Shown piece after piece: positions 1 to 37,772 of a stretch of 37,772 nucleotides of DNA (position 1 is the stretch's first letter; each line of letters starts with the position of its first letter). The notes under the pieces are model-generated. The model did no database searches, was not told the DNA's origin, and worked only from the letters and a program-made list of their open reading frames with translations. The stretch is from positions 1-37,772 of IMG/VR virus record IMGVR_UViG_3300044733_001451, one strand, 5' to 3'. The position numbers and the translations under genes were made by a program. The stretch is from a virus.

Positions 1-2
1 CT

Positions 3-107
3 GTGGCGGTGCTGGCGTTTGGTGGTGACAAGACCTCGACGGCGGGTAACTTCACCATCCAGTTCCCGGCTGCTGCGGCTTCGACTGCTATTCTTCGTAT
101 CGCTTAA
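3..107 (+). CDS. 3' end of a structural gene, cut by the window edge
   Basis: An open frame runs from the window edge to a TAA at 105-107 and gives the last 34 residues of a protein ending in ILRIA. The visible part is rich in Ala, Thr and Phe, including a short segment reading GNFTIQFPAAAAST. It looks like a beta-strand tail of a virion protein, and it lies 12 bases before a tail-fibre start, so a structural role is likely from context. The body of the gene is outside the window, so no function can be given. Confidence 0.55.
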   Translation: MAVLAFGGDKTSTAGNFTIQFPAAAASTAILRIA

Positions 108-119
108 TCGGAGGGTTAC

Positions 120-2711
<2,592 letters not shown>

Positions 2712-2714
2712 GCT

Positions 2715-3575
2715 GTGTTCGGTTTTACCCCATTTGCAGCCGCACCATTTGCTGATCTTGGTAGCGGCGATGTCAACGTATCTGTAACTGGGGTAAGTGC
2801 TACCGGTGAGCTTGGTGATGTCCTTGTTGTAGCCCCTGCCAACGTATTCCCGAGTGGTGTTGCTGCCACCGTACAGCTTGGCGACGTTTCAATCTTCATT
2901 ACCATCGTGGCAGAAGTCACGGGGGTCGAGGCTACCGGCTTCGTTGGGAATGTTGCAGTTGCTGCATCTGCTCCTGTCGGTATTACAGGGGTTGAGGCTA
3001 CTGGACAACTTGGCGATGTCACGGTTGTTGCCGAGTCGGTTATTCCTGTTACGGGAGTTGCCGCTAATGGTCAGCTAGGTACAGTCTTTGTCGTCACTGA
3101 TCAGGTCTTGGCTGTTACTGGTCTTGAGGCCACAGGTGCGGTCGGAACAGTTTCTGTCGCCGTTATTGTCGATGTTCCCGTCACAGGCGTTGAAGCCACG
3201 GGTGAAGTTGGTGATGTCACAGTCGCGGCAGGCGCGACAATTATTCCGTTCCGGGTTACGACCGCTGGTTTTGTTGGCGATGTTTTTGTTATTACCGATC
3301 AGGTTTTGGCTGTTACCGGTGTCGAAGGTACAGGTCAGCTTGGCACAGCTACGGCAGCGGCAGGGGCGGGTGTTCCGGTCACAGGAGTATCTGCACAGGG
3401 CGCGGTCGGTACGGTTACTACGTCTGCGGGGGCGGTTGTGTTCCCCACAGGGGTTGTCGGCACGGGCGTTGTAGCCCAAGTGCTTGTTTGGGGTAATATT
3501 GTTCCGGTCCCGACCGGTCCTTGGACTCCTGTTGACGATACACAAAATCCAAATTGGACACAGGTTGCGGCGTGA
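2715..3575 (+). CDS. 22-residue-repeat beta protein, probable tail-associated structural protein
   Basis: A 286-residue protein starting with GTG three bases after the preceding stop. After a short head (FGFTPFAAAPFADLGSGDV) almost the whole chain is about eleven repeats of roughly 22 residues built on V-T-G-V-E-A-T-G-x-L-G-D-V-x-V-x-A. The end is a non-repeat tail with Trp and Pro (GPWTPVDDTQNPNW). Alternating hydrophobic positions with a fixed Gly pattern predict an all-beta repeat fold (solenoid or bead-like). No enzymatic motif is seen. Its place between two fibre genes argues for a tail-fibre accessory or baseplate role. I know similar repeats only as uncharacterised phage proteins. Confidence 0.72.
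   Translation: MFGFTPFAAAPFADLGSGDVNVSVTGVSATGELGDVLVVAPANVFPSGVAATVQLGDVSIFITIVAEVTGVEATGFVGNVAVAASAPVGITGVEATGQLGDVTVVAESVIPVTGVAANGQLGTVFVVTDQVLAVTGLEATGAVGTVSVAVIVDVPVTGVEATGEVGDVTVAAGATIIPFRVTTAGFVGDVFVITDQVLAVTGVEGTGQLGTATAAAGAGVPVTGVSAQGAVGTVTTSAGAVVFPTGVVGTGVVAQVLVWGNIVPVPTGPWTPVDDTQNPNWTQVAA
2784..3513 (+). repeat. About eleven tandem ~66-bp coding repeats
   Basis: Units encode V-T-G-[VL]-E/S/A-A-T-G-x-[LV]-G-[DT]-V followed by a variable 8-10 residue strand and a Pro or Ala junction. Units with the junction VTDQVLA or ITDQVLA occur twice (about 3095-3120 and 3290-3320), indicating a higher-order copy. The eighth unit is degenerate (FRVTTAGFVGDV). Confidence 0.8.
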
Positions 3576-3583
3576 GGTTTTAA

Positions 3584-4711
3584 ATGGCTACTTACAGTAC
3601 AAATCTGGCCTTGACCCTTTTGACTACCGGCGAAGGCGCGGGTACGTGGGGTAATACTACAAATACCAATCTCGGTACGCTGCTTGAGCAGGCCATCTCC
3701 GGTTACGTCACTCAAGCCGTTGCTACGGGTACAGATACTACGCTGACCATCCCGAACGGCGCGACCGGTGTTGCCCGTAACATGTTTATTGAGTTGACCG
3801 GCACGGGTGGTACTAACACTAACCTGATCGTCCCGGCTAACAAGAAGCTCTACTTCATCTACAACAATTCTACGGGTGCAGTAACGGTCAAGGTTACGGG
3901 ACAGACTGGCGTTTCGGTTCCTACGGGTAAGAAAGTTGTCCTTGTGTCGAACGGCACGGATATCGTCAATGGCCTGAACTACATCGCTGACTTTGGCACG
4001 AACAGTTTTACCGTATCTAATCTGACGGCGACTTCGGCCACGATTACGACGTTGACTTCAACCTCGGCAGGGATTACGACCCTGACCGGTACTAGCATGA
4101 ACGTCACGACGGCGACTCATGCCTCAGCTAACATTACGACCCTTGCCGGTACGACGGCTACCTATACATCGGCCACGGTTACGAATCTAAGTTCTACTTC
4201 AGCCAACATCACGACCCTCACGGGTACGACGGCTACTTACGGTTCAGCCAACATAACGACTCTGACTGGTACAACGGTTACTTATTCAGGTAGTGGCCGA
4301 GTCAATTCGCTTGGCGTAGGCACGGCAGCGTCTGGTACAGCGGGAGAAATTCTTGCCACTAATAACATCACTGCTTACTACTCCGACGCTCGACTGAAGA
4401 ACTTCCAAGGTTCGATTCCAGATGCACTTCAAAAAGTGAAGTCTTTGGGCGGCTATTTTTATGTAGAGAATGAACTAGCCAAATCGTTTGGGTTTAACAG
4501 CAGCGAGCAACAGGTCGGTGTTTCGGCTCAGGAAGTTGCTGCCGTGCTGCCGCACGTTGTGGCTCTAGCACCGTTTGATATGGCACCGGGCGGTGAGAGT
4601 GCATCTGGTCAAAACTACATGACTGTTCGTTACGAACGGCTAGTACCACTTCTGATCGAGGCAATCAAGGAATTGTCTGCCAAGGTCGAAACTTTGGAAG
4701 GGAAGAAGTAA
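3584..4711 (+). CDS. Second tail fibre with S74 chaperone, paralogue of the first
   Basis: A 375-residue fibre. Residues 1-140 are a different head domain from the larger fibre (MATYSTNLALTLLTTGEGAG at the start, then a compact beta region with ANKKLYFIYNN). Residues about 145-245 are the same SATITTLTGT-type shaft repeats. From about residue 250 it closely matches the first fibre: GVGTAASGT, then YYSDARLK with Ser267-Asp268, QVGVSAQEV, and MTVRYERLVPLLIEAIKEL. The chaperone piece is again 109 residues, as in the first fibre. The start is ATG with GAGG about eight bases upstream. The architecture suggests duplication of a fibre tip onto a different attachment head, giving two fibres with different positions or receptors. 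Confidence 0.87.
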   Translation: MATYSTNLALTLLTTGEGAGTWGNTTNTNLGTLLEQAISGYVTQAVATGTDTTLTIPNGATGVARNMFIELTGTGGTNTNLIVPANKKLYFIYNNSTGAVTVKVTGQTGVSVPTGKKVVLVSNGTDIVNGLNYIADFGTNSFTVSNLTATSATITTLTSTSAGITTLTGTSMNVTTATHASANITTLAGTTATYTSATVTNLSSTSANITTLTGTTATYGSANITTLTGTTVTYSGSGRVNSLGVGTAASGTAGEILATNNITAYYSDARLKNFQGSIPDALQKVKSLGGYFYVENELAKSFGFNSSEQQVGVSAQEVAAVLPHVVALAPFDMAPGGESASGQNYMTVRYERLVPLLIEAIKELSAKVETLEGKK

Positions 4712-4714
4712 GCC

Positions 4715-5782
4715 ATGCCACTTAATGGATCAGGTCCAATTAGTCTTGCCGGTTCTACCGCAGGGCAATCTATTGCTCTTGAGCTAGGCAAATCTGCTAC
4801 CGGACAAATTTCATTAAATGACGCTGATGTGCGTTCTCTCGCTGGTAAAGCTAGCGGCGCAATCACCATGCCAACTGATTTTTGGGGTAAGGCCAACGTA
4901 ACACCGAACGTTGATTACCTTGTTGTCGCTGGCGGCGGTGGCGGCGGCCGTGGTTATTACTATGGTGTTCATGGCTATCCGTGGCAGGTTGTTGGATCTG
5001 GCGGCGGCGGCGGTGGCGGCGGATTTAGAACAGCAACCGCATTTGCTGTAACAAAAGGTGTTACCTATACGGTCACTGTGGGCGGCGGTGGTACTGGTGG
5101 TACAGCCAACGTTAATAAAACTAGCGGGTCAAATTCTGTATTTAGCAATATCACCTCTACTGGCGGCGGCGCTGGTGGTGATGATGGCGGCGATGAAACA
5201 GGTAGCAGCGGCGGTAGCGGCGGTGGCGGTACAGCCGACAACGTTTACCACGTTCTTTATCAGAGTTTTAAATTTGGCGTTGCCTATAACGGTGGTAATG
5301 GCACTTCGGGGCAAGGTAATGCTGGTGGCACCTCAGCAATAGGCGGCGGCACTGGCGAACAAAGAGGTGGCGGCGGAGGTGGTGCTGGTGCAGCGGGCGG
5401 TAGTCCGGGTAACGGTGGCAACGGTTCTGCTTCTTCGTATTCTGGTTCATCTGTCACTTATGCCGGTGGCGGCGGTGGCGGTAGAAACGCGTCAACCGCG
5501 TTTACTGGTGGATCTGGTGGCGGTGGCAACGGCGGAGTGGGTAATGCAGGAAGCGGCACAGCAGGCTCAGCAAATACTGGCGGTGGCGGCGGCGGTGCTG
5601 GTATGCAATTTCCTACCGGGGCGATTTTTCCATCAGCAGGAAATGGTGGTTCCGGTATCGTGATTGTTCGTTATCCATCTACGTATCCTGCTGCGGCTTC
5701 TACTACCGGCTCTCCCAGCGTTACTACGTCTGGCGGCTATCGTATTTACCAGTGGACCGGTTCTGGTTCAATCACGTTCTAA
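4715..5782 (+). CDS. Glycine-rich (polyglycine) tail protein
   Basis: A 355-residue protein starting with ATG three bases after the fibre stop. Residues 1-65 form a conventional head (GPISLAGSTAGQSIALEL). From DYLVVAGGGGGG onward the chain is dominated by runs of four to eight Gly broken by short beta segments, and it closes with GSGIVIVRYP and YRIYQWTGSGSITF. This matches the glycine-rich domain of many phage tail-tip proteins. Runs of this kind form polyglycine-II bundles in the adhesins of T4-like phages, with exposed loops that choose the receptor. Adjacent to two fibres, it is most likely a receptor-binding or fibre-tip protein. The adhesin role is inference from composition and place, not sequence alignment. 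Confidence 0.75.
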   Translation: MPLNGSGPISLAGSTAGQSIALELGKSATGQISLNDADVRSLAGKASGAITMPTDFWGKANVTPNVDYLVVAGGGGGGRGYYYGVHGYPWQVVGSGGGGGGGGFRTATAFAVTKGVTYTVTVGGGGTGGTANVNKTSGSNSVFSNITSTGGGAGGDDGGDETGSSGGSGGGGTADNVYHVLYQSFKFGVAYNGGNGTSGQGNAGGTSAIGGGTGEQRGGGGGGAGAAGGSPGNGGNGSASSYSGSSVTYAGGGGGGRNASTAFTGGSGGGGNGGVGNAGSGTAGSANTGGGGGGAGMQFPTGAIFPSAGNGGSGIVIVRYPSTYPAAASTTGSPSVTTSGGYRIYQWTGSGSITF

Positions 5783-5791
5783 AGGTTTTGT

Positions 5792-6157
5792 ATGGCTCAC
5801 TTTGCACAACTTGGTACAGATACAGTTACGGTTTTGGTTGCCGAGAACACCTACGTCACTGGATATCCTGTATTGCAGGTAATTGTTGTAAACAATAACG
5901 AATTACTTGATGAAAACGGTAACGAATCAGAAGAACTTGGAATTGCTTTTTGTCAGTCGTTGTTTGGTACGGGAACGCTTTGGAAACAAACATCGTATCA
6001 CGGCAACATTCGTGGGATATACGCCGGAATAGGGCACGTATACGATCCAGTTACTGATGTATTTGTTTGCCCGACAACTGAAGAAAAGATCGCTGCACAG
6101 AAGAGAACCGGCGGGTTCGCTGATGCTATTCCGGTGGATGAGTCGGAGTTGCCGTAA
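5792..6157 (+). CDS. Small conserved tail-region protein, function unknown
   Basis: A 121-residue protein with MAHFAQLG at the start, LQVIVVNNNELLDENG, then FCQSLFGTGTLWKQTSYHGN and RGIYAGIGHVYDPVTDVF. I recognise this as a small family common next to fibre genes in aquatic phages. It has a predicted beta-rich fold and no enzymatic motif. It has an acidic, proline-containing tail (IPVDESELP). The stop codon shares its last A with the next ATG (TAATG), so it is translationally coupled to the sulfotransferase-like gene. Possible roles are fibre assembly or attachment; none is established by the sequence. Confidence 0.65.
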   Translation: MAHFAQLGTDTVTVLVAENTYVTGYPVLQVIVVNNNELLDENGNESEELGIAFCQSLFGTGTLWKQTSYHGNIRGIYAGIGHVYDPVTDVFVCPTTEEKIAAQKRTGGFADAIPVDESELP

Positions 6158-6753
6158 TGTGGTTTCACAAACTTACAAAACAAGCTTTTGTACTTCCACC
6201 TAAAACTGGAAGCACTACTGCTCAAGATTTTTTACATAAAATAGGCTGGAAATTTATTGGCGAACATCATTCATATCCGTCAGAAATGATTGTCAAATAT
6301 CCCAACCTTGCTGGATATTCGATGTACGGATTTGTGCGAGACCCATTAGCCCGATTTGAAAGTTGCATACTGTTTTTAAAACAAATTCCAAGCGCGGCTG
6401 ATGTTCTTACTAGATACCTTCGAGATCATGAAATAAATAAAACTCGCGAAGAAATTACATATGACGAAGTTGTTGATATGTTTGATCAGTTGGACAACTA
6501 CAACGTCATAGGCGGCATATTCAGACCACAATACCTTTGGTTTGATACGCCAAACGTAATTGCTTTGGACTATCAAAATTTTGAGTATGAACTGCGCCGT
6601 ATTACCAATAACTACGCCCAACCAATCCAAAATTACAATGTATCTACTAACTTTGGTCGTAGTGTAATTACGCAGAAGGTTAAAGACTTTGTACGGGAGC
6701 AGTACGCTGCCGACTATGCGCTGATTAAAGATCGGCTTGGTAAGGAGTACTGA
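6157..6753 (+). CDS. Sulfotransferase-like protein
   Basis: A 198-residue protein with the two PAPS-binding signatures of sulfotransferases. The first is a 5'-phosphosulfate loop at residues 12-21 (VLPPKTGSTT, with Lys16). The second is a 3'-phosphate motif at residues 58-69 (GFVRDPLARFES, with Arg61 and Ser69 in the expected spacing). The family moves a sulfate from PAPS to a hydroxyl or amine on a glycan, lipid or protein. His37-His38 lie between the two motifs and one could be the base. Length is on the short side for the family but no break is seen. The gene is visibly AT-richer than its neighbours, suggesting a separately acquired gene. It sits between tail genes and the holin, so the substrate may be virion glycan or the host surface. 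Confidence 0.72.
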   Translation: MWFHKLTKQAFVLPPKTGSTTAQDFLHKIGWKFIGEHHSYPSEMIVKYPNLAGYSMYGFVRDPLARFESCILFLKQIPSAADVLTRYLRDHEINKTREEITYDEVVDMFDQLDNYNVIGGIFRPQYLWFDTPNVIALDYQNFEYELRRITNNYAQPIQNYNVSTNFGRSVITQKVKDFVREQYAADYALIKDRLGKEY

Positions 6754-6755
6754 TC

Positions 6756-7241
6756 ATGATGACGTTAATCTCAACTTTCCTGTCCTTCCTCGCGGGTGGG
6801 CTACCCAAGATTCTGCAAATCTTCCAAGACCGGCAGGACAAAAAGCACGAACTTGCCCTTGTTGCCGCTCAGAAAGAGCGCGAACTAGCCCTCGCAGAGC
6901 GTGGGTTTATTGCACAGGCACGGGTTGAGGAAATTAAGTTAGAGCAAATCCAGACGCAGACGGCAGGCGAGGAACGCCAAGCCCTGTACCAGCACGATAT
7001 GGAAATCGGCAAGGGTGCCTCGCAGTGGATGATCAATCTCCGCGCCAGCGTCCGCCCGGTCGTTACTTATATCTTCGTGCTGGAACTTGTTGCTATCAAC
7101 ATTGCTGGTGTTTGGTACGCCTACAACACGGGTGTACCGTTTGCCGCTGCGATGGCTGAAGTGTTCTCGGATGACGAGATGTTGATTTTGTCCTCAATCA
7201 TCGCCTTTTGGTTCGGCACGCAGGCGTTCGGCAAGAAGTGA
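6756..7241 (+). CDS. Holin, three-TM GTA-type
   Basis: A 161-residue membrane protein that likely forms the lysis pore. A hydrophobic N-terminal segment (about 3-22) is followed by a charged coiled coil (about 25-80, with many Glu, Lys and Gln). Then comes RASVRPVVTY leading into a strong transmembrane helix (about 101-122) and a last one (about 142-157, ILSSIIAFWFGTQAF). This order and the RASVRP entry match the holin family first noted in gene transfer agents. The position directly before the endolysin supports the call. The start is ATG-ATG two bases after the preceding stop. The stop overlaps the endolysin GTG start in a GTGA arrangement, linking the two lysis proteins. Confidence 0.78.
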   Translation: MMTLISTFLSFLAGGLPKILQIFQDRQDKKHELALVAAQKERELALAERGFIAQARVEEIKLEQIQTQTAGEERQALYQHDMEIGKGASQWMINLRASVRPVVTYIFVLELVAINIAGVWYAYNTGVPFAAAMAEVFSDDEMLILSSIIAFWFGTQAFGKK

Positions 7242-7726
7242 AAGTCAGCCCTGCCGCCATCCAGATGATCAAACACCACGAAGGGGTGAGGACTAAGCCT
7301 TACCGCTGCCCGGCGCTTTTGTGGACGGTGGGCGTCGGCCATGTGATTGACCCCGCTCACGCTACGGTGAAGTATGAGGAGCGCAAGAATCTACCGATAC
7401 CCGCAGGCTGGGACCGGGTTATCACGATGGACGAGGTGGACCGGATACTTGCTGAAGACCTTCGTCGGTTTGAGCGTGGTGTGGTTCGACTTTGCCCTGC
7501 TGCTGTTGGCAATCAGGGAGTCTTCGATTCTCTTGTCAGTTTTGCCTTCAACGTGGGTCTCGGCAATCTCCAACGCTCTTCCCTTCGGATGAAGACCAAC
7601 CGGGGCGAACTGGAGGAAGCAGCCGACGAGTTTATGAAATGGACGAAGGCCGGTGGTAAAGTACTGCCGGGACTGATTAAACGGCGTATGGACGAACGTG
7701 CGCTGTACTTGTCGGGGGTTATGTAA
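7238..7726 (+). CDS. Endolysin, GH24 lysozyme
   Basis: A 162-residue muramidase that cuts the glycan backbone of peptidoglycan at lysis. The N-terminal active site has the family's E-8-(D/C)-5-T spacing: Glu15, Cys24 and Thr30 within HHEGVRTKPYRC and PALLWTVGVGHVID. This is the Cys variant seen in P22/lambdoid-type GH24 enzymes. Later conserved parts are FDSLVSFAFNVG and GLIKRRMDERALYLSG. No signal peptide or anchor is seen, so release should depend on the holin. I chose GTG at 7238, which overlaps the holin stop, over a TTG at 7208 that would lie inside the holin and add ten residues with no family match. The stop overlaps the next ATG as TAATG. Confidence 0.9.
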   Translation: MKVSPAAIQMIKHHEGVRTKPYRCPALLWTVGVGHVIDPAHATVKYEERKNLPIPAGWDRVITMDEVDRILAEDLRRFERGVVRLCPAAVGNQGVFDSLVSFAFNVGLGNLQRSSLRMKTNRGELEEAADEFMKWTKAGGKVLPGLIKRRMDERALYLSGVM

Positions 7727-10032
7727 TGCCACTTCAGAAGGTCGAATTCCGCCCCGGCGTCAATCGCGAAACCACCAACTATGCGGGCGAGGGGGGTTAC
7801 TTCGTCGTAGACAAGGTGCGTTTCCGTGGTGGCTACGCCCAAAAGATCGGTGGCTGGATAAACTCTTCCACCATCCTGTCCACATTTAAAGGCGTTGCTC
7901 GATCATTGTGGAATTGGGTCACGATTGATGGCCTTAACCTGTTGGGCGTCGGCACAAATCAGAAGTTTTATGTCGAACTGGGCGGCGAATATCACGACAT
8001 TACCCCGCTTGGTAGCTCACTTAATCTGACGCAAAATCCGTTTGTAACTACGGCGGGCAGTAATTTTGTCACCGTAATTGCTTCAGGACATGGTTCGTCA
8101 GTCGGCACCTATGTCACCTTTTCTGGCGCGACTTCGGTAGGCAGTCTGACCCTAAATGGGCAGTTTGAGATCATAGAAGTTCCGGGCGATAACTCGCTCG
8201 TGATCGTAACCCCAACTGCTGCTAGTTCATCTACGACCGGCGGCGGTTCATTAGTTATTGCCAGTATCGACATTGATGCTGGTACCGCTGTCTATACGTC
8301 CAACGTCGGTTGGGGCGGTCCTCCGTGGGGATCAGGCGGTTGGGGTTCTTCAACTCCGCAGGGTGTTCCGCTGCGTTTGTGGTCACAGTTTAACTATGGT
8401 AATGACCTGATCTTTGCTGAGAACAACGGTCCGATTTACTACTGGACTAATGACACTACTACGTGGGCACGGGCTATCACGCTTGAAGAGAAAGCTAACT
8501 CTGTACCTAAAACGACCACAACAGCAGCTTACGCTTCGGGTTCTGTCACGCTCGTCGTAGCTGATGCTACGGGTATTAACACCGGTTCAGTCATCTCAGG
8601 CAGTGGTATTGTCTCAGGCACGTATGTCACTGCGGCATGGGATGGCAGCACTTCAGTCACTATCTCAACAGCTACAACGGCTTCAGCCACGGTTTCGGCT
8701 CTGAGCTTTAGCTATGCTGGACGGCATGTGCCTGACGAAACCGGGTTAATTATTGACTCTCCGGTTGACGACTTTACGGTTTGCTTTGGATCTAATCCTT
8801 ACGACCCGACTAATTTCAGTACGTCGTTTGATCCGTTGTTAGTGCGTTGGTCGGATGCAGACAACCCGTATGAATGGGTGCCTGAAGTTACTAACCAGTC
8901 AGGTGAGCAACGTATTGCTAATGGCTCCAAGATCGTAACGGCGACAACTGCTCGTCAGGAAATTGTGATTTGGACGGATACAGCTGTGTACTCGATGCAG
9001 TACCTCGGGCCTCCGTTTGTGTTTGGATTCACCCTGCTTGATCAGGACGTTTCGATTGCCTCTCAGAATGCGGTGATCAACGTCAACAACGCCGTGTACT
9101 GGATGGGCTTAGATAAGTTCTTCGTATACGACGGTCGTGTAAATACGTTGCCCTGCACGATTCGCCAGCACATCTTCAGTACGTTGAATAAAGATCAGAT
9201 CGCACAGGTCATGTGCGGTAACAACGAAGCATTCAGTGAAATCTGGTGGTTCTACCCAAGCACGGGCAGCACGGTGAATGACACGGTAGTAATCTACAAC
9301 TACCTTGAAAACGTATGGTCATACGGCAGCTTGAACCGATCTGCGTTCTCTCCGCAGTCCATCCGTGACTATCCGATGCTGTCGTTCAGCATCCAGACTT
9401 CTTACCTTGCGACGGACATCAATTCATCTGTCACTTCTATCGCTTTGCTTGACGCTTCGTCGTATCCACGAGCCGGTACAGTATTAATTGATAGTGAGTA
9501 CATCACTTACACGGGCGTCAGCGGCGACACTTTGACTGGATGCATACGAGGCGCGAATAGTCCCGCTGGAGTATCGTCAACTGCGGCTTCTCACACAACG
9601 GGTACTACCGTTTCGATGACGGCACCGAACCAAGTCCTGTATCACGAGGTTGGTTGGGACGACGTTGCGACGGGTGTGGCGCACCCAATTACTTGCTTCA
9701 TTGAGTCGTCTGACTTTGACATCGGTGACGGACACAACTTCGGCTTCGTCTCCCGCATCATCCCGGATATCAAGTTCTTGGGGTCTACGACCTCTTCGCC
9801 ATCAGTTACTATCTCGATCTATCCGCGCAACTACCCCGGCTCCGCGTACGGCACTCCTGATATAGAACAGGTCAATGCCACGGCAGTACTGCCGTACGAG
9901 ATCTATACCGAGCAGTTGTTTACTCGGGTTCGCGGTAGGCAGATGGCCGTACGTATCGGGTCTTCTGGGCTTGGCGTGTCGTGGCAAGTGGGTGCGTTGC
10001 GTCTTGATATCAGGCCGGACGGTCGCCGATAA
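7726..10032 (+). CDS. Large conserved virion protein
   Basis: A 768-residue protein of a family I know only as phage virion structural proteins. Its N-terminus is diagnostic (MPLQKVEFRPGVNRETT, then DKVRFRGGYAQKIGGW and LWNWVTIDGLNLLGVGTN). The chain is beta-rich, with WGGPPWGSGGWG near residue 190, SANSVxK-type insertions near 260-330, and a module near 570-630 with LDASSYPRAGTVLIDSEYI and LTGCIRGAN found in several tail proteins. No catalytic motif is visible. By size and place between the lysis genes and the ejection proteins it may be a tail tube, nozzle or stopper component. The start overlaps the endolysin stop and the end overlaps the next start. Confidence 0.75.
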   Translation: MPLQKVEFRPGVNRETTNYAGEGGYFVVDKVRFRGGYAQKIGGWINSSTILSTFKGVARSLWNWVTIDGLNLLGVGTNQKFYVELGGEYHDITPLGSSLNLTQNPFVTTAGSNFVTVIASGHGSSVGTYVTFSGATSVGSLTLNGQFEIIEVPGDNSLVIVTPTAASSSTTGGGSLVIASIDIDAGTAVYTSNVGWGGPPWGSGGWGSSTPQGVPLRLWSQFNYGNDLIFAENNGPIYYWTNDTTTWARAITLEEKANSVPKTTTTAAYASGSVTLVVADATGINTGSVISGSGIVSGTYVTAAWDGSTSVTISTATTASATVSALSFSYAGRHVPDETGLIIDSPVDDFTVCFGSNPYDPTNFSTSFDPLLVRWSDADNPYEWVPEVTNQSGEQRIANGSKIVTATTARQEIVIWTDTAVYSMQYLGPPFVFGFTLLDQDVSIASQNAVINVNNAVYWMGLDKFFVYDGRVNTLPCTIRQHIFSTLNKDQIAQVMCGNNEAFSEIWWFYPSTGSTVNDTVVIYNYLENVWSYGSLNRSAFSPQSIRDYPMLSFSIQTSYLATDINSSVTSIALLDASSYPRAGTVLIDSEYITYTGVSGDTLTGCIRGANSPAGVSSTAASHTTGTTVSMTAPNQVLYHEVGWDDVATGVAHPITCFIESSDFDIGDGHNFGFVSRIIPDIKFLGSTTSSPSVTISIYPRNYPGSAYGTPDIEQVNATAVLPYEIYTEQLFTRVRGRQMAVRIGSSGLGVSWQVGALRLDIRPDGRR

Positions 10033-10646
10033 TGACAACTCCACGTGGTGTAGTTCCGCCAAATTTGCCAGTTGCGCTTCGGCAATACGATCAGCGTGGT
10101 ATGGAGCAGTTCAATAACGTCCTGCGTCTGTACTTCAACCAAGTCTCAAACCGAATCAATGCGCCTACTCCACACGCTTCGTATTTCGACACTACGACGC
10201 AGACGAACCCGGTAGCTAATACGGTCAATCTTTTTACGTTTAACTCGGTCGTTTCGGACTACGAAGTTACTCGTGGTACCCCGACTTCCAAAATTTACGT
10301 CGCCAATACTGGTGTATACAACTTTCAGTTCTCTGCTCAGCTAGACAAGTCTGGCGGTAGTGCGAGCGCGGTCTACATCTGGCCCCGGATTAATGGAGTC
10401 AACGTACCGGACTCAAATACCAAAATCGTTATCGACGGCCCAAACAACGAGATCGTGGCGGCGTGGAACTTTGTGCTTGTGATGGAGGCCAACGACTACT
10501 TTGAGTTGGCTTGGGAGTCTGCTGATACCGATGTCATCATTCCGTACGTGGCAGCTACTAACAACAGGCCAGCCATCCCGTCCATCATCTTGAGCGTGGT
10601 TTGGGTGTCAAACTACGGCTCGGCTATTTATCAGGCTGCTACATGA
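10032..10646 (+). CDS. Jelly-roll (C1q/TNF-like) virion protein
   Basis: A 204-residue protein. Residues 1-50 include a helical segment (RQYDQRGMEQFNNVLRLYF), which could be an attachment or trimer helix. From about residue 80 a beta sandwich is suggested by VANTGVYNFQFSAQLDKSGG, YIWPRINGVNVPDSNT and ANDYFELAWESAD. That order of strands is typical of C1q-like trimeric heads in phage fibres or decoration proteins. No enzymatic residues are seen. The start is ATG overlapping the previous stop (TAATG). It may be a head or tail surface spike. The fold call is from pattern alone. Confidence 0.62.
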   Translation: MTTPRGVVPPNLPVALRQYDQRGMEQFNNVLRLYFNQVSNRINAPTPHASYFDTTTQTNPVANTVNLFTFNSVVSDYEVTRGTPTSKIYVANTGVYNFQFSAQLDKSGGSASAVYIWPRINGVNVPDSNTKIVIDGPNNEIVAAWNFVLVMEANDYFELAWESADTDVIIPYVAATNNRPAIPSIILSVVWVSNYGSAIYQAAT

Positions 10647-10680
10647 TATTATTCAGACAACTTGACCCCGCGAGGGAAGT

Positions 10681-13101
10681 ATGAATCGAAACCCTAACAT
10701 GGCCGGGCTAGCTGGCCTTCTCGCTTCTCAGGGGCGGGGGGAAGATAAAGTTCTTGTCCACATGACTCCCGGGGAAGTTCGGGGTTTGCAGTCAATTGCC
10801 CAAGCTGCGGGCGGCTCTCTTACGCTTAATCCCCACACGGGTCTGCCGGAAGCCGGGTTCTTGAAGTCCATCCTCCCTGCCATCGCAGGATTTACCCTTA
10901 ATCGGGTGTTCCCGGGCCTTGGCTCGACTGCTACAAGCGCGATTGTCGGCGGCGCGACGGGCCTTATCGAGGGCAGTTTTAAGAAAGGTTTAAATGCCGG
11001 GTTCAGCGCCTATAGCGGATCGAACATCAGCGAAGGTTTACGTCGGGCTGCTGCAGTGCGGATGGCTCCTCCCAAGACTTTGTCACAGCAGTTGGGTCTG
11101 AAAGAAGACGAGTTGATGGGCTACGATCTGGACAAGCCCGATCTCGATAAACAGACTTTTGGCGTTAGGCTACCGCAGACTACCACTCCGCTTCCTGCCG
11201 TATCTCCAGTCACACCCCAGCCGAGCAAGTCGGGGATCTTCGAGGGTATCAAGGGCCTAGCCACTGAGCAGGGCCGCAAGGCGTTTACGACCGGATTGGA
11301 GGGCGGTTACACGAGTCCGTTCGGCAAGATGGCGTCTAAGTACGCTACTTCGCTTGGCATCCAAGCGGCTCTGACTCCGACCGTTGACGAAGAAGATATG
11401 AAGGGCGGGCAGATGTCGAAGCCCCGCTACTACATCCCGGGCGATTACAACCCGAACTACGGCAAGGGCTACGGCGAGTGGCTGTTTAAACCGGGCTACT
11501 TTACAGACAAGTATCCGGGGTATGCCGGTGGCGGCATGATCTTTGGGGAAGAGAGATTCGCTGATGGCGGCGAGGTTATGGTGTCTCCGGGCGCTGTGCT
11601 CCCCCAAACCGTTACTACCTATCAGCCCTCTTTCACGCAGGATCGATCCGGACTCAAAGGCTATTACGAAAGCCTGCTAGTCCCCCCTAACACCGCGCCT
11701 CGGGATACTTCTGCCCTGCAGGCGTACTTGGATGCATTGCGAGCGCGACTAAAGAGACCGTATCAGCCTTATGGGCCTACTACGGACACACAACCTACAA
11801 CGCCCGATAAACCCACACCTCCGATCACTCCTCCGCCGTCGCCGGTTAGACCGCCGGTAGGTACTCCTATTGATCTTATAAATCCTGATCCTGATCCTAC
11901 CGATCCTAAAAAGGACAAACCAAAAGAAGAGTTAACTCCGCCTACTTCTGTCGCGCCCAATCCAACACCTGTTATTAATATTCCGTATCCGGATTACGTG
12001 AATACAGAACCCGACCCTACGATTACAGTAACTCCGATTGAAGAACTGATTGTTCCGGATGTAACTCGGGAAGAAATGTATCTGCCCGATATCGATGTTC
12101 CGTTCCCGGATTATTTGAATTTGACCCCGGAACCTGAAAAAGAAACTGAAATTTCAGTAACTCCGATTGAAGATCTGATTGTTCCGGATTTCACGGAGGA
12201 GGATATGTATCAACCGGATATCAATCAGGTTCTTCAGGACGTACGGTTTCCAGATTACTTGAACTTGACTTCGGAACCTGAAAGAACTGGATCTGTCAGC
12301 TACAGGGAAAACCCGTACGGCTACGACTTTGTCGAGCTTGGCTTCATCAATCCGCAGACCACTGAACAGGTGGCCGATGCGAGTAAGCCTATTGTTGATG
12401 AAATCCTGAAAAACTTTGAGGCGCAGCAGAAGGCTGAGAAGGAAGGCGATAAAGAAGCGGCGAGCAAAGCGGCGGAAGCTGGCACTAACCTGATTGAGAT
12501 GCTGGCAAAACTTTCTCCTGAAACCGCGCTTGCCTACGAAGCGTACAAGTATTTCTTCAAGAAAGAACCGCCGAAGGAGAAGGAAGCCACGGTCAAAGTT
12601 GAAGAAGTGCCTGATCAGCCGGTTCAACCTCCGCCCACGAGTTCAGCCCCGTCTGGTGGCGGCTCAGCTATTCCGTGGACTTCCAACCAAAACTACACTT
12701 TGCGAAACCTAGTTAACCCAGTTGAGTCTGAAGAAGGCTACGAACCGGATTACTCGGTTGAAGTGCAAGAAGTTGGTATGGCCGGTGGTGGTATGGTTCC
12801 CCGCTATGCCCAAGGCGGTCTTGGCTCCCTGCAGCAGTACGCTGTCGGCGGTAAACTCGTTAACGGGGCGGGCGACGGGATGTCTGATGACATCAAGGCC
12901 AACATTAGCGGGCACCAAGAAGCTAGACTTGCAGACGGCGAATTCGTGATTCCGGCAGATGTGGTGTCCCACCTTGGTAACGGCTCGACCGATGCGGGCG
13001 CAAAACAACTTTATGCAATGATGGATCGGATTCGCAAAGCGCGTACCGGTCGTGAGAGGCAGGCTCCGGAAGTAGAAGCCCGGAAGTACATGCCCGCCTA
13101 A
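10681..13101 (+). CDS. Large internal or structural virion protein with Gly loops and Pro-rich middle
   Basis: An 806-residue protein. The N-terminus contains VHMTPGEVRGLQSIA and a Gly/Ala segment (about 60-120). Residues about 285-305 and 700-720 carry the AGGGM-x-FG/PRYA-x-GG loops that recur in phage internal proteins. The middle (about 360-540) is Pro/Thr/Asp-rich and disordered, with a tandem repeat. A helical Lys/Glu segment follows (about 570-650). The C-terminus has GDGMSDDI, LADGEFVIPADVVSHLGNGS and YAMMDRIRKARTG, a conserved tail in aquatic phages. The start is ATG with GAGGGAAG just upstream. The pattern fits a tail-inner or ejected protein, not an enzyme. Exact role unknown. Confidence 0.7.
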   Translation: MNRNPNMAGLAGLLASQGRGEDKVLVHMTPGEVRGLQSIAQAAGGSLTLNPHTGLPEAGFLKSILPAIAGFTLNRVFPGLGSTATSAIVGGATGLIEGSFKKGLNAGFSAYSGSNISEGLRRAAAVRMAPPKTLSQQLGLKEDELMGYDLDKPDLDKQTFGVRLPQTTTPLPAVSPVTPQPSKSGIFEGIKGLATEQGRKAFTTGLEGGYTSPFGKMASKYATSLGIQAALTPTVDEEDMKGGQMSKPRYYIPGDYNPNYGKGYGEWLFKPGYFTDKYPGYAGGGMIFGEERFADGGEVMVSPGAVLPQTVTTYQPSFTQDRSGLKGYYESLLVPPNTAPRDTSALQAYLDALRARLKRPYQPYGPTTDTQPTTPDKPTPPITPPPSPVRPPVGTPIDLINPDPDPTDPKKDKPKEELTPPTSVAPNPTPVINIPYPDYVNTEPDPTITVTPIEELIVPDVTREEMYLPDIDVPFPDYLNLTPEPEKETEISVTPIEDLIVPDFTEEDMYQPDINQVLQDVRFPDYLNLTSEPERTGSVSYRENPYGYDFVELGFINPQTTEQVADASKPIVDEILKNFEAQQKAEKEGDKEAASKAAEAGTNLIEMLAKLSPETALAYEAYKYFFKKEPPKEKEATVKVEEVPDQPVQPPPTSSAPSGGGSAIPWTSNQNYTLRNLVNPVESEEGYEPDYSVEVQEVGMAGGGMVPRYAQGGLGSLQQYAVGGKLVNGAGDGMSDDIKANISGHQEARLADGEFVIPADVVSHLGNGSTDAGAKQLYAMMDRIRKARTGRERQAPEVEARKYMPA
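11979..12289 (+). repeat. 43-codon tandem repeat in the Pro-rich region
   Basis: A unit reading VTPIEELIVPDVTREEMY then PFPDYLNLTPEPE begins at 12028 and again at 12157, a period of 129 bases. A partial copy (IPYPDYVNTEPDP) precedes them. The second copy carries a four-codon insertion before FPDYLNL. The bases are very similar between copies, so the duplication looks fairly recent. Confidence 0.75.
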
Positions 13102-13113
13102 TAGGAGTTAAAA

Positions 13114-14100
13114 ATGGCTACCCCGACCGAAACGACACAAATTACTTCTAACATCCCGGACTGGGCTAAAGGCTACGCTGAGCGTTTGCTTGGCGAGAGT
13201 GAAAAGCTTTCCCGCCGGGGATTCCAGCCCTATCAGGGCCAAATGGTGGAGGAGTTCAATCCTCTCCAAGAACAGGCTTTTCGTGATGTGGCGGGGATGC
13301 GAACTGCCTCTCAGATTGGTCAGGCTACGGGGCTGGCCGGTTTGGCTGGACTTCGTGCTGAAAAGGCTGGGGAATACAGTCCGATGGCGGACACGCAGTT
13401 TTATTCTTCTCCGCTTCAACAGCCCGGCGGCATTCAATCCTACATGTCGCCCTATATGCAGGGCGTAGTTGAGCAGCAAAAGAGTCAGGCAATTCAGGAC
13501 TACGGTCGGCAGCTTCCGGGCATGGCTGCAGCAGCGGCTCGTGCGGGGGCTAAGGGCGGTACTCGTGAGGCTCTTTTGCGGTCAGAAGGACAACGTAATC
13601 TTCAGCAGCAGCTTGGCGGAATTCAAGCTACCGGACTTCAAAACGCCTTCCAACAGGCTCAGGCTCAAGCCGCTCAAGATGCTGCAATGCGGGCACAGTA
13701 TGGTTTAGCCGGTTCTCAGTTACGCGAGCAGTCTCGTCAGTTTGGTGCAGGACTCGGTCTCTCAGGGCTTCAGCAGCAATTGGATGCCGCTAGAACTCTG
13801 GGCGGTCTTGGTCAGCAGCAGTACGGCCAGCAGATGGGTATCAATCAGGCTCAGCTTGGCGCTGGATCTCAGATTCAGGCGTTGGGCCAGCAGGATCTTG
13901 CCAGCCGTTACCAGCAGTTCCTCAACGAGCAGCAGTTGCCGTTCCAGCAGTTGGGCTTCTTCTCGGATATTCTCCGGGGTACGCCGTCGTCTGCTGCGAT
14001 TCAGCAACGCTATCAAGCTCCCCCAAGTTTGGGCGGCATCGTCGGCGGTCTGGGTCTTGCGGGACTTGGTGGACTGTTGGGCGGATTCGGAGGTAGTTGA
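13114..14100 (+). CDS. Gln/Ala-rich internal virion protein
   Basis: A 328-residue protein. It opens with NIPDWAKGYAERLLGESEKL and a segment reading RGFQPYQGQMVEEFNPLQEQA. The rest is helical and unusually rich in Gln, Ala and Gly (for instance QNAFQQAQAQAAQDAAMRAQ), ending in a hydrophobic Gly-rich tail (GGIVGGLGLAGLGGLLGGF) that could insert in a membrane. Length, composition and place before two larger internal proteins resemble the gp14-type component of short-tailed phage ejection machines. That assignment is inference from layout, as no homology could be tested. An AGGAG lies seven bases before the ATG. Confidence 0.65.
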   Translation: MATPTETTQITSNIPDWAKGYAERLLGESEKLSRRGFQPYQGQMVEEFNPLQEQAFRDVAGMRTASQIGQATGLAGLAGLRAEKAGEYSPMADTQFYSSPLQQPGGIQSYMSPYMQGVVEQQKSQAIQDYGRQLPGMAAAAARAGAKGGTREALLRSEGQRNLQQQLGGIQATGLQNAFQQAQAQAAQDAAMRAQYGLAGSQLREQSRQFGAGLGLSGLQQQLDAARTLGGLGQQQYGQQMGINQAQLGAGSQIQALGQQDLASRYQQFLNEQQLPFQQLGFFSDILRGTPSSAAIQQRYQAPPSLGGIVGGLGLAGLGGLLGGFGGS

Positions 14101-14102
14101 TC

Positions 14103-16070
14103 ATGATGGGACCGATTAGCACCCTTGGCCGTGCCGCCGAAGCGTCAGTTCAACAAAAACAATCTAGCGGTATGCCGCCGGATCAGGCCGTTGCCTATAC
14201 AGAGCAGCTTTTACTCGACGGTATCTCTCCTGACCTTGAGACCATGATGGCTCAGGCTTCACAGTTGCGGCAGATGCAGCGCAAACCTCCCCAGATGACG
14301 ATCCGGGATCAATTGAACCAAGCCTACCAAGGCATCGCGAACCTCCCGACTCCGGGATTCCAACCCGGCTTTGCTGGTGGTGGGATCGTTGCGTTTGCTT
14401 CGGGTGACCTCGTTGATGACATGATGCCGCGCCTGACTCCGGAACAAATCCGTATGCAGATGATGCGGCAAAAAGCAGCCGAAGGAAGAATGGGGCTGGG
14501 TAGTTACGGTATCGGCCTTGAGAATTATCCGGAATTGATTGAAGACGTTCCGGAAGGAAAGCGTGTCGTCACAAATATTGTTGATGACAAAGGCAATCTT
14601 TGGCACAAGCTGGAAGACGGTACGTTTAGGCAAGCCTCTGGAAAACGCCTTGAAGGAGCCAAAATAGAAGGGGGCCGATTGGTATACCCTGACCGCCCGA
14701 GCATAGTGCAACGTGAAGCCACCGCATATCGTGCAGGACAGTCGAGCGGTATTAGAGGGCTACCCGGACCCGATGTCACTGTGGATAGAACTTCAGGACG
14801 AGATGTTGTTACGGATAGAAGGCCTACGACGGCTACACCTGATGTAAAAAAGCCGGGAAGAATTAGTCGTGGCCTCGCTGCATTAGGTCCGGTTGCCGTT
14901 GCTGGCGGCGTTGGTGCGATGATCTCTGACGTAGGCGAGCGGGCTGAAGCACAGCGTGGTGAAGGTGCTGACACGGGTCCGGTTATTTCGGCTGGTCCGA
15001 TGGGCATTGCGTACTCCGCGAAGTCGGCACCGAAGCCGAGCGATATTGGCGATATGTTTAGCTCGTTGTTCTCTGGAGCCACTCTTGGCATCTTTGGAGA
15101 TCGCGAAGCTGAACGTGCTGCAGAGAGGAAGGCCGAAGCCAAACCAGAAGCTAAGCCTGCAACTAAACCGAAACCTTCTGGTGGCGGCGCTGCTGTTCCG
15201 GCTAAGGCCCGTCAGGGCATGTTTGATATTCCGATTGCAATTGAGACGGCTCGCGCCACACTTGAGAACGCGGTTACGGAAGACAGCGAGTACCAGAAGC
15301 TCCTTAAACGCGCTAAAGCAGAGGGCACTGGCCCATTCAGCAAAATGTTTACTGAAGGCGACCGCATCAAGACCGAGCGCATGGAGGCTCTCAAGAAGAG
15401 CAAGGAAGGTAACTTTGGTCGTACCTTAGTGGCTGCTGGTTTGGCGATGGCTGAGCAAGCGGCTAAGGGCGGACAGCCGGGTAACGAGGTGCAGAAATTC
15501 CTCACTGCAGCCGTTGCAGGACTTGGTGGCTACATGAAGGCCCAAGAGTTCCTTGGTCAAGAGCGAGAAAAGGCTCAGAAGGAACTTGATAAGTTCACGT
15601 TGGATATGGAGCAACTGCGTGAAGCTTCGCAGGGCGAACTCCGTGGCTCTGCATTGAAGCGGTTTGAGAACGCTCAGGCCCGTGCTGAGAAGGCTCGTGA
15701 CAATGCCCGTGGCTTGATGATTGTTCAGGCTCAGCTTGAAACGAGTATGGGTCTGGCACAGGCAAAGGCTGCAAGTTCGCTGCAGAATGCTCAGATACGA
15801 GCGCAAGGTCAGTTGGCCGCTCAGGCTCGAAAAGAAATCAGTGAATCCCCGGCTTATATGGCTGCTCAATTGAAGTACACGCAGGCCAAGAGTCCGAAAG
15901 AGCAGCAAGATGCGCTCCGAGAAATGGATACACTGATCCAACGGCAGATGCAGATGAATATGCAAATTCCGTCCTACATGGCTGGAATTCAGTACAATCC
16001 GGCGAGCGGTGACCTCGACTTCTCAGCAGTTGACGCCATCGTGGAATCGGCACTTGGCACTGGGAAGTAA
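14103..16070 (+). CDS. Helical internal virion protein
   Basis: A 655-residue protein. The N-terminus contains SGMPPDQAVAYTEQLLLDG and the loop GFAGGGIVAFASGDLVDDM (about 85-105), related to the loops in the 806-residue protein. A basic/disordered middle (about 225-380, many Pro, Lys, Ala and Glu) leads to a long amphipathic helical region (about 390-620) with coiled-coil spacing. No enzymatic motif is seen. I start it at ATG 14103, nine bases after GGAGG, and not at the in-frame TTG at 14097 that overlaps the preceding stop. It is likely one of the proteins ejected with the DNA, or a tail-core scaffold. This is inferred from context. Confidence 0.68.
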   Translation: MMGPISTLGRAAEASVQQKQSSGMPPDQAVAYTEQLLLDGISPDLETMMAQASQLRQMQRKPPQMTIRDQLNQAYQGIANLPTPGFQPGFAGGGIVAFASGDLVDDMMPRLTPEQIRMQMMRQKAAEGRMGLGSYGIGLENYPELIEDVPEGKRVVTNIVDDKGNLWHKLEDGTFRQASGKRLEGAKIEGGRLVYPDRPSIVQREATAYRAGQSSGIRGLPGPDVTVDRTSGRDVVTDRRPTTATPDVKKPGRISRGLAALGPVAVAGGVGAMISDVGERAEAQRGEGADTGPVISAGPMGIAYSAKSAPKPSDIGDMFSSLFSGATLGIFGDREAERAAERKAEAKPEAKPATKPKPSGGGAAVPAKARQGMFDIPIAIETARATLENAVTEDSEYQKLLKRAKAEGTGPFSKMFTEGDRIKTERMEALKKSKEGNFGRTLVAAGLAMAEQAAKGGQPGNEVQKFLTAAVAGLGGYMKAQEFLGQEREKAQKELDKFTLDMEQLREASQGELRGSALKRFENAQARAEKARDNARGLMIVQAQLETSMGLAQAKAASSLQNAQIRAQGQLAAQARKEISESPAYMAAQLKYTQAKSPKEQQDALREMDTLIQRQMQMNMQIPSYMAGIQYNPASGDLDFSAVDAIVESALGTGK

Positions 16071-16072
16071 CT

Positions 16073-19000
16073 ATGGCAGATCTCCCGCGTGGGCTTCGGA
16101 ATAACAATCCGGGCAACATCGTTCTTTCTGACATCCCTTGGCTCGGAAAGATAGCGGGAGAAGACGAGCGGTTTGAGACGTTCCAAACCCCGGAGCATGG
16201 TCTCCGGGCGTTGTCTTTAAATCTCCTTAACTACGCTCGTAAGTACGGTCTGCAGACTGTCGAGGACATCATCCCTCGGTGGGCACCGGCTACTGAAAAC
16301 AACACGGTTGCGTACATCAACTCGGTCTCTAAAAAGCTGGGTATCGACCCGACACAGCCTTTAGATCTTGAAGACCCAAACATGTTGGCGAAGCTTAGCT
16401 CTGCCATCGTCGCCCATGAGAACGGCAAAGACCCCTACGCGCCAGATCAATACCTGATGGCAGCGCAGTCCGCGAGCGGGCAGAAAGAACTCGCCCCGGG
16501 CGTGACGGAGAACCCGAAACAGCCCATAGCTGCACCTGAAGTGGTACCGCTGGAGGAAGCTCCTCGCATCGCCAAACTCACGGGCATGACGACGGAACAG
16601 ATTGCTGCTCTGCCGCTCAACACTCGTTTTGAAGAGCCTGCTCAAGAAGCGCCCCAGCCTGACAATCAATCGCGCTTGGTACGGTACGCCCAGTACCTGA
16701 TGGAAAACCAAGACAAAATTGAAACACCAGAATTCAAAGCGGTCGCTCAGGCTTATCGTGCGTTGCGTGGTGAACAAACTCCGGCCCCAGCACCTGAAGA
16801 AGGCGCGGCTGAAACACCTAAAGAACGTGCTGGGTTTTTCTCCTCGGCTAAAGAAGCCGCAGGCACAATTCTCGGACTCCCGGCGGCAGCACGGTTTGGT
16901 GTGGCTAAAGGTGAAGCGGGTCCTGCTGCACGTGAGGATCTACTCAAAACAGCCGAGTCTGAATACGAAACCATCCCTTTATCAGAAGTTCGCACTGCCG
17001 GTGATTTTGTAGATTGGTTGCGGAGTACAGGAGGTGGCCTAGCTGGTTATCTCGCTGCTCCGGGTGCGGCTGCAGGTCTCGCCAAAATTTTGACGAAGGC
17101 TCCGGGTACAGCGGGTTTGGTCGGTTACGGTGTCCTTGGCGCTCAAAACGCAATCGGTAATCTGACTCGTCAGGCACAGACCCAGCAAGAACAAATTGAT
17201 GCGGGTGAAGATCCTCAAGCGACTGATCTGCCAAAAGCCTTGGTGGCTGCATACGGTCAGACCAAACTGGATCAGATCGGGTTTCAATTTTTTAAACCAC
17301 TGTTCAGCAAGTTCCCACTGCTCAACAATTTGGTTGGTGAAGGCGCGGAGAAAACCGCCAAAGAAGCCGAAGACATTCTGGTCGATGCGTTTAACAACAA
17401 AGCCCTTTCCACTGGTAGAGGAGTTGTAACTGGTATCGGCAAGGGCGTCGCCTTTGAGATCCCGCAGGAAATTGCACAGCAGGCTTTAGAACGTTGGCAG
17501 GCTGGACTTTCCCTGTCTGATGCCGATGCGCGAGGTGAATACTTCGAGGCGGGTGCCGCTGCTGCCATCTTCGGTGGTGGTATTGGTGGTGTGTCTGGCG
17601 TATTTGAGAACGCTGCTAAGCGCCAAGAGGCGGAGGACATTCTCCGTAAGCGGGCCGCAGACAAGGTCAAAGAAGCAGAGCCTGAGACGGTTACGACCGA
17701 AACCGAGCCTGTCAAAACATTGACGGGAGGTCCGCAGCAGGAAGTCACTGCCGGTGAAGTTAATCTGACGCAGATGCTCGGTGGCTTTGAGCAAGTAAGC
17801 GGGGAAGCTCCGCCTACTACCACCCCTGCTGCCCCGGCTCCTACCGGAAAGAAAGTCCGTGGTCCTGCCATCGCTGAGTGGGAAAGCCTCGATGACACTG
17901 GGCTGGCTCAGCTTCGTGAGACCGCTCTTGCTCGCGGCGTATCGCCCGAAATCCTGCAGGAATTCGCATCGCGCTTTGCAGAAGTGAAGGCGGCTCGACA
18001 AGACCCGAAGTCCAATGCATTTAAACTGAACGCGCAAGTTCAGAAAAACACGAAGCTATTTAAGGAAATCCAGCGAGCTATTGCTGAGCCTACAGCGCCT
18101 AGTACGTTTGCTAAGCGTGAAGAACCAACCGTTCCTACCGTGGGCAGTGCCGTCACTCAACCTCCTGCATATCGCCCTTCTACTCGCCAACCGGTTGCTG
18201 TCCCTGCTACATTCGCTCCTGATGCTGGAAGAGGAATACCTACAGGAGAAGTACCGAAGGGTGCTGGAGCTAGACGAAAGTCAGTTCGCGGCGGCACTGG
18301 ATTGCCTGTACAACAACAAGGACCCGTCACCGGAGCTACACCATCTGGAGAGACAGGATTGGCTGGCGCTGGGGCACCTACTCAGCCTGCTGTTAGCGGA
18401 GAAGCGCCTAAGCCGAGTACACTAGAGCAAGAGAAAGAAACCCGAGAGAAGGAAGCCCAAGAGCGCATCAAGGGGGAATACTCTGCACTTTTAAGTGGTC
18501 TCTCTGAAGTTGAAAAGGCTGCTGCTAAAGCCACTACAGAAAAGCCTAAAGACAAGGAACTCGAACTCACGGCACAGCAAGCGGCTCGTCGTGAAGCTCC
18601 TGTCACCAAGAAAGAACTCAGCGCGGTCCCAACGGATATTGCCGCCATTCAGCAGTTGGCTGAGAAAGCCCTGAAGGAGAAGCGGCTCGACTCGTTCAAC
18701 TACAACCGCATCCAGAACCTGATTCGCACGGCACGGGCACAGCCCGGCTTCAATCCGGAGACTGATCTGGAGGGTGTCCGCACTATCGTCGCTAAGGCTC
18801 TGCGTGAGTTGAAGCCCACTAAGGAAGCGGGCGAAGCTGCGTACGCGACTACGGTGAAGCAATTTAAACAGCGCCTGAAAGAAGCCCAAGATCTGGAGGC
18901 GAATCCGGAGACACGCGAGCAAGGTGCTGCACTCCGTAGCGAGATCAATCGCGACATCTCGGTGCTCCGCAAGCAGTTGAAGCTTCCGCCGATTACTAAA

Positions 19001-22000
19001 GCGCCGACTGTTTCTACTCCTACTAGCAACGTGCTTACCCGACTCGCACAAGCGATAAAGTTTGCTGACGACATCCGTGGGCGGTCGGTTGTTGATATTG
19101 CTCAGTATCTGGCCGACAACGCGCCGAATAAGGCGTATGAAGTTATCGCTCTGCGCGTCAAAGAACGTTTGCAGCAGTACATAGATCGGGGCTACAGAAT
19201 CAGCCTGACCGTTGTTGATCGCGGGAATTTAAGGAACCATCCGACTCTCGCTAAGAGTAGAACGCTCGGTTCTCATACATTTGATCCGCTTAACGGCTCG
19301 TCAATTATTGCTCTGCGCGGTCCAGAGTTGTCGATCAGTGGACAGTTCGGTACCGACTACGAGACCGTTCTTCACGAGTTGGTACACGCCGTCACTTCGC
19401 ACTCGATCCTTATGGCGAAGAACGCTAAGCCCGGTACTAAGCTGTACAAGGCTGGCAAAGATCTGGATAAGCTGTTTAGTACGGTCATCAAGCACTTCAA
19501 GGCGCGTAAGAATTTTCCGGACAAAGACCTTCTGCCGTTGGAGATTGAGTTCAAGGGTGGTTCAAACGCACTGAAGAATACTCGTGAACTTGTTGCATGG
19601 GCGCTTAGTAACAAGAACATGCAGGACTATTTGGAGTCCATACCGTATAAGCAGAATAAAAGTTTGTGGGATAACTTCGTCGAGATCGTCCGTGACTTCC
19701 TCGGGTTGAGTCCAAAAGAAGATACGGCACTGTCTGAAGTTTTACGTATCAGCAGTGAAATCATGTCACCGGATGTAGCTGTTACTACGGCGGCTTTGCG
19801 AGAAGACATAGATACTTCTCCGCTGACTGATCAGCTTAACGGAAATGGACTCCGAAGCTTTATTGACGAGCAACGGATCAAAGCTCCTGCGGGCAAACCT
19901 GAAACCCCGGCTGAGATTGAAACGCGCCTTGCAGAAGAGATCCGCGAGAAGACCGGACAGAACTACGGTATTAAGGAAGCCATCAAGGAGAAGGTATCCT
20001 ACCGGGGTACTGAGAACCTGATTCGCATGTTCCAGAACGAACGTCGCCCGCTGAAGCGTCTGCAGGATGCTTTGATGTATGCAGGCAAGATGATCGTCGG
20101 GGCACCGGGCTACAACAATATTTACGATCTCATCATGCTGTCGTCGGGTAAGGCGTTCCACCTGATGACCCGTGACATTCAACCGCACGTGCAAGACCTG
20201 CAGAGCGCGATTCACGATTACGCTAAAGCAGAAAAGATCGACGTTAACTCTGCGTTGGGTCGCCTGCACATGTATGTCATGGCCCTGCACGAGCCAGAGC
20301 GCCGTCTGATCAAGTACCTTAAGAACGTCCCGCTCGACAACAAGACTAAGCTGAACTTCGGTGGCAAGGAAATGACCCCTGCCGATGCGCGTAAGGTTAT
20401 CTTCGATATGCTGGCGCAAAACGTCGATCTGACCAAAAAAGGTCCGGACGGCAAGACGGATGCAGAAAAACTCCGTGCGCGACTCGAAGAGATAGTCGAG
20501 CGGTACAAGGACCCGAAGGGTTTCAGCCCGGTGGGTACTAAGTCAACTGATATAAATTCCGATGATTACATTGTAGTTGGTGGATACAACCCAACTCAGA
20601 TCGCGGAGATGAAGGCCCAGTACGACGCTGATCCGCACCAGAAAGAGTTAAGCGAGATGCTGAGCGCCCTAAAGAAGGTTCAGGAAGGGACGATTAAGCT
20701 CGACAAGATGGCGAATTATTGGTCACAGCCGACCACCAACCTGACGGCGTTCTACGGTTACAAGAACTACGTACCGTTTAAGGGTAAGCCTTCCTCCGAT
20801 GTGACGGCTGGCGATGAAACCCTTGAGCTTGGTTACAGCCGCATCTCGTCTAAGGACTTCAACGAATTTGCTTACGGCACGGAAGGCCGTCTGTCGGACT
20901 CTGACAACCCGCTGATCCAGACGATGGTGGACGGTGCCAAAGCCGCTACCCGTGCCGGACGCGAGGGCGTCTCGGAGTCGTTGAAAAACCTGATCAATCA
21001 GAAGTACATCATCGGTAAGCTCTACAAGACGATTACGTTCGAGCAGCGGTTCAACGGATTTGATCCTGCAGAAGTGATGGGGAACAACAAGTTCTTCCAC
21101 TACATGCCGGACGGCACCATCGAGGTGTACGAGATCTCCGATAAGGACAAGGCGATCAGCGAATCTATTAGGCGTACGTTCCGCGCTAACTCTCCAATCT
21201 TGGACAAGGCCAACGCCTTCACCAGCCTGATTGGTGCTATGCATACCCGCTATAACCCGGCATTCCATCCGTACAACTTCGTGCGCGACGTGCTGACTAA
21301 CACGTGGACTGTCGGTGCGGAGAAGGGCGGCAAGGCTGCTTACAACTTTATCGGTGCGATTGCTCGTCAGGTTGCAGACAACGGCTTCTACAAGGCCGGT
21401 AAGATCTCGGCGCTCTATGCCCAGAACAAGGTAGATGAGATCAAGAAGATGGCGTTCAACCCTGACGGTTCCGTGAAGGATGAGGGTGCTGCCAACATTC
21501 TGGAGTATTTGGAAGAAGGTGGCCGCGTCTCTTACGTCATGGGTATGGCGATGCAGGGGCAGGTAGAGTCGCTGTTGAAAGACGTTGGTCGCAATAAGAT
21601 TATCCAGACTAGGGATCAGTTCAACACTTACGTTGACGTTTGGACTGACGCATTTGAGTTCACCTCTCGTGCTGCAGCCTATGCCGCAATGAAGAGCAAT
21701 TACATTGCCGAATCAACTAAACGTTTTGAACAACGCGCTGGACGTAAGCCGACTAAGACGGAACTCGATACCATCACCAAGGAATCCAAAATCCGGGCTG
21801 CTGCTTACGCAAAAGAACTTGCCAACTTTGAGCAGGTGGGTCTGTATGGCCGCGAGGCTGGTGCGGCATTCATGTTCTTCCGTCCTGCAGCAACAGGTGC
21901 TGTCCGTGCGATTGACGCTCTGCGTCCGGCCTTTGAGCCGTTGGAACAGGCACTGAGTCACTTACCTGCACAGGTCCGCAACGACCCCGCTGCCGTTGAA

Positions 22001-23089
22001 GAATTTAAACGTAGTTACGACGAACGCCGAAAGACCGCGCAGACAACCATCATGGCTCTCGCTGGCGCTGGAGCTTTTGCCTATACGATGGCGGTAATGG
22101 GTGCGGAAGACGATGAGCAAGGACGTAACCGTGTCCTGACTGACAACATGGACATTTGGACCCGCAATTTGCGCCTACCCATCAAGTTCATGAATCCCAT
22201 TTTGGGTAAGGACAACGACTTCTTTAACGTGCCGTGGGGTTTCGGTGCGGGTGCGTTCGCTGCGATGGGCGCTCAGTGGATGGGCGTAGCGATGGGCGGT
22301 AACACGTTTGGAGACGCGGTTGCTAACTCTGTCAGCATCACACTAGATTCGTTCATCCCCGTGCCGGTTGCTCGATTTAACCCGACTGACAATCCTGCTG
22401 CATGGATTGTGGATAGTGTTGTGCCATCTGCCCTTCGCCCGGCAGTTGAGTACGTCATGAACGTCGATACGTTTGGTAAGCAGATCTACAACGCTCGTTC
22501 CAGTCGCTTCGGTGATGCCTACAGTGGTGGCGAGTACGTGCCGGAGGCATACAAAAAGGTCACTCGATTCTTAGCTGAGATCAGTGGCGGCGAGATCAAT
22601 TGGCAACCGCAGACCGTGGCTTTCTTCGCCAACAACTATGCTGACGGATTTTCTCGCGTCGTCACCAACATGTACGGACTTAATCTAACGATTGCCAACA
22701 ACAAAGATTTTGATGCCAAGCGTGACCTGACGTTGTTCGATTCGTTTATCGGTAAGCGCAGCAGTGTGGATGCTCGCGAGTTTGCTGAAGTCGAGAAGAA
22801 AGTTGAGAAGATGCGTGACACGCTCAACATGTTTAAGAATCGCAAGGACGGTGGCGAGGCGTATCTGGAGTATCTGCAGGAGAATCCGGAGGCTGTGATT
22901 CTGGTCAACTACTACAACAACGTAGTGAACGGCCCGATGCGCGACGCTCGTGAGAAATTGAACACGATGAGTTCTAGCGATCTACCGCCAAATCAGCGTC
23001 GTCCAACCGTTGAGATGTACCGCACGGTCCGCGACATGTATGCCCGCAACTTTGTGATGATGGCGAAAGAGTACGGGGTCGAACCCTAG
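16073..23089 (+). CDS. Giant ejection-type polyprotein: lysozyme-like, zinc-protease motif, LPD38-like
   Basis: A 2338-residue protein, the largest here. Residues 1-145 are a peptidoglycan-hydrolase-like module (RGLRNNNPGNI, FETFQTPEHGLRALS, DIIPRWAPATENNT, AHENGKDPY). Residues about 320-360 are Gly/Ala-rich and hydrophobic. A long Pro/Glu/Lys helical region follows. HELVHAVTSH at 1101-1110 is an HExxH zinc-protease motif, with a possible third ligand at Glu1172 (ELVAWALS). Residues about 1330-1990 are helical. About 1990-2140 resembles large polyvalent protein domain 38 (RNRVLTDNMDIW, FFNVPWGFGAGAFAAMG). Such proteins are packaged in the virion and enter the cell with DNA; the lysozyme part would open the cell wall. 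The ATG lies two bases after the previous stop with a weak GGGAAG upstream. The stop lies in a hairpin loop shared with the opposing gene. Confidence 0.78.
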   Translation: MADLPRGLRNNNPGNIVLSDIPWLGKIAGEDERFETFQTPEHGLRALSLNLLNYARKYGLQTVEDIIPRWAPATENNTVAYINSVSKKLGIDPTQPLDLEDPNMLAKLSSAIVAHENGKDPYAPDQYLMAAQSASGQKELAPGVTENPKQPIAAPEVVPLEEAPRIAKLTGMTTEQIAALPLNTRFEEPAQEAPQPDNQSRLVRYAQYLMENQDKIETPEFKAVAQAYRALRGEQTPAPAPEEGAAETPKERAGFFSSAKEAAGTILGLPAAARFGVAKGEAGPAAREDLLKTAESEYETIPLSEVRTAGDFVDWLRSTGGGLAGYLAAPGAAAGLAKILTKAPGTAGLVGYGVLGAQNAIGNLTRQAQTQQEQIDAGEDPQATDLPKALVAAYGQTKLDQIGFQFFKPLFSKFPLLNNLVGEGAEKTAKEAEDILVDAFNNKALSTGRGVVTGIGKGVAFEIPQEIAQQALERWQAGLSLSDADARGEYFEAGAAAAIFGGGIGGVSGVFENAAKRQEAEDILRKRAADKVKEAEPETVTTETEPVKTLTGGPQQEVTAGEVNLTQMLGGFEQVSGEAPPTTTPAAPAPTGKKVRGPAIAEWESLDDTGLAQLRETALARGVSPEILQEFASRFAEVKAARQDPKSNAFKLNAQVQKNTKLFKEIQRAIAEPTAPSTFAKREEPTVPTVGSAVTQPPAYRPSTRQPVAVPATFAPDAGRGIPTGEVPKGAGARRKSVRGGTGLPVQQQGPVTGATPSGETGLAGAGAPTQPAVSGEAPKPSTLEQEKETREKEAQERIKGEYSALLSGLSEVEKAAAKATTEKPKDKELELTAQQAARREAPVTKKELSAVPTDIAAIQQLAEKALKEKRLDSFNYNRIQNLIRTARAQPGFNPETDLEGVRTIVAKALRELKPTKEAGEAAYATTVKQFKQRLKEAQDLEANPETREQGAALRSEINRDISVLRKQLKLPPITKAPTVSTPTSNVLTRLAQAIKFADDIRGRSVVDIAQYLADNAPNKAYEVIALRVKERLQQYIDRGYRISLTVVDRGNLRNHPTLAKSRTLGSHTFDPLNGSSIIALRGPELSISGQFGTDYETVLHELVHAVTSHSILMAKNAKPGTKLYKAGKDLDKLFSTVIKHFKARKNFPDKDLLPLEIEFKGGSNALKNTRELVAWALSNKNMQDYLESIPYKQNKSLWDNFVEIVRDFLGLSPKEDTALSEVLRISSEIMSPDVAVTTAALREDIDTSPLTDQLNGNGLRSFIDEQRIKAPAGKPETPAEIETRLAEEIREKTGQNYGIKEAIKEKVSYRGTENLIRMFQNERRPLKRLQDALMYAGKMIVGAPGYNNIYDLIMLSSGKAFHLMTRDIQPHVQDLQSAIHDYAKAEKIDVNSALGRLHMYVMALHEPERRLIKYLKNVPLDNKTKLNFGGKEMTPADARKVIFDMLAQNVDLTKKGPDGKTDAEKLRARLEEIVERYKDPKGFSPVGTKSTDINSDDYIVVGGYNPTQIAEMKAQYDADPHQKELSEMLSALKKVQEGTIKLDKMANYWSQPTTNLTAFYGYKNYVPFKGKPSSDVTAGDETLELGYSRISSKDFNEFAYGTEGRLSDSDNPLIQTMVDGAKAATRAGREGVSESLKNLINQKYIIGKLYKTITFEQRFNGFDPAEVMGNNKFFHYMPDGTIEVYEISDKDKAISESIRRTFRANSPILDKANAFTSLIGAMHTRYNPAFHPYNFVRDVLTNTWTVGAEKGGKAAYNFIGAIARQVADNGFYKAGKISALYAQNKVDEIKKMAFNPDGSVKDEGAANILEYLEEGGRVSYVMGMAMQGQVESLLKDVGRNKIIQTRDQFNTYVDVWTDAFEFTSRAAAYAAMKSNYIAESTKRFEQRAGRKPTKTELDTITKESKIRAAAYAKELANFEQVGLYGREAGAAFMFFRPAATGAVRAIDALRPAFEPLEQALSHLPAQVRNDPAAVEEFKRSYDERRKTAQTTIMALAGAGAFAYTMAVMGAEDDEQGRNRVLTDNMDIWTRNLRLPIKFMNPILGKDNDFFNVPWGFGAGAFAAMGAQWMGVAMGGNTFGDAVANSVSITLDSFIPVPVARFNPTDNPAAWIVDSVVPSALRPAVEYVMNVDTFGKQIYNARSSRFGDAYSGGEYVPEAYKKVTRFLAEISGGEINWQPQTVAFFANNYADGFSRVVTNMYGLNLTIANNKDFDAKRDLTLFDSFIGKRSSVDAREFAEVEKKVEKMRDTLNMFKNRKDGGEAYLEYLQENPEAVILVNYYNNVVNGPMRDAREKLNTMSSSDLPPNQRRPTVEMYRTVRDMYARNFVMMAKEYGVEP

Positions 23090-23096
23090 CCGACCC
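23076..23096. terminator. Convergent hairpin holding both stop codons
   Basis: GGGTCG (23076-23081) and CGACCC (23091-23096) form a perfect six-pair stem with a nine-base loop. The loop contains CTAG at 23086-23089, which is the TAG stop of the giant + strand gene and, read backwards, the TAG stop of the small - strand gene. There is no clear T-run on either side, so intrinsic termination is uncertain. The location between converging operons is where a bidirectional terminator is expected. Confidence 0.45.
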
Positions 23097-23286
23097 GCCA
23101 TACCCGCACTCCAAGACATCCATCCTTGGATGAGGCGTAAGCCTTCACCTTTACCTTGGCGATCTTGGAGCGCGTGTCCACAATGTAGATAAGCTCTGCT
23201 GGCTTGAGCGTAGGGATGAAAAAACTCTCCCCTATCTCCATCCCCTCAAAGGGGAAGATCCACTCCGGTTCAGTTAGCTGCTGCAT
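23086..23286 (-). CDS. Small conserved phage protein, function unknown
   Basis: A 66-residue protein with WIFPFEGMEIGESFFIPTLKP and a Lys-rich second half ending in GVRVWRVG. I recognise it as a small family at the end of replication operons in phages, without known function. The gene starts inside the last codons of the primase-helicase (17-base overlap), so it is probably translated by coupling. Its stop uses the palindromic CTAG shared with the giant gene. A second inverted repeat (tccaag / cttgga, 23110-23130) lies within its 3' part. Confidence 0.68.
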   Translation of the reverse strand: MQQLTEPEWIFPFEGMEIGESFFIPTLKPAELIYIVDTRSKIAKVKVKAYASSKDGCLGVRVWRVG

Positions 23287-26179
23287 CCTTGTCGATCATA
23301 TCCTTTGGCAGTTCAGCCTTGATGGCGTAGACCGATACAGGGTTGGCATGGAACCCAGTCTTCCAGCCAGTTGATAGGCGATGCCGGTCGAGCTTGGTGA
23401 TCAGTCCGTGCTGCTGCATGGCCTTCTCGAACTCGCGACTGCTGACCTGCTTCGCGGCCAAGAACTTCCGGAACTCGCTCTTGGAAATGTATTGGGTGCT
23501 GTTGTAGATCTCAGACCGTGCGATGAGAGGACGCCCTGCCATCGGCTCCTGAATGACCTTGTTCGGCTCTTCTAGGATCAACATGCCTGACCAATTCTGG
23601 TTCAGGAACTCGGTAACAAGCGCCGGGTAATCGGTGCTGTTGATCTTCACTGTATCGTCTCTCAATTGAATGATCTCCATGATGACGGTGTTGAATACCC
23701 GCTCTATATCAAGTTCAATGATGCCCGCCTCAACAGCCAACTCAGCACCGGCAAACGACGCGCCGACCAATCCCTGATAGAAACGATACCCGGTGTTGTC
23801 ACCAATCTCATTCATGAACCGGATAAGCCACTTGTTGACTAGCTCTTTGACTCGCGGCAGGCCGACCTTAGCGACGTGCTGCATGTACTCGATGCCTGCA
23901 AACCCGTAGTTCTGCTTGAGTACGTTGAAGGTGTTAGTACCCAACTCGGTGTTCAACTGCGGCGGCTTCTTGATGGTGAACTCGATAACGCGAGCCATCT
24001 CACCGTCCGGGCTACCCTTCAGCAGGCGGAGTCTGTCGTAGATCGATTGGTTCGAGGTGAAGAATGCAATCAATGAGGCTGAGTCTTCATGCTCGCGCTC
24101 GGCGTTAACCGAGGACTGCATACGGACCTTGGCCTTACCGTGTGACACGGCGTGAACTAGATTGGCAAGATCCTTGGGGTCTGCGTTTGACGCCTCGTCG
24201 ATGCCGAACGGGATGTTCTTGAGGTTCAGGTAACGACCGATGAAGCCGTTCTGAGTAGCACCCTGATCGACAAGGCTCATGTTTTTTGGGTGTCCCCATA
24301 TGCTAAGTGACGCATAAAGTGCACCGGTCTTAGCCGCACCAGAGTCCGCGCTAGTGAAGCAGATAGAGGCACCCGCCACCGGGGTGAAGCACATCAAAGG
24401 AGAACCAAAGCCCGTGATCATGCCGAATGCATGCATCTCAAAGCCCGGCTCATTGAGCGTCCGGATGGCTCGCTTCCAAATCTCGTAGCTACCTTCGGTC
24501 TTTAAATGCTTCGCGACGGCACGGACTAGCGGCGATGAGGCTGCCTTAACGGCTTCCCCAGTGCTCCTAATCTCGGTGTTACCGACGATGAAGGCATCAA
24601 AATTCTCAGTCCATCCCATCTGCATTCGCATTTGCTCAGCCCTAACCGTTGACGATAGGTACTCTGACCATCGTATGAAGTACTTCATGACCTGCTTAAT
24701 TTTGTCTGGGTCATACGTCGCACCGCTCTGGACAATCGCCTTTGACAGCAAGTCCTGCGAGTAGACGTTATCGACCGGCAACAAAAACTCACGGTAGCCA
24801 TCGAGCGGCATCACGGTGCGGACCATGAAACACTCGCCATCCCTCGCACTGAACATACGCTTGTACGGATATACAGCGCGGTTGAGGATCTGGACGGGCG
24901 GCTCTTGGGTAACCTTGCCTTCTTTGTCTACCTTGGCCGGAGGAGTGTAGTAGATCCCGCCGTGTATACCGCGTGTATACGGCTCTAAATACTCCGGGAA
25001 AATTAGCAAATCGTGGTCGTCCCCCTCGCCCCAGACCGTGTCGTCTTCAGGTGCAACCGGGAGCGGTGGGGGTAGTGGGCCTGTCGGGGCAGCCGGTACG
25101 CGGAGCTTTCGCGCCAAGTGGATGGGCGAGGTGATCTTGCCCTTGAAGGGACAGCCATCGCAGCCACCGGGATTGTTGTTCTCGAATGTCGCGCAGGTAC
25201 GGGGACCGGACGCCTTGCCGGTTTCGTTCGCTTTAAATTCTGCCTCTTCAGGCTTGTAGCCGGGATGACCTTCCGACACTAAGCGGATAGCCTCGGCGCG
25301 ATCTGAACACCGATGGGCTACCGACAGGGCATCGAGCCATTGGTCATACGACAGGGTGGCGGCGTTCTCCAGAGCGTATTTGATCTGGTTACAACCAGCC
25401 CCGGCCAGACTGTTCTTGGCAAGCCACGCAAACGAATCCTCAAAGTTATCTAGCATGGCAATCGCCCGAGTCTCCTCGTCGATGGGGCCTTTGGGTTTGA
25501 GGGTTGCGAGGACTGACGCGGTATCGGCTACGTTCTCATCGAGGAACTCTTTAAACGCACCGAAGTCGTACTGGTCGATCTCGCTGCTAAGTACAGCGGC
25601 TTGGGTTTGCGTCCGCAGGTTCAAAGTCCCCGGGCAACGCATGACTCGTGCCGCATCTGCTGTTACTGCAGGATCGATCAGCAGCCCCTTGTCGGAGCAA
25701 TACTGTTTAAATTTAGCGGCGTAGACCTTCCAGTCTTCAATCGCAACATCTTCCTCGAACAGCCAGTAAGCCTGCAGTCCACCACCGGAATCGATCCGTA
25801 CTGGAGGAGGAAGCCCTGACTCTTCTAGGAATTCGTCAAGCGCATTGGCCGCTTCTTCTTTGCTCGTGTAGCAAACCTTTCCGTGGTTAACGTCGAGGTC
25901 TACAAAGAACGATCTGGAGAAGACAGCATTCGACGCCGTCCTCGCCTCATCACCAAACGAGCAGGGGGTAACATATACGTTACTTTCGGTCTGCTGCGAA
26001 CACCTATCTAGTACGCCAAACAATTCCTCCAATGAATGTGCGTACTCATGCCGGGTCCTCCCTGACTCCGGATTGATTAATGCGACACAGTAGACGCCCT
26101 GTGTAGGCAATGCTTTTTCGTAAAATTGTTTTCTCATAAGCGCAGGGAGAAATAAGGCGGGGTGTGAGTCCCCCGCCAT
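23270..26179 (-). CDS. Primase-helicase (AEP-like primase plus DUF927-like ATPase)
   Basis: A 969-residue replication protein. The N-terminal half resembles archaeo-eukaryotic-type primases of plasmids and phages: FFVDLDV with the metal-binding pair Asp94 and Asp96, IDSGGGLQAYW (130-139), and LIDPAVTADAARVMRCPGT (167-184). A Cys cluster (about 327-342, CDGCPFKGK) may bind zinc. The C-terminal half is a DUF927-like ATPase, with a P-loop near residue 613 (ADSGAAKT) and a Walker B near 658 (FGIDEA). It would unwind DNA and lay down primers. The usual His of the second primase motif is Gln136 here. The start is uncertain: ATG 26179 lies beside a terminator-like hairpin, and ATG 26137 (MRKQFYEK) would clear it. 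Neither has a clear ribosome site. Confidence 0.85.
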   Translation of the reverse strand: MAGDSHPALFLPALMRKQFYEKALPTQGVYCVALINPESGRTRHEYAHSLEELFGVLDRCSQQTESNVYVTPCSFGDEARTASNAVFSRSFFVDLDVNHGKVCYTSKEEAANALDEFLEESGLPPPVRIDSGGGLQAYWLFEEDVAIEDWKVYAAKFKQYCSDKGLLIDPAVTADAARVMRCPGTLNLRTQTQAAVLSSEIDQYDFGAFKEFLDENVADTASVLATLKPKGPIDEETRAIAMLDNFEDSFAWLAKNSLAGAGCNQIKYALENAATLSYDQWLDALSVAHRCSDRAEAIRLVSEGHPGYKPEEAEFKANETGKASGPRTCATFENNNPGGCDGCPFKGKITSPIHLARKLRVPAAPTGPLPPPLPVAPEDDTVWGEGDDHDLLIFPEYLEPYTRGIHGGIYYTPPAKVDKEGKVTQEPPVQILNRAVYPYKRMFSARDGECFMVRTVMPLDGYREFLLPVDNVYSQDLLSKAIVQSGATYDPDKIKQVMKYFIRWSEYLSSTVRAEQMRMQMGWTENFDAFIVGNTEIRSTGEAVKAASSPLVRAVAKHLKTEGSYEIWKRAIRTLNEPGFEMHAFGMITGFGSPLMCFTPVAGASICFTSADSGAAKTGALYASLSIWGHPKNMSLVDQGATQNGFIGRYLNLKNIPFGIDEASNADPKDLANLVHAVSHGKAKVRMQSSVNAEREHEDSASLIAFFTSNQSIYDRLRLLKGSPDGEMARVIEFTIKKPPQLNTELGTNTFNVLKQNYGFAGIEYMQHVAKVGLPRVKELVNKWLIRFMNEIGDNTGYRFYQGLVGASFAGAELAVEAGIIELDIERVFNTVIMEIIQLRDDTVKINSTDYPALVTEFLNQNWSGMLILEEPNKVIQEPMAGRPLIARSEIYNSTQYISKSEFRKFLAAKQVSSREFEKAMQQHGLITKLDRHRLSTGWKTGFHANPVSVYAIKAELPKDMIDKDAAAN
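26151..26177 (-). terminator. Hairpin with T-rich tail at the primase start
   Basis: Read on the - strand, GGCGGGG and CCCCGCC (26171-26177 and 26156-26162 in + coordinates) form a perfect seven-pair GC stem around an eight-base loop, followed by TTATTT. This fits an intrinsic terminator for the HTH gene whose stop is at 26198. It lies within the first eight codons of the longer primase-helicase reading, so it may also damp or regulate that gene. Confidence 0.5.
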
Positions 26180-26197
26180 TGAAAGAGGACGACATGA

Positions 26198-26512
26198 CTA
26201 TCGGACTTGTTCCCCGATCATGTCACTGATGTAGTCCACTGCGTCGTCAAGATCTTCGACGGGCAAGCGTCCATCATTCATGTCCGCAGTCAACAGGTCA
26301 ATGAAGACCTCTACCTCCCTACGTTTATGCTCGCGAATACCCTGACCACGGAACCAACTGTAGACCGTAGTCGATGACGTATTGAGGGCTTTCGCCACCA
26401 ACGTAGCCGGGATATTTGCGCTAACGCAAAGCTTCGCTAACTTGATTCCAAGTCGATCTTCCTTGGCTTTGTTCAGCGCGACGAGAAACTTACTACCGTA
26501 GGGTCTTGGCAT
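26198..26512 (-). CDS. Helix-turn-helix DNA-binding protein
   Basis: A 104-residue protein with a central HTH: LAKLCVSANIPATLVAKAL then NTSSTTVYSWFRGQGIREHK (about 25-65), reading as helix-turn-recognition helix with a basic flank. The C-terminal third is acidic and helical. I know the family from phage replication operons (RPYGSKFLVALNKA at the N-terminus). It lies between the ssDNA-associated gene and the primase-helicase. It may be a regulator of this operon or a replication-origin binder; the operator is not identified. A small hairpin overlaps its 3' end (atcgg / ccgat, 26200-26218), just before the terminator-like stem. Confidence 0.75.
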   Translation of the reverse strand: MPRPYGSKFLVALNKAKEDRLGIKLAKLCVSANIPATLVAKALNTSSTTVYSWFRGQGIREHKRREVEVFIDLLTADMNDGRLPVEDLDDAVDYISDMIGEQVR

Positions 26513-26521
26513 GAGGCACCT

Positions 26522-27358
26522 TTACTTCTTCTTTGACCACTTTTTGATGACATCCGACACATCCTCTCCTTGGACGGCTTCAGTCTTCTCAGTCTTACGT
26601 AATACCGGCTCGGCAACGGCAGGGGCTTCACCCTCGTCCGATTGATACACGTTCAACTTAACGGCGTTCTCCGCTGCTGGAGTTTGTCCCTGCGCTTGGA
26701 CAATGGCGGCGGTTTCGTCGTCTAGTGCAGATACCGGAGAGAACCACACCTTCGGAACCGGGAACTTCGTGTCGAACTGCATCTTCGTCACAACGTCCTT
26801 AGCACCGATACCACGGTTGGCGAGAGCTTGGCAGTACGGACGGAAGCCCCACTTACCATTCTCTTCCTTGGCAAAAGCTGACGTAGCCGGGAGTACCAAC
26901 TGCATCACATCACCTGACGGATCATTCGGCAGAACAACTGCCGTACGCCATGAGAGTTTGCAGGCCGTACCACGACCACCGTTACCGCTGCCTTGGACAC
27001 TCCACGGGCAGGCATCGCAGGATGCGGCTTGCGGATTCTTAACTTCCGGATCGGGAGTCTTCGAATCGCTCGACCAGCAACCGGGGCTAGTCTTCTCACC
27101 TTCCTTGTATGCCGAGGAGTAATACGTACGGCTCGGGGTGGGGGCCATCTTTGCAAAGATGATGTTCATCGACCGATCTTCAATCGATGCCACTTCCTTA
27201 CCGCCAACGTACTTACGGAAAACGCCGCCCTTGATCGAGATGCGCTTTGCGTAATCCTTCGTGCTGATGACGCTCTTACCTGCAACGGCAAGCGTTTCGT
27301 CGTCAACCTTGCGGCCTGCGAGGCTGCTCTGAATGCTCAAAATAATATCGTTACTCAT
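26522..27358 (-). CDS. Conserved replication-operon protein, possible single-strand DNA-binding protein
   Basis: A 278-residue protein with RISIKGGVFRKYVGGKEVASI, a Cys-containing middle (CWSSDSKTPDPEVKN, CDACPWSVQG, GRGTACKLSWRTAVVLPND), and GKWGFRPYCQALANRG. The tail is acidic then basic (GEDVSDVIKKWSKKK). I recognise a widespread uncharacterised phage family; the Cys spacing could bind zinc. Many phages with PolA, a SNF2-type helicase and a primase-helicase lack another recognisable single-strand binding protein, so that role is plausible but is inference from context. AGGAG lies nine bases before the ATG. Confidence 0.6.
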   Translation of the reverse strand: MSNDIILSIQSSLAGRKVDDETLAVAGKSVISTKDYAKRISIKGGVFRKYVGGKEVASIEDRSMNIIFAKMAPTPSRTYYSSAYKEGEKTSPGCWSSDSKTPDPEVKNPQAASCDACPWSVQGSGNGGRGTACKLSWRTAVVLPNDPSGDVMQLVLPATSAFAKEENGKWGFRPYCQALANRGIGAKDVVTKMQFDTKFPVPKVWFSPVSALDDETAAIVQAQGQTPAAENAVKLNVYQSDEGEAPAVAEPVLRKTEKTEAVQGEDVSDVIKKWSKKK

Positions 27359-27384
27359 TGACTGAACTCCTAACTAAATTGTTA

Positions 27385-27792
27385 CTAATCTGCCGAGGTT
27401 GATTTGCGAACCGTGACGCCATACTCGCGCATCACGCTAACACCGGGCGGCAACCCATCTGCCTCGTTTTCAGATATGTATTGCTTGAAGTTGCCCTGAT
27501 GAATTCTACGTTCCAATAAAGCCACCGCCTCGTTCTCCAGCACGAACTTGCCAAAGTTATCCCAGTCGGTGCAGTAAAACCGTTCGTTGAGCCTGCGGAT
27601 GACTGTGCCATGTGAAGTCTTGATACTGCTAGCACCCACGCCGTTGCAGACTTCGAGCATCGCCATCTCAAGCTTGTCCATGTCTTGCTTCAGCGCATTG
27701 TCCTTCTCATCGTACTCGTCTTTGAGCTTCGCCCGCTCGTTGCGGAGCGAGATGAATGCGCTTACTAACTCGTCCAAATTAACATCACTCAT
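27385..27792 (-). CDS. Conserved replication-operon protein, function unknown
   Basis: A 135-residue protein. Residues 1-55 form a charged coiled coil (SDVNLDELVSAFISLRNERA onward). The rest contains SIKTSHGTVIRRLNERFYCT, DWDNFGKFVLENEAVALLER and RIHQGNFKQYI, then GLPPGVSVMREYGVTVRK. I know the family from phages beside the SNF2-type helicase but not its function. The start is ATG 27792, eight bases into the helicase 3' end, with AGGAGA upstream, not the ATG at 27822 which lies deeper in the helicase. Coupled translation with the helicase is likely. Confidence 0.65.
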   Translation of the reverse strand: MSDVNLDELVSAFISLRNERAKLKDEYDEKDNALKQDMDKLEMAMLEVCNGVGASSIKTSHGTVIRRLNERFYCTDWDNFGKFVLENEAVALLERRIHQGNFKQYISENEADGLPPGVSVMREYGVTVRKSTSAD

Positions 27793-29386
27793 TGCTTTCC
27801 ATCTCCTGTTTGTATAGATCAACTAACTTCTGGTGATTATTCACCTTGCCCTGCAGCATCTGGTACATCTTTCGTTCGACTTCCGAACCCTGCAGGTGAA
27901 CAACCGTCATGTTGTTCTTTTGTCCAACACGATCAATACGAGCAATACATTGTAAGTACGTCTCGACCGACATCACGGGGGACCAAAACACCACCGTATC
28001 TGCCGCAGTCAAAGTAATACCGTGCGAGGCTGCTTGGGGCTGGATTACTAAAACTCTAGGCTTATCCGAGGTCTGGAACTTTTGAATGATGCTGGCGCGT
28101 TGCGTGGCGCTAACTGACCCCTGAATAATCTCGTTTGTAATTCCCTGCTTTTCCAAGTACTCCGATACCACCGTGATAGTGTGCGTGAAGGGAACAAATA
28201 CTACAACCTTATTTACGGTTTCGTCCAGTACCTCCGATAGCGCGTTTAAACGTGGAGAGATGTCGAATTCGACCACGTCACGACTGTCGGTGTATACAGC
28301 ACCGCCCGAGATCTGAAGCAGTTTGTTGAGGCTAGCCGCTGCGTTGACCGCGCTGACTTGTTCCCCAGCCGCCTCAATAAGCATCTGATTCTTGAGCTTT
28401 TTGTAGTAGACCTGCACCTGAGTTGTGAGCGGCACTTCGCGGGTCTGGTACGTTACGTCCGGCAGGTCAAGGCACTCTGCCTTCGTATAGCGAATAGCAG
28501 GCTGCAGGGCGTTGTACACATCCATTTGCGACGTGGGCTTCGGTATCCATTTAAATCGAGTCACCTGATACATGACTTTGTCGCGCCATGCGGTGGTGAA
28601 CTTCGGAACTCGGGATGGACTAATCAGTCGGGCCAAGCCAAACGCATCAACAGGAGACTGCGAGGCCGGTGTACCGGTCATCATCCAGAGTCGGGTCGAT
28701 GGCTTGATCAGTTTTGCCAACGTCTTCCAGCGTCGTGTCGAGGTGGACTTGTAAGCGTTAGCTTCATCGATGATGACTAGATCAAATCCAGCGGCAGCCA
28801 CTTCGTCCACCATGATGTTGACGCCGTCGTAATTGATGACCGTAAAGTCGTAGCCGCCACGGATAATTTTCTTGCGTTTGTCCTGTGACCCGTGTGCTAT
28901 GCCGCAGGTACGATGCATCGCTGTTTTGAATACGTCTGCCTGCCATGCCGAGTGCATGATCGACAGGGGACAAATGACTAGGACTTTCTTGACTAGCCCA
29001 AGATTCATCAGGTAGTCCGTAGCCCAGATCGCAGCAGAGGTCTTACCCGTACCGGCTTCGTTAAAGCAGAAAGCCCGGGGGCGCAGACTCAAGAATGAGG
29101 CTGTTATCTTCTGGTGCTCGAACGGTTTGAATATGCCCGGCCAGTTGTAGTCCCGCAGCATGGGTGACGGGATCTGCGGTATCTCCGGGTTCGGCTGGTA
29201 CTCATCCAGCATCATCGCCAGATCAGCCGCTTCGTCGTAGCCCCAGTTAATTAGCACATCGTGTGCCTCGGGGTGGATCTTGAGCGCGTGGCTTTTCTGA
29301 ATGTTCTGAAGGATCTGTGCCCCTACGATGGCAGGGACGGTCATTTGAATCGCTGTGTTGTCTACTATATTCATAACTGTATCCAT
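27785..29386 (-). CDS. SNF2-family DNA helicase/translocase
   Basis: A 533-residue ATP-driven DNA translocase of helicase superfamily 2. Motif I is NEAGTGKT (Walker A 111-116), motif II is DEAN (207-210), motif III is MTGTP (236-240), and motif VI is RIDRVGQ (483-489), characteristic of SNF2 proteins. The first 90 residues contain a family-specific region (HPEAHDVLINWGYDEAADLA). Such enzymes remodel forks or recombination intermediates and displace bound proteins. No nuclease domain is fused. The ATG at 29386 follows a hairpin whose 3' arm carries an AAGGGG that could be its ribosome site; Met5 is an alternative start. It opens the downstream replication group after a 157-base gap. Confidence 0.88.
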   Translation of the reverse strand: MDTVMNIVDNTAIQMTVPAIVGAQILQNIQKSHALKIHPEAHDVLINWGYDEAADLAMMLDEYQPNPEIPQIPSPMLRDYNWPGIFKPFEHQKITASFLSLRPRAFCFNEAGTGKTSAAIWATDYLMNLGLVKKVLVICPLSIMHSAWQADVFKTAMHRTCGIAHGSQDKRKKIIRGGYDFTVINYDGVNIMVDEVAAAGFDLVIIDEANAYKSTSTRRWKTLAKLIKPSTRLWMMTGTPASQSPVDAFGLARLISPSRVPKFTTAWRDKVMYQVTRFKWIPKPTSQMDVYNALQPAIRYTKAECLDLPDVTYQTREVPLTTQVQVYYKKLKNQMLIEAAGEQVSAVNAAASLNKLLQISGGAVYTDSRDVVEFDISPRLNALSEVLDETVNKVVVFVPFTHTITVVSEYLEKQGITNEIIQGSVSATQRASIIQKFQTSDKPRVLVIQPQAASHGITLTAADTVVFWSPVMSVETYLQCIARIDRVGQKNNMTVVHLQGSEVERKMYQMLQGKVNNHQKLVDLYKQEMESNE

Positions 29387-29390
29387 TACT

Positions 29391-29430
29391 AAAAGCCCCT
29401 TACGGGGGCCAGTCGGTTAGCACCCGGCCC
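29391..29430 (-). terminator. Attenuator-like alternative hairpins before the helicase start
   Basis: On the - strand, GCCCC-CGTAA-GGGGC followed by TTTT looks like a short intrinsic terminator ending five bases before the helicase ATG. An upstream stem, GGGCC (from 29430) with GGCCC (to 29406), uses the same GGCCC bases, so the two stems exclude each other. The terminator's 3' arm reads AAGGGG, spaced about nine bases from the ATG, so folding would also hide the ribosome site. It could control transcription, translation, or both. Confidence 0.45.
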
Positions 29431-29482
29431 GGAAAAGCAATAAAGCAGAGCCGTCACTAACAGGCATGGTTAAGCGTGTCAT
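29417..29482 (-). CDS. Possible 21-residue leader peptide
   Basis: An ATG-started ORF encoding MTRLTMPVSDGSALLLFRAGC. Its TAA lies in the loop of the GGGCC/GGCCC stem that competes with the terminator-like stem, the usual place for ribosome-coupled attenuation. It contains three consecutive Leu codons (TTA, TTG, CTT). No good ribosome site is seen for this ATG or for the internal ATG at 29467, so translation is doubtful. It may be accidental. Confidence 0.22.
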   Translation of the reverse strand: MTRLTMPVSDGSALLLFRAGC

Positions 29483-29543
29483 GTAACACTAGGACGGAAG
29501 TGGGTTAACGTCCCATTCCTCCACACTCATGCCTTGTGGGGAA

Positions 29544-29825
29544 TTACTTCATCGCCCCGCTGGACGTACGTTTAAACGAGCGGTTGCGACGGACAGATTG
29601 GATTGTGTACCCGTCTTTGTTCGTGCCGCCTTTCGACAGGGCTTTCTTGTGGGCAATGTCTTTGCCCTCCCGTCGATCTGCCTTGCCGTTACCGTTTAAA
29701 TCTTTCCCGTTTTTATCAACGGTGCGACGAGCGCGTTGACGCTCCATGCGATCTGCATGTTCTCCGCGAGCCTTCTGCTGCTGGTACTCTTTCTTGTACG
29801 GGCGTGATTTGTTGACGTATGGCAT
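29544..29825 (-). CDS. Small basic protein with degenerate HNH-like core
   Basis: A 93-residue, strongly basic protein (PYVNKSRPYKKEYQQQ, RMERQRARRTVD). The middle reads DLNGNGKADRREGKD, which resembles a calcium-binding EF-hand or dockerin loop. It is followed by IAHKKALSKGGTNKDGY, close to the H-x-x-P-L-S-K-G-G core of HNH nucleases but with Ala where the core Asp is usual and no zinc-binding Cys. I recognise the family as small phage proteins of unknown function. The start has a good GGAG eight bases upstream, and lies 110 bases inside the coiled-coil gene. Confidence 0.65.
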   Translation of the reverse strand: MPYVNKSRPYKKEYQQQKARGEHADRMERQRARRTVDKNGKDLNGNGKADRREGKDIAHKKALSKGGTNKDGYTIQSVRRNRSFKRTSSGAMK

Positions 29826-30162
29826 CGTGATTCTCCATTAAATTCGCAGTCTGGCTCAGAACATCTTTTAAGTATTGGTGAAATCCAAAGTTAGCTTCAA
29901 ACTTTTCCTGCAGCTTCTTGTGCGTGGCTTCTAGTCTTGCGTACTTCTCTTTGCCAAGAAGTATTTCATGTCTTAAAGAGTTAATGTGGTCAAGATGGCG
30001 ACGGATAATCTTCCGCTTCTTGTCTATTTCATCGTACGCATCGCGTACTTCTTCACCAGTCTTAAGCTTCTTTATTCGGTCAGTTTTCTTTCTCAGTTCT
30101 TTTCTGAGTCGCTTAACTTCTAATTCCCATGACAAGATCGGATCAATTTCATCTATGTCCAT
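29716..30162 (-). CDS. Coiled-coil protein, function unknown
   Basis: A 148-residue protein, highly charged and helical: WELEVKRLRKELRKKTDRI, then DEIDKKRKIIRRHLDHIN, and KEKYARLEATHKKLQEKFEA. Heptad spacing suggests a coiled-coil dimer through about residue 105. The last 37 residues (Arg/Ser-rich, ending TRSSHR) lie inside the next gene's start and look like an out-of-frame extension, so the conserved protein may effectively stop near residue 112. GGTGAGG precedes the ATG. No enzymatic motif is seen; an origin or replisome-accessory role is possible from location only. Confidence 0.55.
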   Translation of the reverse strand: MDIDEIDPILSWELEVKRLRKELRKKTDRIKKLKTGEEVRDAYDEIDKKRKIIRRHLDHINSLRHEILLGKEKYARLEATHKKLQEKFEANFGFHQYLKDVLSQTANLMENHDAIRQQITPVQERVPAAEGSRRTCRSHGASTRSSHR

Positions 30163-30165
30163 TTG

Positions 30166-30819
30166 CTACCTCACCTTCTGGAACTGACAGGTAGTCACCG
30201 GACACCAACCGCACAGAGGGGTCGGGTTCTCGGGCCACTTGTCTGACTCGTGGGACAACTTTAGTCGTTCAAGATCAGGAAGGAAATCCTTCCACAGATG
30301 TTCGGAGTCATCGCGATGGTAAGTCTCGTCGATAAACGTGTTGTGGGCTACGAACAACAGACCGGCTTTGATGTGCTGGACTTCCGGGAAGTGGGCGTAT
30401 GTCATAAGCGACATAAGCTTCAACTGCTTTACATCCGGATACTTCGCACTACCGGTCTTGTAGTCCACGATGTGTGCCGTATCGTCATCGACGATCAGCA
30501 AGTCAACGATGCCTCTGACCCAGTAGTCCGCGCCACCAAACGAGCAAGGCTGTAGATCCGCGTTGAGCGCCATGCGGTATTCAGGGAACCGCTGACCTTC
30601 GATCTCCAGCAGAGCATCCAGCATGGGCTGATACCGCTCGTAGTTTTTCTGAAGCGGCTTGCTCTCTCCAACGTAGTCTTCCAAAGCCTTGTGGACTGCG
30701 GAGCCATACAGCATTTGCTGCGTGGGCTTCTTAACAAAGTTCTTTGCGACCTTGACCTCGTAGTACTGCCGGGGGCAGTTCGTGTAGTCCTTCAGGCCAC
30801 TGTAACTCCACTTGATCAT
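30166..30819 (-). CDS. Cas4/RecB-like PD-(D/E)XK nuclease with a probable Fe-S cluster
   Basis: A 217-residue nuclease. Family signatures in order: CPRQYY (Cys15), GSAVHKALE (His43), GIVDLL (Asp106), IVDYKTG (Asp119 and Lys121), then QLKLMSLMTY (Gln132), the QxxxY motif of RecB-type nucleases. Three C-terminal Cys (203, 206, 211, in PLCGWCPVTTCQF) together with Cys15 give the four-Cys pattern of Cas4/AddB-type 4Fe-4S nucleases. They act as exonucleases, resecting DNA ends. It probably works with the nearby SNF2-type helicase and PolA in recombination-linked replication. No CRISPR array or cas1/cas2 is present, so it is not a Cas4 of an adaptation system here. Confidence 0.85.
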   Translation of the reverse strand: MIKWSYSGLKDYTNCPRQYYEVKVAKNFVKKPTQQMLYGSAVHKALEDYVGESKPLQKNYERYQPMLDALLEIEGQRFPEYRMALNADLQPCSFGGADYWVRGIVDLLIVDDDTAHIVDYKTGSAKYPDVKQLKLMSLMTYAHFPEVQHIKAGLLFVAHNTFIDETYHRDDSEHLWKDFLPDLERLKLSHESDKWPENPTPLCGWCPVTTCQFQKVR

Positions 30820-31043
30820 TCAAGAATCTCCACTTCACTTTCGGTCACCACGGCTACGCGAGCACCGCAGGAAAGCAGAGGTTTATCGTTACCTGAATAC
30901 ACCACTTCGCTTGGACCATTGATCCGTACTCGGGTGCAGTAAGTATTCTTTCTACCTTGCTTGACCGTGATGACGGGATCAGACGCGCCGGTCTTTTTAT
31001 TTGCCCGAATCACGTGCTGGTTAACGTGTATGTACGTCTTCAT
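30816..31043 (-). CDS. Small conserved phage protein, function unknown
   Basis: A 75-residue protein starting MKTYIHVNQHVIRANKKTG, then DPVITVKQGRKNTYCTRVRI, NGPSEVVYSG and LLSCGARVAVVTESEVEILE. It is beta-rich and basic. I recognise a conserved neighbour of phage PolA genes of unknown function. I use the ATG at 31043, which overlaps the polymerase stop as ATGA, and reject an in-frame TTG six bases earlier. Its own stop overlaps the nuclease ATG in the same ATGA manner, so polymerase, this protein and nuclease are coupled. Confidence 0.72.
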   Translation of the reverse strand: MKTYIHVNQHVIRANKKTGASDPVITVKQGRKNTYCTRVRINGPSEVVYSGNDKPLLSCGARVAVVTESEVEILE

Positions 31044-32893
31044 CCGCAACTCCCGTATGACTCACCCCACTTCGCCTCACAAGCGACGGGTAAATCAGGA
31101 CACCAATCAGGAGGAGTAGACATAACTTTAGTTACAAAATCAAGGGCTTCGTCTACTTCAACTTTTGGTACGACGATCACGGCTGCGTCATGCACTGTCA
31201 ATACGGGTCGGTATTTTTCCCGGATCTTTAACATCTGCTGACCCACGATGATACGAGCCAGAGCCTGCACTACGTTCTCAACCATCGCTCCGCCCCAGAT
31301 GTTGACTGGACCTTTGCGTGAATCATAGATCGGCTTACCGTTCTCGATGCGTAGATTGTTGTAACGAATGTGTAGATGATTCGGTAGTCCGATACCGTCT
31401 GGTGTGATCCAGAGTGCTCCGCCATGACCCAGAGTGAAACTGCGCTGCACTCCCTGCATCAGTGCATTTAAAGCATGGTCACACTCTTCCCAAAGCTTCG
31501 GGATCTTGTCGTTCTGCTGCCGGTACACGCTGACGATGCGCTTGCATTCATCCTCGGTCAGGTTGGCTCCGGGCGGTTGGGTCTTCAAGGTGTGACGGAG
31601 CTTCAGTGCCCCAGTGCCGTACCCCAATCCCAACACGCAGGTCTTACCGACGAACCGCTCGATGGGATCAGTCTTACTGATTGACCTGCCGTAGACCTTC
31701 GACGCAAAGATCGAATACACATCCTCGCCCCGGCGGAACTGCTCAACAACGTCCGTCTGCCCGGCTAGCCACGCGAGGACTCGGGCTTCGATCTGCGAGG
31801 AGTCGCTGTTGATAACGACATGATCGGGCGGAGCGACCACCGAATTCTTGAGTGTCTTCTTTTTCTTATCTCGTGATGGAAGGTTTTGTAGGTTGACGGA
31901 GTCCATGCCTGACCAACGGCCTGTATGAGCACCGTAATACTTGAGCGGAATAGGTAACCGGCCACGGTTCCTACCACGAATACGAATAAAGCGTTCAATT
32001 CTGCTTTCCTCCAAAGTTGATTTAGTACCCAGACGCACCGCGCAGAGTTGCTGGATCACAGGATCTTCATGCTCCTGCAGTGCGATAAACCCTTCGTCAT
32101 TCTTGGCAAAGGCAAAGGTCTGCTTGCCAGTCGTAGGACTTGTCTTGGTCGGCGGCTCGACACCAAACTCCTTGAGAACCTTGGCGAACTGCGGATTGCT
32201 GCAGAGCTTCTTGCGGACTTCTTCCTCGTCGTTCGCTTTCAGTGTCTCTTTCAATCCGTTCAGTAGTTCAGTCTTCTCTCTTCGGATGTCTTCTAGTCGC
32301 CCGGCCAATAGTCCATCGTCGATCATCAGCACCGGATCAATGAACATCCGGAGCGTCATATCAATCAACTCCAACTCTTCTCCCGGGAATCCCGTAGCAA
32401 GTTGATTAAAAAGATGATAGGTAAGATCAACATCGTTGCAGCAATAACCAGCATACCGATCAAGATCTCCACCATCAAAATCCAAACGTTTCTTACCCAG
32501 CGCATTGACCACCTCCGTCCCTTTCTCCCCCAAGTTGTATCGTTTGACGAGTGCAGCGAGGGAGCCGCCTGCATCTACGCCATGTATCGCCCGCGCCATG
32601 CAGAGCGTGTCCATATAAAACGCGGGATTTAAATCAAAGACCCATGCGAGGATTGCTCCGTCGAACATGGTGTTATGGCAGAGAAGTGCAGAATGCTGCC
32701 AGTCAAACTGATTAAGCCACGCCTTGGTCTCGTCATGAGTACCGCTGAACCACACAGTCTCATCATCGTCTACCTTAACGGCAACACCGATGACTTCAAA
32801 CTGCTTGTCTCGGATGTACTCTTCGGTCGTGAACTTCGTAAGACTGAACTCTTTCGAGTAGTACGTCTCAAAATCTATTGTGATGATACTCAT
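31040..32893 (-). CDS. polA: Family A DNA polymerase (PolA) with proofreading domain
   Basis: A 617-residue replicative polymerase. The 3'-5' exonuclease contains DFETYY (Asp7, Glu9), a CHNTMFDGAI block, and YCCNDVDLTYHLF. The polymerase domain has motif A NSDSSQIEAR (Asp364, Glu369), motif B RFVGKTCVLGLGYG (Arg413, Lys417, Leu421), and motif C TVHDAAVIV (His568, Asp569). Leu421 aligns with E. coli Phe762. Motif C has Ala where HDE is usual. There is no 5'-nuclease domain, and no DnaJ-like insertion as in HMO-2011-type polymerases. The start overlaps the zinc-finger gene stop as ATGA. Confidence 0.93.
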   Translation of the reverse strand: MSIITIDFETYYSKEFSLTKFTTEEYIRDKQFEVIGVAVKVDDDETVWFSGTHDETKAWLNQFDWQHSALLCHNTMFDGAILAWVFDLNPAFYMDTLCMARAIHGVDAGGSLAALVKRYNLGEKGTEVVNALGKKRLDFDGGDLDRYAGYCCNDVDLTYHLFNQLATGFPGEELELIDMTLRMFIDPVLMIDDGLLAGRLEDIRREKTELLNGLKETLKANDEEEVRKKLCSNPQFAKVLKEFGVEPPTKTSPTTGKQTFAFAKNDEGFIALQEHEDPVIQQLCAVRLGTKSTLEESRIERFIRIRGRNRGRLPIPLKYYGAHTGRWSGMDSVNLQNLPSRDKKKKTLKNSVVAPPDHVVINSDSSQIEARVLAWLAGQTDVVEQFRRGEDVYSIFASKVYGRSISKTDPIERFVGKTCVLGLGYGTGALKLRHTLKTQPPGANLTEDECKRIVSVYRQQNDKIPKLWEECDHALNALMQGVQRSFTLGHGGALWITPDGIGLPNHLHIRYNNLRIENGKPIYDSRKGPVNIWGGAMVENVVQALARIIVGQQMLKIREKYRPVLTVHDAAVIVVPKVEVDEALDFVTKVMSTPPDWCPDLPVACEAKWGESYGSCG

Positions 32894-33069
32894 ACTGACC
32901 TGATTAGCTTAGTAGTCTTCCACCCTTTGGGCGTCTCGACAAACCCTGCTGCTCGCAAAGCCTCGTGGTCACGGCACTTGCCGTAAAACTTGTGTCTAAG
33001 CAAGGATGCCGGATCGATGAATACGTTCTTGCAGGTCTTGCACTTTCTTATTCTTGCGACGCTTGTCAT
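32890..33069 (-). CDS. Small C2HC zinc-finger protein
   Basis: A 59-residue protein with TSVARIRKCKTCKNVF then PASLLRHKFYGKC. Cys10, Cys13, His26 and Cys32 give a C-x2-C-x12-H-x5-C zinc-finger pattern, and the end is basic (GWKTTKLIRSV). It could bind DNA or a replisome partner. I start it at the ATG at 33069, eight bases after GAGGAG. An upstream in-frame ATG at 33150 would run through the neighbouring gene and lacks a similar site. The stop overlaps the polymerase start as ATGA, so it is probably made in step with PolA. Confidence 0.65.
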   Translation of the reverse strand: MTSVARIRKCKTCKNVFIDPASLLRHKFYGKCRDHEALRAAGFVETPKGWKTTKLIRSV

Positions 33070-33241
33070 GTACCCCACTCCTCGCCTTTTCCAATTCAGC
33101 CCGTAAAAACTTAATTTCATCCGCGCATCGCCAGAGCACTGCTCCAGCAACGAGAAATTTAAACTCTGCGCTTACGTCAGGGCTATTGATCTGCGCGGGC
33201 AGTTCCCTGATCAGGTCTAGGATGTCACCTTCGATGTCCAC
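32996..33241 (-). CDS. Small helical protein, function unknown
   Basis: An 81-residue protein starting with GTG (GGAG nine bases upstream): DIEGDILDLIRELPAQINSP, then VAGAVLWRCADEIKFLRAEL. It is acidic at the N-terminus and helical, with a Lys/Arg-rich end (HDKRRKNKKVQDLQ). The last 25 codons overlap the zinc-finger gene in another frame, and the Arg/Lys-rich tail may not be under selection. Its GTG lies within the 3' end of the HNH gene (25-base overlap). No function is recognised. Confidence 0.5.
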   Translation of the reverse strand: MDIEGDILDLIRELPAQINSPDVSAEFKFLVAGAVLWRCADEIKFLRAELEKARSGVHDKRRKNKKVQDLQERIHRSGILA

Positions 33242-33609
33242 TTCTTTCTCCTCTTACTCATTGCTTTCCGTGTTAAATCCCAGTGCAGTATCCGATGACA
33301 GTTGGAGCAGAGCGGTATGCACTTCTCTTCTGCCTCTTTGATTGCCTCGGGTATGTTTCTTTGCCTGACAGCCAAATAATTAACAGACCGCTTACCTTCT
33401 TTGATCACATGATGAAAGTCAATGATCGCCGGATGTTTCCTTCGGCAATGACTACATCGCTGCTTCGACTTGTATGCGATCCATTCTATTCTGTTTTTAT
33501 CTCTACCCTTCCTTGCTTTCTTAATAACTTCTTGTCTGTTTCCTTCGTACCACTTCCGTGAGTACAGCTTCTGCTTGGCCTTCCTGATGGCCTCGTCCTT
33601 GAATGGCAT
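33217..33609 (-). CDS. HNH endonuclease
   Basis: A 130-residue basic protein. Cys52 and Cys55 (CSHC) and Cys101 and Cys104 (CSNC) should hold a structural zinc. DFHHV (Asp64, His66, His67) and NCHRILH (Asn103, His105) give the beta-beta-alpha metal active site. Residues 1-45 are a Lys/Arg-rich DNA-binding extension. Such enzymes nick or cut DNA as free-standing homing enzymes or as packaging or exclusion factors; in a compact replication operon without introns a free-standing HNH gene is common. It sits between GNAT and zinc-finger genes, with a nine-base gap upstream. Confidence 0.85.
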   Translation of the reverse strand: MPFKDEAIRKAKQKLYSRKWYEGNRQEVIKKARKGRDKNRIEWIAYKSKQRCSHCRRKHPAIIDFHHVIKEGKRSVNYLAVRQRNIPEAIKEAEEKCIPLCSNCHRILHWDLTRKAMSKRRKKWTSKVTS

Positions 33610-33618
33610 GAATCCCCC

Positions 33619-34044
33619 TCAGAGTCGTTTCCTCCAGTACAACGCTCTTGCGAACGAGTACGTGATCTTGGGGGTGTAAAGTCTGAAGCCGCACGAGATC
33701 AGGTTGTTGGCACTCGGTATATTGTCGGTGGTATCCGACACAGCCCATCTATACCCATGCCTCCTAGCCCACTGAACTCGTATCCGGATCATCTGCCGCT
33801 GAATGCCGTACCCCCTGTACGCACTCAGCACACCGCAGCGTCCTAAATAAATCCCATCCTCCATCTGCTGTGATGGCGACAAGCAACTAAAACCAACTGG
33901 GGCATTCTTGTGGTACGCCATCCACCACACCCCGTCTTCGGGAAAATACAGGTCATCTGCCGGGAGACATGCCTTTTGCAGCACTTTTAGTTGCCGCTTG
34001 ACCCCCGGATCTGAAGGATCAACTTGCCCATAGGTGATCTTCAT
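33619..34044 (-). CDS. GNAT-family N-acetyltransferase
   Basis: A 141-residue protein with VWWMAYHKNAPVGFSCLSPS and, at residues about 66-86, the acetyl-CoA loop (YLGRCGVLSAYRGYG then IQRQMI), the usual R-G-x-G turn. The C-terminal part has NIPSANNLISCGFRLYTP, typical of GNAT strand 5-6. The family moves an acetyl group from acetyl-CoA to an amine on a protein, small molecule or sugar. The substrate is unknown. Its location among accessory genes with glycosyltransferases upstream allows a glycan or virion protein role, but a host-protein target is equally possible. Confidence 0.78.
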   Translation of the reverse strand: MKITYGQVDPSDPGVKRQLKVLQKACLPADDLYFPEDGVWWMAYHKNAPVGFSCLSPSQQMEDGIYLGRCGVLSAYRGYGIQRQMIRIRVQWARRHGYRWAVSDTTDNIPSANNLISCGFRLYTPKITYSFARALYWRKRL

Positions 34045-34055
34045 AGCTCATAATT

Positions 34056-34310
34056 TTACCTGATCTTTTTACCCATCTGGTATTCCAATTCATTCCTCAA
34101 AGTAAGAAGCTCTAACGAAAGGACTGTAGCCTCGTCGAACAGTCCCGCTCTCCGTATATTCTCTAAGGATCGCTCGACGCGCTTCTGCTGACTTTGACCA
34201 TAACCCCAAGGGGCAGCACTCAGTTCGTCTTTCCACGCGCCTGACGGGGATAAATTGTCCACAATCATTGACGTTTCTGATGCCACCTTCGGCTTTGATT
34301 CTGTCGTCAT
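34056..34310 (-). CDS. Small protein, function unknown
   Basis: An 84-residue protein: TTESKPKVASETSMIVDN, then SGAWKDELSAAPWGYGQSQQ and RRAGLFDEATVLSLELLTLR, ending in NELEYQMGKKIR. The helical C-terminal half looks selected. GAGGA lies about ten bases before the ATG. It starts 221 bases inside the upstream 143-residue ORF in another frame, so both frames must be read across that stretch if both are real. No motif is recognised. Confidence 0.55.
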   Translation of the reverse strand: MTTESKPKVASETSMIVDNLSPSGAWKDELSAAPWGYGQSQQKRVERSLENIRRAGLFDEATVLSLELLTLRNELEYQMGKKIR

Positions 34311-34521
34311 ATTGTCTTATTCCTCGGTATACCGCCCCTGCCATGTGGTACTGCTTGATACCCCATAGCCCCACTAGGTCTTTATATTTCACTCGCTCGT
34401 CAAGTTCTCGTGCTTTACGTTTACGTTCCAGTAAAAACTTATACTGCTCGAATGTAAGAACCACGTTGAACCTCGATAGCCTCGTGTAGACCTTACCTTC
34501 TTTCCTCTTGTCTCGTCTCAT
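34090..34521 (-). CDS. Basic protein, unknown, with 3' half overlapped by the next gene
   Basis: A 143-residue ORF. The first 70 residues look real (RFNVVLTFEQYKFLLERKRK, KYKDLVGLWGIKQYHMAGAV) and are basic and helical. The second half (Arg/Cys/Gly-rich, RRVERRTECCPLGLW) coincides with the next gene in a different frame and resembles a non-selected extension. It may be a gene that lost its stop, or two genes with a programmed or accidental frame change. The ribosome site at the ATG is weak, and the start overlaps the previous gene's 3' end by 29 bases. Confidence 0.45.
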   Translation of the reverse strand: MRRDKRKEGKVYTRLSRFNVVLTFEQYKFLLERKRKARELDERVKYKDLVGLWGIKQYHMAGAVYRGIRQYDDRIKAEGGIRNVNDCGQFIPVRRVERRTECCPLGLWSKSAEARRAILREYTESGTVRRGYSPFVRASYFEE

Positions 34522-34762
34522 CTCGCACCAATACTAATAATTTGCACATGATGTGCGACTGCGTTCGGTTGTTCTTGTCGATGTCGTACTGCTTGGCAAA
34601 CATCTCAATGATGTCCCACCGAATAGTCTCAAGCCCACCATCTTCTCCAATCTTCGCCCACACCGTCTCGCTTGGTATCTGTTTCACGTGGGTCTTGTCC
34701 ACGATCAACTCAGCATACTCTGCGTCCTTCGGCGGTTTAACCGATGCTTCTACTCTCGCCAT
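34493..34762 (-). CDS. Small protein, function unknown
   Basis: An 89-residue protein: ARVEASVKPPKDAEYAELIV, then KQIPSETVWAKIGEDGGLET, IRWDIIEMFAKQYD and HIMCKLLVLVRDE. The start is ATG 34762, which has AGGAGATGTGAC immediately upstream; I reject the in-frame ATG at 34789, which lies in the previous gene's coding end. The same 15-base start sequence is used by the oxygenase gene. Mixed alpha/beta, no motif recognised. Confidence 0.55.
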   Translation of the reverse strand: MARVEASVKPPKDAEYAELIVDKTHVKQIPSETVWAKIGEDGGLETIRWDIIEMFAKQYDIDKNNRTQSHIMCKLLVLVRDETRQEERR

Positions 34763-34774
34763 GTCACATCTCCT
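34760..34774 (-). promoter_or_regulatory. Duplicated ribosome-binding/start sequence, copy 1
   Basis: AGGAGATGTGACATG on the - strand contains the ribosome site and start codon of the 89-residue gene. It is identical over 15 bases to 35383-35397, in front of the oxygenase gene. In both cases the preceding gene's stop falls in or just before it. This may be a shared translation-start cassette or the edge of a small duplication. Confidence 0.45.
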
Positions 34775-35385
34775 CAGAATTCTACCCATCCAGTGAGTAT
34801 GTATTTCTCACCCTTCAACGGAGGATTACCCCGATGTGGATGTGTGTAAGTTGTAGGCCATAAAACACAAGTGCCTGTCTTAGGTTTAACTCTCTTATGT
34901 TGGTACAAAAATTCTGTCTCGCCGCCTTCTTCAACATCATTTAAGTAGACGATGAACGTCATCAATCTGTTTGACACTTCTCTTGTCATGTTCTCTGTGT
35001 GCCAAGCGTGATAACCCTGCCCCGGTAAAGTACGTTGTATTTTTATTCTATAAATTTTATGCGACACATAGTCCTTCAAGACAGAATATTTTTCTACATA
35101 CGGTCTGTAACAATTTGTCCAGAAGAACCCATCAAACTCTTGAGTGATATTTGCAATGCTTAAATCTCTGAGGATAGTGTCCTGAGTTAGGTCTATTGCT
35201 TTATCGTCTATCTGTAATTTAGTAGTTTCAGGATTACTTTTTTCTCTTGCGTAGGACTGTTGCCGTTTGTCCATAATTTTAAAAAAGTCGATATAACGCT
35301 CACACACTTCCGGAGGGACTGCGTTTTCAACTACTAAAATAAAATCATCGTTCTCATGCAGGACGGGAAATAAGAACTCACTCAT
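34774..35385 (-). CDS. 2-oxoglutarate/Fe(II) oxygenase, prolyl-4-hydroxylase type
   Basis: A 203-residue dioxygenase. The Fe(II) facial triad is probably His129 and Glu131 (HTE, within GYHAWHTEN) and His184 (THPHRGNPPL). Lys194 in GEKYILTGW should bind 2-oxoglutarate, as in the P4H branch where Lys replaces Arg. The phage family often has Glu in place of Asp at the second triad position. It uses O2 and 2-oxoglutarate to hydroxylate a substrate, commonly a proline, lysine or small molecule. It is AT-richer than its neighbours. Adjacent glycosyltransferases suggest the hydroxyl may be glycosylated; protein, nucleobase and metabolite substrates all remain open. Confidence 0.8.
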   Translation of the reverse strand: MSEFLFPVLHENDDFILVVENAVPPEVCERYIDFFKIMDKRQQSYAREKSNPETTKLQIDDKAIDLTQDTILRDLSIANITQEFDGFFWTNCYRPYVEKYSVLKDYVSHKIYRIKIQRTLPGQGYHAWHTENMTREVSNRLMTFIVYLNDVEEGGETEFLYQHKRVKPKTGTCVLWPTTYTHPHRGNPPLKGEKYILTGWVEF

Positions 35386-35397
35386 GTCACATCTCCT
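35383..35397 (-). promoter_or_regulatory. Duplicated ribosome-binding/start sequence, copy 2
   Basis: AGGAGATGTGACATG on the - strand, identical to 34760-34774, gives the oxygenase gene a strong ribosome site. The TGA inside it is the stop of the upstream glycosyltransferase gene. Confidence 0.45.
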
Positions 35398-36055
35398 TCG
35401 CTACTGCCAACCATTCGTCGGCATACTCCACGTTGCCCCAGTCTTCGAACCAAGGACCTCCACGAGTAAAGTGAACGGCCACGGGGTTCGGGCAATCGTT
35501 CTTCGTGTGCCATCCCTCAAGATAGTTGTACGCAATCGGCAGCGCACCGATGTGCGTCCCTGCCCACAGTAGTTGATGTAAATACATCCCCGTCTGATTG
35601 TTTACGTCTTCAATCTTCAGGTTATCTTTCACGCTTCGATGGCCGCAGTTGATCAGCATCAGGCTCGACCAATTCTTTCTCGGGTATTGATGTTGTACCG
35701 CACCGTCCATCTTGGTTTTTTCTTTCGGCTCGTACCTATGCTGCACCACCATGACGGGAACTTTCGGGTCAGCGTAGTCCATGATCCCTGCCACATCGCC
35801 TCGCCAGAGAAAGTCACAGTCCATGAACAGTGCCCACCCTTCGTATCCTGCAAGATACGGCACGAGAAAACGAGTGAAGGAGAACTCGGTAGAGGAGAGA
35901 GGGTCATGCTCCCGCCAATACAGGCCACGCTCACGCATCTCCTGCTGCTTGATCGGCTTGATGTCGAGAAACACAGAAGAGTTCCTAGCCAAGGACTCCC
36001 GGCATACTTGATACGCAATATCCTCACGACTGTCCCAACCAATGAAGATTTTCAT
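35387..36055 (-). CDS. DxD glycosyltransferase, GT8-like
   Basis: A 222-residue protein opening KIFIGWDSREDIAYQVCRES, a start common to a phage/bacterial glycosyltransferase family. ALFMDCDFLW at about 75-84 holds the metal-binding DxD (Asp79, Asp81) for a nucleotide-sugar. STEFSFTRFLVPYLAG precedes it, and NWSSLMLINCGH and HFTRGGPWF follow as in GT-A folds. The substrate is unknown. I start at ATG 36055 (TGATG overlap with the upstream stop); GTG 36058 is the alternative and adds one residue. It is directly coupled to the larger glycosyltransferase fusion. Confidence 0.75.
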   Translation of the reverse strand: MKIFIGWDSREDIAYQVCRESLARNSSVFLDIKPIKQQEMRERGLYWREHDPLSSTEFSFTRFLVPYLAGYEGWALFMDCDFLWRGDVAGIMDYADPKVPVMVVQHRYEPKEKTKMDGAVQHQYPRKNWSSLMLINCGHRSVKDNLKIEDVNNQTGMYLHQLLWAGTHIGALPIAYNYLEGWHTKNDCPNPVAVHFTRGGPWFEDWGNVEYADEWLAVAKEM

Positions 36056-37772
36056 CACGCCACCTCAAACAACTTCTTTCGTGCCTCGCCCTTGAAGTGC
36101 AGGATCTTGGCATCGTCGGTCTTGTGTTCAGGTAAACAACCATACACAGATTCATGTATCTCGCTCACCCGTTCGGGATACTTCTTGGCATAGATACGTA
36201 ACGCTTCTTGATCGCCGTACCATTTGCGGAACTTCGGATCGAGCGCATCGTAAATCGCTAGTAAGTCTTTCCACACATGAACGCCTTCTGCCACAACAGT
36301 GCAGCCTACGTACGGGTACACCTCGTCAATCGTCTTGCCTTCGTACTCATCAAACCGCAGCCCACGCTGCTCCACATTGAAGATCGCGTCACGCTGAAAC
36401 TCTCTTCGCAGGAACGTTACTTCGTTATATCTTGGTAGCAAGTCTTTCACCACGATTTTGTCCTGCACCAACATATCCGTATCCAAGTACATAACGGGTA
36501 CGGTGAAACTTGCAGGACTTTCGGCGTATGCCTTGACTCGGTGGTAGCACAACTCTTCCCGATTAACTTCGCTCTCCACCCGTCGCGTGATACCCATCAC
36601 ATCCGGTGTGGCCTTGTCCGTGTACATCGTGATGAATGCGTCAAAGTTGTGCCGCAGCAGAGACTTCACCATCTTCTGTGGCTGAGAAATGTCATCGCCC
36701 ACGTGGAAGAAAGCAAAGTGGTTAACTGGTCGCCCACTTAACATGTACATGTATTTCAACTCTTCTTTGACCTGCTTTACCTGCAAGTCCCACGGCGCGT
36801 TCATGTTCTCGCGCTGAAAAATCTTGACCTCGGGATACCACATACTGCGATACCCCTTGCGGTTATTCCAATACCACAACTTGTTGGCATCGAGCAGCAT
36901 GACAGGCTTACCCATCGCAGCGGCTAGATGCACGTTGGCATTCGATGGAGAAACAATTATGTCGCACAACTCCATGAGCGCAGCGACGTTCTCCAAGTCC
37001 AAGAAAGTGTCGATGTGCGTCGTAATCAGGTTCGGATGAAAGTCCTTCGCCTCGTCCTGCGGCTTGCCGTACTGAAGATTGATGAACACGGTATCAGGTA
37101 TGTCAAACAACGACCTGAACCCTTCCAGTCCCACAGACTTGTGCGTACCGATAGCGGGTGCAGTACTTGCCCATGACAGGCCGATGATGCGCTTGTTCTC
37201 AAGCCCGTACTCTTTCTTCAGTAACCCAACCCGATGCGGATCAGCCTTGATGTAGCCTTCGCTGCGAGTCGGCTCGATGTCGCGCACACTGTTAATGAAG
37301 TATTTGCCAAGGCTTGCGATGGGGATATGAGAGTCATGATCTGACATTTTTATCTTGGCATTGTGCGGTAGGAACGTGACGTTTGACGCCTTGCATCCAC
37401 GTTGCAGTAGCGGGGCTAACCGCATATCAATCAGAACGACAACGGAATCGACTTCCTTTGCCAACGCCTCGATGAGTGATGCGTAGAGAATCTGATCACC
37501 GATGCCCTGCTCCGTCCACACAATCGGACGCTTCAAGCCAAGACCACGCTCCCACTGTGGATGGATAGTAGAGATACGTGGGGAGTTAAAAGTCTTGCTA
37601 CCCCATCGTCGCTCATAACCTTCCCACCCCGCTTTGAAGTCGCCCATCTGCAAAGCAAGCAAACCCAGAGTCCACCCCGTATCGTCGTTGGTCGGATCGA
37701 GACGATGTGCTAACTCAAAATACTTTCTCGCCGGTTGCCAACGGTGCATCTCCCAGTGACAACGCCCGGTCT
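36055..37772 (-). CDS. TPR, GT9-like and DxD glycosyltransferase fusion, 5' end outside window
   Basis: The frame stays open to the window edge, so at least 571 residues are visible and the N-terminus is missing. Counted from the first Met (37749): TPR helices (about 1-50, RKYFELAHRLDPTND); a GT9-like domain with IVWTEQGIGDQILYASL (about 76-92) and SPSNANVHLAAAMGKPVML (about 265-284); then, from about 340, a second GT-A domain with MYLDTDMLV (about 419-427). Domain one resembles TPR-linked GT9/heptosyltransferase-like enzymes; domain two is a DxD transferase. Two transferases in one chain suggest consecutive sugar additions. Target unknown: virion protein, host LPS or DNA-linked sugar are options. 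Confidence 0.78.
   Translation of the reverse strand, partial: TGRCHWEMHRWQPARKYFELAHRLDPTNDDTGWTLGLLALQMGDFKAGWEGYERRWGSKTFNSPRISTIHPQWERGLGLKRPIVWTEQGIGDQILYASLIEALAKEVDSVVVLIDMRLAPLLQRGCKASNVTFLPHNAKIKMSDHDSHIPIASLGKYFINSVRDIEPTRSEGYIKADPHRVGLLKKEYGLENKRIIGLSWASTAPAIGTHKSVGLEGFRSLFDIPDTVFINLQYGKPQDEAKDFHPNLITTHIDTFLDLENVAALMELCDIIVSPSNANVHLAAAMGKPVMLLDANKLWYWNNRKGYRSMWYPEVKIFQRENMNAPWDLQVKQVKEELKYMYMLSGRPVNHFAFFHVGDDISQPQKMVKSLLRHNFDAFITMYTDKATPDVMGITRRVESEVNREELCYHRVKAYAESPASFTVPVMYLDTDMLVQDKIVVKDLLPRYNEVTFLRREFQRDAIFNVEQRGLRFDEYEGKTIDEVYPYVGCTVVAEGVHVWKDLLAIYDALDPKFRKWYGDQEALRIYAKKYPERVSEIHESVYGCLPEHKTDDAKILHFKGEARKKLFEVA

Follow-up and report, generated by a model that had tools for sequence, protein, structure and literature searches.

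A stretch of 37,772 bases from a virus record (the window) almost certainly encodes, on its minus strand, an RNA from a family of structured non-coding RNAs, about 80–155 nt long, for which Rfam has no model. Comparison of related sequences indicates, with equally high confidence, that the fixed core of this family has three parts, namely a hairpin (P1), a two-part helix (P4) and a pseudoknot in which the loop of P1 pairs with the strand preceding P4. A further hairpin (P5) usually follows the core. Sequence matches place the RNA in considerably more than 100 sequences of aquatic phages and in a small number of bacterial chromosomes. The chances appear about even that it acts in trans as a free small RNA through loops resembling the anti-Shine-Dalgarno sequence.

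The element lies in the largest co-directional intergenic gap of the window (157 nt, 29387–29543). A sequence-only reading of this DNA had called it the only real gap and had considered a regulatory purpose likely. The 180-nt convergent junction at 23090–23269 is another candidate gap unless its 66-aa ORF is real. The gap before SNF2 does hold a functional RNA, and the 3' hairpin proposed there (P5 in the present structure) is real and kept in relatives. The following features were assigned:

29544–29825, minus strand: upstream gene, 93 aa, phrog_4590; its stop codon (29544–29546) abuts P1.
29391–29543, minus strand: whole RNA; its 5' edge is P1 at the upstream stop codon, and its 3' edge is the U run that follows P5.
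29516–29543, minus strand: P1 hairpin, 29543–29535 paired with 29525–29516, with a bulged A at 29520.
29526–29534, minus strand: P1 loop, AGGCATGAG.
29528–29533, minus strand: 5' strand of the pseudoknot, GGCATG, inside the P1 loop, pairing with 29468–29463.
29492–29513, minus strand: P2 hairpin, variable, 29513–29509 paired with 29496–29492.
29473–29490, minus strand: P3 hairpin of the window's subgroup, tentative, 29490–29486 paired with 29477–29473.
29463–29468, minus strand: 3' strand of the pseudoknot, CATGCC, pairing with 29533–29528.
29416–29461, minus strand: two-part P4 helix, P4a 29461–29456 paired with 29421–29416, P4b 29453–29449 paired with 29429–29425.
29430–29448, minus strand: C/U-rich apical loop of P4, resembling the anti-Shine-Dalgarno sequence in most members, CUUUUCC in the window.
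29395–29409, minus strand: P5 hairpin, GCCCC-CGUAA-GGGGC, then U4 at 29394–29391.
27785–29386, minus strand: SNF2-type DNA helicase gene (phrog_62, E 7e-107).

The window's SNF2 gene has two in-frame ATGs, at 29386 and 29374; the start of most relatives corresponds to the latter, which supports 29374 as the probable ancestral start. A phrog_13900 protein ('minor head protein') is encoded at 27385–27822 between replication genes, and its head annotation looks doubtful. DNA similarity searches of the window found no named phage near it, and tRNA and tmRNA searches gave nothing on the element. The folding energy of the gap stretch was ordinary (z = −0.89; 36 of 200 shuffles equally good). Thermodynamic folding on its own thus gave no support and yielded a misleading structure; since the energy was no better than chance, the stems by themselves are no evidence, and comparison was needed.

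Homologues were collected in several ways. An IMG/VR search with the SNF2 protein returned at least 80 loci, and in many of these a conserved element stands immediately upstream of SNF2. The core pattern AGGCRYGAGUG ... AACCRYGYC, used as a DNA query, gave at least 120 matches in viral contigs and a single match among GTDB genomes, which lay in Methylophilales bacterium HTCC2181. Shortening the gap within the pattern added at least 113 further viral stretches, and P5 alone gave at least 120 matches. Some pattern matches arise by chance; four of them (L083, L165, L184 and L200) were put down to it, as were two weak hits in genomes (L236 and L237). The covariance model matches the window at 29412–29546 with 38.2 bits (E 2.7e-10).

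Covariation supports the structure at several depths. In 30 diverse sequences aligned with MAFFT, standard pairs filled 90.3% of structure cells, compared with 34–43% when partners were slid by 1–3 columns (33–43% once the slid controls of the larger alignment below are included); 23 of the 28 pairs showed two-sided changes, and the covariation score was 0.586 versus 0.250 in shuffles. RNAalifold, given no structure, recovered P1 and P4a, with two-sided support for 13 of 13 pairs. Among 94 members, 90.5% of cells were paired and the score was 0.644 versus 0.227, in an alignment that was fitted to the model and leans towards it. Because the pattern query forces parts of the pseudoknot, the 20 members found by SNF2 homology alone were counted separately; their cells were paired at 98.6% in P4a, 95.7% in P4b, 80.5% in P1 and 99.2% in the pseudoknot. 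The P5-only scan revealed compensated pseudoknots outside the pattern, namely GGUACG/CGUACC, GACAUG/CAUGUC and the 7-bp GGCUAUG/CGUAGUC with an inserted pair, and a scripted check gave 6 of 6 pseudoknot pairs for several such exchanges. In 11 close relatives, the window's own structure, including the bulged A of P1, was paired in 91% of cells.

The individual helices differ in constancy. P1 was paired in 98.0% of cells in the 11 close relatives, with two-sided changes at 3 of 9 pairs, and all 6 of its pairs covary in the wide set. The family pseudoknot joins GGCRYG of the P1 loop to a downstream CRYGYC and was paired in 99.8% of cells across 92 distinct sequences, with A-U/G-C and U-A/U-G/C-G exchanges. 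P4a and P4b were paired in 98.5% and 100% of cells in close relatives, with two-sided changes, and in 96.5% and 90.5% across the whole family. The main run of P2 was paired in 76% of cells with two-sided changes, and the hairpin is missing in the bacterial members L234 and L235 and in short-type phage loci; P3 was paired in 56–78% of cells with some two-sided changes. About a dozen unpaired bases of the core are invariant. P5 is present in most members, though not all, and its stem varies with compensation around a CGUAA loop that is fixed across homologues. A possible outer helix around P5 (ACU/AGU) was seen and is not claimed.

Further loci with P5 were also observed. L383, L387, L389, L409, L412 and L442 carry divergent possible relatives before P5, with the loop AGNGNGCGGUG or AGCGG.. 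and a matching pseudoknot and P4, which the R2 model did not match; L387 and L389 precede genes beginning MSD..TLDFE, possibly DNA polymerase. The P5 sequence CCGACTNNCCCCCGTAAGGGG occurs without the RNA core in L378, L382, L447, L090 and L187, and the gene after it in the first three resembles a capsid gene by eye. P5 may be a separate small RNA module.

A convincing match was found in 27 of 30 records examined whole, with one copy per phage; the two copies in contig G002 have identical scores near its two ends and probably reflect terminal redundancy. In several dozen loci, as in the window, P1 starts directly after the upstream stop codon. SNF2, judged by its N-terminal sequence, lies downstream in about four fifths of the 94 aligned members at near-constant spacing. 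Other downstream genes encode the phrog_13900 protein, directly after the RNA (L166, L097 and L115), DNA polymerase after gp2.5 (L132) and a VRR-NUC nuclease (L113), and in the L120/L187 group a terminase small subunit gene is about 150 nt from the RNA. Chromosomal copies occur in 4 of 31 genomes of the OM43 genus to which HTCC2181 belongs (HTCC2181 itself and three further Methylophilaceae), where they sit among ordinary chromosomal genes, and in 1 of 399 Burkholderiales genomes (L247); each of these isolated copies is followed by a terminator-like hairpin. No RNA was found at E 0.001 in 398 other genomes sampled across the phylum.

Several observations concern the surroundings of these loci. 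In two OM43 genomes (L243 in G045 and L244 in G048), a YqaJ-like nuclease gene follows the RNA in an ordinary chromosomal neighbourhood with argS and dsbA; a phage remnant or defence-related island is possible there. Among named phages, the closest SNF2 relatives (RHph_TM3_14A, Rollin, Effie and Xp15) have no gap before SNF2 and no RNA. AT-rich SNF2 relatives (L020, L024, L026, L028, L032 and L033) are also without the RNA; a short hairpin and a promoter-like site of the TTGACA type take its place upstream of SNF2. On the phage contig L084, a strong match to RF02932 (Betaproteobacteria-1 RNA; 2200–2316, 95.6 bits) lies about 480 nt downstream of the element, which hints at a betaproteobacterial host.

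Promoter and terminator signals vary among members. Where upstream room exists, a sigma-70-type promoter scoring 10–11 of 12 was read from the sequence just before P1 in at least 12 loci. The window has no promoter for the RNA, and only UUUU follows its P5. In one group of SNF2 phages (L268, L277, L297 and L299), a terminator of −20 to −23 kcal/mol whose loop is C/U-rich comes after core and P5, and promoter-like sites (9–10 of 12) stand between this terminator and SNF2; the RNA in this group would be a unit separate from SNF2. Terminators precede the SNF2 ribosome site in L290, L340, L273 and L275, directly so in the first two. In this four-phage group and in L290 and L340, terminator stems vary and loops are C/U-rich (CCUCUCUC-like), as if the terminator loop might also be functional. 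Promoter and terminator are both clear in few members, and the window is not among them.

CUCC is present in 50 of 74 distinct P4 loops, compared with 13.5 expected in shuffles, and 40 of 88 loops match the 3' end of HTCC2181 16S rRNA over at least 6 nt, compared with 12.6 in shuffles. P4 loops thus show the exposed CUCC-type loop by which anti-Shine-Dalgarno small RNAs are recognised; in the window, the loop (CUUUUCC) matches this type weakly. The layout suggests a small RNA that may pair with Shine-Dalgarno sequences. The RNA would be transcribed from its own sigma-70-type promoter beginning at P1 or, as in the window, within an operon transcript, and would end at a downstream terminator or might be excised from a longer transcript. 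The pseudoknotted core would keep one or two C/U-rich, anti-Shine-Dalgarno-like loops exposed; through these the RNA could pair with phage or host mRNAs at their ribosome-binding sites and so lower target translation during infection. A free RNA is favoured over a leader because isolated copies have their own terminator-like hairpins, because the context is independent of any one gene, and because a strong terminator and then promoter-like sites precede SNF2 in the four-phage group. Against it stand the adjacency to SNF2 and near-constant spacing in about four fifths of aligned members, which are leader-like in cis, the lack in the window of a promoter and of any U run beyond the UUUU after P5, the weak anti-Shine-Dalgarno match of the window's P4 loop, and the terminator placement in L290 and L340, which also fits attenuation. 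In a bolder version, the pseudoknotted scaffold of this widespread phage RNA would display a copy of the 3' tail of 16S rRNA, which would act on Shine-Dalgarno sequences as a blocker or decoy and so redirect translation in the infected host; host chromosomes would have captured some copies of the RNA. This version appears unlikely.

The main rival is a cis-acting leader, a riboswitch or protein-binding element in which recognition of a ligand or protein by the core would govern termination or ribosome access, usually for SNF2. It owes this position to the near-constant SNF2 spacing and to the terminators before the SNF2 ribosome site in L290 and L340, like those in L273 and L275; the mostly co-directional placement, other neighbours such as DNA polymerase and nucleases, and the invariant unpaired core bases also fit. 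However, a terminator and a new promoter-like site part the RNA from SNF2 in L268, L297 and L299, isolated chromosomal and terminase-side copies exist, and many SNF2 relatives lack the RNA. In a weak test, the ribosome site downstream of the RNA paired no better with the P4 loop of its own phage than with P4 loops taken from others (−5.73 versus −5.49 kcal/mol). We regard a cis-acting leader as somewhat unlikely. An antiterminator of the HK022 put type, in which nascent RNA would bind RNA polymerase and allow read-through of downstream terminators, is quite improbable: the RNA starts at a promoter in several phages and heads replication genes with terminator-like hairpins behind it, yet it lies inside an operon in most phages, occurs once per genome and, in one group, is followed by a new promoter-like site after the terminator. 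In the pistol ribozyme, a hairpin loop pairs with the strand before the next stem, and this similar helix order and the sharp 5' edge at P1 would suit a self-cleaving or processing element that cuts the operon transcript. Such an element is very unlikely, as Rfam ribozymes gave no match even at loose thresholds and the alignment has no constant candidate cleavage site.

The sequence-only reading had proposed that two stems, together with leader ORFs, form an attenuator or mask a ribosome site and thereby control SNF2; this model now appears extremely improbable. Its elements exist in the window: GGGCC (29430–29426) can pair with GGCCC (29410–29406) as stem 1, GCCCC (29409–29405) can pair with GGGGC (29399–29395) before TTTT as stem 2, which is P5, AAGGGG lies about 10 nt upstream of the ATG at 29386, and both ORFs are there, one of 21 codons with three consecutive Leu codons (29482–29417) and one of 13 codons (29530–29489). 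The proposed structure was incomplete, missing P1, the pseudoknot, P2/P3 and P4. Competition between the stems is unsupported, since stem 1 would occupy the 3' strand of the covarying P4b and destroy it, and since relatives break stem 1 without compensation: its five pairs are complete only in the window, L002, L004 and L142, falling to 1 of 5 in L007, L008 and L021 and to 2 of 5 in L012. Stems broken in this way are an outcome that the sequence-only reading had itself named as refuting its proposal. Leader translation fared no better, because by eye the 21-codon frame is gone in L007, L008, L021 and L142, and because the ORFs begin within pseudoknot strands, where the ATG of AACCAUGYC readily turns to GUG, CGUG or CGCG in wider homologues as part of the pseudoknot. 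Masking of AAGGGG does not generalise, as the ribosome site (AAGGA...) of most relatives lies downstream of the P5 hairpin and their start is at the codon matching 29374; within the window's own subgroup it is possible. Termination at P5 is likewise not general, TTT following within 8 nt in only 35 of 70 homologues, and control of SNF2 alone conflicts with an RNA that also precedes other genes or none.

Few structured RNAs from environmental phages are known, and fewer still span unrelated phages while also occurring as single chromosomal genes in the possible bacterial hosts. One small RNA that combines a covarying pseudoknot with an anti-Shine-Dalgarno loop offers a directly testable case of infection control at the RNA level in abundant aquatic bacteria, and the RNA would give annotation another searchable family. 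Neither in the window nor in 27 other loci did the element match any Rfam 15 family, even in loose E-value searches; a CRISPR-repeat match at P5 (CCCCGUAAGGGG) was a mere shared 12-mer far below threshold. The RNA, its scaffold and its distribution were not found described in the open literature searched. As general kinds, structured RNAs carried by phages are already known, and so are small RNAs that have anti-Shine-Dalgarno loops. Ocean-VI, a marine candidate motif without an Rfam number, is a marine-only candidate RNA and may possibly be identical with the present one (PMC2864571). The manA and wcaG motifs of marine phages are structured RNA domains of aquatic phages and a few bacteria with function inferred from context, as here, but their neighbours are exopolysaccharide or metabolic genes, and neither gave an Rfam match to the present RNA (PMC2864571). 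The glutamine riboswitch of the OM43 phage Melnitz is a phage-borne riboswitch and resembles the present RNA in being compact, structured and carried by phages whose hosts are streamlined aquatic bacteria (PMC9004378). The present RNA differs from it in being unmatched by Rfam and in having no consistent metabolic gene downstream. The put RNA of phage HK022 is an RNA structure at the start of early transcripts, and some members of the present family similarly head early or replication transcripts. By description, however, the present RNA is set apart by its pseudoknot, its single copy per genome and its stand-alone terminated copies. Alphaproteobacterial small RNAs of the CCUCCUCCC type also have anti-Shine-Dalgarno loops; they and NfeR1 share with the present RNA the hairpin-exposed, C/U-rich CUCC loops and, in some members, an intrinsic terminator. 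NfeR1, from rhizobia, is an example of a bacterial small RNA with such loops (PMC10746234). Unlike both, the present RNA is unmatched by Rfam, occurs mainly in phages and carries its loop on a conserved pseudoknotted core.
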